64,000 nucleotides of DNA, taken from an uncultured Monoglobus sp. GTDB lineage: Bacteria; Bacillota; Clostridia; Monoglobales; Monoglobaceae. A model generated the notes under the pieces. It was not told where the DNA came from. It did no database searches and saw only the letters and a list, made by a program, of their open reading frames with translations. The position numbers were made by a program, and so were the translations under genes. Below are positions 1 through 64,000 of the stretch, piece after piece; within the stretch, counting starts at the first letter, position 1, and each line of letters opens with the position of its first letter. The stretch covers positions 1-64,000 of the forward strand of contig CANQMT010000010.1 of the NCBI GenBank assembly GCA_947625055.1. Direction: 5' to 3'.

Positions 1-80
1 AAAGGCCCGCCAAGCTCTCGCTTGACCGGCCTTTTTCGACAGACTGAAACCCCCGGCTTTGCCGGGGGATGGTTATTCAT
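1..80 (+). mobile_element. Probable right end of an IS200/IS605-like element (partial)
   Basis: The window opens with a hairpin (1-36, AAAGGCC pairing with GGCCTTT, enclosing CAAGC/GCTTG). A perfect GC hairpin follows (50-57 CCCCCGGC pairing with 61-68 GCCGGGGG, TTT loop), then ATGGTTATTC. A C-rich/G-rich hairpin followed by a GGTTAT-type stretch is typical of IS200/IS605 right ends, which also form the 3' part of TnpB guide RNAs. No tnpA or tnpB is visible, since the rest would lie left of the window. It could instead be an ordinary terminator plus a leader hairpin of the next gene. Confidence 0.4.
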
Positions 81-95
81 ATGGGAGGTATTTTT

Positions 96-341
96 ATGAA
101 GTATATAAGCATGATGAATTTGGACGGAAGAATAGTTATTCCGAAAGAAATTTGTAGGAAATTTAATATCGAAAAAGGCAATAAAATAGAAATTGTTACA
201 GTCGATGATTCCGAACAGATAATTTTTAAAAAGATAAATCCTTCATGCGTTATTTGCGGAGCCGAAAAATATCTTATAAAAGTTAAAGATAAATTTATCT
301 GCGAGAGCTGCGCTGAAAAGGCCGCAAAAAAACAGGATTGA
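96..341 (+). CDS. AbrB/SpoVT-type swapped-hairpin regulator with zinc ribbon
   Basis: A small predicted DNA-binding regulator of 81 residues. The N-terminal ~45 residues match the AbrB/MazE/SpoVT fold (GRIVIPKEICRKFNI). The C-terminal half has two CxxC pairs (CVICG and CESC), a probable zinc ribbon. The start at 96 is chosen because GGGAGG at 83-88 is well spaced from it; an upstream ATG at 69 has no ribosome site. A second protein of the same design lies at 21903-22145. Its targets cannot be told from sequence. The gene sits between a possible IS end and the convergent recombinase gene, whose 3' end overlaps it by about 100 bases. Confidence 0.8.
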   Translation: MKYISMMNLDGRIVIPKEICRKFNIEKGNKIEIVTVDDSEQIIFKKINPSCVICGAEKYLIKVKDKFICESCAEKAAKKQD

Positions 342-1934
342 ATTTTCAATCCTGTTTTTGGTGGACTCAACCGCGAAGGGGTTGAACTCTATATCTAAAG
401 AGTTAAACTCTACATCATAGTTTAATTCATCTAATGAAACCTCATAAATTCCACTGTCATCTTCATAATCACAAAACGTACCGGTTATGACTACTTTATC
501 ATCATACACATAGATTTTATCAATAAAATATTCTAAGGCAGCGTCTCTGACCGTAGGATCAAACAGGAATGATTCAGGGTCATTAAACATATGAAAATAG
601 CTTTCTATGCTGTGTCGGTCAGCCATTACTTCTTGTTTTGCAGTCTCAATTTCAATACTATTCTCTATAAGCTTCTTTTGGTTTTCCAACTCAGTTAGTC
701 GTTGCATTGTTGTTTCTGAAAAAATACCCTGCTCTATAGCCTTGACAAGATTATTAAGAGAATTTTCTACATTTTTTAATTCTGCTTTCATACTGTCAAT
801 ATAGCTTGTATCGTTGTAATGTGTGCTATAATAATAACTGGCTTCATCAGCTATCCTTATAGAATTTTCTGAGTTGGCAAGAATATCAAAAATTGCATGC
901 TTAACAATATTTTCAACAATATCTTGTCGTATGGGGCTTTTGTTACATTGGTGTTTGCGTTGCCCAGAGCAATAATAATAGTAATGCTTTTTGCCCGTTT
1001 TGCTTGTCCCTGATACTCCCTGCATTGAATTGCCGCAATAACCGCAAAACAACTTGCCTGTCAGCCAGTAGCGCGGCGGTCCATAACTGGCTTGCTCGGA
1101 AGTCATATGTACGCTCACACGCTTATTCAACTCAAACATAGACTGTACTTTTTCAAATAATTCTTCTGATACAATTGCGGGAATACCATTTTTTACGATA
1201 ATATCAGCGTATTTGTATGTTCCGATATATGCTTCGTTATGCAAGATGTGGCGCAAGCTGTTTATAGTAAATTGTTTTCCTAGCACAGTACGAAAGCCTT
1301 GTTCATTCAATTCGTTAGCGATAATTTGAAGCTGTTTGCCTGCCGCATATTCTGCAAATATTCTTTGAACAATCGGAGCAGTATCGGGATCAATTAAAAT
1401 TTTTTTGTTCGCTTTTTTCCCTTCCTCTGGCTTATACCCTAACATCTTATGCCCATTGTAGTAACAGTTCTCAGCGTTATATCTCATGCCGCGAACGATA
1501 TTCTGTTTTAACTGTTTAGAATAAAATTCTGCCATACTTTCAAGCAGTCCTTCCATCAATGCAGCTTCAGGGGCATCTTTCGGCATTGCTTCTGCCACAT
1601 AATGTATTTCACACCCCGAATCCCGTATTGCCTTTTTCGCCAATGCCGAATCTACTCTATTTCTGGCAATTCTGTCAGTTTTCCATACAATCAGCGCGGC
1701 AGGGTGAAGTTTACCGACTTCAGATAACATCAAGCGGAACTGCACTCTATCCTCAACAGCAGTTCCCGAGAGGGCTTCATCGCAATACTCACGGATAATT
1801 TGAAAACCGTGTTCTTCAGCATACTTTTGTGCTGCTTCACGTTGTTGGTCTATACTTGTTTCATTTTGAGCGTGTGAGCTATATCGGTAATAAGCAATGG
1901 CGAGATTATTATTATTTGTCTTTTTTTTCTTCAT
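243..1934 (-). CDS. Large serine recombinase (integrase of the mobilizable element)
   Basis: Site-specific recombinase of about 563 residues that probably catalyses integration and excision of the adjacent mobilizable element. The N-terminal resolvase domain begins near residue 10 (AIAYYRYSS, whose serine is the likely nucleophile), with the usual SIDQQ and LIVWKTDRIARN segments. A recombinase domain follows, then a zinc ribbon (LFCGYCGNSMQG ... CSGQRKHQC) and a coiled-coil arm. The start at 1934 is preceded by AAGGGGAC. The frame is open upstream, but that part is antisense to another gene. The last ~35 codons run antisense through the AbrB gene and look unlike a normal family tail, suggesting the original 3' end was replaced at the integration junction. 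Confidence 0.9.
   Translation of the reverse strand: MKKKKTNNNNLAIAYYRYSSHAQNETSIDQQREAAQKYAEEHGFQIIREYCDEALSGTAVEDRVQFRLMLSEVGKLHPAALIVWKTDRIARNRVDSALAKKAIRDSGCEIHYVAEAMPKDAPEAALMEGLLESMAEFYSKQLKQNIVRGMRYNAENCYYNGHKMLGYKPEEGKKANKKILIDPDTAPIVQRIFAEYAAGKQLQIIANELNEQGFRTVLGKQFTINSLRHILHNEAYIGTYKYADIIVKNGIPAIVSEELFEKVQSMFELNKRVSVHMTSEQASYGPPRYWLTGKLFCGYCGNSMQGVSGTSKTGKKHYYYYCSGQRKHQCNKSPIRQDIVENIVKHAIFDILANSENSIRIADEASYYYSTHYNDTSYIDSMKAELKNVENSLNNLVKAIEQGIFSETTMQRLTELENQKKLIENSIEIETAKQEVMADRHSIESYFHMFNDPESFLFDPTVRDAALEYFIDKIYVYDDKVVITGTFCDYEDDSGIYEVSLDELNYDVEFNSLDIEFNPFAVESTKNRIENSILFFCGLFSAALADKFIFNFYKIFFGSANNA
331..359 (+). terminator. Rho-independent terminator of the AbrB-type gene
   Basis: A perfect 12-bp stem (331-342 with 345-356) with a two-base loop, followed by T residues. 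The stem contains the stop codon of the upstream gene. Confidence 0.75.
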
Positions 1935-2145
1935 ATTAGTCCCCTTATATTGAAAGTCATAATTTATAATTTTATATATTATAGCATAATTATCATAAAA
2001 AATCAATATAAGAGGTTTCATCGACTTATTAATTTTTTTCAAAAAAAATTTTTTTGGGGGTTGATTTTTGGCAAAAAACTCGGTATATTGATAGTGTAAT
2101 GTTGGTTCACTATACAAATTTTCAAAAAGAAAGGTGGTGTTTATA

Positions 2146-2409
2146 ATGGCGGTTAGAAATACGTCTATCAGCGAGTATGAAAAAGCTATAGCAAAACTCC
2201 AGAAAAAAATCGAAGAACGGAAAACAAAGATTTGCTCTTTAATAGAAAAGGGATTTTTTAACAACGAGGTTGCAAACAAATTAGACGGTTTCAACAATGC
2301 CGAATTAGAGGAAATCGGGCGGCGGCTGGCAGTTGATTTAGACAAAATACTGGCAGATAGAAATACAGAAAACACTCAAAAAAATATCGCGGCAGTTTCA
2401 AGTATGTAA
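2146..2409 (+). CDS. Small coiled-coil protein of the mobilizable element
   Basis: An 87-residue hypothetical protein with a strongly helical, charged N-terminal half (AIAKLQKKIEERKTKI) likely to form a coiled coil. AAAGGTGG sits about ten bases before the ATG at 2146, which is preferred over a GTG at 2134. It is divergent from the recombinase and lies in the same direction as the mobilization genes. The family was not recognised; small ORFs in this position in such elements often encode accessory or regulatory proteins, but nothing here proves that. Confidence 0.55.
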   Translation: MAVRNTSISEYEKAIAKLQKKIEERKTKICSLIEKGFFNNEVANKLDGFNNAELEEIGRRLAVDLDKILADRNTENTQKNIAAVSSM

Positions 2410-2794
2410 CATTGAGACTGTATAAATAAAATTCCGACGAAGCTATCCAAACGGCAGTAAAAAATGCAGTATAAGCATTATTACCGATTTGGATAAGCGC
2501 AGTTGGAAATAATATGCCGTAACTCTTATAATGCTATGCAGTTATAAAGTAATAGGCATATTAAACTCACAAAAAAGGAGCAGATGTGTTTAACTCGTAT
2601 ACTACATTTTTTGTGAGTAAGCCATTAGGGGGTGAATGCTGCATAGCAGCAAAGGGGGATTTTTGGCATAAATCCCCATAAAGCAGGGTCAAGGGGCTGC
2701 GAAGCCCTTGCAAGTAGTCAGTGGGGAGACCCAACTGTCTCTACTTGCATTATCGGCGACTATTGATACACTATAATGGAAGGTGTGATTTGCA
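2410..2794 (+). other. Non-coding stretch with candidate origin of transfer (oriT)
   Basis: This 385-base stretch directly upstream of mobC has no convincing gene but several hairpins: CTGCATAGCAG, a GGGGAT/ATCCCC pair near 2656-2680, AAGGGGCTGCGAAGCCCTT near 2692-2710, and GCAAGTAG (2710-2717) pairing with CTACTTGC (2741-2748). Clustered inverted repeats immediately before mobC and relaxase genes are where oriT usually lies in Firmicutes mobilizable elements. The nick site was not identified. Confidence 0.45.
2566..2617. repeat. 11-bp inverted repeat in the mobilization upstream region
   Basis: CTCACAAAAAA (2566-2576) is repeated in inverted form as TTTTTTGTGAG (2607-2617) around a 30-base loop. 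It may be a terminator or attenuator of the upstream small gene or part of a transfer origin. Confidence 0.6.
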
Positions 2795-3367
2795 ATGATG
2801 ACAACAAAAGAAAATAAGCATGAAGTCGGAACGGCGACAATAGCGATGAATGAAATTGGCGAAGCAGCAAATCACGCATTGCAGGGAGATGTAAAAGAAA
2901 CAAAAGAGACTGCTTCATCTCACAAAATGCGTAGTATGAAAGTGCGTTTGCCTGTCGAAGTGTGGGAAATAGTCAAGGAAATTGCCGCCGATAATGCAAT
3001 CTCGCAAGCGGAGCTTGTGAGAATGGCTTTGTCAGATAAATTGAACAAATACCTAAACAGTGTTCGATTTATCGATCAGACACAAGCAGATGAAATCAAA
3101 AAAATTATTCTTGCTTTACTTGGCGAAGTGCATAAAGTACAAATTGAGCTTAATCGTATTGGTATAAACTATAATCAAGAAATAGTTTTATTACATCTGC
3201 ATAATATGAACATTAACGGAGAAATATCGACCAGCAGATACAGGGTTGAAAAAGAGAAAATACAGAGAAAAACTGTTAATCTAAGCGAAAGCGATCTTGA
3301 ACAGTTAATGTACAGATTTGAAACGGCATTAAAAGAAGCGGGGCGATTGTTATGTACACTCATGTAA
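2795..3367 (+). CDS. MobC-like relaxosome accessory protein
   Basis: About 190 residues. A ribbon-helix-helix DNA-binding segment (MRSMKVRLPVEVWEIVKEIA ... SQAELVRMAL) is followed by a helical region with RIGINYNQ, the signature of the MobC/relaxosome family. It probably binds oriT and helps the relaxase. GGAAGGTG precedes the start; a second ATG directly follows the first. It overlaps the relaxase gene by 16 bases, indicating translational coupling. Confidence 0.82.
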   Translation: MMTTKENKHEVGTATIAMNEIGEAANHALQGDVKETKETASSHKMRSMKVRLPVEVWEIVKEIAADNAISQAELVRMALSDKLNKYLNSVRFIDQTQADEIKKIILALLGEVHKVQIELNRIGINYNQEIVLLHLHNMNINGEISTSRYRVEKEKIQRKTVNLSESDLEQLMYRFETALKEAGRLLCTLM

Positions 3368-4866
3368 GCAGAACAAAGAACGGCGCAGAAGCAATAAATT
3401 ACGTTCTTGGCAACGGCAAAGGTCATAACGGACATGCTGTTCGTAATATTTATCTTGTCGGTGTAAATATGCTACCGAACAATGCTGTTCCTTTTGTTGA
3501 GCAAATGCAGCCGATATGGAATAAAGCCGCACCATATCATACGACACAGATTGATAGATTTATAATGTCGTTTTCGGCAAAAGAATTAAATGCAAAAGAT
3601 TCTTATGATGTTTCCAAAGGATTGTATATATGTTGTAAAGTGGCTGAAAAATTATTCCCAGATCATCAATGTATTGTCGCAATACAGTCTGACGGCGCTT
3701 CGGGATTTCTTCATGGACATATACTTGTTAATGATTCCAATATGAAAAATTTTAAGGGTATGAAAAAGAATTTATACCATGCCACAGAATTTGCAGATAA
3801 GGTAGATGAAATATGCAAGGAATATATAACGCTTGATAACCCGAAAGTCGCCGCCGAAAAAGAAACACGGACAATTAGGGCAAAAAAGGCGATGAACGAG
3901 GAAATAAAGAAATATAACAATCAAGAAATAGAAAACGCCGCAAAGGAAAATCGTAAACCGATATTAAAAAAAGAGGAATATATTTGGAAAGAGGACTTAA
4001 AATCACGCATAAGGAAAGCCGCAAAAGATTCAATTAGCGAAGCTGATTTCAAAAAACGTTGTGAGCGAGAAGGCGTTACTGTAATTACAAGGAAAAAGAC
4101 GAAAAAGCAGCCTGAATACTATTTGTATGAATTAGTCGATATATCTGGCTTTGATGATAATAAAATCCCCAATAATTTAAGATCAAAATCATATAAAATG
4201 GGTGAAAATTATCAACCTGAGGGAATCGCGAAAATGTCAAAAGCAAAAGATTTAGGTGTATTCCGCAATCCCGATTTGACAGATTGCTTAAACAAATTGG
4301 AAAATTATAATAAGCCTACAGATGAAACAGACCTTTCGATGATTTCTAAAAAAATTACAAAGCTATCTGAAAAAGAACCGATTATTGACACCACAGACAA
4401 AGAAGTCGAACTGTCCGCTAAAAGTGCCATTAGGCGCATACTTGCTGCGTTTCTGCACTGGGAAAATATTGATAGCACCGATATTGATAAATTTGATGAA
4501 ATGCGGGAACATAACAGGATTCATGACGAAAAATGGAATGAATATAAAAAATGGCGTGAAACAAAAAATCTTCCGAATATCTTTGAGAAATACCGTTACG
4601 GCATTAAAATTAATTATCTCGAATTGGAAAAACAGTTTAAGAATTTTCTTATTGAAACGAACAATGTCAAACAAACGAAGCCCATTTCGCGCCCTGCAAT
4701 GACTGTAAGTGAAGCAAACCGTAGACGCGATTGGTTAGAGAAAGCAAAAAAGCACACCGCAGAAAATAGTCATAAACGTAGCAGAGGTGATATAGCCATA
4801 GAATTATTTGGCAATATTGTTAAAGCTGCCGAAAATAAGAATTATGATTATCAATACGGCGATTAA
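3352..4866 (+). CDS. Relaxase (MobA/VirD2-like, MOBP type)
   Basis: A 504-residue DNA nicking-joining enzyme for conjugative mobilization. The N-terminal ~170 residues carry the relaxase fold, including a metal-binding histidine segment (SGFLHGHILVND) and an early region with a possible catalytic tyrosine (INYVLGNGKG). The rest is basic and helical. The order mobC then relaxase with overlap, and no visible type IV secretion genes, indicates an element that uses the transfer machinery of another element. AT-rich composition contrasts with the GC-richer chromosome further right. Confidence 0.85.
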   Translation: MYTHVSRTKNGAEAINYVLGNGKGHNGHAVRNIYLVGVNMLPNNAVPFVEQMQPIWNKAAPYHTTQIDRFIMSFSAKELNAKDSYDVSKGLYICCKVAEKLFPDHQCIVAIQSDGASGFLHGHILVNDSNMKNFKGMKKNLYHATEFADKVDEICKEYITLDNPKVAAEKETRTIRAKKAMNEEIKKYNNQEIENAAKENRKPILKKEEYIWKEDLKSRIRKAAKDSISEADFKKRCEREGVTVITRKKTKKQPEYYLYELVDISGFDDNKIPNNLRSKSYKMGENYQPEGIAKMSKAKDLGVFRNPDLTDCLNKLENYNKPTDETDLSMISKKITKLSEKEPIIDTTDKEVELSAKSAIRRILAAFLHWENIDSTDIDKFDEMREHNRIHDEKWNEYKKWRETKNLPNIFEKYRYGIKINYLELEKQFKNFLIETNNVKQTKPISRPAMTVSEANRRRDWLEKAKKHTAENSHKRSRGDIAIELFGNIVKAAENKNYDYQYGD

Positions 4867-4888
4867 AAGATAAAGGAGGTGATGAAAA

Positions 4889-5140
4889 ATGTGCGATATA
4901 ATAGATATAAAAAGACATAAAGACCGAGTTGCCATGGCAGAACTGCTGCTGAAAGACATTGGAATGTCTAATAAAAACTCAAATAATAATACTGGCAATC
5001 ATTCAGGAAAGCGTCCTATGCCTAATGTAGCAAATCGCCCTTATCAAAGTAAGCATTATAAAAGAGTGGCTATGGCAGAGAAAATAAGTAATGACATCAC
5101 TATTGAAACACAAACCGATGATTTTCAGTTGGGCGGCTGA
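4889..5140 (+). CDS. Small mobilization-operon protein with internal repeat
   Basis: An 83-residue protein directly after the relaxase, with a strong ribosome site (AAAGGAGGTGATG). It contains two similar segments, RHKDRVAMAELLLKDIG near the start and HYKRVAMAEKISNDI near residue 60, separated by an Asn-rich linker. The function is unknown; its position makes it part of the mobilization transcript. Confidence 0.6.
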   Translation: MCDIIDIKRHKDRVAMAELLLKDIGMSNKNSNNNTGNHSGKRPMPNVANRPYQSKHYKRVAMAEKISNDITIETQTDDFQLGG

Positions 5141-5157
5141 TACATTAAAGCCGCTAT

Positions 5158-5190
5158 GCCCGCCCGTCTACACACGGGCGGGCATTTGTC
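5158..5190 (+). terminator. Hairpin ending the mobilization operon
   Basis: A perfect 10-bp GC stem, GCCCGCCCGT (5158-5167) with ACGGGCGGGC (5174-5183), lies just downstream of the last mobilization gene. The following T tract is short. Confidence 0.65.
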
Positions 5191-5240
5191 ATATATAAGT
5201 GTACTGTGTGGCAAAATTCAAGATAGGCTATTGGCGTTAC

Positions 5241-5284
5241 AAAAAAATCACGCCCCGCGAATGTACGCGGAGCGTGAGATTTTG
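5241..5284 (-). terminator. Terminator of the SLH gene
   Basis: Read on the minus strand, ATCTCACGCTCCGCG pairs with CGCGGGGCGTGAT and is followed by seven T residues. It lies just after the SLH gene that ends at 5312. Confidence 0.75.
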
Positions 5285-5311
5285 AAAATGTGAATTACGC
5301 TTAGCGGCGAA

Positions 5312-6418
5312 TTACTGATTGAATGAATCGGCGTATGCATTCCAACGCGGTTTATATTCTTCAAGAACATTTTGAACATGCTCTTCATTGAACAAGGTGA
5401 AATAAATGTTTTTTAGGAAATCGTACCTTGCCTCGTTATCATCCATTGGGAACAATCTCTCGTTCTTGCCCGAAAGTCTGAGCATAATGGCCGCGGCTTC
5501 GGCTCTTGTCAGGGACTGCTGCGGGTTGTACATACAATTTTCATCTGTGCCGATAATACCGTTTAAAAGTGCGACAATTACATCACGCCTATAACCGAGC
5601 GAAATACCCCATGCGCCGTCTTTTTCCGTTGAGCCTGTGTCTAAATCAAGACCGCAAATGATACCAGCAAATTTATGGGGGTAATATCTCATATACTTAC
5701 TAAGACCTTCACCGGCTGTGCAGCCTATCATCCAACCCGCATATTTGTAGCTGATTAAATAAGGATAGAAAAACTCAAAAGGCGAACTATATACGTCATC
5801 GGCATACAGATAATCATTGTCACGTGTCAGATAGAGCGCCCTTGTGACAAGTCTTGCCGCCTCTTCGCGCGTAATAAACGTATTGGGGGTGATGTTGTCG
5901 GTATCGTCAATATCAATTTCAAGCGATACAAGACCATCACTGCCATCTTTATATTTTGCTGTAACAGGTACGCCGTTTATGATTTCGTCGTAGTCGTCAA
6001 GAAGCGTTGCGATTTTCTTATTGCTCGCGTCGCTACCATCACCGATAAGACCAAGCTCCAATGCTTTATCAAGGTACGGCTGAGCCCAAGCAGACCAGTG
6101 ATTTGTCCAATACTGCGGATTTGTCGGATCATCTGTCGCGACTTGCTGATAATCCGCGCCCTTAGGTGTTACACTGTTGGGAGCAACATACTCGACAATT
6201 GTCTTGACAAACTCTTCGTGTGTCATTGCCTGACCGGGGCGAAATGTTCCGTCCTCGTAGCCAGAAAAAACACCGCGTTCCGCCATTTTTGTAACGCTGT
6301 TATACGCCCAATGGTCGGGGCTGATGTCTGAAAATTGTGCGGCTTGCGCTGTTATTGCCGCCGTTGCTGTTATCGCTGCTATTGTAAGCGATAAGATTGT
6401 TTTGATTCTTCTTTTCAT
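5312..6418 (-). CDS. Exported SLH-domain protein
   Basis: A 368-residue surface protein. It has a signal peptide (residues 1-27, cleavage probably after AQA) followed at once by an SLH domain (FSDISPDHWAYNSVTKMAERG ... GTFRPGQAMTHEEFVKTIV). A second SLH-like segment lies near residues 170-200 (NTFITREEAARLVTRAL) and a third near 285-325 (MYNPQQSLTRAEAAAIMLRLSG). SLH domains anchor proteins to pyruvylated secondary wall polymers. No other enzymatic domain was recognised. The RBS is GGAAGGAAGG. The gene is transcribed behind an unusually structured ~240-base leader. Confidence 0.85.
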   Translation of the reverse strand: MKRRIKTILSLTIAAITATAAITAQAAQFSDISPDHWAYNSVTKMAERGVFSGYEDGTFRPGQAMTHEEFVKTIVEYVAPNSVTPKGADYQQVATDDPTNPQYWTNHWSAWAQPYLDKALELGLIGDGSDASNKKIATLLDDYDEIINGVPVTAKYKDGSDGLVSLEIDIDDTDNITPNTFITREEAARLVTRALYLTRDNDYLYADDVYSSPFEFFYPYLISYKYAGWMIGCTAGEGLSKYMRYYPHKFAGIICGLDLDTGSTEKDGAWGISLGYRRDVIVALLNGIIGTDENCMYNPQQSLTRAEAAAIMLRLSGKNERLFPMDDNEARYDFLKNIYFTLFNEEHVQNVLEEYKPRWNAYADSFNQ

Positions 6419-6473
6419 TGTGTAGAACCTTCCTTCCGTTTTTGTTTTTTTAATTTTTTGAGGGTTTTGCGCA

Positions 6474-6660
6474 AATTAAAATGCGTGACTCCACTTAAAG
6501 CAAAGCCACGCACTAAAAAAACGCAGACTTTGACCTTTAAATGTTGTCACACATTTTTACCTCAATAAAATTGTTAATTACGGAATATTGTCAAAGTAAC
6601 CTACGCCTTTTTCATAGCGTAAGCCGCAATTAACAAAAATATTAAATAAAAATATGTGAC
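6474..6660 (-). ncRNA. Structured 5' leader RNA upstream of the SLH gene
   Basis: On the minus strand a ~115-nt imperfect hairpin starts at the predicted transcription start (arms 6624-6660 and 6546-6583; 12 of 13 bases match in the inner TTGTTAATT-CGG part), with an inner TACGC/GCGTA stem. A second hairpin follows: AGTGCGTG (6507-6514) with CACGCATT (6480-6487), then short T runs. CAAAGT (6527-6532) can pair with GCTTTG in its loop (6501-6506). The same layout is found at 21712-21886. This is inferred from base pairing only. Confidence 0.5.
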
Positions 6661-6666
6661 GGGTAT

Positions 6667-6695
6667 ATTGTATCACATCATTTCCAAAATGTAAA
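6667..6695 (-). promoter_or_regulatory. Sigma-A promoter of the SLH gene
   Basis: On the minus strand, TTTACA (6690-6695), a 17-base spacer, then TACAAT (6667-6672). The predicted start near 6660 coincides with the outer edge of the leader hairpin. The rest of the 6419-6785 gap is the leader plus AT-rich sequence. Confidence 0.65.
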
Positions 6696-6785
6696 TAGAA
6701 ATATGCAAAAATAAAATGAACGCCGCCATATGATGTATTTACCATATAGCGGCATATTATTGTGTTTCCACTATTAGAATTTTTA

Positions 6786-7574
6786 TCAATCAGGATAACG
6801 GCTCATTGCTTGTATTGTCGCTGAATGTTTATCCAAACCTTCCTCGTCCATCAAGCGTTTAGCTTCTCTATTTATTATGATTTTTTTATAATTCTCCCAA
6901 AACTTTTCAATATAATCATAATGCTGACACATAATATATGTGTATTTATCATCTGATATTAATTCTTCTAATGTTATCTCACCGTTCATTATTAGCATTT
7001 TTATGTCTATTAATCTAAATTTTGCTTCCTGAGCAATTCTTTCCGCACGCCCGTGCATCCAATTTCTATGATTTTCCCGATAGTATTTAATATAATCAGT
7101 TCCGCATATGGTTACGACATCATGCGGATCATATTGGTACTTGGAAGGATATTTTATGTGAATTAAATATGATAGAAGATTGTCGTAAGAATATCTGCCT
7201 GCTTTCGGCTTTTCTATAAAATTCTCAGAAACACCAATAATTCCCGCTAAATCCGTAAGTGTACAACCCTTTTCTAATTTTGCCATAAAATGTATATGAT
7301 TAGAAGTAAAATTCGTTATGTACTTATTTTGATATTCGTCCCAGATTTCGTGTTCATCTTTATCATGCGTGATAGCATACGCTTCTTTTACCGTAATTCC
7401 TGCGTTCATTAGCCTATTATAAATGACATTGGCAGTATTTAAGCACATACCTAAACTTGTTTTTTCATCATCAGTCCAATCCCAATGCGCAGGTATATAG
7501 TCCTGAGATAACATAAAAGTGGTTAAATACGCCGCTTTTTTTTGCTTCGTGTCTGTTGTGTTATTATTCGGCAT
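6786..7574 (-). CDS. Rolling-circle plasmid-type replication initiator (Rep_2/RepB-like)
   Basis: About 262 residues. It resembles HUH-type Rep proteins of the pMV158/pE194 class, which nick a double-strand origin. NHIHFMAKLEKG near residue 95 fits the metal-binding histidine motif. LLSYLIHIKYP near residue 135 fits the catalytic-tyrosine region (compare YLTH in RepB). The ATG at 7574 is chosen because GGAG lies nine bases upstream; two other starts lie 9 and 15 bases earlier. The gene is AT-rich like the mobilization genes, suggesting an integrated plasmid or a replicating mobilizable element. The assignment is by motif pattern only. Confidence 0.65.
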   Translation of the reverse strand: MPNNNTTDTKQKKAAYLTTFMLSQDYIPAHWDWTDDEKTSLGMCLNTANVIYNRLMNAGITVKEAYAITHDKDEHEIWDEYQNKYITNFTSNHIHFMAKLEKGCTLTDLAGIIGVSENFIEKPKAGRYSYDNLLSYLIHIKYPSKYQYDPHDVVTICGTDYIKYYRENHRNWMHGRAERIAQEAKFRLIDIKMLIMNGEITLEELISDDKYTYIMCQHYDYIEKFWENYKKIIINREAKRLMDEEGLDKHSATIQAMSRYPD

Positions 7575-8048
7575 TAATATCATCTCCAATCTTTTTATAC
7601 CATTATACCATATTTATCTAATAAAGTCAATAATTAAGATATAATTAGATTTGAGTATTTAGCTCTACAAAGAAGCGTAAATTTGCGAAATATGTGGCGT
7701 TTTATGCGGCGTTTTATGCGGCGTTCGCGGGGCATATTGACAAGCCCTATTGCCCCGCGAGTATGTTTCATTAAATTAAATATATTTAATTATTTTTTAA
7801 TTATTTTTTATAAAAATATAGTAATATAAAGGGGTTATACTCTTTATAGAATAATTAAATTAAATTTTATTCATTTCAAAAAAATTCTTTTTTTTACTTT
7901 TTGTGTGTGCAGTGTTGCCAGATCATCAATTATTTGGATTTTTTGGCTTAAATACTCGCTTTTTTGTGGCACGGTTTTTGGCACAAACAGTGTCACAAAC
8001 AGTGCCAGAGTGTCACGGTCAGTGTTATTTTCACAGTAAAAATATTAC
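7575..8048. other. AT-rich gene-free region upstream of rep with short repeats
   Basis: No convincing gene. It holds tandem TTTATGCGGCG copies near 7700-7722, a very AT-rich stretch near 7770-7880, and two tandem CACAAACAGTG copies (7982-7992 and 7994-8004) among TGTCAC and GTGCCA motifs. Short direct repeats next to rep could be iterons or part of a replication origin. On the minus strand a ~57-codon open stretch (about 7867-8035) has no start or clear homology and may be a gene remnant. Confidence 0.35.
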
Positions 8049-8050
8049 AA

Positions 8051-8090
8051 AAATAGAGAACAGCCATTAAAGACCGTTCTCTATTTTTAT
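8051..8090. terminator. Bidirectional terminator of the tRNA operon
   Basis: AAAATAGAGAAC pairs with GTTCTCTATTTTT. It lies just after the last gene of the leftward tRNA operon, with A/T runs on both sides. Confidence 0.8.
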
Positions 8091-8140
8091 TGCGAGTGCG
8101 AACGTATTTCTTATAAAACCGAGTTCGACACTTCGCGGTC

Positions 8141-8216
8141 TGGTGGAGCATAGGGGATTCGAACCCCTGACCCCAACACTGCCAGTGTTGTGCGCTCCCA
8201 GCTGCGCTAATGCCCC
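8141..8216 (-). tRNA. tRNA-Ala(GGC)
   Basis: A complete 76-nt cloverleaf on the minus strand with encoded CCA. The anticodon loop CTGGCAG gives GGC. The acceptor stem carries the G3:U70 wobble that identifies alanine tRNA. It is the last gene of a Leu-fMet-Ala operon. Confidence 0.97.
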
Positions 8217-8232
8217 GGATAATAAAAAAATG

Positions 8233-8309
<77 letters not shown>

Positions 8310-8321
8310 ATATATGGATAT

Positions 8322-8410
8322 TGGTGCCGGAGACCGGAATCGAACCGGTACGGGAAATTAATCCCACGGGATTTTAAGTCCCGGGCGTCTGCCAGTTCCG
8401 CCACTCCGGC
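8322..8410 (-). tRNA. tRNA-Leu(TAA)
   Basis: 89 nt on the minus strand with encoded CCA, a long variable arm typical of leucine tRNA, and anticodon loop CTTAAAA giving TAA. It is the first gene of the operon. Confidence 0.96.
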
Positions 8411-8434
8411 TTAATTTACCAACACAGCTTAACT

Positions 8435-8463
8435 ATTATAACACTGAGAATATTTATTGTCAA
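8435..8463 (-). promoter_or_regulatory. Promoter of the tRNA-Leu-fMet-Ala operon
   Basis: Perfect consensus on the minus strand: TTGACA (8458-8463), 17-base spacer, TATAAT (8435-8440). Confidence 0.85.
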
Positions 8464-8489
8464 GTAGTTTTTAAATTTTTTTTGAGCTA

Positions 8490-8518
8490 TTGTATCTTTA
8501 TTTATTTTATGATATAAT
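8490..8518 (+). promoter_or_regulatory. Promoter of rsmA
   Basis: TTGTAT (8490-8495), 17-base spacer, TATAAT (8513-8518), about 30 bases before the rsmA start. Confidence 0.65.
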
Positions 8519-8550
8519 CAATTAAATTATTATTTATATGAGGTAAAATT

Positions 8551-9405
8551 ATGGATCTTACAAATAAATCCGAACTTATTAATATTCTCGGCGGTTTTGA
8601 TTTTAAATTTTCAAAATCACTCGGCCAGAATTTTTTGACGGATAGGAACATTCTTGATAAAATAATTGAAAAATCGAATATAAATCAAAATGTTAATGTT
8701 TTAGAGATAGGACCGGGCGCGGGAACTCTTACCCGTGAACTTTGCATGAAAGCAAAAAAAGTTGTCTCGATTGAAATCGATAAGACTCTTATCCCGGTTT
8801 TAAATTATGTTATGAGTGAATTTCAGAATTTTACACTTATAAATGATGATATAATGAAAATTAATTTAAAAAATTTGATAAAAGAGCAGTTCGGTAATGA
8901 AAAATTTGTTGTAGCCGCAAATCTTCCTTATTATATAACGACTCCTGTTATTATGACTTTTTTTGAAAATGATTTTAATATTGACTCGCTTATATTAATG
9001 ATACAGAAGGAAGTGGCGGATCGAATAGCGGCAAGACCGGGAACAAAGGAATACGGAGCTCTGACGGTCGGAACGGGATTTTACGCGAAAAACGAAATAA
9101 TATGTTCGGCTCCTCCTCACTGCTTTTTTCCGCAGCCGAAAGTTTCATCGGTTGTGATAAAGCTTGAAAAATATGAAAAGCCGCCTTATTCGGTAAATAA
9201 TAAGGAAATGTTCTTCAAAATCGTAAAATCGATATTCTCGCAGCGCAGAAAAACTCTGGTTAATTCGCTGTCGGGCAGTCCTTTTATAAAATGTGAAAAA
9301 GAAAAAATAATAAACATACTCAATGATATGGGACTTGATGAAAAAATAAGAGGTGAAAAGCTTGATATAGCAGCTCTCGTTGAACTTTCAAATAAAGTGT
9401 TTTAA
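8551..9405 (+). CDS. rsmA: 16S rRNA dimethyladenosine transferase RsmA (KsgA)
   Basis: Cytoplasmic methyltransferase that dimethylates two adjacent adenines near the 3' end of 16S rRNA during 30S maturation, using S-adenosylmethionine. At 284 residues it is the usual length. Motifs seen: SKSLGQNFLTDRNIL at the N-terminus, the SAM-binding LEIGPGAGTLTREL near residue 50, and the catalytic NLPYYITTPVI near residue 125. AGGTAAAATT precedes the ATG. It is followed 31 bases later by the ITP/XTP pyrophosphatase gene and is probably co-transcribed with it. Confidence 0.96.
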   Translation: MDLTNKSELINILGGFDFKFSKSLGQNFLTDRNILDKIIEKSNINQNVNVLEIGPGAGTLTRELCMKAKKVVSIEIDKTLIPVLNYVMSEFQNFTLINDDIMKINLKNLIKEQFGNEKFVVAANLPYYITTPVIMTFFENDFNIDSLILMIQKEVADRIAARPGTKEYGALTVGTGFYAKNEIICSAPPHCFFPQPKVSSVVIKLEKYEKPPYSVNNKEMFFKIVKSIFSQRRKTLVNSLSGSPFIKCEKEKIINILNDMGLDEKIRGEKLDIAALVELSNKVF

Positions 9406-9436
9406 AAAAATTGTTTTATATTTATAGGAGAAAATT

Positions 9437-10030
9437 ATGAAAACATATGTACTGGCAAGTCAAAACAAGCATAAAGCAAATGAAATAAAACAAATTTTGG
9501 GCGAAGATTTTAATATCATAACGATGGACGAGGCGGGACTTGAGAATTTCAAAATAATTGAGGACGGAAAGACATTTGAGGAAAACGCCTCAAAAAAAGC
9601 GTCACAGGTTTTTGAAAAGCTTGGTATTCCGACAATAGCTGATGACAGCGGCCTGTGCGTTGAATATCTCGGCGGCCGTCCCGGAATATATACGGCAAGA
9701 TTTGCTGGAGAAAACGCCACGGATGAAATGAATATAAATAAGCTGCTCTCAGAGCTTGAAGGCGTTGAATTTGAAAAACGCAGGGCCGAATTTGTGTGCG
9801 CGATCGCTTTGATTGAAAGATCCCTGGCGGATATTAAAATTTTTAAGGGGATATGTCCCGGATATATAATAACCGAACGCAGAGGAAACAGCGGATTCGG
9901 ATATGATCCAGTTTTTTATTATCCCGAATATAAAGCAACATTGGCTGAGATCGGAGATAATATAAAAAATAAGATCAGCCACAGATATAAAGCGTTAAAA
10001 AATTTTTCCGAATATCTTAAAATGTCGTAA
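9437..10030 (+). CDS. rdgB: XTP/dITP diphosphatase (RdgB/HAM1 family)
   Basis: House-cleaning enzyme that hydrolyses non-canonical purine nucleoside triphosphates (dITP, XTP) to monophosphates, keeping them out of DNA. At 197 residues it is the family's normal size. Motifs: LASQNKHKANEIKQIL at the N-terminus, DDSGLCVEYLGGRPGIYTAR near residue 70, and GNSGFGYDPVFYYPE near residue 150. GGAG precedes the ATG. It is likely in an operon with rsmA. Confidence 0.94.
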   Translation: MKTYVLASQNKHKANEIKQILGEDFNIITMDEAGLENFKIIEDGKTFEENASKKASQVFEKLGIPTIADDSGLCVEYLGGRPGIYTARFAGENATDEMNINKLLSELEGVEFEKRRAEFVCAIALIERSLADIKIFKGICPGYIITERRGNSGFGYDPVFYYPEYKATLAEIGDNIKNKISHRYKALKNFSEYLKMS

Positions 10031-10032
10031 AA

Positions 10033-10048
10033 TGTTTCATATGAAACA
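10033..10048. promoter_or_regulatory. parS-like ParB binding site
   Basis: The perfect 16-base palindrome TGTTTCATATGAAACA differs from the parS consensus TGTTTCACGTGAAACA only at two central positions. It lies just upstream of parA. Confidence 0.6.
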
Positions 10049-10106
10049 TTTTTAAGTTCGGAGCTGTTAAAATTTTAAAATATATCTATATTTTATTTAA
10101 AAACTA

Positions 10107-10134
10107 TTGAAAACGGCTGAAATTATGTTATAAT
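10107..10134 (+). promoter_or_regulatory. Promoter of parA-parB
   Basis: TTGAAA (10107-10112), 16-base spacer, TATAAT (10129-10134), about 30 bases before the parA start. Confidence 0.65.
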
Positions 10135-10164
10135 AGTAGTATTCAAAAAAGGATGGTACATATT

Positions 10165-10929
10165 ATGAAAAAAGTTATAGCGATTGCCAACCAGAAGGGC
10201 GGCGTCGGCAAAACTACAACATCAATAAATTTATGCGCGTGTCTCGGGCTTAAAAATAAAAAAGTTCTTCTTATTGATACCGATCCGCAGGCAAACGCGA
10301 CCAGCGGATTGGGAGTTGAAAACAGCAGTATCGAGTTTTCAAGTTATGACGTTATTGTTGACGGTGTTGATATAAATAAGGCAATAATAAAGACAGATTA
10401 TAAAAATCTTTATATTTGCCCGGGGAGTCTTGATCTTGCCGGAGCCGATATTGAGCTGAGTGACAAAAATAATCGTGAATTTATGCTTAAAGCCCGTATC
10501 GACGCGGTTCGCGATGAATTTGATTTTATAATTATCGACTGTCCTCCGTCATTGGGTCTTATAACATTAAACGCTTTTGCGGCATGTGACAGCGTTATCA
10601 TGCCCATACAATGCGAATATTATGCTTTGGAAGGACTTTCACAGCTTACAAAGACAATAAAGACCGTTAAAAGAACGATAAATAAAAAACTCATGATAGA
10701 AGGCGTTTTGCTTACCATGTTCGATAAGCGGACAAACCTTTCGGTGCAGGTCGTTGAAGAAGTAAGAAAATATTTTTCATCGACGGTTTTTAAAACGGTT
10801 ATACCGAGAAATGTCCGCCTTTCGGAAGCGCCGAGCTTCGGTATGCCCGTTATTGCATATGATAAAAATTCAAAAGGCGCAGAAAGTTATATGAAGCTGG
10901 CAAACGAGATAATAAGAAAAAATAAATAA
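10165..10929 (+). CDS. parA: Chromosome partitioning ATPase ParA (Soj)
   Basis: 254-residue Walker-type ATPase that works with ParB to segregate replication origins; it dimerises and binds DNA non-specifically with ATP. The deviant Walker A motif NQKGGVGKTTT is at residues 8-18, DTDPQANAT near 40, and IIDCPPSLGLI near 120. The start at 10165 has AAAGGATGG at correct distance; the earlier in-frame ATG at 10153 falls inside that site. It is followed by parB after 38 bases that contain a second parS-like palindrome. Confidence 0.95.
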   Translation: MKKVIAIANQKGGVGKTTTSINLCACLGLKNKKVLLIDTDPQANATSGLGVENSSIEFSSYDVIVDGVDINKAIIKTDYKNLYICPGSLDLAGADIELSDKNNREFMLKARIDAVRDEFDFIIIDCPPSLGLITLNAFAACDSVIMPIQCEYYALEGLSQLTKTIKTVKRTINKKLMIEGVLLTMFDKRTNLSVQVVEEVRKYFSSTVFKTVIPRNVRLSEAPSFGMPVIAYDKNSKGAESYMKLANEIIRKNK

Positions 10930-10945
10930 TGTTTTATGTGAAACA
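10930..10945. promoter_or_regulatory. Second parS-like site between parA and parB
   Basis: TGTTTTATGTGAAACA differs at two positions from the parS consensus TGTTTCACGTGAAACA. Together with the site at 10033 it brackets parA. Confidence 0.55.
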
Positions 10946-10967
10946 ATTATGATAAGGGTGTGAAAAT

Positions 10968-11870
10968 ATGGCGTCTAAAACAAAAAAATCAATGGGAAAA
11001 GGCATCGGGGCTTTGCTTGATTTGGATGACAGCGTTGAAAATTTTGATTTATTTAAAAATTTTAATGAAGAATATTCCGACGGAGATATAAAAAATATAA
11101 AAATAAGGGATATTGAACCGAATAAAAAACAACCCAGAAAAAATTTTGACGGCGAAAAACTTAAAATATTGAGCGAATCCATAAAAAATCACGGATTGGT
11201 ACAGCCCATTCTGGTCAGAGAAAATTTTGACGGAACATATATGATCATCGCCGGAGAAAGACGCTGGAGAGCCGCAAAAACGGCCGGTCTGAAAGAAATT
11301 CCGTGTATTGTTAAAAAACTTGAGGATTCCGAGATAATGGAAATAGCGCTGATTGAAAATCTTCAGCGCGAAAACTTAAATCCGATGGAAGAGGCCGAAG
11401 GATACAAAAGTCTTATGGATGCCTTTGATCTGACTCAGGAGGAAGTGGCGGAACGCGTCGGCAAGAGCCGCAGCGCCGTGGCAAATTCATTGCGCCTTAA
11501 TAATTTGTGCGATGAAGTAAAAAAAATGGTTATCGACGGAAAATTGAGCCAGGGTCACGCGAGAGCCCTTTTGAGTATATCGGAGGCTGATCAACAGATC
11601 AGCGCCGCAAATACGGTTATTGAAAAAGGACTCAATGTGCGCCAGGTTGAAAAGCTTGTTTCAAGCCTCGGAAAAACAAAACCGAAAAACGCTCCGAAAA
11701 AAGTATCCGGCATGATGAAAAAATATTTTGAAGAGGTCGAAACATCTCTCGGTTCGCGTTTTGGTACAAAAGTAAAAATATCTGAAGGAGCAAATAAGGG
11801 AAAAATAGAAATCGAATATTATTCCCGTGAAGATTTGGAAAGAATTTTATTTGAGTTAAAAAGAAAATAA
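10968..11870 (+). CDS. parB: Chromosome partitioning protein ParB (Spo0J)
   Basis: 300-residue parS-binding CTPase that spreads along origin DNA. The N-terminal ParB domain (residues ~45-135) has the CTP-binding motifs IAGERRWRAAK and ENLQREN. The central helix-turn-helix (TQEEVAERVGKSRSAVANSL, near residues 155-175) reads parS, and the C-terminal ~50 residues form the dimer domain. AAGGGTG precedes the ATG. Coupled to parA; parS-like sites lie on both sides of parA. Confidence 0.95.
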   Translation: MASKTKKSMGKGIGALLDLDDSVENFDLFKNFNEEYSDGDIKNIKIRDIEPNKKQPRKNFDGEKLKILSESIKNHGLVQPILVRENFDGTYMIIAGERRWRAAKTAGLKEIPCIVKKLEDSEIMEIALIENLQRENLNPMEEAEGYKSLMDAFDLTQEEVAERVGKSRSAVANSLRLNNLCDEVKKMVIDGKLSQGHARALLSISEADQQISAANTVIEKGLNVRQVEKLVSSLGKTKPKNAPKKVSGMMKKYFEEVETSLGSRFGTKVKISEGANKGKIEIEYYSREDLERILFELKRK

Positions 11871-12041
11871 TATATTAAATTTAGTATATTATTAAAAAAA
11901 TTGCGTCTCAAAAATGCGGTCTGTTTTTTAAAAAAGAAGTATAGGCAATGATATTTTATTAAAAACAGTAGAAATTGATTTTAAACGCTATTTTGAGGCT
12001 CAGAAGACAAAAATGATTTTTTATAAAAAGAGGGTGAAAAT

Positions 12042-12485
12042 TTGAGCGCTGAAAAAAACAAGAGTTCGGACAAAAAACAGAAAAATATTTTCAACTATGC
12101 AATTATCATGATTATAAGTGTAATCATAATAATTATATTTGCGGCGATGGCAGATAATCGTGAGAATGAGATCGACAGCAGAATAAACGAGACAGAGCGA
12201 ACAAATCAGACAAATCAAGAGGAGATAGTAAGACTGACAAACGAGAATGCTGCGCTCAATAAACAAATAGAAGAAAATAAGCAGATAATTGATAATTATG
12301 CGGTCGTTTCGCAGCAGTTGATAAGTCTTACCGAAATATGGAATTTATATTCATCGGGAAACATTGAGGAAGCGAGAAACAAGGCTGCGCTTATTGACGT
12401 TAACGCTTTGGATGAAAATAATGTGGGATATTATGAGGCCGTCTGCGCGGTTTTAAATATTGATCCCGCTGAAAATAATAATTAA
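12042..12485 (+). CDS. Single-pass membrane protein with extracytoplasmic coiled coil
   Basis: 147-residue protein of unknown function. A charged N-terminus (residues 1-20) is followed by one membrane segment ([20 protein letters not shown], about 20-42), then a long coiled coil ([20 protein letters not shown] ...) to about residue 90 and a small helical domain. The start is a TTG with AGAGGGTG seven bases upstream. It resembles small cell-envelope coiled-coil proteins in layout, but lacks recognisable DivIC/FtsL signatures. It sits between parB and serS in the same direction. Confidence 0.7.
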
Positions 12486-12526
12486 ATTTAAAAATAATAA
12501 TTAAATTTAAAGATCAGGAGGAAAAA

Positions 12527-13798
12527 ATGTTAGACATAAAAATAATAAGAAATGAGACCGAAAGGGTAAAAGAAGCGCTTAAAAACAGAAATTCAAAGGA
12601 CATAGACATTGACGGACTTTTAAAGCTTGATAACGAGCGCCGTTCGCTTTTGTTTAGTGTTGAGCAAAAGAAGGCCCAGCAAAACACAGTTTCAAAGCAG
12701 ATCCCGGTATATAAAAAAGAAGGAAAAGACACCTCCGAAATTTTTAAGCAGATGCGCGAGCTGTCCGACAGCATTAAGGAGGATGACGAAAAGGTTCGCG
12801 GGATCGACGAAAAAATCAGAAAAATCATGCTCACGATACCGAATATTCCCGATTCGAGCGTTCCGATAGGCGAGAGCGACGAGCAGAATGTCGAAGTGCG
12901 CAGATTTTCGGAGCCGCGCGAATTTGACTTTGAACCAAAAGCTCATTGGGACTTGGGAAAAGATCTGGGAATACTCGATCCCGAGACCGCCGCAAAGATA
13001 ACCGGCACAAGATTTCATGTATATAAAGGAATGGGAGCGAAACTTGAGCGCGCTATCGCAAATTATTTTCTTGACACCCACGGAAAGAACGGCTACACCG
13101 AAGTTTTCACGCCGTTTATGGTTCACAGAAACAGCATGATCGGAACCGGCCAGCTCCCGAAATTTGAAGAAGACGCTTTTAAGGTTATGGACAGCGATTA
13201 TTTTCTTGTTCCGACTGCCGAGGTCCCGGTTACAAACATGTACAGAGACGAGATATTGGATGGAAATGATCTGCCGCTTAAATACTGCGCGTATACGGCC
13301 TGCTTTAGAGCCGAAGCCGGAAGCGCGGGCAGAGACACGAGGGGCTTGATCCGCCAGCACCAGTTTAACAAAGTTGAGCTTGTAAAGTTTTCTAAGCCCG
13401 AAAACTCGTTTGATGAGCTTGAAGAAATGACCAACGAGGCGGAGCGAGTGCTCCAGGGACTCGGACTTCCGTATAGAGTTGTGTGTCTGTCGACCGGAGA
13501 TATGGGATTTTCTTCGGCAAAGACTTATGATATAGAGGTGTGGATGCCCAGCTACGGCAGATATGTTGAGATCTCGTCATGTTCCAACTGCATGGATTTT
13601 CAGGCCAGACGCGCCAATATTAAGTTTAAAAATTCGCAGAAGGAAAAAGCGCAGTTCGTTCATACATTAAACGGCAGCGGAGTGGCTGTCGGAAGAACCA
13701 CCGCGGCTATTCTTGAGAATTATCAGAACGCCGACGGCACTGTGACGATCCCCGAGGCATTGGTTCCGTACATGGGCGGAGAGACCATAATAAAATAA
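12527..13798 (+). CDS. serS: Seryl-tRNA synthetase
   Basis: Class II aminoacyl-tRNA synthetase charging tRNA-Ser (and tRNA-Sec where present) with serine. 423 residues, normal length. The N-terminal ~100 residues form the antiparallel coiled-coil arm that grips the tRNA long variable arm. Motif 2 is [20 protein letters not shown] near residue 263; motif 3 is [18 protein letters not shown] near residue 383. GATCAGGAGG precedes the ATG. Confidence 0.97.
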
Positions 13799-13810
13799 GA
13801 AAATAAGAAA

Positions 13811-13841
13811 AATAAAGACTGCGCCGCAGTCTTTATTTTTT
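13811..13841. terminator. Bidirectional terminator between serS and queH
   Basis: AATAAAGACTGCG (13811-13823) pairs with CGCAGTCTTTATT (13825-13837), flanked by A and T runs. It overlaps the queH stop codon and serves both convergent genes. Confidence 0.85.
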
Positions 13842-14429
13842 TGAATAAACGCATCCGCAGTAATTTTGGCGGTACAGATCATATTTTTTTGAAAGCTCGA
13901 TCGACCGCTTAAATCCCTCTTTTTTCTTAAAATCCGAAGGCAGGAACTCTATACCGTATTTTTTGGCGATCTCGTTTCCGATCTCGTTTATCTTTTCGGC
14001 ATTTTTGAGCGGGCTTATCGATAGAGTGGTGCAGAACCAATCAAAGCCGAGTTCCTTCGCGGTTTCGGCGGCCTTTTCGAGGCGGAGCCGGTAACATTTA
14101 AAACACCTTTCGCCGCCTTCGGGAACGTCCTCAAGACCTTTTGATATTTCAAAAAATTTTTCGGGTTCATAGTCGCAGTCAACGGTACTGATCGGATATT
14201 TTGTATTAAGTTCCGAAATAAGTCTGAGCTGTTCGGATTTGCGCTTGTTATATTCGCTTTCATCCGAAATGTTGGGGTTATAATAAAGAACAGTTATTTT
14301 AAAATATTCTCCGAGGTAACTCAAAACATAGCTGCTGCAGGGTGCGCAGCAGCTATGAAGCAATAATGTCTGTCCGTCAATATTTTTAAGTATTTTTTCA
14401 AGTTGTTTTTGGTAATTGATCTTATTCAA
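13833..14429 (-). CDS. queH: Epoxyqueuosine reductase QueH
   Basis: 198-residue iron-sulfur enzyme for the last step of queuosine tRNA modification, replacing QueG in many Firmicutes. The diagnostic cysteines are present: LLHSCCAPCSSYVL near residue 28, ERCFKCYRLRLEKA near residue 110, and NYCGC near the C-terminus. A helical C-terminal part (FLPSDFKKKEGFKRSIELSK) is also typical of the family. Queuosine synthesis genes are not nearby. Confidence 0.92.
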   Translation of the reverse strand: MNKINYQKQLEKILKNIDGQTLLLHSCCAPCSSYVLSYLGEYFKITVLYYNPNISDESEYNKRKSEQLRLISELNTKYPISTVDCDYEPEKFFEISKGLEDVPEGGERCFKCYRLRLEKAAETAKELGFDWFCTTLSISPLKNAEKINEIGNEIAKKYGIEFLPSDFKKKEGFKRSIELSKKYDLYRQNYCGCVYSKK

Positions 14430-14472
14430 TTTTTTACTCCGTTTTTATATATAATCAATAAAGTATCTCATT

Positions 14473-14727
14473 TTAATAATTAACAACCCGCTTATAGAAG
14501 TTGTTGGCGTCACTTGCGCTTAATTCATTGTTTTCAACCAAAGTTTTGAGCTTTGACAAGATATTACTTTTGAAAAAAGCGTTAAATTCGTCGTATTTCC
14601 CGTAATAATTTGCAACCTCCGCCGGATTAACTCCGTTCATAAGCATTTGTTCGATTTCAGTCTCTTCCGCGCCGGTTATTTTTGAGAGCAGCAGGGTTAT
14701 ATTGCCGCTTTCAATATTGCATAGCAT
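14473..14727 (-). CDS. Small hypothetical helical protein
   Basis: 84 residues, no membrane segment or signal peptide, mostly helical and mildly acidic. AGAGGTGATG precedes the ATG, so translation is likely. It contains a segment reading like a short helical bundle (ETEIEQMLMNGVNPAEVANY). The family was not recognised. It lies 44 bases upstream of queH in the same direction and could share its transcript. Confidence 0.55.
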   Translation of the reverse strand: MLCNIESGNITLLLSKITGAEETEIEQMLMNGVNPAEVANYYGKYDEFNAFFKSNILSKLKTLVENNELSASDANNFYKRVVNY

Positions 14728-14946
14728 AAAACATCACCTCTTTTCATTAAATCATATTACGGGCAATTTTTTATACAAAAAGTATCTCTGCTTTTACTAT
14801 ATTATAATATCACCTTATTGTGAATAATTAATGAACAAAAGGTTAATATTAAATAAAATATTGTGAAATTTATAAAAAAGAAATTTGACATTATTCGCTT
14901 GATTTAAAGGAAAAAAGATGATATAATAATTAAGTTCGTAAATCGT

Positions 14947-15023
14947 GCGCCTGTAGCTCAGCTGGATAGAGTGAACGGCTACGAACCGTTAGGTCGGGGG
15001 TTCGAATCCCTCCAGGCGCGCCA
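14947..15023 (+). tRNA. tRNA-Arg(ACG)
   Basis: 77 nt with encoded CCA. The acceptor stem GCGCCTG/CAGGCGC is perfect and the anticodon loop CTACGAA gives ACG (wobble inosine after modification). Confidence 0.97.
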
Positions 15024-15033
15024 GATATAAAAG

Positions 15034-15068
15034 CCGCGGCAAACTTTAATGTTTGCCGCATTTTTTAT
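15034..15068 (+). terminator. Terminator of tRNA-Arg
   Basis: GCGGCAAAC pairs with GTTTGCCGC around a short AT loop, followed by ATTTTTTATT, just downstream of the tRNA. Confidence 0.85.
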
Positions 15069-15109
15069 TATTAAAAGCTGCTGCAAGTTTTTTGAACCTG
15101 CCGCAAAGG

Positions 15110-15457
15110 TGGTGGAGATGAGGGGAATCGAACCCCTGTCCGAAACTGCGTCCTCAAGAGGCGCTACGAGCGTAGTCAATGATTAAATTTTCCTCGCGCG
15201 CAGGCTCATTGACAGGCCGGGCGCGCTCGGTAGCTTCATAATTGCATGGGCGCGTCAAAGCTTTCGCGCCTCACGTTTACCGCGTCGTTAATGCCCGTGG
15301 CCGGATCCGCGGTAAATCCGGGCGGACAAGCCGCAGCTAGGCGGCCAGTGCTACTCTGTTATTGTTAGCGTTTAATTTTAAGTCGGGCTTTTAACGTGGT
15401 TCCCGCCACGGCTCGCTCCTCAGGCCTCCGCGGCCCCGTCGAAACCATTACATCCCC
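15110..15457 (-). ncRNA. ssrA: tmRNA (ssrA), 348 nt
   Basis: Transfer-messenger RNA that rescues stalled ribosomes with SmpB. The 5' end GGGGATG (15451-15457 on the minus strand) pairs with 3' CATCTCC and is followed by ACCA. The T arm GGGGTTCGATTCCCC and the 5' GGTTTCGACGGGG segment are typical. The tag frame at 15337-15369 reads ANNNRVALAA then TAG, ending in the protease signal ALAA. smpB lies two genes upstream. The region directly upstream of its 5' end is a tandem repeat array derived from the same 5' sequence. Confidence 0.96.
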
Positions 15458-15745
15458 GGATTTATTTTTCGGGATATATTTTTTCAAATATATCCCGGAA
15501 AAGTCGAAACCATTACATCCGTGCAGATGCTTTGTGATATTTTTCAAACATATCCGGAAAGCCGAAAGTGTTACATCCGTGCAGATACTTTGTGATTTTT
15601 TCAAATATATTCGGAAAGCCGAAGGCAATACAACCGTGCAAATGCTTTGTGATATTTTTCAAATATCCGGAAAGTTGAAAGTGTTAGGTTCACACAAATA
15701 TTTTGTGATTTTTTATATTCGAAAAGCCGAGAGTGTTACATTGTG
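15438..15745. repeat. Degenerate ~57-bp tandem repeat array starting in the tmRNA 5' end
   Basis: Five units, beginning at 15438 (65 bp), 15503 (58), 15561 (57), 15618 (56) and 15674 (52), plus a partial sixth at 15726. Each begins G(T/C)CGAAA..-TTACATCC-like, continues TGCAGATGCTTTGTGAT, and ends with a small ATAT..ATAT hairpin and CCGGAAA. The first unit is part of the tmRNA itself (its GGATGTAATGGTTTCGAC 5' segment). Just outside the tmRNA, CGGGATATATTT pairs perfectly with AAATATATCCCG (about 15470-15497). The array fills the gap between yqeY and ssrA. Confidence 0.8.
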
Positions 15746-15749
15746 ATAA

Positions 15750-16187
15750 TTATTTGATAATCTCCGACACTACTTGATTTATCAGCTTTCCGTCGGCTTT
15801 GCCTTTAAGCTCGCCCATAACGGCTTTCATGATCATGCCGCGATTGCCGGTTTCAATAACGTCCGAAAATTTTTCAGCGATCACCTTGCGGATCTCGTCC
15901 TCCGAAAGCTGCTTGGGGGCGAACTCTGTGATGACCTCAACTCTCGCTTTGTATTCCGCGATAAGTTCGGTCCTGTCCGCGGGGCAGGTGTCAAGCTGCT
16001 CTTTGGCTGTTTTAAGCTCTTTGAGCACGGCGGCTTCAACCATTTCCTCCGGAATGTCGTCGCGGCAGCCGGCGTCGATGGCGGCCTTCTTAACTGCGGC
16101 GATAAGGCTTGAGATAGTGTCCTTTCTCGCCTTGTCATGGGCTTTCATGGCAGCGATCATAGCGGTTTGCAGTTCTTTTATTGTCAT
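15750..16187 (-). CDS. yqeY: GatB/YqeY domain protein
   Basis: 145-residue helical protein of the YqeY family, which resembles the tRNA-binding tail of the GatB amidotransferase subunit; its cellular role is not settled. It starts MTIKELQTAMIAAMKAHDK and ends in a helical segment with GMIMKAVMGELKGKADGKLI, typical of the family. AGGAGTTGAT precedes the ATG. It starts 12 bases after the smpB stop and is probably co-transcribed with it; the tmRNA lies downstream. Confidence 0.9.
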   Translation of the reverse strand: MTIKELQTAMIAAMKAHDKARKDTISSLIAAVKKAAIDAGCRDDIPEEMVEAAVLKELKTAKEQLDTCPADRTELIAEYKARVEVITEFAPKQLSEDEIRKVIAEKFSDVIETGNRGMIMKAVMGELKGKADGKLINQVVSEIIK

Positions 16188-16198
16188 AATATCAACTC

Positions 16199-16666
16199 CT
16201 AACGATAATTTTTAAGCGCGCGGTCCATACGGCGCTGCGCGTCGCGCTTTGCCATCGCGTCGCGTTTGTCATAATTCTTTTTTCCGCGGCACAATCCTAT
16301 AGAAACTTTTATATATTGATTTTTAAAATATACTTTAAGCGGTATCAGGGTATAACCCTGCTGCTGGGTCAGTCCGATCAGACGATTTATCTCGCGGCGG
16401 TGCATCAAAAGTCTTCTCGGGCGTTCGGGGTCAAGGTTCCAGATACTTCCTTGTTCATAAGGACTGATGTGTACGCCAAGCAGTACCGCCTCGCCGCTCT
16501 TTAATGACACATAGCTGTCTTTCAAGTTGACGCGGCCTGCGCGGATCGACTTGACCTCGGTGCCGCGGAGTTCGATCCCGGCCTCATATTCCTCGTCCAC
16601 AAAATAGTCGTGATACGCTTTTTTGTTGCGGGCCATAATTTTTTCGTTTGCGATATTTTCGGCCAA
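16199..16666 (-). CDS. smpB: SsrA-binding protein SmpB
   Basis: 155-residue RNA-binding partner of tmRNA in trans-translation. Core motif [20 protein letters not shown] near residue 30 and the basic C-terminal tail [18 protein letters not shown] that enters the ribosomal decoding site. The proposed start is a TTG at 16666 because GGGGTGAG lies seven bases upstream; an internal ATG (MARNKK, 16636) is the alternative. The smpB-yqeY-ssrA order keeps both trans-translation partners together. Confidence 0.95.
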
Positions 16667-16696
16667 AATCTCACCCCTTTTGATCGTGGTTATACT

Positions 16697-16725
16697 ATTA
16701 TAATCATTTTATCTCAAAAAGTCAA
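16697..16725 (-). promoter_or_regulatory. Promoter of smpB-yqeY
   Basis: On the minus strand, TTGACT (16720-16725), 17-base spacer, TATAAT (16697-16702). Confidence 0.75.
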
Positions 16726-16764
16726 GAGCAATAAAATGTCGGATATTGCAGCGCGTTTTTTTGC

Positions 16765-16793
16765 TTTACATTTTGATAGAATTAAACTATAAT
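16765..16793 (+). promoter_or_regulatory. Promoter of the HAD gene / addB operon
   Basis: TTTACA (16765-16770), 17-base spacer, TATAAT (16788-16793). The predicted start is only about 10 bases before the ATG at 16810, giving a very short leader. Confidence 0.65.
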
Positions 16794-16809
16794 AAAAGCG
16801 GTGATCATT

Positions 16810-17457
16810 ATGAAAAAAATAAAATACGTTATATTTGATATGGACGGGGTTATCGTAAATTCCGAGCCGGTGATCATGAAAGCGGCTCTCAGCGCGCTGA
16901 AGGAAGGCGGGATCCCGGCGTCGGTCAATGATTTTACCGAATTTATCGGAGCCGGAGAAGAGCATTTTATCATAGGCCCGTGCAGACGCGTCGGACGCGA
17001 AGATCTGATCGGCGAAATAACGGAACGCATGTTCTGTCATTTTGAAAGCACAATTGACGAGATGAAAGTCTTCCCGTCGTCAAAACCGCTGATCGAGAGT
17101 CTAAAAGACCGCGGTTTAACGCTTGCTCTTGTCAGCAGCGCGGCGGAGCGGAAGCTTAATTCTTCACTCAAGGCGGCGGATATCGATCCGAAAAATTTTA
17201 ATGTCATTTTGTCCGGCTCGGATGTGACCGAGAAAAAACCGTCGCCCATGCCGTACCTTCTTGCCGCGGAACGGCTTTCCGCAGAACCCGGGGATTGCCT
17301 TGTGATCGAGGACGCGCTCAGCGGAGTTAAGTCGGCCAAAAGCGCGGGAATGAGCTGCGCGGCGGTGACGACCTCGTTTAAAGCAGAGGAACTCCTCTCC
17401 GCCGGAGCCGACTGCGTTGTTGATGATATTGCAGAGTTACTTAAAATCATAAAGTAG
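16810..17457 (+). CDS. HAD-superfamily phosphatase (beta-phosphoglucomutase-like)
   Basis: 215-residue cytoplasmic hydrolase or phosphomutase. HAD motif I FDMDGVIVNSEP with both aspartates near residue 9, motif II LVSSAAERKL near 110, the lysine KKPSPMPYLLAAERL near 140, and motif IV IEDALSGVKSAKSAGM near 165, with a helical cap after motif I. Substrate cannot be told from sequence; this subgroup includes phosphoglycolate phosphatases and beta-phosphoglucomutases. The ATG at 16810 is preferred, though a GTG at 16801 is possible. addB follows 8 bases later, so the two are co-transcribed. Confidence 0.85.
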   Translation: MKKIKYVIFDMDGVIVNSEPVIMKAALSALKEGGIPASVNDFTEFIGAGEEHFIIGPCRRVGREDLIGEITERMFCHFESTIDEMKVFPSSKPLIESLKDRGLTLALVSSAAERKLNSSLKAADIDPKNFNVILSGSDVTEKKPSPMPYLLAAERLSAEPGDCLVIEDALSGVKSAKSAGMSCAAVTTSFKAEELLSAGADCVVDDIAELLKIIK

Positions 17458-17465
17458 GTGGGATC

Positions 17466-20400
17466 ATGTTCAAGGTCGTTTACGGCACCGCCGAGTATGA
17501 CGGCGGAGCTTATCTTTTTGAGAATATCAAGGAAAACATAAGCAAAAACATAAAATCATATATATTGGTGCCGGAGCAGTTTTCGGTGTTTACCGAGCGG
17601 AGAATAATAGCCGCTTTTGGCGTGTCAGCGCAAAAAAACGCGGAGGTGCTGACTTTTTCGCGGCTGTCGGATCTGGTTCTGTCCGAGCTAGGCCCGCTGA
17701 GGCTCAACTATATTGACGGCGCGGGCAAGGAGATCTTAGCCGCGCGGACAATGCAGCTTATTGAGAAAAAATTAGATTATTTTTTGCCGAACGTTCATCA
17801 GAAAGGGTTTTCCGGTCTGATGTCGGAGCTTGTTTCGGAGTTCAAGCGCTACGGCCACACCTATGATTCGCTGAGAACCGCTGCGGAAAAATTCAAAAAC
17901 ACCGAGCTTTCGCGAAAACTTATTGATATGGCGCTGTTTTATGAGGTTTATGACGGGCTTATCAACAAAAACAACTCGGACGCAGAGGATAATTTGGCGT
18001 TAGCGGTTTCAAAAATCAAAGATTTTGACATGATAAACGGTTCCTGCATATTTGTCAGCGAATTTCGCAGCTTTACGCCGCTTGAACAGAGGGCGCTTGC
18101 CGAGCTTATTAAAAAATCGGCGGAATTTCGTCTGATCTTGTGCTGCGACGATCCGGAACGGCCCGATGATCTGTTCGCAGTTCCGGCCTCTGCGTATCGC
18201 GCTTTGAGAGACGCGGCCGCAGCGGCGGGCACGGAGATCGGACGGCCCGAAAAATTAAAATACCAAAAACCGATGGCGCCCGATATTCGCCACATGGTTC
18301 GCAATTATTTCAAGATCCGTCCCGAAAAATACCAAAAGCCCGCAAAACATATCCATTTTATGCGGCCCGAAAGCTATTTCAATGAGGTCGAAGCTGCGGC
18401 GGCTTTAATCCACAGGCTGTGCCGCGAACGCGGCTGCAGGCAGAGTGATTTTCTCATTCTTGCGCGCGACACCGAGGAATACAGCGCTTTGATCCCCCTC
18501 GTATTTGAAGATTATGGGATAAATGTGTTCCTTGATAAGCGCAGATCGCTGGTCGAAAATCCGTATTTGCTGTATTTGTCTGCGGTTATCGACGTTTTGG
18601 GACGCGGATTTTCTTATGAACGCGTTATGGTTATGACAAAAAGCGGATTTTGCGACGGTCTAAGCGTCGGCGAAAGAGACATATTTGAAAATTATCTGTT
18701 AGCGGTCAACCCAGGACACGCCATGTGGAACAGCGCGGAAAACTGGAGCTTTAATCCGAACAAGTCGATGTTTGACATGGAAATGATAAACAAAGTCAAG
18801 GCCAAGATTCTTGATCCCGTGACGGATCTTAAAAAATCGATCAAGGGCAGAAAGACCGCCGGAGACATAGCGGAGGCGCTGTTTGAATTTATCGAGCGAG
18901 GCCGACACAGGGAAATAATGCGTGAAATTTGCGACAGGCTTTCGGACAAGGGGCTTGTGTACCTTGCCGAGGAATATCGAATGGCCTGGAACAGTGTCAT
19001 CTCCGTGCTTGGCGAAATTAACGAGATAATGGGCGGCGCACCGATGACATACGAAAAATTTTATGAGCTGTTCACCTCCGCCTGTTCGGGAATAAAAGTC
19101 GGGGTTTCGCCTCAGACGATAGACGGCGCGGCGTTCAGCGGGATCGACATGTTCCGAAGCGCCGGAGTCAAGGTCGTTATCGTCCTCGGAGTGACCGACG
19201 GCGTTTTCCCCGGGATCCGCGGAAGCGAGGGTCTGATCTCAGACGCGGAGCGGCGCATGCTTCGGGACGAGGGATTCGAGCTTGCCATGACGGCGGCCGA
19301 AAAAACGGTCGATGAGAATATGCTGATATATAACGTGCTTTCCGCGGCTTCGGACGAGATATATTTTATGTCTCCCCAAAGCTCGGGCAGCGATACGCTG
19401 GATCCGTCGAGGATAGCGGTAAAACTTAAAGAGATCTTTGACGCGGAAGATGAGGAGCCGCAAAAAATTCCCGAGACGAGGAACGCCGCACTGCGTGAGC
19501 TTAAACGGAGAAAAGCGGCGGAACTCGGGGGAAAGGGGACCGAAACTCTTGAGGCCGCTTTTGAGGGTGATGAGAATTACGGGCGTTTCCTGAGGCGGGT
19601 CTATAACGCCGAAAGAGGTTACGATTCTTTGTCAAAAGACGCGGTGACGCGGCTCTATGGCAGAGACATAATACTCAGCGCGTCGAAACTTGAGCGTTAC
19701 AACGGCTGCGCTTTTTCGTATTTTATGCGTTACGGTCTTTACGCCGCCCCCCGCGAGCCTGCGAGCTTTGATCCGCTGAGTATGGGCAATGTGCTTCACG
19801 GAGCCCTTGAACGGTATTTTGACGGCAAAACCGACTTTGAATCCGTCACCCGCGAGCAGTGCCGAAAAGAGATCAACGCAATAATCGAGGACATCGCGGG
19901 AAGCGCGGATGAGATCATGTACCGCAGTTCGGCTTATTATAAATATCTGATAATGCGGATGAGCGGGATCGCATCGACCACAGCGTGGGAGACAATAAAA
20001 TTTTTCCGCGTCTCAAAATTCAGACCCATAGGGTTTGAGGTCAGGATAGGAGATGACGGAAAAGTTCCGCCGCTCAGGATCCGCACATCAAACGGGAACG
20101 CCTCGGTTGAGGGGTTCGTTGACCGTGTTGACGGCGTGGAGATCGGCGGAAAGCAGTATATCAGCGTTGTGGATTACAAATCCTCAAAAAAGACGCTGGA
20201 CGAGCCTCTGGCCGAGGCCGGGGTGAAGTTTCAGCCGCTGGTCTACACGGACGCTTTGTGCAGGGCCGACGGAAGCGAGCCCGCCGCCATACTTTATCAG
20301 CAGATGAACGATCCGATCGTGGACGGCGGCGAAGGCATGAGCGATGAAAAATATGAGAAGGCGGTAAGAAAAGAAGTTGCCGCCTCGGGCTGGGTGATAG

Positions 20401-20645
20401 ACGATAAAGAGACTCTGGACGCGTTTGCGAATGATGATTACGCCAAAGCGAAAAATTTTAAAACCATTCCGTCCGAAGAAATGAAGAAACGGCTCAAAAA
20501 CGCCGAAAAAAAGATAGCCGAGTCCGCTGAAGGAATACTGAGCGGCAAAATATCGGTCGATCCTTATACCGAATACGGTCATGACCCGTGTCTGTTTTGC
20601 GATTACGGAAAGATTTGCGGTCAGGACAAGAAGTTCACAAGATAA
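17466..20645 (+). CDS. addB: ATP-dependent helicase/nuclease subunit B (AddB)
   Basis: 1059-residue subunit of the AddAB helicase-nuclease, which resects double-strand breaks for RecA and reads Chi sites. The N-terminal ~300 residues are helicase-like (YILVPEQFSVFTERRI). The C-terminal RecB-type nuclease has GFVDRVDGVEIGGKQYISVV and DYKSSKK near residues 890-910 and FQPLVYTDAL after it. The iron-sulfur cluster cysteines are at YNGCAFSYF near 745 and DPCLFCDYGKIC at the C-terminus. No addA follows; the next gene is unrelated, so the partner must be elsewhere. Confidence 0.92.
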   Translation: MFKVVYGTAEYDGGAYLFENIKENISKNIKSYILVPEQFSVFTERRIIAAFGVSAQKNAEVLTFSRLSDLVLSELGPLRLNYIDGAGKEILAARTMQLIEKKLDYFLPNVHQKGFSGLMSELVSEFKRYGHTYDSLRTAAEKFKNTELSRKLIDMALFYEVYDGLINKNNSDAEDNLALAVSKIKDFDMINGSCIFVSEFRSFTPLEQRALAELIKKSAEFRLILCCDDPERPDDLFAVPASAYRALRDAAAAAGTEIGRPEKLKYQKPMAPDIRHMVRNYFKIRPEKYQKPAKHIHFMRPESYFNEVEAAAALIHRLCRERGCRQSDFLILARDTEEYSALIPLVFEDYGINVFLDKRRSLVENPYLLYLSAVIDVLGRGFSYERVMVMTKSGFCDGLSVGERDIFENYLLAVNPGHAMWNSAENWSFNPNKSMFDMEMINKVKAKILDPVTDLKKSIKGRKTAGDIAEALFEFIERGRHREIMREICDRLSDKGLVYLAEEYRMAWNSVISVLGEINEIMGGAPMTYEKFYELFTSACSGIKVGVSPQTIDGAAFSGIDMFRSAGVKVVIVLGVTDGVFPGIRGSEGLISDAERRMLRDEGFELAMTAAEKTVDENMLIYNVLSAASDEIYFMSPQSSGSDTLDPSRIAVKLKEIFDAEDEEPQKIPETRNAALRELKRRKAAELGGKGTETLEAAFEGDENYGRFLRRVYNAERGYDSLSKDAVTRLYGRDIILSASKLERYNGCAFSYFMRYGLYAAPREPASFDPLSMGNVLHGALERYFDGKTDFESVTREQCRKEINAIIEDIAGSADEIMYRSSAYYKYLIMRMSGIASTTAWETIKFFRVSKFRPIGFEVRIGDDGKVPPLRIRTSNGNASVEGFVDRVDGVEIGGKQYISVVDYKSSKKTLDEPLAEAGVKFQPLVYTDALCRADGSEPAAILYQQMNDPIVDGGEGMSDEKYEKAVRKEVAASGWVIDDKETLDAFANDDYAKAKNFKTIPSEEMKKRLKNAEKKIAESAEGILSGKISVDPYTEYGHDPCLFCDYGKICGQDKKFTR

Positions 20646-20674
20646 ACAAGCCAAAAAAGCAGAGGAGGATAACT

Positions 20675-21196
20675 ATGAAAATACTGCTGGTTATAGATAT
20701 GCAGAACGATTTTATTGACGGGGCTCTCGGCACCAAGGAGGCCGAGGCTGTAGTGCCGAGGGTTTGCGAAAAGATCAGAGATTTTGACGGGATCGTTCTC
20801 GCGACCCGCGACACACACGGCGAGGATTATCTTGGCACTCAGGAAGGAAAAAATCTTCCGGTCGTTCACTGTGTAAAAAACAGTCCGGGCTGGGAAATAA
20901 GGTCGGAGATAGCGAAACTTATCACCGCCGAGCCGATCGACAAGCCGTCGTTCGGAAGCTCGGAGCTCGCGGATAAGCTAAAGGCGTTGGATAAAGAAGA
21001 AAAAATTGAGAGCGTGACTCTCATAGGTCTGTGTACCGACATCTGCGTCATATCAAACGCGATGATAGTAAAAGCCGCACTGCCCGAAGTTCCGGTGATC
21101 GTTGACGCGGCGTGCTGCGCCGGAGTTACTCCCGAAAGCCACAAAACAGCGCTTGAGGCCATGAAGCCGTGCCAGATAACAATTGAAAATGAATAG
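20675..21196 (+). CDS. Isochorismatase-family cysteine hydrolase (nicotinamidase-like)
   Basis: 173 residues. LVIDMQNDFIDGALG holds the catalytic aspartate (residue ~8), and LIGLCTDICVISNA holds the nucleophilic cysteine near residue 117, with VDAACCAGVTPESH after it. The overall pattern is closest to nicotinamidases that deamidate nicotinamide for NAD salvage, but other amidase substrates are possible. The start at 20675 has GAGGAGG just upstream; longer starts run into addB. It probably shares the addB transcript. Confidence 0.85.
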   Translation: MKILLVIDMQNDFIDGALGTKEAEAVVPRVCEKIRDFDGIVLATRDTHGEDYLGTQEGKNLPVVHCVKNSPGWEIRSEIAKLITAEPIDKPSFGSSELADKLKALDKEEKIESVTLIGLCTDICVISNAMIVKAALPEVPVIVDAACCAGVTPESHKTALEAMKPCQITIENE

Positions 21197-21204
21197 CGAT
21201 AACG

Positions 21205-21640
21205 TAGTGATTAGTGCTTAGCGAATAGTGAATAGGGCGGGCGGCCGAGGTCGTCCGCCCCTACGTCATATTGCGCACTTTGGCCGTAGGGGACGGGTCC
21301 CCCGGCGTTCCGTAAGATATTAAGGCTGCGCACCCTGTAGGGGCGGATATTATCCGCCCGCTCGGCTCCCCAGGGGGAGCTGTCACCGAAGGTGACTGAG
21401 AGGGGAACTACATACGAGAACCCCTCTCCGTCTTTCCGCCGTTGGCGGAAATCCACCTCTCCCCAAGGAGAGGCAAAGTTAGGCTCCCCTAGGGGGGAGC
21501 TGTCACCGAAGGTGACTGAGAGGGGAACTACATACGAAAACCCCTCTCCGTCAGACTTCGCCTGACACTTCTCCCCAAGGAGAGGCAAAATTAGGCTCCC
21601 CTAGGGGGGAGCTGTCACCGAAGGTGACTGAGAGGGGATT
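21205..21640. repeat. R1/R2 repeat array (MITE-like)
   Basis: First comes an R1 unit (TAGTGATTAGTNNTTAGCGAA followed by GGGCGG...CCGCCC(CT)ACG inverted repeats, about 21211-21365). Then R2 units follow: three copies of GAGCTGTCACCGAAGGTGAC-type sequence at about 21377, 21497 and 21610 and two of the CTCTCCCCAAGGAGAGGC end, in tandem with about a 118-bp period. R2 units elsewhere have matching inverted ends. No gene lies here. Related units are at 43862-44059, 48943-49195 and (R1 only) 30474-30545. Confidence 0.8.
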
Positions 21641-21678
21641 TTTGCTTCACAAAGTTTATTGTTTTTTGTTATTTTTCA

Positions 21679-21707
21679 TTGACCTTTTTGGGAGAGTGTG
21701 ATAAAAT
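21679..21707 (+). promoter_or_regulatory. Promoter of the AbrB-type regulator and its leader
   Basis: TTGACC (21679-21684), 17-base spacer, TAAAAT (21702-21707). The predicted start near 21713 is the first base pair of the leader hairpin. Confidence 0.75.
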
Positions 21708-21711
21708 ATAT

Positions 21712-21886
21712 CTGCCACATAAGTTAATATTTTAACCACGCTACTAAAGTGTGCGTTTTACGCCTTAGGCAAAAATGTACGCTCTATATTCGCATACTTT
21801 AGTAGTGGTGAAATACTTGTGTGGCAGCAATCGGAGCTAAGCATTTTTCGTGTGCGGTTCCGATTGGGCCGCACATTTTTATTTTT
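21712..21886 (+). ncRNA. Structured 5' leader RNA upstream of the AbrB-type regulator
   Basis: A 116-nt hairpin: CTGCCACA (21712-21719) with TGTGGCAG (21820-21827), a 15-bp inner stem CTACTAAAGTGTGCG (21741-21755) with CGCATACTTTAGTAG (21791-21805), and paired sequence between. Then AATCGGA (21829-21835) can pair with TCCGATT (21859-21865). The latter lies in the loop of the hairpin TGTGCGG (21851-21857)/CCGCACA (21869-21875), followed by TTTTTATTTTTT. Either an attenuator or a pseudoknotted terminator. Same architecture as 6474-6660. Confidence 0.6.
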
Positions 21887-21902
21887 TCAAGGAGGAACTG
21901 AT

Positions 21903-22145
21903 ATGACGGTTAACATTGACGGCACGGGAAGAATGGTTATACCGAAGGAATATCGCGAGGAATTTAATTTAAAGCCCAACAGCACAGCAAATCTTTTGCC
22001 CTCGCCGGACGGCATGGGGCTTGTTCTGTTCAGGCTCACGCCTAAGTGCGCCAACTGCGGCAGCGAGCGAGAGCTTACAGTGATCGAAAACGTATGTCTG
22101 TGCGAGGGGTGCAGAAAATTATTCAAATATAAGTTGAATAAGTAG
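21903..22145 (+). CDS. AbrB/SpoVT-type regulator with zinc ribbon (paralogue)
   Basis: 80 residues. Swapped-hairpin DNA-binding segment near residues 5-22 (IDGTGRMVIPKEYREEFNLK), then a zinc-ribbon pattern CANCG ... CLCEGC. Same architecture as the gene at 96-341, but clearly diverged. AAGGAGG precedes the ATG; a longer in-frame start lies inside the terminator-like leader hairpin and is rejected. A helix-turn-helix gene follows 37 bases later, so the two likely form a regulatory operon controlled by the structured leader. Confidence 0.8.
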   Translation: MTVNIDGTGRMVIPKEYREEFNLKPNSTANLLPSPDGMGLVLFRLTPKCANCGSERELTVIENVCLCEGCRKLFKYKLNK

Positions 22146-22182
22146 CCGCAATTCATATTATTACGGAAAGAGGTGATATATC

Positions 22183-22401
22183 ATGTTTTTTAAATCAAAT
22201 CTTCGCGTCATTCGCGAACGCAAAAATGTTTCGCCGAGCGAGGCGGCCAAAGTGATCGGCATGTCGGAGAAGGAATATTTGAAATACGAGCGGCATCCGA
22301 AGAACCTGGATGCTTATGACATACTCGAGCTTTCGCGGTTTTTTGGAACATCAATGCTTTATATCGCGGGATATACAAATGATCCGGATCCGGATAAATA
22401 A
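22183..22401 (+). CDS. XRE-family helix-turn-helix regulator
   Basis: 72-residue Cro/CI-type DNA-binding protein consisting of little more than the helix-turn-helix domain: LRVIRERKNVSPSEAAKVIG then MSEKEYLKYERHPKNLDAYDILELSRFF. AAAGAGGTGAT precedes the ATG. It follows the AbrB-type gene and is probably co-transcribed. Targets unknown. Confidence 0.82.
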   Translation: MFFKSNLRVIRERKNVSPSEAAKVIGMSEKEYLKYERHPKNLDAYDILELSRFFGTSMLYIAGYTNDPDPDK

Positions 22402-22403
22402 TT

Positions 22404-22428
22404 AAAACCACGCCTTTGGCGGTGGTTT
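22404..22428 (+). terminator. Terminator of the AbrB/HTH operon
   Basis: AAACCACGCC pairs (one bulge) with GGCGGTGGTTT directly after the HTH stop codon. Confidence 0.7.
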
Positions 22429-22433
22429 CTGCG

Positions 22434-22635
22434 TGTAGAAAAGCTCCGTTTTTCAAAAATTATTCGCCCGCCCGGTTGCGCGAGCCGCCTCCGCCCCTCG
22501 CGCTTTTCGGTAGCCCTGAACCCCTGAAAATATGCGGTTTGTGCGAGCTGAAAACAGTTTCTTTGCCGTCCGGGCGGGGCATGACGGAACCGGGTCCGGC
22601 GATAATATCAAAACTGTTTTTAGCTCGCAGCTTTA
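22434..22635 (+). repeat. R3 dispersed repeat, copy A
   Basis: Member of a three-copy family sharing TGTAGAAAAA at one end, a core that includes GGGCATGACGGAACCGGGTC, and TTTTTAGCTCGCAGCTTTA at the other. This copy is the longest (about 200 bp) and carries an internal segment not seen in copy B. It lies between two terminators of convergent genes. No coding sequence. Confidence 0.75.
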
Positions 22636-22669
22636 TTATAGCTATATTAGCAAGATTTTTTCGACAATC

Positions 22670-22696
22670 AAAACCACCGCTTTTGGCGGTGGTTTT
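22670..22696. terminator. Terminator of the GH13 gene
   Basis: AAAACCACCGC pairs with GCGGTGGTTTT; A and T runs allow it to work on either strand. It lies at the 3' end of the leftward glycosidase gene. Confidence 0.75.
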
Positions 22697-22699
22697 AAC

Positions 22700-24694
22700 T
22701 TATATCTCGTCGGAATTAAGATAGAACTCGCAGCCCAATGGCTCGAGGGTAACTTCAAGAGTGTTGTTCCTGCATGGGATAATGTCGGGATTTGTGATCC
22801 CCTTTGAGAAATATGTGAAGTCGCCCAGCACCGACACGTCAAGATCGACGCGCTTGCGCTCAAAGCTGCGGTTTATCGCGCAGACCGCGATCGAGTTCCG
22901 CGCCTTTTTGCCGAACGAGTCTTTGCCGTCCGAGGTGTAACGGGCGTAGATATAAATATCGCCCGAGGCGTAGAGCGTCTTGTATCTTCCGGTTTTCAGG
23001 CAGTCGAGTCTGTTGCGGAGCGCGCCCAGATCGGCGTACCACCCGCGGAGGTCGGGATCGACCGAGCGCCACGGGTATGTGCCGCGGTTAAACGGGTCGC
23101 CTCCGCCCTGCATTCCGACCTCGTCGCCGTAGTATATGCACGGAACGCCCACATAGGTCATCTGCACGAACGACAGAAGCTTTAAGCGGAAGGTCGCCAG
23201 CTCCTCGTCGCCCGAGCTGAGTTTGCGCGTTCCGCAGTCGTGCGACAGGCCGCCCAGCAGGGTCTTTATCCGCATAGTGTCGTGGGTGCCCACAATGTTC
23301 ATCAGCGCGTGGACAGTCTCTTTCGGATAGTTCTCAAAAATCGACATCATCCGCGCGTTCAGCGTTCCCGCGTCGATCCCGCCGAGCAAAAACGCCAGCA
23401 TATTGTCCTTAAACGGATAGTTCATCACCGAGTCGAGCTCGTCTCCGAACAGGTACTCCCTCGGAATGTCATACGAAACTTTGTTTGACGCGTCTTCCCA
23501 GACCTCGCCGATGATGACCGCGTCCTTGTTTTGTTTCTTGACCTCGCGGCGCAGGATCTTTATAAACTCGTCGGGCAGCTCGTCTGCAACGTCGAGCCTC
23601 CAGCCCGAAGCGCCGCGGCGGAGCCATGTCTTCACGACCGCGTCGTCGCCGCGCAGAATGTAGTCGAGGTACGACGGCGTCATCTCCTTGATGTTCGGCA
23701 GGTTGCTGCAGCCCCACCAGCTCTCGTAGTTCGGGTACTCGGTGAACTGGTACCATTCGCGGTACGGGCTGTCGGGGTTTTGGAACGCGCCGACGTTCGC
23801 GCCGTAGCTGCCGTATTTGTTGAAGTAAATGCTGTCCGAGCCGGTGTGGCTGAAAACGCCGTCAAGGATCACGCGTATGCCGCGGGCTTCGGCCTCCTCG
23901 CAGAGGCGCGTGAAGATCTCGTTGGTTCCGAACATCGGGTCAACGTTCATATAGTCCGCGGTGTCGTATTTGTGGTTGGAGTACGCGTCGAATATGGGGT
24001 TGAGGTAAATAACGCCCACGCCGAGGCTTTTTAAGTAGTCGAGCTTCTGTATGATACCGCGGAGGTTGCCGCCGTAAAAGTCGTTGCAGGCGGGGCCCAT
24101 TTCAAAGGGGTGCGAGTTGAACGAGATCTGCTCGTACCAGTCGTTGTGTATCACATACTCGTTGCGCTTTTTGGGGATAGCTCCGTCGGTGTCGCTGTGG
24201 TCGCCGAAAAAGCGGTCGGTGAATATCTGGTACATGATCCGTCCCTTGAACCAGTCGGGGGTCTTGTATTTTTTGTCGTATATCGTTATCTGGTAGCTGT
24301 TGTCGCGCGGCTGGGTGTCGATCCTGCCCACGCCGCCGAGCTTCTCGCTGTTGTTGGTGTAGTATATCGTCTCGTCTCCGCATTCTATTACAAAATAGTA
24401 CCAGATGAGCTGGCCGGTCTCCGGGGTCGGTATTTTCGCGGTGTACATAACACTGCCGTCATCGTCGCCCGGGTCCTGCTTGATGTCCGGATAGTGGGGC
24501 GAGATCTTAGCATGCTTTTTCTCCGAGGTCATCTCAAAAAACACCTCGTTGTCATCCACCCAGAAACGGGCGCGGACGCGGTCGGGCTTAATGTCAGAGC
24601 TTATTCTGATTCCAAGGTGCACAAAACTGTCGGTAGGCGCCGCGCCGAACGGCATGCGGTAAGCCGTGTCGTGAGAGTTATGAAAAATCTGCAT
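22700..24694 (-). CDS. GH13 family alpha-glucan hydrolase (neopullulanase/cyclomaltodextrinase-like)
   Basis: 664 residues, no signal peptide, so probably cytoplasmic, acting on imported maltodextrins or intracellular glycogen. The N-terminal ~145 residues form a beta-sandwich as in CBM34-type enzymes. The (beta/alpha)8 barrel carries the four GH13 regions: DGVFSHTG, GWRLDVADEL (nucleophile Asp), GEVWEDA (acid/base Glu) and VGTHDT (third Asp). The C-terminal ~90 residues are a beta domain. GGAGGAAAC precedes the ATG. The gene starts only 32 bases after a tRNA-operon terminator hairpin in the same direction. Confidence 0.88.
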   Translation of the reverse strand: MQIFHNSHDTAYRMPFGAAPTDSFVHLGIRISSDIKPDRVRARFWVDDNEVFFEMTSEKKHAKISPHYPDIKQDPGDDDGSVMYTAKIPTPETGQLIWYYFVIECGDETIYYTNNSEKLGGVGRIDTQPRDNSYQITIYDKKYKTPDWFKGRIMYQIFTDRFFGDHSDTDGAIPKKRNEYVIHNDWYEQISFNSHPFEMGPACNDFYGGNLRGIIQKLDYLKSLGVGVIYLNPIFDAYSNHKYDTADYMNVDPMFGTNEIFTRLCEEAEARGIRVILDGVFSHTGSDSIYFNKYGSYGANVGAFQNPDSPYREWYQFTEYPNYESWWGCSNLPNIKEMTPSYLDYILRGDDAVVKTWLRRGASGWRLDVADELPDEFIKILRREVKKQNKDAVIIGEVWEDASNKVSYDIPREYLFGDELDSVMNYPFKDNMLAFLLGGIDAGTLNARMMSIFENYPKETVHALMNIVGTHDTMRIKTLLGGLSHDCGTRKLSSGDEELATFRLKLLSFVQMTYVGVPCIYYGDEVGMQGGGDPFNRGTYPWRSVDPDLRGWYADLGALRNRLDCLKTGRYKTLYASGDIYIYARYTSDGKDSFGKKARNSIAVCAINRSFERKRVDLDVSVLGDFTYFSKGITNPDIIPCRNNTLEVTLEPLGCEFYLNSDEI

Positions 24695-24725
24695 ACTGTT
24701 TCCTCCATAACATTAACTTGGTTTT

Positions 24726-24757
24726 AAAAAGCGCCGCGCAACAGCGCGGCGCTTTTT
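24726..24757. terminator. Terminator of the tRNA-Asp/Thr operon
   Basis: AAAAAGCGCCGCGC pairs with GCGCGGCGCTTTTT around a short loop. It works on the minus strand after tRNA-Thr. Confidence 0.85.
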
Positions 24758-24832
24758 GGAGCTGCCTAGCAGATTCGAACTGCCGACCTCTTCCTTACCA
24801 AGGAAGTGCTCTGCCTGCTGAGCTAAGGCAGC
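24757..24832 (-). tRNA. tRNA-Thr(GGT)
   Basis: 76 nt on the minus strand with encoded CCA. Acceptor stem GCTGCCT/AGGCAGC; anticodon loop TTGGTAA gives GGT. Second gene of a two-tRNA operon. Confidence 0.96.
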
Positions 24833-24834
24833 GT

Positions 24835-24911
24835 TGGCGATCCGGATGGGGTTCGAACCCACGACCTCCAGCGTGACAGGCTGGCATTCTAACCAACTGA
24901 ACTACCGGACC
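24835..24911 (-). tRNA. tRNA-Asp(GTC)
   Basis: 77 nt on the minus strand with encoded CCA. The anticodon stem-loop CCAGC CTGTCAC GCTGG gives GTC. First gene of the operon. Confidence 0.96.
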
Positions 24912-24926
24912 GTAAACAGCTTTAAT

Positions 24927-24956
24927 ATAATAGCACATCAGGGCCCGTATTGTCAA
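24927..24956 (-). promoter_or_regulatory. Promoter of the tRNA-Asp/Thr operon
   Basis: On the minus strand, TTGACA (24951-24956), 18-base spacer, TATTAT (24927-24932), just upstream of tRNA-Asp. Confidence 0.75.
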
Positions 24957-24991
24957 TAGTTTTTTGAAAAATTTTTGTTTCCGACGGCATG

Positions 24992-26209
24992 CTATTTAAG
25001 GATTTTCGGAACAGGCATTATTGATGCCAGGAACGCGGCGGCGAGTATATAAATAAGATCGCTCACAGGGAAACACAGCAATAGCAGCAGCGCAACCGCC
25101 AGCGGTTTTCGCATAATGGTGGTCATAACCGCCGCGGCCGATATTGAGACCGCGAAAACAGGGTCTATACCGAACGCGACCGAGCAGGCGTAGCCCAAGC
25201 AGACTCCGGCAAATATTGACGGAAAAAAGCTTCCGCCGCGCCAGCCGAAACGTATACACATATTTATTAAAAAGACCTTTATAACAGGTATTATAAACAG
25301 CAGATACAACGGATATTGAGTGTATGTATCGGTGAGCTTTTGAATCTCCTCCTCACCGGAGAACATTGCGATCGGGAAAACAGTGCCGATTATTCCCAGA
25401 ACAAGCGCCGCGATAACCGCCATTATAAAATATCTTCCTCCGAGTTTTTCCGCCGCCGCTTGTGTCAATTTGTCAAAAATCATGTAAACATAGCCAAGGA
25501 CAACGCTGATCGCCAGCACAGGCACGGCAAACAGCAGCTCGCCTCTCTCTATCGACACTTTTTCAAAACGCGGCATTCCGGCGCCGGAACCTAAAAATTT
25601 GCTTAGCAGCATGAATATACCGAAACCCGTCAATACAGCGCAGAATATCGCGGTTGTTTTTGATGCTTTCGGGAGGACGAATTCATCTTCATCATCATTC
25701 TCGATCGGTTCTATAAATCCAAAAAGCGGGGAACGGAACACAATGCCAAGAGTTGTTGAAATTCCTATTTCCGGCAGCTCGGACATATACTTGCCCGCAT
25801 ATTTAAAATTATCTCCAGCCCAGCAGCACAGTCCCACAATAACCCCCGTAAGGCCTGCCTCGGGGCCTATCGCTCCGCCGAATATCAGCGGCATCAGCGC
25901 GGCGATCAGCATGATCAAAATGTTATTATACGGATATCTGCCGTCTCGCTTGTACTTTGCCATGACCTGATGAAGGTCGTCGGGACACGGGCCGTACTTC
26001 TTTTGTATAATTCCGATCACAACGCCGCCCAGCAGGCACAGCAGTACCGTGTAGCCCGGAATATGCACAACGCCCGGAATATAGTCCCAAAGCAATTCAA
26101 TGAGCAGGTGCATAACGCGCATGAACGCCCAGATTATTCCGCCGATAACCGCGCCCGCCGCGGTGCCGAGCAGTATAAAAACAATCCCGTTATTGTTCGT
26201 TGTTTTCAT
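24992..26209 (-). CDS. ClC-family chloride channel/transporter, divergent
   Basis: 405-residue integral membrane protein with about ten hydrophobic helices, matching the voltage-gated ClC fold. The segment GGAIGPEAGLTGVIVGL near residue 115 corresponds to the conserved G(R/K)EGP loop, here with GPEAG. A classical GSGIP ion-selectivity motif was not seen, so this belongs to a divergent branch, and whether it moves chloride or another anion cannot be stated. A cytosolic-loop-like stretch (ENDDEDEF) is in the middle. GGAGACAAAAA precedes the ATG. Confidence 0.8.
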   Translation of the reverse strand: MKTTNNNGIVFILLGTAAGAVIGGIIWAFMRVMHLLIELLWDYIPGVVHIPGYTVLLCLLGGVVIGIIQKKYGPCPDDLHQVMAKYKRDGRYPYNNILIMLIAALMPLIFGGAIGPEAGLTGVIVGLCCWAGDNFKYAGKYMSELPEIGISTTLGIVFRSPLFGFIEPIENDDEDEFVLPKASKTTAIFCAVLTGFGIFMLLSKFLGSGAGMPRFEKVSIERGELLFAVPVLAISVVLGYVYMIFDKLTQAAAEKLGGRYFIMAVIAALVLGIIGTVFPIAMFSGEEEIQKLTDTYTQYPLYLLFIIPVIKVFLINMCIRFGWRGGSFFPSIFAGVCLGYACSVAFGIDPVFAVSISAAAVMTTIMRKPLAVALLLLLCFPVSDLIYILAAAFLASIMPVPKILK

Positions 26210-26357
26210 TTTTTGTCTCCTTTTCTGATACCCGTATTTTTATATGTCCTGCCGGTTCATCTCTTAATAGTATTATTTTATCATGTTCACCTATGGACAA
26301 GTCAACAGTTACAGATAATTTTTGAAAAATTTTGGTTTATATGCCTGCAATCGCCGT

Positions 26358-27062
26358 TTACTTTCCGGCACGATTTATTTTTTTCGCCGAGCGCGGAAAG
26401 GCCTCGGGCGTCGGCTTTATCTTTTCGATTATAACGATCTTGCGCACTATATCGCTTTCGGGCAGCGGAGCGGTTATGATCTCCGATATTTTGCCGCCCA
26501 GGGTGCCGATGATCGGCCTTGCCGCGTCGATCTCCGCGTCCGCGCCCTCGGACTTGAGCGCGATGAACCTTCCGCCCGGCTTTACCAACGGCAGGCAGTA
26601 TTCCGAAAGGGCGGTCATGTTGGCCACCGCGCGCGAAACCACGGTGTCAAAGCTGTCGCGAAACTCCTTTCGGCCGAGCTCCTCCGCCCTGCCGTGGACG
26701 CAGTCGGCCTCGACTCCGAGCCCGCCGCACACCTCGCTTAAAAAGCTGATCCTCTTTTTGAGCGAGTCAACGAGCGTCAGGCGGACGCCGGGCCTCAAAA
26801 GCTTGATCGGCAGACCCGGAAAGCCCGCGCCCGTTCCGATATCGGCGAGGCTCCCGCCGCTTATGTCGATGTATTTAAGAGGCAGCAGCGAGTCCAGAAA
26901 ATGCTTGACCGCGATCCCGTCGCTGTCGGTGATTGCGGTAAGGTTGATTTTTTCGTTCCATTCGCGGAGCAGCTCCGAGTACCGCGCGAATTTGCGAATC
27001 GTATCGGCGTCGGCGCTGAGCCCCAATTCATCAAGTCCGTTTAAAAAAAGTTCTGTGTTCAT
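26358..27062 (-). CDS. rsmG: 16S rRNA m7G527 methyltransferase RsmG (GidB)
   Basis: 234-residue SAM-dependent enzyme that methylates G527 of 16S rRNA; loss gives low-level streptomycin resistance in studied bacteria. The SAM motif LADIGTGAGFPGLPIKLL is near residue 80; KINLTAITDSD near residue 40 is the family's N-terminal signature, and VVSRAVANM near 140 is also typical. AAGGTGACAAT precedes the ATG. In many Firmicutes rsmG lies near parAB; here the two are about 15 kb apart. Confidence 0.94.
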   Translation of the reverse strand: MNTELFLNGLDELGLSADADTIRKFARYSELLREWNEKINLTAITDSDGIAVKHFLDSLLPLKYIDISGGSLADIGTGAGFPGLPIKLLRPGVRLTLVDSLKKRISFLSEVCGGLGVEADCVHGRAEELGRKEFRDSFDTVVSRAVANMTALSEYCLPLVKPGGRFIALKSEGADAEIDAARPIIGTLGGKISEIITAPLPESDIVRKIVIIEKIKPTPEAFPRSAKKINRAGK

Positions 27063-27100
27063 ATTGTCACCTTAAAACCGTGTCAATAATTTTCGGCATA

Positions 27101-28498
27101 TTATATCAGATATTCCTTGTCGCTGTCGGTCAGCGCGTAGCCGAGGTTGCAGATGTTTCCCGCGCCCATTGTGATGATAAGGTCGCGTACACCCGCGTTT
27201 TCAACCAGATAGCGCTCTATCGCGCGCATGTCGTTCATATAGACGGCTCCCTTTATCTTTATCGCGAGATCGCACGAGTGGATCGTTCCGTCATATTTTT
27301 CTCTCGCGGGATAAATATCCGCGATCATGACTCTGTCCGCCTCGCTGAGGGCCTCGGCAAACTCGTCAAGGAAGGCCGCTGTCCTTGAATAGGTGTGGGG
27401 CTGGAACACTACCCACACGTTTTCATAGCCCATTTTCTTGGCGGCGGTCAGCGTCGCGCGGATCTCGGTCGGGTGGTGGGCGTAGTCGTCAATAACGTCC
27501 GCCCCGCATGCGGCCTTGCCGAGTCTTTCAAACCTGCGCCTTGTGCCGGTGAATGCCTCAAGGCCTTCCTTAATATATTTCGGCTCGATCTCAAGAAAAT
27601 CACAGGCCGCGGCGACTCCCACCGCGTTGCAGATGTTGTGATCGCCAACGACATTCAGGTCTATATGACATAACATGCGTTCTTTGTTGTATATATCAAA
27701 ACTCGGATATCCGTTTTCCCGCAATGTTATATTCCGGGCGGTATAATCGGCGTCTTTGTTTTTAAGTCCATAGGTTAGTAGGTTTTTTTCGACATTTTGC
27801 ACAATATTTTGGGTGCTATTTTCGTCAATACATACAATATTGCAGCCATTACTATCAGTTAGGCTTGTAAATTTCACAAAAGATGATATAATGTGATTAA
27901 GGTCTTTAAAATAATCAAGGTGGTCCTCTTCTATGTTCGTGACTATCGATACAAACGGTTTGAAGTGAAGAAAACTCTCGACGTATTCACAGGCCTCAAA
28001 GGGCAGATATTCGGAGCCGCCGATGCGGTAATTTCCCCCGATCTGCCTGAGTTCGCCTCCGATGAGGACGGTGGGGTCTTTCTTCGCGTGAAGGAGCACC
28101 AACGACAGCATTGAAGATGTTGTGGTCTTTCCGTGGGTTCCCGCGACCGCAACGGGATACTTGTAAAGCTTGAGCAGCTCTCCGAGCATTTCCGCCCGCT
28201 CTATGACCGGAACGCCGAGGTTGCGCGCGGCTTTGAGCTCGGGATTGTCGCTGCTGATCGCCGCGGTATAGCAAACAACATCAGGACTCTTAACATTCTC
28301 GGCCCTTTGACCGATAAATATTTCCGCACCATTTTGTTTTAACCTATCGGTAAGGCCGGATGATTTTGTATCACTGCCGGACACCTTGTAACCGAAGTTG
28401 AGCAGCATTTCCGCAATGCCGCTCATGCTTATTCCGCCGATTCCGATCATGTGTATATGTGCGCCTTTTTGGAGCTCGGCAAGTGTAAAGTTACTCAT
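27101..28498 (-). CDS. murC: UDP-N-acetylmuramate-L-alanine ligase MurC
   Basis: About 465 residues. Cytoplasmic Mur ligase adding the first L-alanine to UDP-MurNAc in peptidoglycan synthesis. The N-terminal Rossmann part has HMIGIGGISMSGIAEML, the ATP loop AVAGTHGKTTTSSML is near residue 110, and DDYAHHPTEIRATL is near 340. The start at 28498 (MSNFT) is chosen over an upstream in-frame ATG, because AGAGGG lies in front of it and the family normally begins a few residues before the Rossmann motif. Confidence 0.95.
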   Translation of the reverse strand: MSNFTLAELQKGAHIHMIGIGGISMSGIAEMLLNFGYKVSGSDTKSSGLTDRLKQNGAEIFIGQRAENVKSPDVVCYTAAISSDNPELKAARNLGVPVIERAEMLGELLKLYKYPVAVAGTHGKTTTSSMLSLVLLHAKKDPTVLIGGELRQIGGNYRIGGSEYLPFEACEYVESFLHFKPFVSIVTNIEEDHLDYFKDLNHIISSFVKFTSLTDSNGCNIVCIDENSTQNIVQNVEKNLLTYGLKNKDADYTARNITLRENGYPSFDIYNKERMLCHIDLNVVGDHNICNAVGVAAACDFLEIEPKYIKEGLEAFTGTRRRFERLGKAACGADVIDDYAHHPTEIRATLTAAKKMGYENVWVVFQPHTYSRTAAFLDEFAEALSEADRVMIADIYPAREKYDGTIHSCDLAIKIKGAVYMNDMRAIERYLVENAGVRDLIITMGAGNICNLGYALTDSDKEYLI

Positions 28499-28538
28499 AG
28501 TAATGATTACCCTCTTTCGATAATTGTTCTTATGATGT

Positions 28539-28567
28539 AGTATACTATATATTTGAAGAAATTTCAA
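28539..28567 (-). promoter_or_regulatory. Promoter of murC
   Basis: On the minus strand, TTGAAA (28562-28567), 17-base spacer, TATACT (28539-28544), about 35 bases before the murC start. Confidence 0.65.
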
Positions 28568-28675
28568 GAATATATACGCATAAAGTGCAAATTTTCCAAA
28601 GAGGCAGAAAGGATTGTGGTTAAAAGAAGGTAATGGTTAAAAATATGCGGAGAAATCCGGGAAAGGATGAGAAGT

Positions 28676-28963
28676 ATGCTGATTACAGATATCAGAGTCA
28701 GAAGGATTAACGCTGACGGAAGAATGAAGGCAGTTGTTTCAGTAACTTTTGATGACGCATTCGTGGTTCATGACATAAAAATCATCGAAGGCCAGGAAGG
28801 CAAACTGTTTACGGCTATGCCCAGCAGAAAGACACCGGACGGAGAATACAAGGACATAGCACATCCGATTAATTCTACTACAAGAACAATGCTTAACGAG
28901 CGGATACTCGAGAAGTATCAGGAAGTATTGGATGAAGAGACACCGCAGGACGAGGAATTATAG
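28676..28963 (+). CDS. spoVG: Septation/sporulation regulator SpoVG
   Basis: 95-residue RNA/DNA-binding regulator. [29 protein letters not shown] and the highly conserved [18 protein letters not shown] are all present. In Bacillus and Listeria it affects septation, sporulation and virulence gene expression. GAAAGGATGAGAAGT precedes the ATG at 28676. Divergent from murC. A terminator follows. Confidence 0.96.
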
Positions 28964-28975
28964 GAATTAAATTAC

Positions 28976-29005
28976 GGGGCTGCGCCAAACGGCGCGGCCC
29001 CTTTT
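28976..29005 (+). terminator. Terminator of spoVG
   Basis: GGGGCTGCGCC pairs with GGCGCGGCCCC around AAAC, followed by TTTT. Confidence 0.85.
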
Positions 29006-29094
29006 GAGTGGTTTTATTCGGTGTAAGGACCCGGTATACAACCTATGCCGATATGGCGGAATTTGATATATTTAAAATATTTTTAAAAAAGCCC

Positions 29095-29123
29095 TTGACA
29101 AATATTTCTATATGGTGTAGAAT
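29095..29123 (+). promoter_or_regulatory. Promoter of the SLH gene at 29199
   Basis: TTGACA (29095-29100), 17-base spacer, TAGAAT (29118-29123). Confidence 0.8.
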
Positions 29124-29198
29124 ATATGTGTGCTACAAATTGTAGAACCAAAAATCAGCGGCTGATTAAAAATTAATTATCAAAAAGAAAGGATATCG

Positions 29199-30443
29199 GT
29201 GATCAATATGAAAAACAGAAAATTTATCAAAATTCTGACAACGCTAACTATGGCATTTTGCGTTTTGTCCGTGTTTATGACGGGCAGCGCCGACACTGTC
29301 GGCGGGATTGCGGGAGGACCCTATCATGAATACTCGGTTTATTTTGAGGTTCGTGATAACTATGGCGCTCTGATACATGTCATAACGGATCCGATCGTTG
29401 AGGACGGGGTGATATACCTGCCGTTTTCTTTGGTGCGCACGGTGGATTATGACTATGAAACAGAAGGTGAATACGCGTCGGCGGAAGAGATAATAACGAT
29501 AGTGCACAGACTTCCCGTGTCATTAGATTGGGACTACTCTATATCAGCGGCGGTGGATATAAAAAACGGCGAAGTCACAAGGGACGGAAAAACCGAAAAA
29601 CTGAGCGGAAAATATTTGTATTCGGGCAACGTATTATATATACCGATCGAAGATCTGGAAAAAATAATATTGTACGACGCCACATATAATGATTCCGAAA
29701 AGACGATCAAATTCAAGTATCGTGAGGACACGCCGATAGTTTCGACGACTAAGAACCTATATGCGTCGGGTGTTTCTTCGACGCCGAGCCCGTCAATCGA
29801 TCCTTCAAAAAACGGAACGGCTTCGGAAAACAAGCGGGATGACCGCGGCTCCGAAACGGCGACCGAAAGACTGCTGAGGCTCGGCATTATAAACGGCGAT
29901 CCGAATGGGGATTTGCGTCTCGGCGACGGCCTGACCCGCGCCGAGATGTCGGTGATCATATGCGGACTTCAGGGCATAAACGGCGTGCCGGATGCGGTCG
30001 ATACGGTTTTCGGCGACGTAAACAAGAGCCATTGGGCATCTGGATATATCAACGCAGCCTATAACTCAAAAATAATAAACGGCAATGAGGACGGAACATT
30101 CCGCCCCGAGGATAAGGTCACATATCAAGAGGCGGTAAAAATGCTTGTGTCGCTCCTGGGTTACGCGCCGAAGGCTGATACGCTCGGCGGCTATCCCAAT
30201 GGATATTTAGAGACCGCGCGCCAGCACGGACTGACAAACGGTGTTGAGTTCAGCCCCGAAAACCCCTGCATCCGAGGCGATGTGTTTATTTTGGCGGAAA
30301 ACGCTCTTGACATACCGCTGATGATGCAGAAGGACGGCGCGGACCCCGGGGTATATGTGATCTGCGACGGCACCCTCAATGAAAAAGGTGAGATCGAGGT
30401 TCCGCTGCGGACCTTAATAACAGAAAATTTCGGCGAAAAATAA
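29199..30443 (+). CDS. Exported protein with stalk-like N-domain and C-terminal SLH domains
   Basis: About 414 residues. A signal peptide covers residues ~1-32 (MKNRKFIKILTTLTMAFCVL). The next ~160 residues (GVIYLPFSLVRTVDYDYETE, KYLYSGNVLYIPIEDLEKII) look like a copper-amine-oxidase N-terminal type beta domain, common in Firmicutes surface proteins. After a Ser/Pro-rich linker come SLH repeats (GDLRLGDGLTRAEMSVIICG; VFGDVNKSHWASGYINAAY ... GTFRPEDKVTYQEAVKMLV; and a degenerate third). Either a GTG at 29199 (AAAGGA in front) or the ATG at 29208 (GGTGA in front) could start it. Function unknown beyond wall attachment. Confidence 0.82.
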   Translation: MINMKNRKFIKILTTLTMAFCVLSVFMTGSADTVGGIAGGPYHEYSVYFEVRDNYGALIHVITDPIVEDGVIYLPFSLVRTVDYDYETEGEYASAEEIITIVHRLPVSLDWDYSISAAVDIKNGEVTRDGKTEKLSGKYLYSGNVLYIPIEDLEKIILYDATYNDSEKTIKFKYREDTPIVSTTKNLYASGVSSTPSPSIDPSKNGTASENKRDDRGSETATERLLRLGIINGDPNGDLRLGDGLTRAEMSVIICGLQGINGVPDAVDTVFGDVNKSHWASGYINAAYNSKIINGNEDGTFRPEDKVTYQEAVKMLVSLLGYAPKADTLGGYPNGYLETARQHGLTNGVEFSPENPCIRGDVFILAENALDIPLMMQKDGADPGVYVICDGTLNEKGEIEVPLRTLITENFGEK

Positions 30444-30473
30444 AATGATCGGCGGATAAAACCGCCGTCTGGG

Positions 30474-30545
30474 CCGGCTTCCCCTACGGTAAAAGGGTAC
30501 AAAGTGTCGTAGGGGCGGACGACCTCAGCCGCCCGCGTGAAAACG
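30474..30545. repeat. R1 dispersed repeat fragment
   Basis: CCCCTACGG...CGTAGGGGCGGACGACC and CCGCCCGC match parts of the R1 units at 21211 and 48943. It lies between two convergent genes and may act in termination. Confidence 0.55.
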
Positions 30546-30551
30546 AAACGG

Positions 30552-33083
30552 TTAAAAGCGGGCGGGGCGGATATATCCGATTTTTATGGGGCCCAAAACG
30601 CCGGAGGGAGGCAGGGCTATAAAGCGCGAATACTTGTCGCGGAATTTATACGCGGGGTTGTTGGCCGCGATTATCTCAAGGCGGTTCACGCCTTTTTTTA
30701 GTTCCGCCTCGAACCGATAGGGCGGGCATATCTCGCAGCCGACGCACTCGCCGTTCACGAAAAGCTCGGCGGTCTCGCCGACGGCGCCGAGATCGATCAC
30801 CGCGAGGCCGCCCGGGGAATCGATCTGCGCGCGATAGCGTATCTTTCCGCTGAACCGCGGCAGCTCGCCCGGGGCGGTAATATTTATAAGGCCGCTTGAT
30901 TTTTTATACGGAACAAAGCTGCCGCGTTCCCAAACGTCGATGTCAAAGCGCGGTTCGATCTCGGTCATGGCGGGTGCTTCCGGGTCATATTCGGGCAGGC
31001 CGCGCGGTAGATCGCCGAAAACAACCACGGCCGGGCGGTACGGCCCGATCACGAGCCGAAGGCCGCCGTCCGCGTCCGCGCGGCTCAAAACGTTGCGCGC
31101 CGCGTCGTAAACTCCGCAGGGGCCGCCGCTCGGGAATTTCACTGTTCCGTCAAAGGTTTCGGTCACGCTCTCGTTGTTTAGCATATATATGTCCGCGCCC
31201 TCGCGGCGGCAGCGCAGAACGCGCAGCGGCTTAAAAGGTCTGTCAACCGAGACGTGCGCGTATTTTTCCGCGTATTCGGCGATTTTGTCAAGCGGCACCG
31301 ATCCGATGCCGAGCGGGTTCTCATAGCCCTTCGGGGGCGCGCCGACAAAAACCGTGTCGGCTCCCCCGCTCTTGAGCCGCTCGAGCCGATCGAGGCAGTT
31401 TTCGGGCAGGATCTCGGCGTAAGGCGCTATGATCAGAGGATATTCCGTGCCGTTTATCGTGAGGCAGCCGTCTTTGATCTCTCCATCGTCTATCGCGTCA
31501 AACGGGATTATATCGCAGTCGATCTGGTTCTCAAGCAGAGCCTTGAGAGGTTTCTGCTCAAGCATATATTCTCCGCCGCACCACTCGGCCTCGGCGTGAT
31601 ACAGCACCGCGGCGGACGGAACAGCCCCGCCGCCAAGTATATGGCACATGCGGTTCATATAGCCGCTGAGGATTTTAAGGTATTCGTACTGCGGGTTCAT
31701 GCCGCGCCCGTAAAGGTGCGGCGGACAGTCCGGGTCGTTTTCTTTGGGCGAGAACGCGTGGGGCACAAAATAATTGATGCCGGCTGCCAGAAAATGGTCG
31801 GTCTGCCATTTCATCAACGGCAGACCCTCGGCCCAGCCGTAGCCGCCGAAGCACTCGCACAGAGCGCGGCCCTGTTTGTTCGGCTGGATATGCGCCATGG
31901 ACGCGCCGAGCTTGCCCAGGGCAAAGTCATAAAACTCCGGGTCGTTTATCCGCGTCGAGGCAAAAACCGAGTGGCACATATCCCCAAAGCCGGGCATGAG
32001 CTGATGATACACCGCGTCGATCCCCGACATGTCCTGACCCGCAAGCGCGCGGAAATAATGTCCCGCGCCGGGGCCGAGGCGTGAGCTCACGTTCATATCC
32101 TCAAGCACATGGCCGATATACATAACTCCGCGCTCTCGGCACCAATCCCCGAGCATTTTGCAGAAATTTTCGGAGTACATTTTCGAGACCGCGTCCATAT
32201 AAGCCGCGCGCACCTTCGCCGTGATCTCGCCGCAGTCATACCAAAGCGCGGCGAGGATCGCCGCCGCCGGCCGTTCCGCTGCCGCCGAGATAATTCCGAT
32301 AAGCCTGTCGTTCCACGGGAGCGCGGCGCCCACGGTGCCGACCGAGGTGCCGTAACCCTTCGGCAGATTGCGGAAGCCGGGCTCGTCGCTGAAAAATCCG
32401 GCGATCGTCTTTCCGAACTCGTCTTTATATCTGTTGTAATGGGGCTCGTAAACCTCGCTGATCATCATCGCGCACGACTCGGGGACAAGCGGGTCAAGCA
32501 TATACGCGGAGCGGCCGCTTACGCCGTCCCGGGTGTCGATATAAAAGAACACTCGCCACACGCCCTCGGGCACGTCAAGGTACAGCATTCCGCCGCTGAT
32601 ACGGTCGGTGAGGTCAACCGCCTCGCCTGTCAGGTTTTCGCCCTTGCCGCTCCTGCGGATCATCGCCGCGCCGACAAGCCTCTCGTCAAATTCAGGCCGA
32701 AGCTCGGGCAGGATCAGCGCCATGTCTTTCCGCGGGCCGTACACGTCCGCGTTTTTCTCGATCAGGTGGCGCTTGCGAAGGTCGGGGCGGCGGCTTTCAA
32801 ACACGCCGTTCGCGTAGCCGCTGGGAAAATGCTTGTCGTCAAATATCCAGACGCGCATATTAAGGCGCTTCGCCTCGGCTATTATATTGTCAAGGTTATC
32901 CCACCACTTCGGGCCGCAAAAATCCTCAAACGGGCGCGACTCCACGCAGAACTCCGTGATCCCCGCGCCGCGGATCTTCCGGATCTCGTCGCGGATCACC
33001 TCCGGAGGCTCCCCGTGCTGCCAGAAAAGGGGCAGAATATAGTTTTTGTTTTTGTTGTTTAAGGCCTCTGTCACGCGTTTCAT
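30552..33083 (-). CDS. Large glycoside hydrolase, GH106-like (alpha-L-rhamnosidase?)
   Basis: 843 residues, no signal peptide, so cytoplasmic. The N-terminal ~130 residues (LPLFWQHGEPPEVIRDEIRK, VWIFDDKHFPSGYANG) and the central barrel resemble GH106-type proteins and related putative glycosidases. The C-terminal ~120 residues form a jelly roll like GH2 sugar-binding domains (LAVIDLGAVGETAELFVNGE). If GH106 is right, it would release rhamnose from plant rhamnogalacturonan fragments, fitting the esterase in the next gene. Catalytic residues were not identified, so the family is a tentative call. GGAGGTGC precedes the ATG. Confidence 0.6.
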   Translation of the reverse strand: MKRVTEALNNKNKNYILPLFWQHGEPPEVIRDEIRKIRGAGITEFCVESRPFEDFCGPKWWDNLDNIIAEAKRLNMRVWIFDDKHFPSGYANGVFESRRPDLRKRHLIEKNADVYGPRKDMALILPELRPEFDERLVGAAMIRRSGKGENLTGEAVDLTDRISGGMLYLDVPEGVWRVFFYIDTRDGVSGRSAYMLDPLVPESCAMMISEVYEPHYNRYKDEFGKTIAGFFSDEPGFRNLPKGYGTSVGTVGAALPWNDRLIGIISAAAERPAAAILAALWYDCGEITAKVRAAYMDAVSKMYSENFCKMLGDWCRERGVMYIGHVLEDMNVSSRLGPGAGHYFRALAGQDMSGIDAVYHQLMPGFGDMCHSVFASTRINDPEFYDFALGKLGASMAHIQPNKQGRALCECFGGYGWAEGLPLMKWQTDHFLAAGINYFVPHAFSPKENDPDCPPHLYGRGMNPQYEYLKILSGYMNRMCHILGGGAVPSAAVLYHAEAEWCGGEYMLEQKPLKALLENQIDCDIIPFDAIDDGEIKDGCLTINGTEYPLIIAPYAEILPENCLDRLERLKSGGADTVFVGAPPKGYENPLGIGSVPLDKIAEYAEKYAHVSVDRPFKPLRVLRCRREGADIYMLNNESVTETFDGTVKFPSGGPCGVYDAARNVLSRADADGGLRLVIGPYRPAVVVFGDLPRGLPEYDPEAPAMTEIEPRFDIDVWERGSFVPYKKSSGLINITAPGELPRFSGKIRYRAQIDSPGGLAVIDLGAVGETAELFVNGECVGCEICPPYRFEAELKKGVNRLEIIAANNPAYKFRDKYSRFIALPPSGVLGPIKIGYIRPARF

Positions 33084-33238
33084 AAAGCACCTCCCGCTTT
33101 TTGATTATTATAGCACAACCCTTGAGCTTTAGCAACTCCCGATTTTGTGATAAATTTACAAATTATTTGGTGAAAAAATATTGAAACAGGGCAATGTGCC
33201 GAAACTGAAAAATAATATCTTTTGTAAAAAAATCGTAA

Positions 33239-33267
33239 TTGCAATTTCCGCGGTTTTAGGTTAAAAT
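33239..33267 (+). promoter_or_regulatory. Promoter of the 2112-residue SLH protein
   Basis: TTGCAA (33239-33244), 17-base spacer, TAAAAT (33262-33267). About 100 bases of AT-rich leader follow, with no clear structure. Confidence 0.6.
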
Positions 33268-33376
33268 ATGCATATATGATTATATTGGGAATATACTGTG
33301 CTTTATAGATACAGGCGCAAAAATTTAAAAACAATAAAAGGCAGAATATAAAAAACATTTAAAAGGAGGAGTTTTT

Positions 33377-36300
33377 ATGACTACAAAATTCAGAAAGCCG
33401 TTGGCGCTTTTGCTGGCGGTCATGATGACGGTCACAATGGTTATGACCGCCCCGATCGTGTCGGCGGCCTCGTATGACGGCGTCACGGCGGCTGCGGAAG
33501 ATCCGGAGAATTTCTGGACCGAAGACGGTCATTATGAATATTTTTATCATCAGCTTAAAGACCGTAACCCCGACGCAATGCGTTTTTACGACGCCCTCAG
33601 GGCAATGTATAATCAGGAGATCTTCAAGACCGGCAACGGCTCGTACGACCTGGTTGAAAATGAAGTCGTAACGCAGACTCAGCTCGCGGCTTACGCAAAC
33701 GGCGACAACACTCTGCTCAATAACTACGGCGCGGCGCGCGACGCGTTCTTCGCGGATTATCCCGAGGTTTTCTATGTCAACACCGACAACCTCACGATAA
33801 CCGTGAAATATAACGCGCAGACCGGTTACAAGGCCTCGCTCGGCGCGGGCAGGACCGACAATTATTACAGAAAAGGCTTTGACAGCGTACAGTCCGTAAA
33901 TACGGCGATCGCTGCTCTTGACGAGTCCATAGAAAGTTACGTAAACACTGCCAATGAGGCGGCAAAGGTCGCGGACCCCACGGCTCCGCCCGCAGCCGAG
34001 GCGACGGAAGCTCCGGCTCCCAGTGCGGGTGTTTACGATCTTGACGATTTAAGACCCGGCACCTCGGACGAGGAAAAGTACAGGGAAAAGACCGCGGAAG
34101 AGAAGATGATCACCGCTGTTCACGATAAGCTGGTCAGAAGCACAGTGTATAAGCTTGACTCCACAATACCCGGCCCTAAGGCCTGCCAGCCCGAGAATAT
34201 CGAGAACGTAAGAACCGCTTACGGCCCTCTGGTCGCGGGCGAGTCTCTCTGCGAGGGTTATTCAAGAGGCTTTAAGTGCATTATGGATAAGCTCGGTATT
34301 CCCTGCGTTCTGGTCCAGGGCGTTTACAAGCACGGCGATGGCGACGAGGAGCTCCATATGTGGAACATGGTTCGTATCCGCGAGGGCGAGAACAATGTTT
34401 GGTACGCCGTAGACTCAACGTTCGACGATCCTTCCGCCTGGAACGGAGAACAGATCGATGCGAAAGACAGCGGCCACGAGTCGACAGAATATCTGCTGGT
34501 CGGCGCCGACATTATGGATAAGCAGCACGTTGCGAGCGGCGAGATGTCCGAGTGTCAGTTTGCTTTCAGTTATCCTGCTCTTGAGATGAGTGGCGTGAGC
34601 TATGACACGGTGTTCTCGCTGAACGGTCTTGACGTTCAGTACACCGAGAACAGCAACTTGTATTTCGGTACAGACATGCCCGCCCCGGCTTTCAAGGTTA
34701 GCTACAACGGCAAGGGCTATGAGAGAGCCGCGCTCGAGGACGGTGTTTATATTCTCGTGAAGCAATATTCAGAAGATACAAGTTCCGTCGAAGGCGGACT
34801 TGTTGGAAATACCGAGTGGGTTTATGCCGATATGGCATTGTATAATTCCGCCGGTGACAGATTTGAAACTGATAATTACACGCTGTTTCCGGCATGGACG
34901 ACCTATTATGCGGAGTTCGCTATCACCAAGGTTCCGCCCAAGGGACATTGGTATCATGGTCAGAGAGTACCGGCAAACCCCGAAATTCCGAACCCTTCAC
35001 CGGATATAAAAGATAATTACGGTCTTGACCGGCTTGATTATCAATATTATAAGGGCGATCCCGCGGGCTTTGAGGCCGAGACGGGCCTGCTCTACAACCC
35101 CGCCAAGAAATATCTTGCGCCTCCGTATATAAAGAGAGGCACTCCCTCGCAGTCGGGCAGAGTTTTGATCCAGGGCAATATGGAGATCGACTGCGAGTAT
35201 TCGTTCGATCAGCCCCTTGAGCAGTTCGCGCCCACTGTGACCGCCGCCGACGGCGAGGCCGAGGGCGAAGTCGTGACACCCAACGGCACACCGATCGATC
35301 TCAAATACGGCGAGGACTACGGAGTTTACGTTTTTGATAAGACCGAGAACAACGCGTCTCTCGGCAATATCAAGGTTGAGGAGGCTGTTCCGTCGATCCA
35401 CTTTGACGGTGACAGAACGGTGACGTTTAAGTTTAAGCCCGATCCGACATGGGCCAGCGACTGCGTTCAGTACCTGATCATATTCAAGACGATGCGCGGC
35501 GTTGTCAGCAAGAAGATACCGAACGAGATAAGCATGGTAACATCGTTCCCCTGCGCGGTATGCGCCTACAGATCAAGAGGATATTTCTGGAACGTTCACG
35601 CGAAGCCGCAGCTTATCAGCGATTCCGACATTGACATTGAGGGCTGGACAGACTCAAGGGGCGACCCCGTTGACCCCGGTCTGTCGCACAGACTGTCTTT
35701 GGTTGTGACCGACACAACTCAAGGCGAGCAGAACGCCATGAACGAGCTGCTCGAAGAAAAGGGAGTTACTCCCAAGGCGAGCAGCATGTATAATATTAAC
35801 CTCACTGTCTGCAAGGCTATGGTTCCCCAGCCGGGCCAGAGCGTGAGAGTTATGATGGGCTTCCCCGAGCCTTACGGCCCGGACGACGCCGGCGTTAAGT
35901 TCACAGCCTACCATTATAAGCAGGACGAGCGCGGAAACACCATCGGCGTTGAAGAGATCCCCTGCGAGGTTACTCCCTACGGCCTGGTTATCCTGTGCAG
36001 CAGCTTCAGCCCCTTCGCGGTTGTCGTTACCGACAAGACCGAAGCGGAAAAGGAAGCGGATAAGAAGGTAAAGACCTTTGTTGTTACGAACAACAACGGC
36101 GGAACGGTTACATACAGCAACACCGACGAAGACGGCGTTATGAAGATCACGGAGGAAAAGCCCGATCAGACATTCACGGTAACACCCGAACAGGGCTATG
36201 TTATCGAGCAGATAAGCATAGGCAGCGACGTTAAGTACTCAAATCCCGACGGAACCAAGAGCGGAGCCGAGACGGTAAAAGTAAACTTTAATGATTACAA

Positions 36301-39300
36301 GGATCTGACCGCGGCGGCTATGGTAAGCGTTAAGTTCGCTCCGCAAGCCGTTCTTGAAAAAGAGGCGGAGGAAAACAAGAAATCGGGCGACACAACGGTC
36401 GTTCAGGTGGTTCCCAACGAGGTGCCCGAATCCGTGCCCACAGAGACTCCGACAACAGAGCCGACCGAGGCTCCCGCGACTGAGCCGCCGGCTACGCCCA
36501 CGACTGCGCCCACAACTGCGCCCACATCCGGACCCGCCGGTCCCGCGATAGTTAAGGCGTATCTCGACCATAAGGGCAACACGGTAGCGGTTCTCTCGAA
36601 CATTGACAGCGGAGTCGCTGTTGCCGCCAAGTATGACGGCGGCGCGCTTGTTGCCGAAAAGCACGAGGATATTAATGGCAATACTGTAATATTCAGCGGC
36701 ATAGAGGCGGATAAGATCATGGTTTGGAAATCTCTTGACAGCGTTGAGCCTATCTGCGAGGCAAAAGATGTCAGCCCGGTAGCCCCCGATATAAACGGAG
36801 CGGACATAAACTTCACAGAATTGGGCTTCGTGCCTGTATATGATGAGGAATCGGGCTTCGGCTTTGTTTCAACATCCGGCGCGATCATGCCCGAGGGCTA
36901 TGACAGAGTTGTCGCCGGCACAGACAAGATCACGGCCGGCGCTGACGGTGCGAGTGTTACCGAAAGCGACGGAGATTACCTGAGCAGCAAATACAAAGAC
37001 AGCTCGAGCTACACTAACTACGGCGGACTGATTTACAGATTTGACACGGATCCCGGCGCGTATCACGTTGAAGTAACGCTCGGCGGAAGCTCAACATCGG
37101 CGAACACCAAGATCGCTCCCACCGGCATGGACGCTTCAAGACTTACGGGCACCGCAGCATGGGATACGGCGGGGCACGTCGCGAGAACGGCGTCCGCGTC
37201 ATGGAACGAGAACACATGGTCATATGACTTCGCGACGGGCGACAGCTTTGTTGAGCTTGACATAGAGCCCACGACCCTGCCCACCACCGAGAAGCCTCAG
37301 ACCGTTACGGTTCAGTCGATAAAGATCACTCCGATCGCCGCGCAGGCAGCCGGCGACAAGCCCACGATCCATATCTTGGGCGACTCGACGCAAAAGACAT
37401 ACACATTTAACGAGACGATCAGCTCATGGGGCCAGACGCTCTATAAATACTTTGATCTGAGCAAGGTCAATGTTGTCAATTACTCAATGGGCGGACGCTG
37501 CATGAGAAACAACTACACCGAAGGCAGATTTGACGATGTTCTTATAAACGGCAAGGCGGGCGACTATGTGTTCCTGCACTCCGCGCATAACGACGAGTCT
37601 CCCGCGGAGACGCGCTTTGACAGAGGCTGCCAGTATAAGGACGGCGACAAGACAAAGGCAAACGCCCTCTATAACAGATGGCTGGATATGTACGTAAGCG
37701 CGATCAAGGCGCGCGGCATGATTCCTGTTCTGGTATCGCCAATGCCGAGAAGCGCCGGCGGAGCTACGACATTCAATCCCGATTCGCCTGCCAACATGAA
37801 GGCAAAGGCGGCGTCCGATCCCGAGGTAGCTTATGTTGAGCTGTACCAGGGAGCGGTCGATTACTACAGCAAGCTCGACAAGAACGAGGGCACATGGACA
37901 TACAACAGTGTTGAGGCAGGCGAGACGCCCGCGAACAACTCGGCAAACGGCGCGAACGGCGACGGCACTCACTACAGAGAGGCGGCCGCGAAGCAGTTCT
38001 GCCGCATAATACTCCAGAGCATTTACGATCAGAGTGTTGCCGCGGATGACAAATACACCGACAAGGCGATCATGGAGAAGCTGGTTTCTTACATGCCCGA
38101 GACGGTCAAGGCTGCTGCTGCGTCCGAGAACCACGACTGGTCGGCGGTACTGCCCGAGCAGGCGAGCGACGTTGACGCGGTTGACGTTGTTCCCGGCGCT
38201 ACAAAGCAGGCGAGAGAAAATTACTATTACAGAACATCGATCGAGAAGGCTTTGCAGATCGGCGCGCTCCATAAGGACAGCGACAATAACTTCAAGCCCA
38301 CTCAGACGATAACCGTCGGCGAGTTCGCGAGAGGCATGGAAAAGGTATTCGGCCTCGAAGAAAACTCACTGACAAACTACACCAAGACGTATGCGGAGCT
38401 TCAGGCGGAGGCGGCGTCGGCGGACGCGGCGGAGTATGTTCCGGTTGTTTCCGGCCCCGCGGATTACGCGCCGGGCGAGGCTCAGGCTGCGGCGGGTCAG
38501 CACACTATCACCGTTAAGCAGGTCGAGGGCGGCGAGATCACCGTTTACAACAACAGCGCGTTTAAGACCGCCACCGGAGACGTTCCCTCGGGAGTAAAGG
38601 CCAATGAAGTATTCGCGGATAATGATTACATGACAATGACCGCTCCTAATGAATTAAAAGCCGGCAATGACGGCAGCGGCAAATTCGACAACAGCGAGAT
38701 CTCGACCAATTACTTCGAGTTCCGCAATGCGAGTCCCGAGAAGATAGTAAAATATCACTCGAAGGCCGATGGAAAGATCACGGTATACGCTCGCTTTAAC
38801 GACAACAAAGCCATTGAGCTCACGGATGGCACCGATACACAGTCTCAGACTCTGCCCGGCAACGGCACAGGCGACACGGTCTACGGCACGGTTCAGTTTA
38901 ACGTGAAGGCCGATACCGATTATCAGCTCTGGGCGCGCGGCGGCACAGGCAGACTGTTCGGAGTTAAGTATGAGTCGACCAACTATCCACAGTCAAAAGA
39001 GTCAATGGTTGTTAATGACGGCGACGAGATAAGAGTTGTAGCAATAGCTAAAGACGGTTATCTCAATGACAAGATCACATTAAACGGCAAGCCTGTATCA
39101 TCCGGCACCGGAAGAGAAGCTATTTTCGAGGCTGACGCTGATTGCGAAGTTTCGGCGATCTACAAGAGCGAGCCTGCGTTTGTTGATACCACAATAATCG
39201 CGAGCGATGCCGCGCTGACGCGCGAGGCAATGGGCGCGATCCTGCACGACGCTTATCTCGCGGCTTACGGCAAGGATGAAAACGGCGCATGGAACAAGGT

Positions 39301-39715
39301 TCCCTACATGAACCAAAACGGCGGCGTTCCCTCGCCCGATGACCCGAACTATGATCCCAATATCAAGTATGAGGGTTCTCCCTACATACCGCTGGTAGGC
39401 TGGGCGGCGCTTCAGGACATAGGAAGCATTACCCCCTCGCTTTACGGCAAGGTCAAGGAAGCTTATAACTTAGGCCTGATGCGCTCCGAGAAGGACCTCA
39501 CAAGAGGCCAGATCAAAGTCGGCGACGAGCTTGAGCCCCAGGCGGAGGTAACAAGAGCGAAGGCGGCGAAGGCGCTGGTATTCTGCTTCATTCTCACGCA
39601 GGAACCCAACGAGGAAAGCCAGATCATACCCGACAACCACAACTACGCGGCTGAGACGGTCGGCGATATTATCGCTCCCAATCCGGATGCTCCCTCAACG
39701 CCTTATACAAAATAA
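33377..39715 (+). CDS. Giant secreted protein: transglutaminase-like + SGNH esterase + SLH
   Basis: 2112 residues. A signal peptide lies at 1-32. A transglutaminase-like cysteine domain has Cys in GESLCEGYSRGF (~290), His in EELHMWNMV (~325) and Asp in YAVDSTFDD (~345). Beta-rich linkers follow, then a Thr/Pro/Glu spacer (~1015-1055), and a carbohydrate-binding-like sandwich (~1220-1320). A rhamnogalacturonan acetylesterase-type SGNH hydrolase has HILGDSTQ (~1331), SMGGR (~1374), HSAHNDES (~1401) and GDGTHYREA (~1528). Another sandwich (~1750-1850) and degenerate SLH segments (~1615, ~1900, ~2010) complete it. Probably a wall-anchored pectin deacetylase; the role of the first domain is unknown. 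AAAAGGAGG precedes the ATG. Confidence 0.82.
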   Translation: MTTKFRKPLALLLAVMMTVTMVMTAPIVSAASYDGVTAAAEDPENFWTEDGHYEYFYHQLKDRNPDAMRFYDALRAMYNQEIFKTGNGSYDLVENEVVTQTQLAAYANGDNTLLNNYGAARDAFFADYPEVFYVNTDNLTITVKYNAQTGYKASLGAGRTDNYYRKGFDSVQSVNTAIAALDESIESYVNTANEAAKVADPTAPPAAEATEAPAPSAGVYDLDDLRPGTSDEEKYREKTAEEKMITAVHDKLVRSTVYKLDSTIPGPKACQPENIENVRTAYGPLVAGESLCEGYSRGFKCIMDKLGIPCVLVQGVYKHGDGDEELHMWNMVRIREGENNVWYAVDSTFDDPSAWNGEQIDAKDSGHESTEYLLVGADIMDKQHVASGEMSECQFAFSYPALEMSGVSYDTVFSLNGLDVQYTENSNLYFGTDMPAPAFKVSYNGKGYERAALEDGVYILVKQYSEDTSSVEGGLVGNTEWVYADMALYNSAGDRFETDNYTLFPAWTTYYAEFAITKVPPKGHWYHGQRVPANPEIPNPSPDIKDNYGLDRLDYQYYKGDPAGFEAETGLLYNPAKKYLAPPYIKRGTPSQSGRVLIQGNMEIDCEYSFDQPLEQFAPTVTAADGEAEGEVVTPNGTPIDLKYGEDYGVYVFDKTENNASLGNIKVEEAVPSIHFDGDRTVTFKFKPDPTWASDCVQYLIIFKTMRGVVSKKIPNEISMVTSFPCAVCAYRSRGYFWNVHAKPQLISDSDIDIEGWTDSRGDPVDPGLSHRLSLVVTDTTQGEQNAMNELLEEKGVTPKASSMYNINLTVCKAMVPQPGQSVRVMMGFPEPYGPDDAGVKFTAYHYKQDERGNTIGVEEIPCEVTPYGLVILCSSFSPFAVVVTDKTEAEKEADKKVKTFVVTNNNGGTVTYSNTDEDGVMKITEEKPDQTFTVTPEQGYVIEQISIGSDVKYSNPDGTKSGAETVKVNFNDYKDLTAAAMVSVKFAPQAVLEKEAEENKKSGDTTVVQVVPNEVPESVPTETPTTEPTEAPATEPPATPTTAPTTAPTSGPAGPAIVKAYLDHKGNTVAVLSNIDSGVAVAAKYDGGALVAEKHEDINGNTVIFSGIEADKIMVWKSLDSVEPICEAKDVSPVAPDINGADINFTELGFVPVYDEESGFGFVSTSGAIMPEGYDRVVAGTDKITAGADGASVTESDGDYLSSKYKDSSSYTNYGGLIYRFDTDPGAYHVEVTLGGSSTSANTKIAPTGMDASRLTGTAAWDTAGHVARTASASWNENTWSYDFATGDSFVELDIEPTTLPTTEKPQTVTVQSIKITPIAAQAAGDKPTIHILGDSTQKTYTFNETISSWGQTLYKYFDLSKVNVVNYSMGGRCMRNNYTEGRFDDVLINGKAGDYVFLHSAHNDESPAETRFDRGCQYKDGDKTKANALYNRWLDMYVSAIKARGMIPVLVSPMPRSAGGATTFNPDSPANMKAKAASDPEVAYVELYQGAVDYYSKLDKNEGTWTYNSVEAGETPANNSANGANGDGTHYREAAAKQFCRIILQSIYDQSVAADDKYTDKAIMEKLVSYMPETVKAAAASENHDWSAVLPEQASDVDAVDVVPGATKQARENYYYRTSIEKALQIGALHKDSDNNFKPTQTITVGEFARGMEKVFGLEENSLTNYTKTYAELQAEAASADAAEYVPVVSGPADYAPGEAQAAAGQHTITVKQVEGGEITVYNNSAFKTATGDVPSGVKANEVFADNDYMTMTAPNELKAGNDGSGKFDNSEISTNYFEFRNASPEKIVKYHSKADGKITVYARFNDNKAIELTDGTDTQSQTLPGNGTGDTVYGTVQFNVKADTDYQLWARGGTGRLFGVKYESTNYPQSKESMVVNDGDEIRVVAIAKDGYLNDKITLNGKPVSSGTGREAIFEADADCEVSAIYKSEPAFVDTTIIASDAALTREAMGAILHDAYLAAYGKDENGAWNKVPYMNQNGGVPSPDDPNYDPNIKYEGSPYIPLVGWAALQDIGSITPSLYGKVKEAYNLGLMRSEKDLTRGQIKVGDELEPQAEVTRAKAAKALVFCFILTQEPNEESQIIPDNHNYAAETVGDIIAPNPDAPSTPYTK

Positions 39716-39762
39716 CACGGTTTAATAATTTTAAAAATTATTAATAGATTTCTTCCCAGAAA

Positions 39763-39793
39763 GCGGCGGGCAAATTGCCCGCCGCTCCGTTTA
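39763..39793. terminator. Terminator between the giant SLH gene and the membrane protein gene
   Basis: Perfect GC-rich palindrome GCGGCGGGCAA/TTGCCCGCCGC with little loop, between two convergent genes. Confidence 0.75.
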
Positions 39794-40387
39794 TTATATT
39801 AAGTTTTTCTTGTGTTGCCGCACCAGCTTTTTGTATTTGGATTTGTTTTCTGAGTTGTATCCGACTATCAGATCGGGTGACGCGGCGGCGATATGCGAGA
39901 GAAGAATTTTCGATTCGACCGGATCGATTTTCATTATTTGAAAATTAAAGCCGCTTTTTGAGTTAAGCACCAATTTTTCCGCCAGGTTCACGCCGTACAT
40001 TTTTTGTATAAGCACGTATGCCCACAATATGTCATCGTACGGAACGATCACATTGAATCTGGCGTAATAAAAAGATTTCGAGCCAAGGTACACGCCCGTT
40101 TTCGGCAGCGACGGCGACGACGGAAAAGTGTCGTTCAGCACGTCAATGCGTCCGCTTTTCCTGAGGACCCCCATGTACCGCATGGGAACGTGATATTTGA
40201 AAGAATATACCAAAAGCAAGATAAGATCAACCATAAGTGAGATCAAGATCGAGATCGGCATATTCTCGTCTCCGTGTCCGGTGTAAATCAAAAAGACGAA
40301 GGCAAACACGGAGAATGCGAACGCCGCGCAGGTCAAAATAAGAATTACGCTTCCTATGGTTGCCGATTTCTCAAATTTTTCCGCCAT
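39794..40387 (-). CDS. Membrane protein with two N-terminal helices and PH-like C-domain
   Basis: About 197 residues. Two membrane segments (IGSVILILTCAAFAFSVFAF near 10-35 and ISILISLMVDLILLLVYSF near 45-65) are followed by a soluble domain that may resemble bacterial PH-like domains (YYARFNVIVPYDDILWAYV). It may belong to an uncharacterised Firmicutes membrane family; function unknown. The ATG at 40387 follows GGAGATAG at good spacing; an earlier in-frame ATG lies inside that site. Convergent with the SLH gene, divergent from the trp operon. Confidence 0.7.
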   Translation of the reverse strand: MAEKFEKSATIGSVILILTCAAFAFSVFAFVFLIYTGHGDENMPISILISLMVDLILLLVYSFKYHVPMRYMGVLRKSGRIDVLNDTFPSSPSLPKTGVYLGSKSFYYARFNVIVPYDDILWAYVLIQKMYGVNLAEKLVLNSKSGFNFQIMKIDPVESKILLSHIAAASPDLIVGYNSENKSKYKKLVRQHKKNLI

Positions 40388-40548
40388 AATAACTATCTCC
40401 AATCTTTAAAAAATATAAATATTCTATTTATAAGTAATAATATCATAAAATTATGAAAAAATCAACAAAATGTTACAATATTTCAAAATATCCGAAAACC
40501 GATCAATAAAATCAAAACAAATAAACGTAAGATAAAAAAAGAAAATTC

Positions 40549-40577
40549 TTGACAAATATCATTAAATGGTATATAAT
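40549..40577 (+). promoter_or_regulatory. Promoter of the trp operon
   Basis: Perfect consensus TTGACA (40549-40554), 17-base spacer, TATAAT (40572-40577). Start predicted near 40584. Confidence 0.9.
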
Positions 40578-40584
40578 ATTATGA

Positions 40585-40637
40585 CAGTTCAGATTAGACG
40601 AGATTAGGTATTTTGAGATGAGATTAGCTGAGACGAG
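40585..40637 (+). promoter_or_regulatory. TRAP (MtrB) binding site: eleven 5-nt-spaced triplets
   Basis: Triplets begin every five bases from 40585 to 40635: CAG, CAG, UAG, GAG, UAG, AUU, GAG, GAG, UAG, GAG, GAG. Eight are (G/U)AG and all eight keep exact 2-nt spacing in one register. The trp RNA-binding attenuation protein is an 11-subunit ring that binds eleven (G/U)AG triplets with 2-3 nt spacers in Bacillus trp leaders. The site starts at the predicted transcription start. mtrB itself is not in the window. Confidence 0.8.
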
Positions 40638-40643
40638 TGGGCT

Positions 40644-40728
40644 GAAATAGCGCCCGATCAACGAGCGGGAAACGAACGGCTCTTGCGCCGCACCGTATGT
40701 GCTGCGCGCTGCGTTCCCGAGCGCTTTT
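40644..40728 (+). terminator. Candidate trp attenuator hairpin
   Basis: After the TRAP site, CGGGAA-CG pairs with CGTTCCCG and an inner GCGC-GCAC with GTGC-GCGC, forming a GC-rich hairpin ended by GCGCTTTTAA (T's at 40725-40728). The T tract is short. GGGC just after the last triplet can pair with GCCC (about 40638-40655), which could form a competing structure. TRAP-controlled termination is inferred from the arrangement. No T-box motif was seen. Confidence 0.5.
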
Positions 40729-40784
40729 AATGATTCTGAATACTTAGTTGGTCTACTCTAATATATTACGAGGAGGCTTTTTTA

Positions 40785-42257
40785 ATGTTTTATCCAACTT
40801 TTGAGCAGGTCGAAGGCTATGCCGAGGAAGGCTATAACCTGATACCTGTCACGCTGTCGGTTTTCGCGGATATGGACACGCCGATCTCGGCTTTCCGAAA
40901 GCTCGAGACCGACAAATACTGTTTTTTGCTTGAGTCGGTAGAGGGCAGCGAGCTTACAAACCGATACTCGTTTATCGGTCGAAATCCGTTCCTCACGTTC
41001 AAGAGCTACGGCGGCAGGGCGGTCATCACCGATTATAACGGCGTTGTGACCGAGCGCGAGGGGAACCCGATCGACATCTTAAACGAATACGCCGACAAAT
41101 TTAAATCCCCGGTCATCGAGGGGCTGCCGTCGTTCAGCGGCGGCGCGGTGGGATGCTTCGCCTATGATCTGGTGCGCCTGACCGAAAAGCTGCCCGAACC
41201 GCCCGAGGACGATCTCAACCAGCCCGACATGCACTTTATGTTCACCGATGAGATCGTGGCTTTTGACAACAAGGCAAAGAAGATCATAATCATGGTGAAC
41301 ATCCACCCCGGCGAAAATCTGCGGTTCAGATACGACCGCGCGGTCGAGCGGCTGATCGAGATCAAGAACGAGCTGGCCGCGCCTCTTGAGCTCAAGTCAA
41401 AGCCCGGCAGCGGATTCAGAGGCTCGGGCGAACCCAAGAGCAACATAACCAAAGAGCGGTTCTGCGAGAACGTGGAGAAGGCGAAGGAATATATCAAAAA
41501 CGGCGATATATTTCAGGTGGTGCTGTCGCAGAGATTCGAGATCGAGAACTACAGCGACCCGTTCAACGCCTACCGCGCGATACGCGTCATAAACCCGTCG
41601 CCGTATATGTATTACTTGAAATTCGATAGCTGCCAGATCGCGGGCGCGTCGCCCGAGATGCTGGTGCGCGTTGAGGACGGGATCGTGTCGAACAGCCCGA
41701 TAGCGGGCAGCCGCCCGAGAGGAAAGACGGCTGAGGAGGATAGGCAGAACGAGTTCGATCTGATCGCCGACCCGAAGGAGAACGCCGAGCACATCATGCT
41801 TGTCGATCTGGGCAGAAACGACGTCGGCAAGGTCTGCGAGTTCGGCAGCGTCGAGGTCACGCGTCTCAAGTATATCCAAAGATTTTCCCACATAATGCAC
41901 ATGACGTCCGACGTGCAGGGCAGGCTGAGATCCGACAAGACCGCGTTCGACGCGCTGCGCGCGGTGCTTCCCGCGGGAACGCTGTCGGGCGCGCCCAAGA
42001 TACGCGCAATGGAGATCATTGACGAGCTCGAGACCCGAAAGCGCGGCTTCTACGGCGGAGCGATCGGCTATATCGGCTTCGGAGGCAGCCTCGATTCCTG
42101 CATAACGATCAGGACGGCGCTGTTTAAGGACAACAAAGCCTACGTCCAGGCCGGAGCAGGTATCGTCTACGACTCGGTCCCCGAGACCGAGTACACCGAG
42201 ACGGTCAACAAGGCTATGGCGATGATACAGGCGATAGAAAGGGCGGGTGATCTTTGA
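40785..42257 (+). CDS. trpE: Anthranilate synthase component I
   Basis: 490 residues, cytoplasmic. Makes anthranilate from chorismate with ammonia supplied by TrpG; first committed step of tryptophan synthesis. The C-terminal chorismate-binding half includes ENAEHIMLVDLGRNDVGKV, PAGTLSGAPKIRAMEIIDE and YGGAIGYIGFGG. The N-terminal half has the LLESVEGSELTNRYSFIGR pattern that contributes to tryptophan feedback binding in the family. AGGAGG precedes the ATG. First gene of trpEGDCFBA, downstream of a TRAP-type leader; trpG overlaps its stop. Confidence 0.97.
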   Translation: MFYPTFEQVEGYAEEGYNLIPVTLSVFADMDTPISAFRKLETDKYCFLLESVEGSELTNRYSFIGRNPFLTFKSYGGRAVITDYNGVVTEREGNPIDILNEYADKFKSPVIEGLPSFSGGAVGCFAYDLVRLTEKLPEPPEDDLNQPDMHFMFTDEIVAFDNKAKKIIIMVNIHPGENLRFRYDRAVERLIEIKNELAAPLELKSKPGSGFRGSGEPKSNITKERFCENVEKAKEYIKNGDIFQVVLSQRFEIENYSDPFNAYRAIRVINPSPYMYYLKFDSCQIAGASPEMLVRVEDGIVSNSPIAGSRPRGKTAEEDRQNEFDLIADPKENAEHIMLVDLGRNDVGKVCEFGSVEVTRLKYIQRFSHIMHMTSDVQGRLRSDKTAFDALRAVLPAGTLSGAPKIRAMEIIDELETRKRGFYGGAIGYIGFGGSLDSCITIRTALFKDNKAYVQAGAGIVYDSVPETEYTETVNKAMAMIQAIERAGDL

Positions 42258-42829
42258 TGAATATAATTATTGATAACTATGACTCGTTCACCTATAATCT
42301 GTACCAATATATAGGTGAGATCGACCCTAATGTCAAGGTTTACAGAAACGACGAGGTCACGGTCGATGAGCTCGAGGCCATGGAGCCGGAGCATATAATA
42401 ATCTCGCCCGGCCCGAAATACCCAAAAGACGCGGGCATATGCATAGAGCTTATAAAGCGGCTTTATACAAAAATCCCGATCATGGGCGTGTGCCTCGGCC
42501 ACCAGTCTATAGGAGAGGCAATGGGCGGCAGAACGATCCATGCGCCGAAGCTGATGCACGGCAAAGCCGACACCGCGAAGATCCTCGATAAGACCTCGGT
42601 GATATTCGGCGGTATAGTCGGAGACGAGATACGTGTCGGCAGATACCATTCGCTGGTGACAGACGAGAGCGCCCTGCTCGGCTGCATGAAGGTCACGGCC
42701 AAGACCGACGACGGCTCGGTCATGGCTATGGAGCATAGGGAATATCCGCTGTTCGGGCTGCAGTTCCACCCCGAATCGGTGCTGACGCCCGACGGAAAAA
42801 CAATGTTAAAAAATTTTTTAAATATATAG
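42257..42829 (+). CDS. trpG: Anthranilate synthase component II (glutamine amidotransferase)
   Basis: 190 residues. Class I amidotransferase supplying ammonia to TrpE. Starts NIIIDNYDSFTYNLYQY. The nucleophile elbow MGVCLGHQSIGEAMG holds the catalytic cysteine near residue 80; QFHPESVLTPDGK holds His and Glu near residue 170. Its ATG shares a base with the trpE stop (TGATG), so translation is coupled. In Bacillus subtilis trpG is in the folate operon; here it is inside the trp operon. Confidence 0.96.
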   Translation: MNIIIDNYDSFTYNLYQYIGEIDPNVKVYRNDEVTVDELEAMEPEHIIISPGPKYPKDAGICIELIKRLYTKIPIMGVCLGHQSIGEAMGGRTIHAPKLMHGKADTAKILDKTSVIFGGIVGDEIRVGRYHSLVTDESALLGCMKVTAKTDDGSVMAMEHREYPLFGLQFHPESVLTPDGKTMLKNFLNI

Positions 42830-42841
42830 GAGTTGAAAATT

Positions 42842-43858
42842 ATGCTTACACAATACATAAGAAAGATCACTGACGGAGAAAACCTGACGTTTGACGAGGC
42901 GAAAACCGCAATGGACGCGGTTTTGGACGGCGGAGCGACGCCGGTGCAGATAAGCGCCTACCTCACCGCCCTGCGCATGAAGGGCGAGACGATCGACGAG
43001 ATCAGCGGCAGCGCCGCGATGATGAACAGCAAGGCCTCGCTCATCACGCCCGACGTTCCCGACTATGTTGACTGCGTGGGAACCGGCGGCGACGGCACGA
43101 ACACGTTTAACATTTCTACCACCGCGGCGTTTGTTATCGCGGGCGCGGGCGCAAAGACCGCCAAGCACGGAAACCGCGCGGTTTCGAGCAAATGCGGCAG
43201 CGCCGACGTGCTTGAGGGCCTCGGCGTAAATATCATGATAACGCCCGAGCAGGTCAAGGAGTGCGTCGAAAAGATCGGCATAGGATTTATGTTCGCGAGA
43301 ACCATGCACCCCTGCATGAAAACCGTGTCGGGCGTGCGCGGCGAGATCAAGATAAGAACTCTGTTTAATATATTAGGCCCCCTCTCGAACCCCTCGAACG
43401 CCAAGCATCAGGTCATCGGCGTGTTTGACGAGAACCTGACCCACCCGCTGGCCGAGGCGATGATGAACCTCGGCGTAACCTCGGGCATGTCGGTATGCGG
43501 CGTTGACAACGGCATGGATGAGCTGTCGATAATCGGAAAGACCAAGATATCCGAGATAAAGGACGGCAAGGTCATCGACTATTATTTAAGCCCCGAGGAT
43601 GTGGGCCTCGCCGTCGGCACGGCGGATGACATCAAGGGCGGAGACGTAGACGAGAACGTGAAAACAACCCTGAGCATCTTAAAAGGCGAAAAAGGTCCCC
43701 GCCGCGATATAGTTGTTCTGAACGCGGGTGCGGCGATATATACGACAGGCATTGCGAAGAGCATCGAGGAAGGCGTTCGCATGGCGGAAAAAGCCATAGA
43801 CAGCGGCGCCGCCATGGAAAAACTCGATCAACTGGTAGAGATGACGAACGCGTTTTAG
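42842..43858 (+). CDS. trpD: Anthranilate phosphoribosyltransferase
   Basis: 338 residues. Transfers phosphoribose from PRPP to anthranilate. Glycine-rich PRPP loop VGTGGDGTNTFNIST near residue 78, then KHGNRAVSSKCGSADVLE near residue 105. GGAG precedes the ATG at 42842; a TTG three codons earlier is less likely. It starts 13 bases after trpG ends. An R2 repeat insertion separates it from trpC. Confidence 0.96.
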   Translation: MLTQYIRKITDGENLTFDEAKTAMDAVLDGGATPVQISAYLTALRMKGETIDEISGSAAMMNSKASLITPDVPDYVDCVGTGGDGTNTFNISTTAAFVIAGAGAKTAKHGNRAVSSKCGSADVLEGLGVNIMITPEQVKECVEKIGIGFMFARTMHPCMKTVSGVRGEIKIRTLFNILGPLSNPSNAKHQVIGVFDENLTHPLAEAMMNLGVTSGMSVCGVDNGMDELSIIGKTKISEIKDGKVIDYYLSPEDVGLAVGTADDIKGGDVDENVKTTLSILKGEKGPRRDIVVLNAGAAIYTTGIAKSIEEGVRMAEKAIDSGAAMEKLDQLVEMTNAF

Positions 43859-43861
43859 TTT

Positions 43862-44059
43862 GGCTCGCCCCTTTAGGGGAGAGCTGGCTGCGGCTTGTCC
43901 GCAGACTGAGAGGGGTCAACGTAGAGACTAGGAAATAGGTGCTAGGAACTAGGAATATCTCGCTGAGATTTTCAATCATAGCCCCTAGACCTTAATCTCT
44001 GGTACCTATGTTAACCCCTCTCCGCCCGCTAGCGGGCACCTCTCCCCAAGGGGCGAGGC
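43862..44059. repeat. R2 MITE-like element between trpD and trpC
   Basis: 198 bp with ~20-bp inverted ends: GGCTCGCCCCTTTAGGGGAG at 43862 and CTCCCCAAGGGGCGAGGC ending at 44059. It contains the GACTGAGAGGGG and CCTCTCC(GC) segments seen in R2 copies at 21377 and 49160, plus TAGGNACTAGGAA tandem pieces in the middle. No gene. It interrupts an otherwise tight operon. Confidence 0.75.
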
Positions 44060-44087
44060 AGACATAAGTCAATGAGAGGAAATATCC

Positions 44088-44891
44088 ATGGACATACTTG
44101 AAAAAATCGTAACAAAAAAGAAAATATATCTTGAGAACCAAAAGCAGAAAATCAGCTACAAAACGCTGAGGACTGACGTTGAAAAATCGTTCGGCTCGCG
44201 CAAGGTGATAAGCTTTTACAACGCGCTTAAAAACTATGAAAAAATTTCGATCATAGCCGAAGTGAAAAAAGCGTCGCCCTCAAAAGGGCTGATCCGCCCC
44301 GACCTTAACCACATGGACGTGGCGCGGGAATATTTAAAGTCCGACGTGCAGGCCATGTCGGTGCTGACCGAGACCGACTTCTTCCTCGGCAAGCCCGATT
44401 TCCTGCGCGACATCAGCCGCATTTCCCAAATTCCGCTGCTGCGCAAGGATTTCGTGATCGACGACTATCAGATATACGAGGCGAGAGGCCTCGGCGCGTC
44501 GGCGATCCTGCTTATCGCGGCGATCCTTGACGACAAGACCATGAGCGATTTTATGGACACCGCGCGCGGGCTCAATCTTGACTGTCTGGTCGAGGTTCAC
44601 GACGCGGAGGAGCTGCGCCGCGTGAACGCGCTTGGCGCGAGGATCGTCGGGGTCAACAACCGCAACCTCAAGACCTTTGAGGAGGACCTCGGCACCACCG
44701 AGCGGCTTTTGGGTCTGCTTGAGGAGCGGGAGAAAAAGGTTCTTGTGTCCGAAAGCGGGATCAGGAGCAGCCGCGACCTTGAGTATGTGGAGCGGATTGG
44801 CGCAGACGCGGCGCTTATCGGCGAGCTGTTCATGCGTCACCAGAATATTTCCTCCGCGGTCGATGATCTGAGAAACGGAAGGCTTGATTGA
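44088..44891 (+). CDS. trpC: Indole-3-glycerol phosphate synthase
   Basis: 267 residues, (beta/alpha)8 barrel. Closes carboxyphenylamino-deoxyribulose phosphate to indole-glycerol phosphate. IIAEVKKASPSKGLI near residue 52 holds catalytic Glu and Lys; LLRKDFVIDDYQIYEARG near 118, VGVNNRNLKTFEEDL near 188 and VSESGIRSSRDLEY near 218 are all family motifs. GAGAGGAAAT precedes the ATG. Its stop is one base before the trpF ATG. Confidence 0.97.
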   Translation: MDILEKIVTKKKIYLENQKQKISYKTLRTDVEKSFGSRKVISFYNALKNYEKISIIAEVKKASPSKGLIRPDLNHMDVAREYLKSDVQAMSVLTETDFFLGKPDFLRDISRISQIPLLRKDFVIDDYQIYEARGLGASAILLIAAILDDKTMSDFMDTARGLNLDCLVEVHDAEELRRVNALGARIVGVNNRNLKTFEEDLGTTERLLGLLEEREKKVLVSESGIRSSRDLEYVERIGADAALIGELFMRHQNISSAVDDLRNGRLD

Positions 44892-44892
44892 T

Positions 44893-45519
44893 ATGAGCGT
44901 TAAAATAAAGATATGCGGCCTCATGCGCGAGGCGGACGCCGACGCGGTGAATGTTGCTATGCCCGACTTTGCGGGCTTTGTGTTCTACGAGAAAAGCCGC
45001 CGCTGTCTGACGGCCGAAAAGGCGCGTGCGATACGCTCGCGGCTCGATCCGAGGATAAGGGCCGTCGGCGTGTTTGTCAACATGCCGCTCCAAAAGATCG
45101 CGGAGCTTGCGGATTCGGTGCCGCTTGACATCGCTCAGCTTCACGGCGAGGAAAGCGCGGAGGATATTGAAGATCTGCGAAAGCTTTGTCCCGATCTCGA
45201 GATCTGGAAGGCGGCGCGGGTCGGCGACGATTTTGACCCGAAAAGCCTTGAAAAATACAAAATCGCCGACCGCTTGCTGCTCGACGCGTATGTCGAGGGT
45301 TACGGCGGCAAGGGCAAAAAGATCGAGGACGAGCGACTGCGCGGCATCGACCTGAGCGCGATCATGCTGGCCGGCGGGCTGAACGCGGACAACATAGCGG
45401 ACGCGGTCGAAAGGTACCGCCCCTACGGGGTCGACGTCAGCAGCGGCGCCGAGACCGACGGTCTGAAGGATGCGGAAAAGATAAAGAAAATCGTGAATAT
45501 CATAAGGAGTATAAAATAA
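44893..45519 (+). CDS. trpF: Phosphoribosylanthranilate isomerase
   Basis: 208 residues, small barrel. Amadori isomerisation of phosphoribosylanthranilate. The family signature KIKICGLMREADADAV lies at the N-terminus with the catalytic cysteine, and LAGGLNADNIADAVE and GVDVSSGAET near the C-terminus bind phosphate and product. The ATG at 44893 directly follows the trpC stop. Confidence 0.95.
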   Translation: MSVKIKICGLMREADADAVNVAMPDFAGFVFYEKSRRCLTAEKARAIRSRLDPRIRAVGVFVNMPLQKIAELADSVPLDIAQLHGEESAEDIEDLRKLCPDLEIWKAARVGDDFDPKSLEKYKIADRLLLDAYVEGYGGKGKKIEDERLRGIDLSAIMLAGGLNADNIADAVERYRPYGVDVSSGAETDGLKDAEKIKKIVNIIRSIK

Positions 45520-45540
45520 ATCAAAACGAGGTATAAAAAT

Positions 45541-46737
45541 ATGGAAAATAAATCAAAGGGCAGATTCGGGATCTACGGCGGACAGTACGCGCCCGAGACC
45601 CTGATGCGCGCCCTGAACGAGCTTGAGGCCGCCTATAACGAGGCGAAGGCGGATCCCGAGTTCCAAAAAGAACTTGAATTTTATTTGAATGAATACGCGA
45701 ACCGCCCGTCTCTGCTTTACTACGCGGAGAACATGACAAAGGATCTGGGCGGCGCCAAGGTGTACATAAAGCGCGAGGATCTGAACCACACCGGAGCGCA
45801 CAAGATAAACAACGTGCTTGGTCAGGCGCTTCTGGCGAAGCGCATGGGCAAAAAGAAGGTGATCGCCGAGACCGGAGCGGGTCAGCACGGAGTGGCCGCG
45901 GCCACGGCGGCAGCGCTGTTCGGCATGGAGTGTGAGGTTTTCATGGGCGAGGAGGACACGCGCCGTCAGGAGCTCAACGTGTTTCGCATGAACCTGCTGG
46001 GCGCCAAAGTTACGCCGGTCACGTCCGGAACCGGCACGCTCAAGGACGCCTGCAACGAGGCGCTCCGCGCGTGGGCGGCAAGGGCTAACGACACGATGTA
46101 TCTGCTGGGCTCCACCATGGGCCCGCACCCGTACCCAACGATCGTGCGCGACTTCCAGAGCGTTATCGGAAAAGAGATTAAGGCGCAGATGCTCGAAAAA
46201 GAGGGCCGTCTGCCCGACGCGGTCATCGCCTGCGTGGGCGGAGGCAGTAATGCAATGGGCGCGTTTTATGACTTTATCGGCGACAAGTCGGTTCGGCTTA
46301 TCGGAGCCGAGGCCGCGGGCGACGGAATAGACACCGAGCGCCACGCCGCGACCATGACGAAGGGCACCGTGGGTGTGCTGCACGGCATGAAGTCGATATT
46401 TTTGCAGGACAAATCGGGCGGCATAATGCCGGTCTACTCGATCTCCGCGGGCCTTGATTATCCCGGAGTCGGCCCCGAACATGCGGCTCTGCGCGACAGC
46501 GGCAGAGCCGAATACTATCCGATAACCGACGCCGAGGCGGTCGACGCGTTCCGCTATCTGACGAGGATCGAGGGCATAATCCCCGCGATCGAAAGCTCAC
46601 ACGCGGTGGCGCAGGCGATGAAGCTCGTGCCGAAAATGGACAAGGACAAAATCGTTGTCATAAACCTCTCGGGCAGAGGCGACAAGGACGTTTACTCCGT
46701 CGCGAGATATATGGGGGTGGAAATCAATGAAAAATAG
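45541..46737 (+). CDS. trpB: Tryptophan synthase beta subunit
   Basis: 398 residues, PLP enzyme joining indole and serine. It begins [36 protein letters not shown] near residue 82 holds the PLP lysine; [11 protein letters not shown], and [12 protein letters not shown] for phosphate binding, follow. Trp synthase type 1 by length and motifs. ACGAGG is in front of the ATG; the 3' end overlaps trpA. Confidence 0.97.
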
Positions 46738-47524
46738 AATAGACTCAATGTTTGAAGCCCTGAGAGAAAAAAACAAAAAAGCGCTTGTGACGTTCCTGAC
46801 GTTCGGCGACCCGGATATCGAGACCTCGAAAAAGCTGGTGCTCGCCATGGAAAACGCGGGCGCCGATCTGATCGAACTGGGAATACCGTTCTCCGACCCT
46901 ATGGCCGAGGGCCCGGTAATTCAGGCGGCGAACGTGCGCGCCCTGAAGCATGAGATAAATCTTGACATAATATTTAAGGCTGTGTCCGAGCTGCGCGAGA
47001 GCACGCAGGTGCCGCTGGTGTTTTTGATGTATTTCAACTCGATATTAAGCTACGGCCCCGAAAAGTTTTTCGCGGCCTGCAAAAAGGCGGGCGTGGACGG
47101 CGTTATTATCCCCGACCTTCCGTTTGAGGAGAGCGATGAGATATATGATCTGACGCAGGAGTACGGCGTATGGCAGATCTCGATGATCGCGCCAACCTCA
47201 TCCGAGGAGCGTTCAAAGGCGATCTGCGATAGGGCAAAGGGCTTTCTCTACTGTGTGTCCTCAATGGGCGTCACCGGAACGCGCGAGGATTTTTCGACCG
47301 ACTTTGACCGTATGTTCGGCATGCTCAACAAGTATTCCGACATTCCCAAGTGCATAGGCTTCGGAATTTCAAAACCCGAGCATATCGAGAGTTTGAAAAA
47401 ATACTGCGACGGCCTTATAGTCGGCAGCGCCATTGTCAAAACGATCGCCGCGGGCAAGACTGCGGAGGATAAGATAAACGGCGTGAAGGCCCTGACAAGC
47501 GCCCTCAAAGCTCCGCTGATGTAA
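46727..47524 (+). CDS. trpA: Tryptophan synthase alpha subunit
   Basis: 265 residues, (beta/alpha)8 barrel. Cleaves indole-glycerol phosphate to indole, which is channelled to Trp[13 protein letters not shown] near residue 20, [19 protein letters not shown] near residue 50 with the catalytic Glu and Asp, and [10 protein letters not shown] near 180. It overlaps the end of trpB by 11 bases. Last gene of the trp operon; an R3 repeat and a terminator follow. Confidence 0.97.
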
Positions 47525-47547
47525 CGCTTGACAAATTTGAAAGCGCA

Positions 47548-47674
47548 TGTAGAAAAATTTCGTTTTTCAAAAATTAAACAGCCCATGTCCGGTTCCGCCC
47601 GCCACACCCGGGCGGGGCATGACGGAACCGGGTCCGGCGATCATATAAAAGCTATTTTTAGCTCGCAGCTTTAC
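47548..47674 (+). repeat. R3 dispersed repeat, copy B
   Basis: About 127 bp. Starts TGTAGAAAAATTTCGTTTTT, has the family core CGGGCGGGGCATGACGGAAC and ends TTTTTAGCTCGCAGCTTTAC. It lies between trpA and the shared terminator before panD, in the direction of trp transcription. Confidence 0.75.
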
Positions 47675-47689
47675 TGTTTCAACAATCCG

Positions 47690-47712
47690 AAAGGAGCCCG
47701 AAGGCTCCTTTT
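47690..47712. terminator. Bidirectional terminator between trpA and panD
   Basis: AAAGGAGCC pairs with GGCTCCTTT around CGAA, followed by T's; immediately next to the panD stop. Confidence 0.85.
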
Positions 47713-48051
47713 TCATATGCTGTTTTCTATAAATTTGATTTTGGGCTTGTGGGTCTTGGCTTCCTCGTAGTCCATTGTGGCATAGGCTATGATTATCACC
47801 TTGTCGCCGACGCTCGCTTTGTGGGCGGCGGCTCCGTTGAGGCACACGACTCCGCTGCCGCGCTCGCCCGGGATCGCGTAGGTTATCAGGCGCTCGCCGT
47901 TGTTTATGTTCACCACATGCACCTGCTGGTTTGTCAGGATCCCTACCTCGTCCATCCAGTCCTCGTCAATGGTTATCGAGCCGATGTAGTTTAAGTTTGC
48001 GTCCGTCACTGTGGCTCTGTGGATTTTTGAGTTCATGATCTCTATGTTCAT
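47713..48051 (-). CDS. panD: Aspartate 1-decarboxylase
   Basis: 112-residue pyruvoyl enzyme making beta-alanine for pantothenate. The self-cleavage site is GS in YIGSITID near residue 24, where serine becomes the pyruvoyl group. Ending HKPKIKFI is slightly shortened relative to some homologues but the core is complete. GGAGGTGTC precedes the ATG. It follows panC by 13 bases. Confidence 0.95.
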
Positions 48052-48064
48052 ATACCGACACCTC

Positions 48065-48922
48065 CTAGATTTTAGGCTCTGCTATGATATTGTCGATCAG
48101 CCGCGTCTTTCCGAAGCGGACCGCCAGCGCGATCAGTGTTTTTTCGACGAGCCTGCCGCCGTATGGCTCAAGGCTCGGGAACGCGCAGCTTTCGATATAT
48201 TCGATGTCCGCGAGGGGCGATTTTGATATCCGCGCCCGTATGTCGTGCTTTATTTTCTCAAGGTCGGTCTCGCCGCCTTTGATATTATCCTCCGCCTCTT
48301 TCAGCGCCGCGCTGAGGCTGAGCGCCTGCTCGCGCTCCTCGGCGGATAAATAGGTGTTGCGGCTGCTCATCGCGAGCCCGTCTTTTTCGCGCACTATCGG
48401 ACAGGGCACGATCTCGATATTCATGTTGAGGTCGGACACCATGCGCATAATGACCGCGAGCTGCTGCGCGTCCTTCTGACCGAAGTAGGCGCGGTCGGCC
48501 ATTGAGATGTTGAACAGCTTGGTAACAACGGTTGCCACGCCGCGGAAGTGTCCGGGCCTCGTTTTGCCGCACAATATCTTGGTGATGTCGCTGTCCACAC
48601 TGACGAAGGTCCCGTAACCGTCCGGGTACATGTCCTCGGGGTCCGGGTGGAAAATATAGTCCGCGCCTGCCGACTCTGCGGCTTGTTTGTCGCGCTCAAG
48701 GTCGCGCGGATAGGTCTCAAGGTCCTCGCCGGGGCCGAACTGGGTCGGGTTGACAAAAACGCTGACGATCGTTATATCGTTCTGCTCGGCGCTCTTGCGT
48801 ATAAGCGACTTGTGGCCCTCGTGAAGATAGCCCATAGTGGGCACAAGGCCGATCGTTTTGCCCTCAGCCTTTAATTTTTTTGAAACGGCGTTAAGCTCCG
48901 CCGGTGTTTTTATGATCTGCAT
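48065..48922 (-). CDS. panC: Pantothenate synthetase
   Basis: 285 residues. ATP-dependent ligation of pantoate and beta-alanine. The nucleotide-binding [18 protein letters not shown] near residue 27 has the HxGH motif, followed by [23 protein letters not shown] eight bases upstream supports the ATG at 48922 over a start six codons earlier. Separated from panB by an R1/R2 repeat block. Confidence 0.95.
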
Positions 48923-48942
48923 GGTAAATACTCCTAACATAG

Positions 48943-49195
48943 TGATTAGTAATTAGCGAATAGTGATTAGATCGGGCGGCAGATTGCCGCCCCTACGGTG
49001 TTATGCGCGACACGTTCGTAGGGGACGGCGCCCTCGACGTCCCGCAGGGCGGATATCATCCGCCCGTCGGGCTCGCCCCTTGGGGATAATCAGCAAGCTT
49101 GCTTGCGGGTTCAAAGCGACCTTTGAAAATCGCTTGCGATTTTCACCAAGCGCTTCCTTAAAGCTGTCACCGAAGGTGACTGAGAGGGGTTAACT
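48943..49195. repeat. R1/R2 repeat block between panB and panC
   Basis: Starts TAGTGATTAGTAATTAGCGA as at 21211 (R1), with GGGCGGCAGATTGCCGCCC inverted repeat and CGTAGGGGACGG. Then GGGCTCGCCCCTTGGGG, an imperfect GCTTGC/GCAAGC region, and the R2 end GCTGTCACCGAAGGTGACTG. No gene. Confidence 0.75.
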
Positions 49196-49198
49196 TGA

Positions 49199-49984
49199 TT
49201 ATTTGGGGAAACTTCCCTCTTTTACTTCTTTTATATATTCCGAAACGCCGCCGGTGATCGTTTTGCCGACTTCGGCGAAGCGCTTCACGAACGACGGCAC
49301 ATAATCGTCGAACATTCCCAGCATGTCGTGCAGCACCAGGACCTGCCCGTCGCAGTCGGGGCCCGCGCCTATGCCGATCGTGGGGATCGTAAGGTTTTCG
49401 GTCACTTTTTTCGCCGGATCGCGGGGGATGCACTCAAGCACCAGCGCGAACGCCCCGGCTTCCTCCACCGCTTTCGCGTCGCGCATCAGCTTTTCGGCAG
49501 CCGCGTCGGTCTTTGCCTGAATTCCGAAGCCTCCGAGCTGATTGACGCTCTGCGGCGTCAGCCCCAGATGCGCGCACACGGGAATTCCCGCGTCGGTTAT
49601 CGCATTTATAACGTCGGCGATCTCCTCGCCGCCCTCGATCTTGACCGCCGCCGCGTTCCCTTCCGCTATGAGAGCGCCGGCGTTTTTAACGGCCTCGTAC
49701 TTCCCGAGGCGGCAGGACAAAAACGGCATGTCTGCCACGACCATGGCGCGCTTCGCGCCCTTCGCGACCGCCTTTGTGTGGTGGATCATGTCCGCCATTG
49801 TGACGTGCGTCGTGTTGTCAAAGCCGAGCATAACGTTGCCCAGCGAGTCGCCCACGAGTATCATATCTATCCCCGCGGCGTCCACAAGCTTTGCCATCGA
49901 GTAATCATAAGAGGTCAGCATGGAAATCTTCTCTCTGCCCTTCATTGCCCGGACGGTTTTTGTTGTGATCTTCTTTTCGGCCAT
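49199..49984 (-). CDS. panB: 3-methyl-2-oxobutanoate hydroxymethyltransferase
   Basis: 261 residues. Transfers a hydroxymethyl group from methylenetetrahydrofolate to ketoisovalerate, the first pantothenate-specific step. MLTSYDYSMAKLVDAAGIDM, VGDSLGNVMLGFDNTTHVTM (metal ligands) and AHLGLTPQSVNQLGGF are all present. AAAGGAGAATG precedes the ATG. With panC and panD it makes panBCD in one direction. Confidence 0.96.
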   Translation of the reverse strand: MAEKKITTKTVRAMKGREKISMLTSYDYSMAKLVDAAGIDMILVGDSLGNVMLGFDNTTHVTMADMIHHTKAVAKGAKRAMVVADMPFLSCRLGKYEAVKNAGALIAEGNAAAVKIEGGEEIADVINAITDAGIPVCAHLGLTPQSVNQLGGFGIQAKTDAAAEKLMRDAKAVEEAGAFALVLECIPRDPAKKVTENLTIPTIGIGAGPDCDGQVLVLHDMLGMFDDYVPSFVKRFAEVGKTITGGVSEYIKEVKEGSFPK

Positions 49985-50372
49985 TTTTCATTCTCCTTTA
50001 CAAACTTTTACTGTTTTGGTATGAGTTTCTTCATTATATTATATACAACTTAAATCCGAAACTACATATTATTGTGTGCATAAAAACAGGACACCCAATA
50101 TGAGGTATCCTTACAGAGAACGTAAAACCGTAAATTCCGCCAAAATTCAGCCGAAATCCACAATTTTAAAAAATTTTTTAAAAAAATCAGTCTCTGTTGG
50201 GAACCCAATCAAAGCTTTTGTCGTCATATATAATGAAAGGCGGATCCGCCTTTCCGTAACGGCAGTATGAGTATAACACAATTTGAAAGAAAATGCAATA
50301 ACTTTTTGTTACATAAAGTTAGATACAAAGTTACAAACGGTTACAAAATTTATACAAATTTACGCAACCCTC
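49985..50372. other. Intergenic region between panB and pyrG
   Basis: No supported gene. It holds the divergent panB upstream region (TATAAT-like AT stretch near 50035-50045), an A/T-rich block, and the perfect 20-bp palindrome GAAAGGCGGATCCGCCTTTC (50235-50254), which lacks a T tract. The 64-codon frame at 50076 has no ribosome site. Confidence 0.5.
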
Positions 50373-50401
50373 TTGACATACGGCTGTTTAGGTATTAAAA
50401 T
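50373..50401 (+). promoter_or_regulatory. Promoter of pyrG
   Basis: TTGACA (50373-50378), 17-base spacer, TAAAAT (50396-50401). The initial transcribed region does not start with the GGG run used for pyrG control in Bacillus. Confidence 0.75.
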
Positions 50402-50454
50402 ACAAGAGTTAAAGTATATTTTTACCGAAATTTAAGACTTTAGGGGGAATCACT

Positions 50455-52077
50455 GTGGCTGTTAAGTATATATTCGTAACGGGCGGCGTTGTGTCCGGCA
50501 TAGGCAAAGGCATCACCGCCGCGTCTCTCGGAAGGCTGCTCAAGACAAGGGGCCTGAGGGTCACGATCCAGAAGTTCGACCCCTATATAAATATAGACCC
50601 CGGAACCATGAGCCCCTATCAGCACGGCGAGGTGTTCGTCACCGACGACGGAGCCGAGACCGATCTTGATCTGGGCCACTATGAAAGATTTATAGACGAG
50701 AGCCTTACAAAAAACAGCAACATCACCACCGGAAAGGTCTATAACGCGGTTATCACCAAAGAGCGGCAGGGCGCCTACCTCGGCGGCACCGTTCAGGTCA
50801 TCCCCCATATAACCGACGAGATCAAGCAGAAGATCTACGACGTTGGCGACGAGGGCGAGTCCGACGTGGTCATCACCGAGATCGGCGGAACCGTTGGCGA
50901 CATTGAGAGCCAGCCGTTCCTTGAGGCGATACGCCAGGTGGCGTATGACAAGGGCAGGCAGAATGTGATGTATATCCACGTTACGCTCGTGCCTTACCTC
51001 AGGACCTCGGGCGAGCTCAAGTCAAAGCCCACGCAGCACAGCGTCAAGGAGCTTTTGAGCATAGGCATCCAGCCCGATCTGCTGATATGCCGCAGCGAGG
51101 TCCCGCTTGAGGACTCTCAGCGCGACAAGATAGCCCTGTTCTGCAACGTTGACCGCGACTGCGTTTTCCAGAACCTCAACTGCGACACGATATATGACGT
51201 GCCGATCATGCTTGAAAATCAGAACCTGTCCGGCAAGGTCTGCGAGAGGCTGGGGCTTGATACGCCCGAGCCCGACCTTCACGAGTGGAACGACATAATT
51301 AAAAGGATAAACAGCCTTGACAAAAAAGTCAGGATAGCGCTCGTCGGCAAATACGTCGCGCTGCACGACGCGTATCTCAGCGTGGCGGAGGCTTTAAGGC
51401 ATGGCGGCTACGCATGCGGGGCCGAGGTCGAGATCGACTGGATCGACGCCGAGGAGGTAAATGACGACAACGTTAAGGAAATGATCGGCGGCGCGGACGG
51501 GATTCTGGTTCCGGGCGGCTTCGGCGACAGAGGCATTGACGGAAAGATCTCTGCGATAAAATACGCGCGCAAGAACAAAGTGCCGTATCTCGGGATCTGC
51601 CTCGGAATGCAGCTCGCGGTCGTGGAGTTCGCGAGAAACGCTGCGGGGCTCAAGGGGGCGCACAGCTCCGAGCTCGATCCCGACACTCCGTATCCGGTGA
51701 TCGACCTGATGCCCGAGCAGAAAAACATTTCCGATATGGGCGGCACCATGAGGCTGGGCGCGTATCCCTGCCACATCAGAGAGAACAGCAAATTCGCGGC
51801 CGAAGCTTACGGCGGGGCCGACAAGATAAAAGAGAGACACAGACACAGATACGAGATGAACAACGATTATATAAAGACGCTTACCGATATGGGGCTTGTG
51901 ATAGCGGGCACCTCGCCCGACAACAGGCTTGTGGAGATCGTTGAGGTCAAGGATCATCCCTGGTTCGTCGGAGTGCAGTTCCATCCGGAATTCAAGTCAA
52001 GACCCAACAAACCGCACCCTCTATTTAAGCAGTTTATATATAATTCGCTACTTAGTTCACAAAAATCTGTTAAATAA
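50455..52077 (+). CDS. pyrG: CTP synthase
   Basis: 540 residues. Converts UTP to CTP with glutamine and ATP. The N-terminal synthetase domain begins [20 protein letters not shown] and has [15 protein letters not shown]; the C-terminal amidotransferase has [17 protein letters not shown] with the catalytic cysteine near residue 383 and [10 protein letters not shown] near 510. It starts with GTG, with AGGGGGAATCAC in front. A long AT-rich intergenic region precedes it and the S-layer gene follows with its own promoter. Confidence 0.97.
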
Positions 52078-52120
52078 TTTGGTTATTTTGTTACAATTGT
52101 GTGAAAAGATAAAATACTTA

Positions 52121-52150
52121 TTGACAATTTGCCCTATTTGGTGTTATAAT
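52121..52150 (+). promoter_or_regulatory. Promoter of the probable S-layer gene
   Basis: TTGACA (52121-52126), 18-base spacer, TATAAT (52145-52150). A ~120-base AT-rich leader without clear structure and a strong AAGGAGG (52257-52263) follow. Confidence 0.85.
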
Positions 52151-52274
52151 CTGTAGTAAGCTAAAGAAAAAGTATGATAGGATAAAAATGTTCTGTTTAT
52201 TTTTCGGCGGCGAAAGTAAATTAATTTTGTAAAAAAAATTAAAATTTTAATATTTTAAGGAGGATTTGAGACAT

Positions 52275-55200
52275 ATGAGAAATCTCAAAAAGGTGATTGC
52301 TTTAGTTGCGGTATTCGCAATGATCATCACTTCGCTCAGCATGGTCGCTTTTGCGGCTTCGTTTGACGATGTAGCTGATACAGATACTTATTCTTCAGCA
52401 ATCGAAACATTAAACCAGCTTGGAATTTTGACAGGTGACGACGAAAACAATGACGGCGTTATGAGTTTCCGTCCCAATGACACGATCACAAGAGCTGAGA
52501 TCACAGCTATTCTTGCGAGAATGAAGGGACAGACCGGCGCTGTTGCACAGACAAACACGATCTTTACCGACGTTCCTGCTACACACTGGGCTTCGGGTTA
52601 TGTTGCTTCCGCTACAAACCAGGGTATCATCAATGGTTATGGCGACGGCACATTCGGTCCCGACGACAACGTTCAGTATCAGGATGTTGTAAAGATGGTT
52701 ATGGAGAACCTCGGTTACAAGAACTATGCTCTTGACAACGGCGGTTATCCCACAGGTTATGAGCTGGCTGCCAGCAGATACGGCGTTCTTAACAACGTTG
52801 TAGGCGGCGCTGACGGCACAGAGTCGACAAGAGGACAGGTTGCTCAGATCGTTGCTAACGCTATCGAGGCTCCTCTTATGGACAGACTTGCATACGGCGG
52901 AAACGGCCAGTATGTTATCTATGACGGTTCATGGCAGCCCCTTAAGACTTGCCTGAGCGAGTATCTTGGCGTTATCAAGGTTAAGGGTAAAATTACTTCT
53001 AACGAAGTAACTGCTGTTGATGGTTCGAATACGCCCAACACATCGACAAGAGGCGAGAAGGTAACTGTTTATATCGAAGATCTGTTCAAGGCGGACAACA
53101 CTTATTATGATGTAGACACAAATGCTGAAATGTATGTTGGCGCTACAGACGCTGCTGATTATTTCGGCTATGATGTAACAATTTATGTTCGCAAGGAAAA
53201 CTCTGATTTCGGTACGATCATTTCCGTAACTCCCACAGATGGTCAGACCACAGCTTCGTTCACGATCGATCAGTACAGCTATTATGACGAAGAAGATAAC
53301 AACATTTGGTACATGAGAAACGAGAATGACAGATCGGCTTCAAGACTGAATATCCAGAGCGATGCGCATGTTGTTTACAACGGCATTTGCGGTTACGATA
53401 TCAATGACGTATTTGCTCCTCAGGGCGATGCTGAGAATGATAAGTACTTAGTATCGGCCAACAGCTCTTACAGCGGTGAGGTTACAATGGTTGACAACGA
53501 CGAGTACTCAGGATATGACTACATCTTTGTTGACCTTGCGGCTTCCGGTGTTGTACAGGAGCTCTCAAGCAGAGGCCAGCTTTCGTTCAAGAGCAACACT
53601 AACGCTGTTGGTTCAAGAAACAAGCACAACAATGTAAACAGAATCGACTTCAGCGACGCTTCGAACGATTCTTACATCAAGATCACAAAGAACGGTCAGC
53701 CCTTTGACTACACTCAGCTTAAGGAGTGGGATGTTCTTTCTATCGTTGCTAATACGCCGGATAACGCCAATGGTCCGAACAATGGCATTAACTACTATGA
53801 CATCGAAGTGCTTGACGGCGCTGACACAGCTATTGCCGGCACAGTAAGCCGCAAGGTTGCTTCCGATACATCGAGCGGTGACTACGCTTACACGATTGGC
53901 GACAAGACATATGACATAGCTGACAACGCTTACAACAGCAGCCAGATCAGACCCGGCTCAAGCGGTACATTCTATGTTGACAAGTACGGCAAGATCGTTG
54001 CTTACAACAGAGACCTCAACGCTCAGGGCGGCACAAGCGACAACTACGCTTACATCCTGAACGCTAAGATGGGTTCGGCTTCGTTCGGCGCTGATGTTCC
54101 GATCCTGCAGTTCATCTACAAGGACGGCACGATCGCTGAGGCTCAGTTCGCTTCTTCGGTAGGCATCTACAATCCGACGCCCGCTTTCAGAGGCGCTGAC
54201 GGTGCTACTGACTATGTAAACTATCAGTATAAGAACAATGAAGAAACAGTTGAAGAGGCTCTTGCAGACCTCGTAGGCAGAGTTGTTACTCTGAACGCTT
54301 CTAACGGCGCTATCAGAACGATCACTATGGCTCTTACAAGCGAGACGATACTCGGCACAGATTTCCAGGAGGATCAGACACTGTATCAGGCTACAGCGGC
54401 CGGTCCTTACAGATATGACCAGGATGATGCAGCTATCTACCTTACCGCCTCAAACGAGAGCATGGATGTAACAGCCGACACTCTGGTATTCTTCATCGGC
54501 AGACCCAACGATGGCTTCAAGTTTGGAGAATCCGCTGAAAATCAGGCTGTTGAGAACTGCACGGTTTCAAACGGCGCTGCTCTGACAACAATGACGTCGA
54601 CCACAAACGACGAAAAGGCTGTTGCTTACACAAACGGCAATTCAGAGGGATATGCGGACGTTCTGGTTCTGTTCAACTCTGATATAGCTACAAGCCCCGA
54701 TACAGGCGTTGCGTTCGTAACATCTATCGGCACAGGCGCTAACAACACTCTGGACGTTCAGTACTATCAGAACGGCGAGCTCAAGACAGCTACAACTTCT
54801 GAGGATTATTCCGATCCCGATATGACAGCTTCAACTCAGCCCGGTTCACTGTTCAAGTTCGGTATGACCAACGGCCTGATCACATCGGCTACGCCTTACC
54901 TGACATTCCAGGAGGGCACAGAGATCAGATCCGATGTAACCGGTGATGAGCTCTCGGGTGTTCCGCAGATCAAGCATCTCTATGCTCCCGCTGACGGAAC
55001 TGCAAGTTCAACATCCGATCAGGAGAAGGTAACATTCGGCGCTATCGTTGGAATCAACGGCTCGAGAGTAACTGTAGCTCCCATGCGCAAGATCTCAAGC
55101 GATCCCGAGATGTATGATGAGCTTCCCGAGTTTGATAACACAACTCGCGTTCAGCTTGGCAACTTGACAGCTAACTACTATGTATATGATGCTGCAAGAT

Positions 55201-55445
55201 CATCCAGATCAAGATGCGGTCTCGGCGGCCTTGGCGACATCTATCTTGACAAGTCTCTTGCCGGCGATGAGAGAGGTAACTCTATCCTCGGCGACGATGA
55301 GTACATTTACTGCAACGGACATGACAAGGGCAGAGGCCCTGTTGCCGGAATGCTCGATTACGTATACGTAAGAGACTACCAGAGAACCGGCGATGTAGTT
55401 ATCTACATGCAGCGTCAGTACGGCTACGACATTCTTTCAAGATAA
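52275..55445 (+). CDS. Probable major S-layer protein (three N-terminal SLH domains)
   Basis: About 1056 residues, exported. Signal peptide at 1-28 (cleavage after VAFA). Three SLH domains occupy ~30-210: FDDVADTDTYSSAIETLNQL, FTDVPATHWASGYVASATNQ with GTFGPDDNVQYQDVVKMVM, and a third ending RGQVAQIVANAIE. The remaining ~850 residues are acidic, rich in Asn, Thr, Gly, Asp and Tyr, with no enzyme motif. Codon use (GCT, GTT, ACA, AAC, TCG) differs from its GC-ending neighbours and suggests high expression, as do the consensus promoter and strong RBS. The ATG at 52275 suits the RBS spacing. Confidence 0.83.
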   Translation: MRNLKKVIALVAVFAMIITSLSMVAFAASFDDVADTDTYSSAIETLNQLGILTGDDENNDGVMSFRPNDTITRAEITAILARMKGQTGAVAQTNTIFTDVPATHWASGYVASATNQGIINGYGDGTFGPDDNVQYQDVVKMVMENLGYKNYALDNGGYPTGYELAASRYGVLNNVVGGADGTESTRGQVAQIVANAIEAPLMDRLAYGGNGQYVIYDGSWQPLKTCLSEYLGVIKVKGKITSNEVTAVDGSNTPNTSTRGEKVTVYIEDLFKADNTYYDVDTNAEMYVGATDAADYFGYDVTIYVRKENSDFGTIISVTPTDGQTTASFTIDQYSYYDEEDNNIWYMRNENDRSASRLNIQSDAHVVYNGICGYDINDVFAPQGDAENDKYLVSANSSYSGEVTMVDNDEYSGYDYIFVDLAASGVVQELSSRGQLSFKSNTNAVGSRNKHNNVNRIDFSDASNDSYIKITKNGQPFDYTQLKEWDVLSIVANTPDNANGPNNGINYYDIEVLDGADTAIAGTVSRKVASDTSSGDYAYTIGDKTYDIADNAYNSSQIRPGSSGTFYVDKYGKIVAYNRDLNAQGGTSDNYAYILNAKMGSASFGADVPILQFIYKDGTIAEAQFASSVGIYNPTPAFRGADGATDYVNYQYKNNEETVEEALADLVGRVVTLNASNGAIRTITMALTSETILGTDFQEDQTLYQATAAGPYRYDQDDAAIYLTASNESMDVTADTLVFFIGRPNDGFKFGESAENQAVENCTVSNGAALTTMTSTTNDEKAVAYTNGNSEGYADVLVLFNSDIATSPDTGVAFVTSIGTGANNTLDVQYYQNGELKTATTSEDYSDPDMTASTQPGSLFKFGMTNGLITSATPYLTFQEGTEIRSDVTGDELSGVPQIKHLYAPADGTASSTSDQEKVTFGAIVGINGSRVTVAPMRKISSDPEMYDELPEFDNTTRVQLGNLTANYYVYDAARSSRSRCGLGGLGDIYLDKSLAGDERGNSILGDDEYIYCNGHDKGRGPVAGMLDYVYVRDYQRTGDVVIYMQRQYGYDILSR

Positions 55446-55471
55446 TTGACAAGATAATTATCTGTTAAATC

Positions 55472-55498
55472 AAAAGAGGTCCTTCGGGACCTCTTTTT
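55472..55498 (+). terminator. Terminator of the S-layer gene
   Basis: AAAAGAGGTCC pairs with GGACCTCTTTTT around TTCG. Confidence 0.9.
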
Positions 55499-55549
55499 GT
55501 TGTATAATAACAAAATTCGTGCAAAAGAAGCATAAAAGATAAATAAGTA

Positions 55550-55578
55550 TTGACATCTGTAATAAAACGAGGTAGAAT
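55550..55578 (+). promoter_or_regulatory. Promoter of the surface-glycan gene cluster
   Basis: TTGACA (55550-55555), 17-base spacer, TAGAAT (55573-55578), about 135 bases before the first large gene. Confidence 0.8.
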
Positions 55579-55595
55579 ATATACTATGGTGTATT

Positions 55596-55685
55596 ATGGA
55601 TAAAATATATAAAAAATTCGCCGGAAAGCGGCCCGGGATTATGGGTGCGCCTCCGCTGCGCGGAACAAGTAAAATAAAAGCATAA
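55596..55685 (+). CDS. Possible 29-codon leader ORF
   Basis: An open frame starting MDKIYKKFAGKRPGIMGAPP lies between the cluster promoter and the first glycosyltransferase gene. No strong ribosome site precedes it, and the GC-rich part (about 55617-55662) may instead be an RNA structure. Listed as possible only. Confidence 0.2.
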   Translation: MDKIYKKFAGKRPGIMGAPPLRGTSKIKA

Positions 55686-55718
55686 CAATATAGATATTAT
55701 CGGAAGGTGGCAGATAGC

Positions 55719-57635
55719 ATGTTTGGAGTGTTAATTTACATTCTGTTTTTAATAATCGGATTTTTATATGCCAACATGTATTTCAAAGAGAAGGATGTGC
55801 TTTTTCAGGCATGGGCCGGAGGGCTGATCGGAACGCTCGCTCTGATGTGGGGGATAATTCCTTTCGCTTTTATTTTCGGTTTTTCAATTGCCGCTCATCT
55901 AATATTATTGGTTGTTTTTCTCGGCGTTTATATATTGTTATTTTACCTGAGAAAGCAAAAGATCGGCGATATAAAAGCAAACATTCATTACGCAAAAACA
56001 AAGGCGCCGATGACCGGTTTGATATTCCTTTGCCTTATCATACCGGTCTCAATAATCATGTGGGTGCTGCTGACCAACCATGTTATGGCCCCGTATGAAG
56101 GGGGCGGCGTTTCATCCGGACAATCAACATACGGCGATCTCGCGATGCACATGGGAATTATAACGAGCGTCGCAGAGCGAGGCGTTTTTCCGCCCTCGCA
56201 CAACCTGCTTGCGGGTCATCGTCTCGGATATCCGTTTTTAATTGACACATTATCTTCCAGCCTGTTTTTGTTCGGGACTCCGCTGCGCTGGGCTGTTTTG
56301 GTGCCGAGCTATGTTTGCTGCATATTGCTTGCGATGGGATTTTATTTTCTGGCGTACAAGCTTGTCAAGCGCCGCAGCGCTGCTGTTCTGGCAACTGTTT
56401 TGTTCTTTATCGGCGGCGGTTTCGGGTTCGCGTATTTCTTTGAGGGCGCGAAGTCGGATCATACTGCGTTTACAAAAATATTCAACGACTATTACCACAC
56501 GCCGACAAATTATAATGAGGAAAACATCAGATGGGCAAATCCAATTTGCGACATGATCGTGCCGCAGCGTACAACAATGGCGGGATGGACCTATCTTATG
56601 TTCACGTTATGGCTCCTGCTCGACTCGGTCGAGACGAGGAAAAGAAGCAGATTTATTTTGCTCGGCGTTGTCGCGGGATGTATGCCGATGATCCACACCC
56701 ACTCGTTTTTGGGACTGGCGATCATATCGGTCGTGGTTTTTGCTGCCGACATGATAATGTCAAAGGACAAAAAACAAGACTTCATAAACTGGTTGTGCTA
56801 CGGCGGGATCACCGTTGTCATGGCGCTGCCGCAACTGTTTATCTGGACGTTTAACCAAGCCGGTTCCGAGGGATTTGTGAAATTCGCCCCATTCTGGGTA
56901 AACGTTGACGATCCGAATTTTTGGTTCTGGATCAAGAACTGGGGCATTGCGGCCTTGTTCGTGGTACCCGCGTTTTTAAACACCGGAAAAAGGAACAAGA
57001 TAGTCATGCTGGGCGCGGCGCTGATATTTGTTATCGCGGAATTGATCCTGTTCCAGCCGCTGGCGTATGACAACAACAAATTGTTCTTTGTCGCCTACAT
57101 GATTTCGATAATAGTGATCAGCGAATATTTTCTCGTTTTGTTTGACAAGCTCAAGGGAGTCAAAGGCAGATACTTTTTGGCCGTTTTGATCATCATCGCC
57201 GGCACGCTGTCGGGCGCTCTGACGATCGGACGCGAATATTATTCGGGCGGAATGTATCAAACATTCTCAAAGGCTGATCTTGAATACGCGGAGTTTGTCA
57301 AAGACAACACGGATAACCGCGCCACATTTGCCGCCTATTATAATCATCTGAACCCGACCGCCGTGCTCGCGGGCCGTCAGATGTATTTCGGAGGCGAGAT
57401 GTGGATGGGCTCCCACGGTTACGGAAGCCTTGTTTCCGACCGCAAGAGAGTAATAAGCGAGCTGTACGGCGCATCTGACAGCAACGAGCTTAAAGAAGTC
57501 GCGCGCGAGAACGACATTGACTACGTAGTTCTGTCAAACAACGAGCTGGGAAATCTCAGCGTCAATCAAGCGGCGTTCAACGGGCTTGACAAGATTTATG
57601 ATCAAGGCGGGATAAGGCTTTATAAAGTGGATTAA
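55719..57635 (+). CDS. Large polytopic membrane protein (GT-C-type glycosyltransferase-like)
   Basis: About 638 residues with a dozen or so membrane helices and a soluble C-terminal ~110 residues. GDLAMHMGIITSVAERGVFPP near residue 140 resembles the first external loop of GT-C lipid-sugar transferases, where an aspartate is catalytic, and MIHTHSFLGLAI lies in the middle. The exact family was not recognised. GGAAGGTGG precedes the ATG at 55719; a GTG at 55707 is part of that site. First gene of a five-gene forward run with a GT2 enzyme, probably building a surface glycan. Confidence 0.65.
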   Translation: MFGVLIYILFLIIGFLYANMYFKEKDVLFQAWAGGLIGTLALMWGIIPFAFIFGFSIAAHLILLVVFLGVYILLFYLRKQKIGDIKANIHYAKTKAPMTGLIFLCLIIPVSIIMWVLLTNHVMAPYEGGGVSSGQSTYGDLAMHMGIITSVAERGVFPPSHNLLAGHRLGYPFLIDTLSSSLFLFGTPLRWAVLVPSYVCCILLAMGFYFLAYKLVKRRSAAVLATVLFFIGGGFGFAYFFEGAKSDHTAFTKIFNDYYHTPTNYNEENIRWANPICDMIVPQRTTMAGWTYLMFTLWLLLDSVETRKRSRFILLGVVAGCMPMIHTHSFLGLAIISVVVFAADMIMSKDKKQDFINWLCYGGITVVMALPQLFIWTFNQAGSEGFVKFAPFWVNVDDPNFWFWIKNWGIAALFVVPAFLNTGKRNKIVMLGAALIFVIAELILFQPLAYDNNKLFFVAYMISIIVISEYFLVLFDKLKGVKGRYFLAVLIIIAGTLSGALTIGREYYSGGMYQTFSKADLEYAEFVKDNTDNRATFAAYYNHLNPTAVLAGRQMYFGGEMWMGSHGYGSLVSDRKRVISELYGASDSNELKEVARENDIDYVVLSNNELGNLSVNQAAFNGLDKIYDQGGIRLYKVD

Positions 57636-57647
57636 GAGAGGTAAAAT

Positions 57648-58583
57648 ATGGATAAAATTTCTGTTATAGTCCCGTGCTTTAACGAAGAGCAGGCGATTCC
57701 GATCTTTTATCGCGAGATAACAAAGATATCCGCAGGCATGAACGGCGTTGAATTTGAGTATGTGTTTGTAAACGACGGCTCAAAGGACAAAACCGAACAG
57801 GTCATACGCGGCCTTGCCGAGCGCGACAAAACGGTGAAATATATATCGTTTTCAAGAAATTTCGGCAAGGAGAGCGCCATGTACGCCGGAATGGAAAACG
57901 CGTCGGGCGATTATGTCGTGATCATGGATGTGGACCTGCAGGATCCTCCCGCGCTTATTCCCGAGATGTACGAGGCGGTCAAAAGCGGCGGGTATGACTG
58001 CGCCGCGACGCGGCGCGTCGACCGAAAGGGCGAGGCGAGGATACGCTCGCTTTTTGCGCGGGCTTTTTATAAGCTGATCAACCACATTTCCCAAACCGAG
58101 ATCGTGGACGGCGCGCGCGATTTCCGCCTTATGTCGCGCCGAATGGTTGACAGCATTTTAAGCATGTGCGAGTATAACAGATTTTCAAAAGGCATTTTCT
58201 CGTGGGTCGGTTTTGAGACCAAGTGGATAGGTTACGAGAACATAAACCGCAGCGCGGGCGAGACAAAATGGTCGTTCTGGAAGCTTTTCAAGTATTCGAT
58301 CGACGGCATCGTGGGCTTTTCCACCGCGCCGCTGGCGCTGTCGTCGCTTATGGGAATAATCCTGTTTTTCATTTCGATCGTGGGCATAATTTTTATAATC
58401 GTCCGCCAGCTTCTCTATGGCGGAAGCGCCTACGGCTGGCCCTCGATGATATGCGTTATTTTGCTTGTGGGCGGCCTTCAGCTCTTGTCGATAGGGATCC
58501 TGGGCCAGTACCTCTCAAAGACCTATCTTGAGACAAAGCGCCGGCCCATTTATATCATAAAAGAAACAAACATCGAAAAATAA
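57648..58583 (+). CDS. GT2 polyprenyl-phosphate glycosyltransferase (GtrB/DPM1-like)
   Basis: 311 residues. The N-terminal GT-A domain (KISVIVPCFNEEQAIPIF, VFVNDGSKDKTEQ, and VIMDVDLQDPPALIPEM carrying the metal-binding aspartates) is followed by two C-terminal membrane helices (ILFFISIVGIIFIIV and MICVILLVGGLQLLSIGIL). Such enzymes put glucose or another sugar on undecaprenyl phosphate on the inner face of the membrane, feeding GT-C enzymes like those next to it. GAGAGGTAAAAT precedes the ATG; 12 bases separate it from the upstream gene. Confidence 0.9.
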   Translation: MDKISVIVPCFNEEQAIPIFYREITKISAGMNGVEFEYVFVNDGSKDKTEQVIRGLAERDKTVKYISFSRNFGKESAMYAGMENASGDYVVIMDVDLQDPPALIPEMYEAVKSGGYDCAATRRVDRKGEARIRSLFARAFYKLINHISQTEIVDGARDFRLMSRRMVDSILSMCEYNRFSKGIFSWVGFETKWIGYENINRSAGETKWSFWKLFKYSIDGIVGFSTAPLALSSLMGIILFFISIVGIIFIIVRQLLYGGSAYGWPSMICVILLVGGLQLLSIGILGQYLSKTYLETKRRPIYIIKETNIEK

Positions 58584-58610
58584 GTTTAAAGCTTTATCGG
58601 GAGGATTTTT

Positions 58611-59870
58611 ATGCTTGATGAAAAATTGAACCGAGACAAACTGAATAAGCTGAAAGCCGTTAACCGCGATCTGTGGCTCGGCGGGCTTGTGGTTGTTCTG
58701 TCCGTTTTTGCATGTTATTGCGTGATTTGGGCGTTTACGAATCAGAACATGCTTGGCCAATCGCAGTATATGTCATATGTGCTGCAGGCGCGCCGTTGGC
58801 TGGGCGGACATCTTGATCTGGGACAGGACTATCCTTATCTGGAGCTTGCAATATATAACGGCAAGTATTTTGTGAGCTTTCCGCCGGTCCCGTCGGTAAT
58901 ACTTTTGCCGTTTGTTTGGATGAAAACTGTACCGGATAATTTGATAACCTCAATAGTCGGCGTTATCGGCGCGCTTTACGCGTATAAGATCGTGTACAAT
59001 ATAAAGCAAAACAGCGCTGTCGCGGTGTTCTTCGCGTTGTTCGCCACTATCGGCGGAAACTTCCTGCATATAGGCTTCAACGGCGGAGTTTGGTACATCG
59101 CTCAGGTTTGCGCATTCACGTTCACGGTCATGGCGTTTTATTACGCGCTGAATTTAAGCCGCAGAACCGCGTGGATGCCTCTGTTCTGGCTGGCTTTGGC
59201 GTTCGGCTCAAGGCCCCTTCAGATCATATACACGCCTATCATTATCTGGCTGATGCTGGGGTATTTGAAAGACGAGGGCATATCTCTTGCCGACGCGGTC
59301 AAAAAATATTGGTGGTGGCTCGCGCCCGCCTTGGGCGTCGGCGTATTGCTGATGGTTTTAAACGCGGCGCGGTTCGGGAATCCGTTTGAGTTCGGGCACA
59401 ATTATCTGCCCGAGTTCTCGTATCAAAACGAGAACGGTCAGTTCAATCCCGCGTATTTCGCGGAGAATATCAAGCGCATGTTTGATTTGCCTTCATGGAC
59501 CGACAAGGGGATTTTGGATTTCCCGAAGTTCAACGGCTGCGCCTTTTGGCTGATCAGCCCGATATTTCTGGCATATTTGATCTATTTTGTGAAGGACATA
59601 AAAACAAACGCCAAAAATCCGATGCTGTGGACCGTGACTGCGCTGATCGCGCTGCATATATGTATGCTGTGCTTCCACCGCACGCTGGGCGGCTCGCAGT
59701 TCGGCAACCGCTACACGGTTGACATGATACCCGCCGCGCTGTTCGGTTTGGCGCTGATGCTGAAAACCGAAAAGCACGATATTTCAAAGCTGATGTACCC
59801 GCTGTTTTTCTGGGGCCTCGGCATAAATTTGGTCGGCACTGTCGGATTTCTTATGAATTGGTTCGCCTGA
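58611..59870 (+). CDS. Polytopic membrane protein, probable GT-C glycosyltransferase
   Basis: 419 residues with about ten membrane helices. Position and layout fit a lipid-linked-sugar-dependent glycosyltransferase: a charged first loop (QARRWLGGHLDLGQDYPYLE) follows the first helix, and HRTLGGSQFGNRYTVDMIPA lies near the C-terminal helices. Family not firmly recognised. GGGAGGATTTTT precedes the ATG. Probably cotranscribed with the GT2 gene 28 bases upstream. Confidence 0.65.
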   Translation: MLDEKLNRDKLNKLKAVNRDLWLGGLVVVLSVFACYCVIWAFTNQNMLGQSQYMSYVLQARRWLGGHLDLGQDYPYLELAIYNGKYFVSFPPVPSVILLPFVWMKTVPDNLITSIVGVIGALYAYKIVYNIKQNSAVAVFFALFATIGGNFLHIGFNGGVWYIAQVCAFTFTVMAFYYALNLSRRTAWMPLFWLALAFGSRPLQIIYTPIIIWLMLGYLKDEGISLADAVKKYWWWLAPALGVGVLLMVLNAARFGNPFEFGHNYLPEFSYQNENGQFNPAYFAENIKRMFDLPSWTDKGILDFPKFNGCAFWLISPIFLAYLIYFVKDIKTNAKNPMLWTVTALIALHICMLCFHRTLGGSQFGNRYTVDMIPAALFGLALMLKTEKHDISKLMYPLFFWGLGINLVGTVGFLMNWFA

Positions 59871-59918
59871 TTAAAAACGGACGATGAGCCGGGCGGCTTA
59901 TGATAGGGGAGAGGTATT

Positions 59919-61133
59919 ATGGGAACAACAAAAAAAGTCAGACAATCCAATTTTGAGCTTTTGCGCATTATTTCTATGCTGATGATCATTCTGCATCATT
60001 ACACCTTACACGGAGGCATATATAACAATGCTCAAGGTCAAGGATTGTTTCCTCGAATTGCCGCCACGGTGTTTTTTATTGGCGGCTCTCTTGGCGTAAA
60101 TATTTTTATGCTGATAAGCTCATATTTTTTGATTGACACAAAATTCAGCCTTAAAAGGGTGCTCAGAATATGGTTTGAGGTTTTCTTTTACAGTGCGGTC
60201 TTTGTGCTGATCGGAAAATTCTGTATGCACGAGACATATGATTACGCGACTTGGCTGCGCTCGTTTTTACCGGTCACGTTTAACGCGGCGTGGTTCGTGG
60301 TAGTGTATATTTTTATATGCTTCATATCGCCTTTTATGAACCTTTTGATAAAGAGCTTGAGCAAAAAGAACTATACCGCGCTTATCACGGTGCTTTTTAT
60401 CTCGCTGGTCGGCATGTCGGTCCTGACATTCGCGTCGCCTCAGAGGATATTCTTTAATCTCAGTTCATTGTTCATATTTATGTATTTTACAGCGGGATAT
60501 ATTAAAAGATTTTCAATTAGGATACTTGACAATAAATTTGTGTCGCTCCTGTTATTTGTTTTATCGGCAGCGATAACATGCGTTTCTTTAATGTGGTTTG
60601 CCGGTCTTAAAGACGGCGGCAGCAAATTTTTTGAAGCCCGCGCCGGCATACCGAACAACCACGAATCTTTGTTTATGTTCCTTGCGGCCGTGTCATTGTT
60701 CATGTTCTTCAAGAATATAGATCTCGGCAAAAACCGAGTGATAAACTATATCGCGGCGACGGCTTTCGGCGTTTATCTGATACATGACAACGGAATTTTG
60801 CGCAGCCATGTATGGTATAAGTGGGTCAAAACCGGAACAGTGGATTTATCGTCGGGGGGGGGTATACTCTTAAGAGGTATTTTGGCCGCGATAAGCATTT
60901 ATGTTGTGTGCAGCGTTATTGACAGAGTGCGTATGATATGCGTTGAAAAACCGATTTTCTCGCATTTGGGAAAGCTTGACCCGTTTTTTGAAAAGATAGA
61001 CTCGGCGTTTGATTTTGCGGAACCATCCAAGACAGAAAATGGCGAACGTGAAAATATGCCCGGCGATGAAGAAATAACAGAGTCTGAGGAGATGACGGAT
61101 CATTCGGAAGTGGAAGTCGAAGGCGGAGATTAA
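59919..61133 (+). CDS. Acyltransferase 3 family membrane protein with G9 tract
   Basis: 404 residues, about ten membrane helices, matching membrane acyltransferases that O-acetylate or otherwise acylate surface sugars. It starts with the family pattern NFELLRIISMLMIILHHYTLHG, whose histidine is catalytic in relatives. The last ~50 residues are acidic and cytoplasmic. A run of nine G (60854-60862) lies in codons ~312-315 (SSGGGILLRG); slippage would frameshift the last ~90 residues. GGGGAGAGGTATT precedes the ATG. Confidence 0.85.
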   Translation: MGTTKKVRQSNFELLRIISMLMIILHHYTLHGGIYNNAQGQGLFPRIAATVFFIGGSLGVNIFMLISSYFLIDTKFSLKRVLRIWFEVFFYSAVFVLIGKFCMHETYDYATWLRSFLPVTFNAAWFVVVYIFICFISPFMNLLIKSLSKKNYTALITVLFISLVGMSVLTFASPQRIFFNLSSLFIFMYFTAGYIKRFSIRILDNKFVSLLLFVLSAAITCVSLMWFAGLKDGGSKFFEARAGIPNNHESLFMFLAAVSLFMFFKNIDLGKNRVINYIAATAFGVYLIHDNGILRSHVWYKWVKTGTVDLSSGGGILLRGILAAISIYVVCSVIDRVRMICVEKPIFSHLGKLDPFFEKIDSAFDFAEPSKTENGERENMPGDEEITESEEMTDHSEVEVEGGD

Positions 61134-61171
61134 AATTCGCCCGATAAATAAACCGTGAAAGGATTGGTAAT

Positions 61172-62494
61172 ATGAAAATTTTTATCAGTATAATCGCGAG
61201 CGTCATAGTCTACGGATGCGCGGCGCTGATTTTTTTGAGAATGTTGTCAAAATCGGGTATCCGTTTTAAAAACAAGCAATTGACAGCGGCGGCATCCGAT
61301 TTGGCGTTAAGAGAGAAAGCTTCTGTCGGCCCGAGAGAAGCATTGACGGTTTTTGTTGCGGCGTTCGCTTTCAGAATATTTATACATCTGCTTCAACTTA
61401 TGGTTTTGTATTGGTTCCGGAATTTTCCGGATATAGCGCAGCTTGCCGAATTTGACGGCTTATGGGCAAAATTTTTAAGACAGCTTGAAATGTGGGACGG
61501 CTCGAACTATTACAGAATTGCGGACGGAGGCTATGGTTCCTTGCTTATCGGCGGCGAGCCGAGCATGCTCGTGTTTTTCCCGCTTCAGGCGTGGGCCGCG
61601 AGGGCGCTGAATTTTATATTTCACAACACCCGCGTGTCGCTTCTCATGACGTCCGCGCTCGCCTACAGCGGAGGCTGTGCTATGCTTTATGTGCTTGTCG
61701 CTAAGGATTACGGAAAATGGACCGCCGGCCGCGCCGCCGCGTATATTTCTTTGTTCCCGTTCTCGTTTTTCTTCGGCTCAATGATGGCGGAGGGCATTCT
61801 CTTTTTCACAATGACGCTCACGCTGTATTTTATTCGAGAGCACAAATGGATCGCGGCGGGTATTGCCGGCGCGTTTGCGGCCATGTCAAGAATAGTCGGC
61901 ATACTCATGATCGTGCCCGCGGTCGTGGAGTTTATAGAGCATTATCATTTGTTCGGCCTGCTGAAAAGGAAAAGGTTCAAAGCGTGTCTCGTTTTGATCC
62001 TAAAGCGAGGTGTTCCGCTGCTCCTTATGTTTGCGGGCATTGGGGTGTATTTGCTCGTGAATTATCATTATACGGGCGATCCGTTTAAATTCCTGGAGTA
62101 TCAAAAAACTATATGGGCCCATGAATCCTGCTATTTCGGAACCGGAATAGCCAATGTTTTCGGCGGTCTGTTCGATAATGACATGACGCGGCTTATATCA
62201 ATAGTTTTGCCGTTTGCTGTGATTTTATCGGGCACGGCTGTTTTGCTGCCTTACGGCATAAGAAGGAACCGCACGATGTACACTGCTCTGGCGCTTGTAT
62301 ACATGGCTGTTATATGCTCGGTGACATGGGTGCCGAGCGGCGCGAGGTATACAATATGCGCGGTACCGTTGTTTATACTTCTGGCGGACTTTGCCAAGCG
62401 GCATAAGAACGCGGACACAATAATTATAGCGTTGTTTTCGCTGCTGCAGGGCATGTACTTTATCGCGTATATATGCGATAAACAGATATTCTAA
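61172..62494 (+). CDS. PIG-V-like mannosyltransferase-family membrane protein
   Basis: 440 residues with about ten membrane helices. WDGSNYYRIADGGYGSLLIG near residue 110 and MLVFFPLQAWAARALNFIF after it match the first loop of bacterial relatives of the PIG-V family, where the aspartate is catalytic and the donor is a polyprenyl-phosphate sugar. An acyltransferase gene lies upstream in the same direction. AAAGGATTGGTAAT precedes the ATG. A related gene lies convergent at 62651. Confidence 0.75.
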   Translation: MKIFISIIASVIVYGCAALIFLRMLSKSGIRFKNKQLTAAASDLALREKASVGPREALTVFVAAFAFRIFIHLLQLMVLYWFRNFPDIAQLAEFDGLWAKFLRQLEMWDGSNYYRIADGGYGSLLIGGEPSMLVFFPLQAWAARALNFIFHNTRVSLLMTSALAYSGGCAMLYVLVAKDYGKWTAGRAAAYISLFPFSFFFGSMMAEGILFFTMTLTLYFIREHKWIAAGIAGAFAAMSRIVGILMIVPAVVEFIEHYHLFGLLKRKRFKACLVLILKRGVPLLLMFAGIGVYLLVNYHYTGDPFKFLEYQKTIWAHESCYFGTGIANVFGGLFDNDMTRLISIVLPFAVILSGTAVLLPYGIRRNRTMYTALALVYMAVICSVTWVPSGARYTICAVPLFILLADFAKRHKNADTIIIALFSLLQGMYFIAYICDKQIF

Positions 62495-62610
62495 AAACAG
62501 CTCTGACATGATCGCCGGACCCGGTTCCGTCATGCCCCGCCCGGACGGCAAAGAAATTGTTTTTAGCTCGCGCAAGCCGGGCGGGCGAATAACCGGAGTT
62601 TTTCTACACA
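62493..62610 (-). repeat. R3 dispersed repeat, copy C
   Basis: About 118 bp, inverted relative to copies A and B. On the minus strand it starts TGTGTAGAAAAACTCCGGTT, has the core CCGGGCGGGGCATGACGGAA, and ends near GAGCTGTTTTT. It lies between two convergent genes, next to their shared terminator. Confidence 0.75.
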
Positions 62611-62611
62611 C

Positions 62612-62638
62612 AAAAAGGGCGGAAATCCGCCCTTTTTT
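62612..62638. terminator. Bidirectional terminator between the two PIG-V-like genes
   Basis: AAAAAGGGCGGA pairs with TCCGCCCTTTTTT. Confidence 0.88.
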
Positions 62639-62650
62639 GCTTTGCAAGTC

Positions 62651-63793
62651 TCACATTATCGCTTGTCCCTGCATCCACAGCACCGCGTATGCGACGCACA
62701 GCACGGCCTCGATCAGCAGTATTATATTTTTAACAAGTTTATTCTCGATTGATGCATATATAACATAAAGCGTCAGGCAGGATGAGATGTATCGTCCGCC
62801 CGAGAGCATCCAGCTTTGTAAATAGGTCGCGCCTACGTACGCTCCGGTGAACACCAGATACGAGGTGCGGACCTTGTTTTTTGCACCTAAGAATATCGCG
62901 GCCACCGCGATAAAGTACATGATTATTTGCGGCCAGTATATAAACATGGACAAGGTAAAATGTGAAATACCTGTAGCGTAGCTTGTCGCGAGACCGTCCG
63001 CTATCCATTTTGAGGTATTGTACCAAGGCGCAACGGCCTGATATTCAACAAATTTGAAGAAGCTTCCGCCGTATATATAGTTCAACAGCAAATAGCACAA
63101 AAATCCGAGAGGCACCAAAAGCGTGAACAGCGACTTTTTGTAAAATTTCTTTTCCTTGATCGCGTCGACCAATATTTCATAGACCGCGGGCAGAAACAGC
63201 AGCACGCCCTGCGTTTTGGTCAGAGCGGCGCAAAAGCCGACTATTCCTGCTGCGAGCCAGTTCTTTTTTCGTATATAGTAAAGTCCCATGGCGGTCAGCA
63301 TCAAAAACAGGCTCTCGGTGTGGGCGCTGATGAAGAATATTCCGAACACCGCAGCGAAAAGTCCGGCGAGGCCGTAGGCAGTCTTTTCGTCGTCATAGTC
63401 AAGCTTGAGCAGCTTGTAAAAATACGCGGCCGCGATACCGAACGAGAGATATGATATGATGATCGCCGAGATTATATAGCTTCTGAAAAACAGTCTGAAA
63501 AAGGCGACGCAGATCGGAAAAAACGGATAGAACACGATAAGGTTCGCTTTTTCGCCCGATGACGCGTACCAATGCTCCGCTATATAGAGATAGTGCGGAA
63601 CATCGCCCGCTGTCGGGAATATATCGGCGAGGGTACGCGCGGAACCCAGCAGACGCATACCTGCGAACGCTAAGACAAACAGGAACAGCCTGCTTATGAT
63701 CGCGGCAAAAAAGACCTTGATCGCGCCTTTGTTCTCGCCGCTTATGTTTTTTAACCTTTCAGCCGAAAATTTTTGAACCGCGGAATTTTCCAT
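62651..63793 (-). CDS. PIG-V-like membrane glycosyltransferase
   Basis: 380 residues with about ten membrane helices. DVPHYLYIAEHWYASSGEKA near residue 65 and VFYPFFPICVAFFRLFF after it correspond to the catalytic loop of the protein at 61172; AHTESLFLMLTAMGLYYIRK and WLAAGIVGFCAALTKTQGVL are further shared-type segments. A lipid-linked sugar donor is inferred. GGGAGGTGCGATATA precedes the ATG, which overlaps the stop of the next gene upstream, so the two are translationally coupled. Confidence 0.75.
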   Translation of the reverse strand: MENSAVQKFSAERLKNISGENKGAIKVFFAAIISRLFLFVLAFAGMRLLGSARTLADIFPTAGDVPHYLYIAEHWYASSGEKANLIVFYPFFPICVAFFRLFFRSYIISAIIISYLSFGIAAAYFYKLLKLDYDDEKTAYGLAGLFAAVFGIFFISAHTESLFLMLTAMGLYYIRKKNWLAAGIVGFCAALTKTQGVLLFLPAVYEILVDAIKEKKFYKKSLFTLLVPLGFLCYLLLNYIYGGSFFKFVEYQAVAPWYNTSKWIADGLATSYATGISHFTLSMFIYWPQIIMYFIAVAAIFLGAKNKVRTSYLVFTGAYVGATYLQSWMLSGGRYISSCLTLYVIYASIENKLVKNIILLIEAVLCVAYAVLWMQGQAIM

Positions 63794-63999
63794 TATATCG
63801 CACCTCCCATTGTAAGCATGATAACAAATCCGTTGATCGCCAGAACCAAAAGCAGCGTTCCTATGCGGATATAGGGGTTTTTGACGGCCTTGAGACCCGG
63901 CAGCTTCCGCACAAATTCAGAGACGCCGCTCATCTTTGCCGGAATAAGGAACAGCAGCGCCAAAAGGCCAAGCTTGCTTGTCAGTATCGCCGCGATCGT
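63793..63999 (-). CDS. Membrane protein, C-terminal part (truncated by window end)
   Basis: The last 68 residues of a minus-strand gene that continues beyond the window: TIAAILTSKLGLLALLFLIP ... VKNPYIRIGTLLLVLAING and ending VIMLTMGGAI. Two hydrophobic segments separated by a basic loop are seen. Its TAA stop shares a base with the ATG of the PIG-V-like gene (TAATG). Function not recognisable from this piece; it may be another integral membrane glycosyltransferase. Confidence 0.7.
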   Translation of the reverse strand, partial: TIAAILTSKLGLLALLFLIPAKMSGVSEFVRKLPGLKAVKNPYIRIGTLLLVLAINGFVIMLTMGGAI

Positions 64000-64000
64000 C

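Follow-up and report, generated by a model that had tools for sequence, protein, structure and literature searches.

In the window, that is, the whole 64 kb stretch of DNA analysed here, the region 5' of trpE is probably the leader of a TRAP-controlled trpEGDCFBA operon, which would act by refolding among a triplet array, a 3' element and the Shine-Dalgarno (SD) sequence. TRAP is very probably the regulator of this leader, and tryptophan would be its signal. Sequence comparison established an mtrB gene, the triplets, a conserved complementarity and a conserved anti-SD hairpin, and it showed that no terminator is conserved. We infer that TRAP binds to this RNA and acts chiefly on translation. 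The preliminary description of this DNA, made from the letters alone, had named the right regulator. It had also placed transcription attenuation at a GC-rich hairpin. Since Monoglobus has a conserved SD-sequestering switch and no conserved intrinsic terminator, that mechanism has to be redrawn as an SD switch.

The trp leader and its triplets

The features of the leader and of the operon are listed in Table 1. The full trpEGDCFBA operon lies 3' of the leader (40785-47524). Given the position of the promoter, the triplet run opens near the expected +1.

Table 1. Coordinates of the leader and operon features in the window.
Feature	Position	Strand	Basis
Sigma-70-type promoter, perfect TTGACA-17-TATAAT	40549..40577	+	12/12 consensus
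TRAP-type binding site (predicted), CAG CAG TAG GAG TAG / GAG GAG TAG GAG GAG, two blocks	40585..40637	+	sequence, sister-leader conservation
GUAUU interruption between the triplet blocks (AUU position of the preliminary description)	40608..40614	+	invariant in nine aligned Monoglobus leaders, gap length variable
Small hairpin UGGGC-(UGAAAUAGC)-GCCCG	40638..40656	+	directly 3' of triplets; conserved across Monoglobus
Variable GC-rich segment ('hairpin with T run' of the preliminary description)	40657..40729	+	weak terminator-like tail TTTTAATG
3' element AATACTTAGTTGGTCTACTCT	40739..40759	+	complementary to 40591-40612; overlaps anti-SD strand; MFE, RNAalifold, pair counts
Anti-SD/SD hairpin GGUCUACUC ... 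GAGGAGGCU, proposed OFF state	40750..40778	+	forms with triplets masked in silico
SD GAGGAGG of trpE	40770..40776	+	sequence
trpE, anthranilate synthase component I	40785..42257	+	PF00425 E=3.1e-92, PF04715 E=7e-40
trpG	42254..42829	+	TIGR00566 above cut-off
trpD	42833..43858	+	PF00591, PF02885
trpC	44088..44891	+	PF00218
trpF	44884..45519	+	phosphoribosylanthranilate isomerase models, E=3.5e-52
trpB	45541..46737	+	PF00291 + operon position
trpA	46727..47524	+	PF00290

Eleven positions with a 5-nt period (40585, 40590 ... 40635) read CAG CAG TAG GAG TAG ATT GAG GAG TAG GAG GAG. These are ten NAG triplets, eight of them (G/T)AG and two CAG, plus ATT, and the letters match the preliminary description exactly. 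TRAP sites hold 9-11 NAG triplets (PMC4347634), and the array has ten with one 7-nt interruption. Alignment of the sister trp leaders showed that the triplets are kept, whereas the 5-nt register across the middle is not. In the Monoglobus species, two triplet blocks lie 6-9 nt apart, the gap starts with GUAUU, and the eleven-position register is not conserved. Since the ATT of the window sits in this interruption of variable length, the exact register, although true of the window, is partly fortuitous. The site is best taken as ten NAG triplets in 5 + 5 blocks.

In the B. subtilis trp leader, a 5' stem-loop stands ahead of the triplets. In contrast, the triplets of the Monoglobus leader run from about +1, and a small conserved hairpin lies 3' of them. 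One pair of its stem is G-C in 5/9 and A-U in 4/9 leaders, with every cell of the alignment paired, and its loop, UGAAAUAG(U/C), is nearly invariant across Monoglobus. By analogy with the Bacillus 5' stem-loop, the small hairpin possibly contacts TRAP.

Proposed refolding around the Shine-Dalgarno sequence

The proposed switch is as follows. When tryptophan is scarce, TRAP would be unbound, and the triplet region (40591-40612) would pair with the 3' element, which includes the SD-covering strand. With the anti-SD strand held by the triplets, the SD would be open and trpE translatable. When tryptophan is plentiful, Trp-loaded TRAP would wrap the triplets and set the 3' element free. The freed GGUCUACUC would then pair with GAGGAGGCU, closing the ribosome-binding site. 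The triplet array would double as the protein site and the anti-anti-SD strand.

The stretch 40739-40784 is nearly invariant among the Monoglobus leaders. In the MFE fold of the window's leader, the triplet region pairs with 40739-40759, and RNAalifold recovered this helix unprompted from nine Monoglobus leaders. In the consensus, the GUAUU of the interruption pairs with AAUAC at 40739-40743. The helix comprises 19 pairs, which are kept in nearly all of the nine leaders. In these leaders, 98-99% of the cells of helices 1 and 2 are paired; sliding the partner by one to three columns brings this down to 20-45%. One two-sided change was found among the 19 pairs, and the support for the long helix comes mostly from conservation rather than covariation. 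In duplex energy, 0-7 of 300 shuffled 3' regions were as good in 7/10 Monoglobus leaders, and the window's own duplex was only moderately better than its shuffles (30/300 as good). Taken by itself, the anti-SD hairpin does not stand out in stability for a sequence of its composition (80/300 shuffles).

Bound TRAP was mimicked in silico by forbidding pairing in the triplets (masking). In the window's leader, masking raised the pairing of the SD to the upstream strand from 0.05 to 0.71, and an increase was observed in 10/10 Monoglobus leaders. With the triplets masked, the predicted fold thus places the SD in the anti-SD hairpin. A free SD without TRAP was not predicted in 5/10 Monoglobus leaders (0.02-0.17), because the SD pairs with the 5' end in the model; in the same five unmasked leaders, the SD nonetheless pairs little with the anti-SD strand. 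For G014, G002, L051 and L064, the fold barely changed on masking. The anti-SD hairpin recurs in G002, G001, L051 and Acetivibrio-like genomes and includes a C-G to U-A two-sided change; it persists with changed strands, CUC/GAG in Monoglobus and CUU/AAG in G002. In the predicted structures, the triplets compete with an SD-sequestering hairpin, as in a translational switch of the B. subtilis type. The SD switch is likely to be the main output, whether or not a minor transcriptional arm accompanies it.

In B. subtilis, TRAP binding makes an SD-sequestering hairpin form at trpE through long-distance refolding (Du and Babitzke 1998, as cited in PMC11255114). The Monoglobus leader resembles the B. 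subtilis trpEDCFBA leader in having TRAP, a NAG array and an SD that would be accessible as long as TRAP is unbound and shut in a hairpin further downstream once TRAP has bound. However, the B. subtilis leader also has an antiterminator/terminator pair, whereas Monoglobus is without a conserved terminator. At B. subtilis trpG, trpP and ycbK, TRAP sits directly on the ribosome-binding site (PMC11255114). The control proposed here would likewise be of translation. Unlike these sites, the Monoglobus site lies ~150 nt upstream of the ribosome-binding site and would act via refolding.

The leader might instead use both arms, as in B. subtilis, with weak or factor-assisted termination in addition to SD sequestration. 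Acetivibrio-like relatives have a terminator and an anti-SD hairpin together, and general factors could end a long untranslated trp message. We regard this combination as possible yet distinctly less probable than the SD switch, given that Monoglobus has no conserved terminator. The Acetivibrio, Herbivorax and Ruminiclostridium trpE leaders (L063-L069) carry triplets and then an anti-SD hairpin, as here; unlike in Monoglobus, in most of them a hairpin followed by a long T run separates the triplets from the anti-SD hairpin.

Attenuation alone, with the GC-rich hairpin at ~40660-40724 as the terminator, is improbable. The hairpin described earlier is real, but its standing as a terminator was overstated: its tail is TTTTAATG (TTTTAAT), and it is not conserved. 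A terminator-like site with the tail TTTTAATGAT was found in the window at 40711-40724, and hairpins trailed by long T runs are present in the TRAP leaders of non-Monoglobus relatives and at further TRAP targets of the family. However, the stretch between the triplets and the SD is the least conserved of the leader in the Monoglobus alignment, and its GC-rich segment varies in sequence as well as length among sister species, some of which lack it. A search of ten Monoglobus leaders found no hairpin with a T run common to the species. Four of them (G007, G012, G010 and G011) gave zero terminator candidates, and the remaining Monoglobus gave only weak, unrelated ones. An attenuator of the B. subtilis type, that is, a terminator with an overlapping antiterminator, was not found in the ten leaders, which have no conserved terminator. 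Since TRAP can bring about termination in B. subtilis even where the attenuator is absent (PMC3913778), a missing terminator does not prove that transcriptional control is missing.

Triplets and mtrB across genomes

TRAP is a textbook regulator that has been studied almost only in Bacillus. Its core holds the tryptophan pocket together with RNA-touching lysines and an arginine. In this genome, the profile search detected a single mtrB (PF02081, E=1.3e-34), flanked by yunB and a pyruvate kinase gene. It exceeds the NCBIfam MtrB equivalog cut-off (NF009724, 121.7 bits vs 117). When MtrB was aligned to solved TRAP chains, the core TRG..T.FHH.EKLDKGE..IAQFTE.TSAIK.RG was kept, and the Trp-pocket and RNA-contact residues were retained. 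The search for anti-TRAP (rtpA), also proposed in the preliminary description, gave no PF15777 match in this genome, in contrast to B. subtilis. The mtrB gene is present in 22/38 genomes of the family Monoglobaceae within the order Monoglobales, in 70/291 of the class Clostridia and in 200/398 sampled genomes of the phylum. Thus, the presence of TRAP is in itself unsurprising, and to call it unusual for gut-type Clostridia was too strong.

Triplet runs were found 5' of trpE in 10/10 Monoglobus leaders. Three further genera of Monoglobaceae contributed four genomes, all likewise with triplets at trpE (14/14 leaders together). They also occur in Acetivibrio, Herbivorax, Ruminiclostridium, Thermincola, Fictibacillus, Gorillibacterium and Shimazuella. 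Both mtrB and the sister triplets, whose joint absence would have told against TRAP in the preliminary description, are therefore present. Among the Trp-gene leaders of Monoglobaceae, the site and mtrB occur together in 20 genomes, the site only in two, mtrB only in one and neither in 11 (Fisher p=3e-6, or p=4e-7 once a doubtful genome is dropped; the genomes are related and non-independent, so that these values overstate the evidence). Both site-only genomes are MAGs, of 79% and 74% completeness. The tracking of mtrB by Trp-gene leaders with triplets is supported within the family.

A triplet score was defined as the sum over eleven positions, with 1 for GAG or TAG and 0.4 for AAG or CAG. The window's array scores 8.8. 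Dinucleotide shuffling of the whole window, repeated 60 times, gave a maximum of 5.4 when the spacers were fixed and of 6.4 when they could be 2-3 nt. The array is far above chance expectation, which bears out the earlier judgement. A chance or structural repeat in which TRAP is uninvolved is thus very improbable: two positions are CAG and one is ATT, and loose triplet patterns do not exceed background across the genome, being no commoner than in the reversed control, but the score far exceeds the shuffles, and the sites precede trp genes across many genomes and follow mtrB. Near mtrB itself, no triplets scored above the threshold.

Two variants of the array were observed 5' of trpE. In G002 and G003 (L035 and L036), a hairpin splits the triplets (TGCTTTGCACCGAGTGCAAAGCG in G002). 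In L052-L062, from a clade of Clostridia that are mostly of the rabbit gut, about five to eight triplets are followed directly by a GTCTTTTTC...GAAAAAGGC terminator, and no anti-SD strand is evident.

Exchange between TRAP and T-boxes

That a Trp T-box or leader peptide controls the window's trpE is scarcely credible, for although a UGG T-box precedes trpE in a sister genus of the same family, the Rfam search of the window gave no T-box (RF00230), and the short leader ORFs (40580-40790) contain no tryptophan codon. Together with an mtrB that keeps its contact residues and the conserved triplets, this upholds the earlier choice of TRAP over both.

Within this family, Trp T-box leaders (RF00230) nevertheless precede genes of the very pathway that TRAP controls, in the sister genus and at the TrpB2 gene of this genome. 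T-boxes sense uncharged tRNA-Trp, whereas TRAP leaders sense free tryptophan via a protein. In the sister genus g9, T-boxes with an apparent UGG specifier stand at trpE (in G036 by motif only), and no mtrB was found in the g9 genomes with trpE that were read. In the genome of the window, a TrpB2-like gene is preceded by a T-box whose specifier appears to be UGG (L210 1501-1724 (-), C1:79338-79561); this T-box scores 60 bits, below the Rfam gathering cut-off of 93 (E=2.9e-11). The same genome thus appears to pair TRAP at trpE with a Trp T-box at TrpB2.

In Monoglobaceae without trpE, triplets stand before a lone trpB (G023, G024, G028, G029 and G032) or before a TrpB2-type gene (G018, G020 and G004). 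In G019, G021 and G031, a T-box takes the place of the triplets there, and mtrB is absent. Four TrpB2 or lone trpB leaders were fully read (L153, L154, L155 and L157, about 1490-1640), and each has triplets and then a hairpin with a T run. Their sequences suggest TRAP-controlled indole salvage. The two systems therefore swap places: trpE has TRAP in Monoglobus and a T-box in the sister genus, whereas TrpB2 has a T-box here and TRAP with a terminator elsewhere.

Putting these readings together, we lean towards a translation-only TRAP switch in Monoglobus, in which the triplets would serve as the anti-anti-SD strand, without a terminator, a 5' stem-loop or anti-TRAP, and towards a repeated replacement between TRAP and T-box at trpE, lone trpB and TrpB2. 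In one cell, synthesis would then follow the level of free tryptophan, and indole salvage the charging of tRNA. The new elements are the reduced, terminator-free architecture and the exchange with T-boxes; the presence of TRAP is not new. No description of TRAP in Monoglobus was found in the open-access literature, a set thin in subscription journals with older trp-regulation surveys. With TRAP now in gut Clostridia, its output is likely to depend on the gene, being translation at Monoglobus trpE and termination at the lone trpB or TrpB2 of the sister genera. The exchange on orthologous genes offers a natural test of sensing free tryptophan versus charged tRNA.

Transporter and membrane genes gave further observations. 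No TrpX was found in the genome of the window, and the TrpX-type transporter genes of Monoglobus are without triplets, G014 excepted. There, TRAP-type triplets and a terminator lie before a TrpX-like ABC substrate-binding gene (L181 1490-1629). At a YczE-like membrane gene (L123 1497-1530; C15:4579 in the genome of the window), six NAG triplets span the SD and the start codon. This run, which overlaps the SD and the coding sequence, was the one further candidate from a pattern search for TRAP targets in the genome of the window. It also occurs in G007 and G012, and either direct binding of TRAP or chance may account for it.
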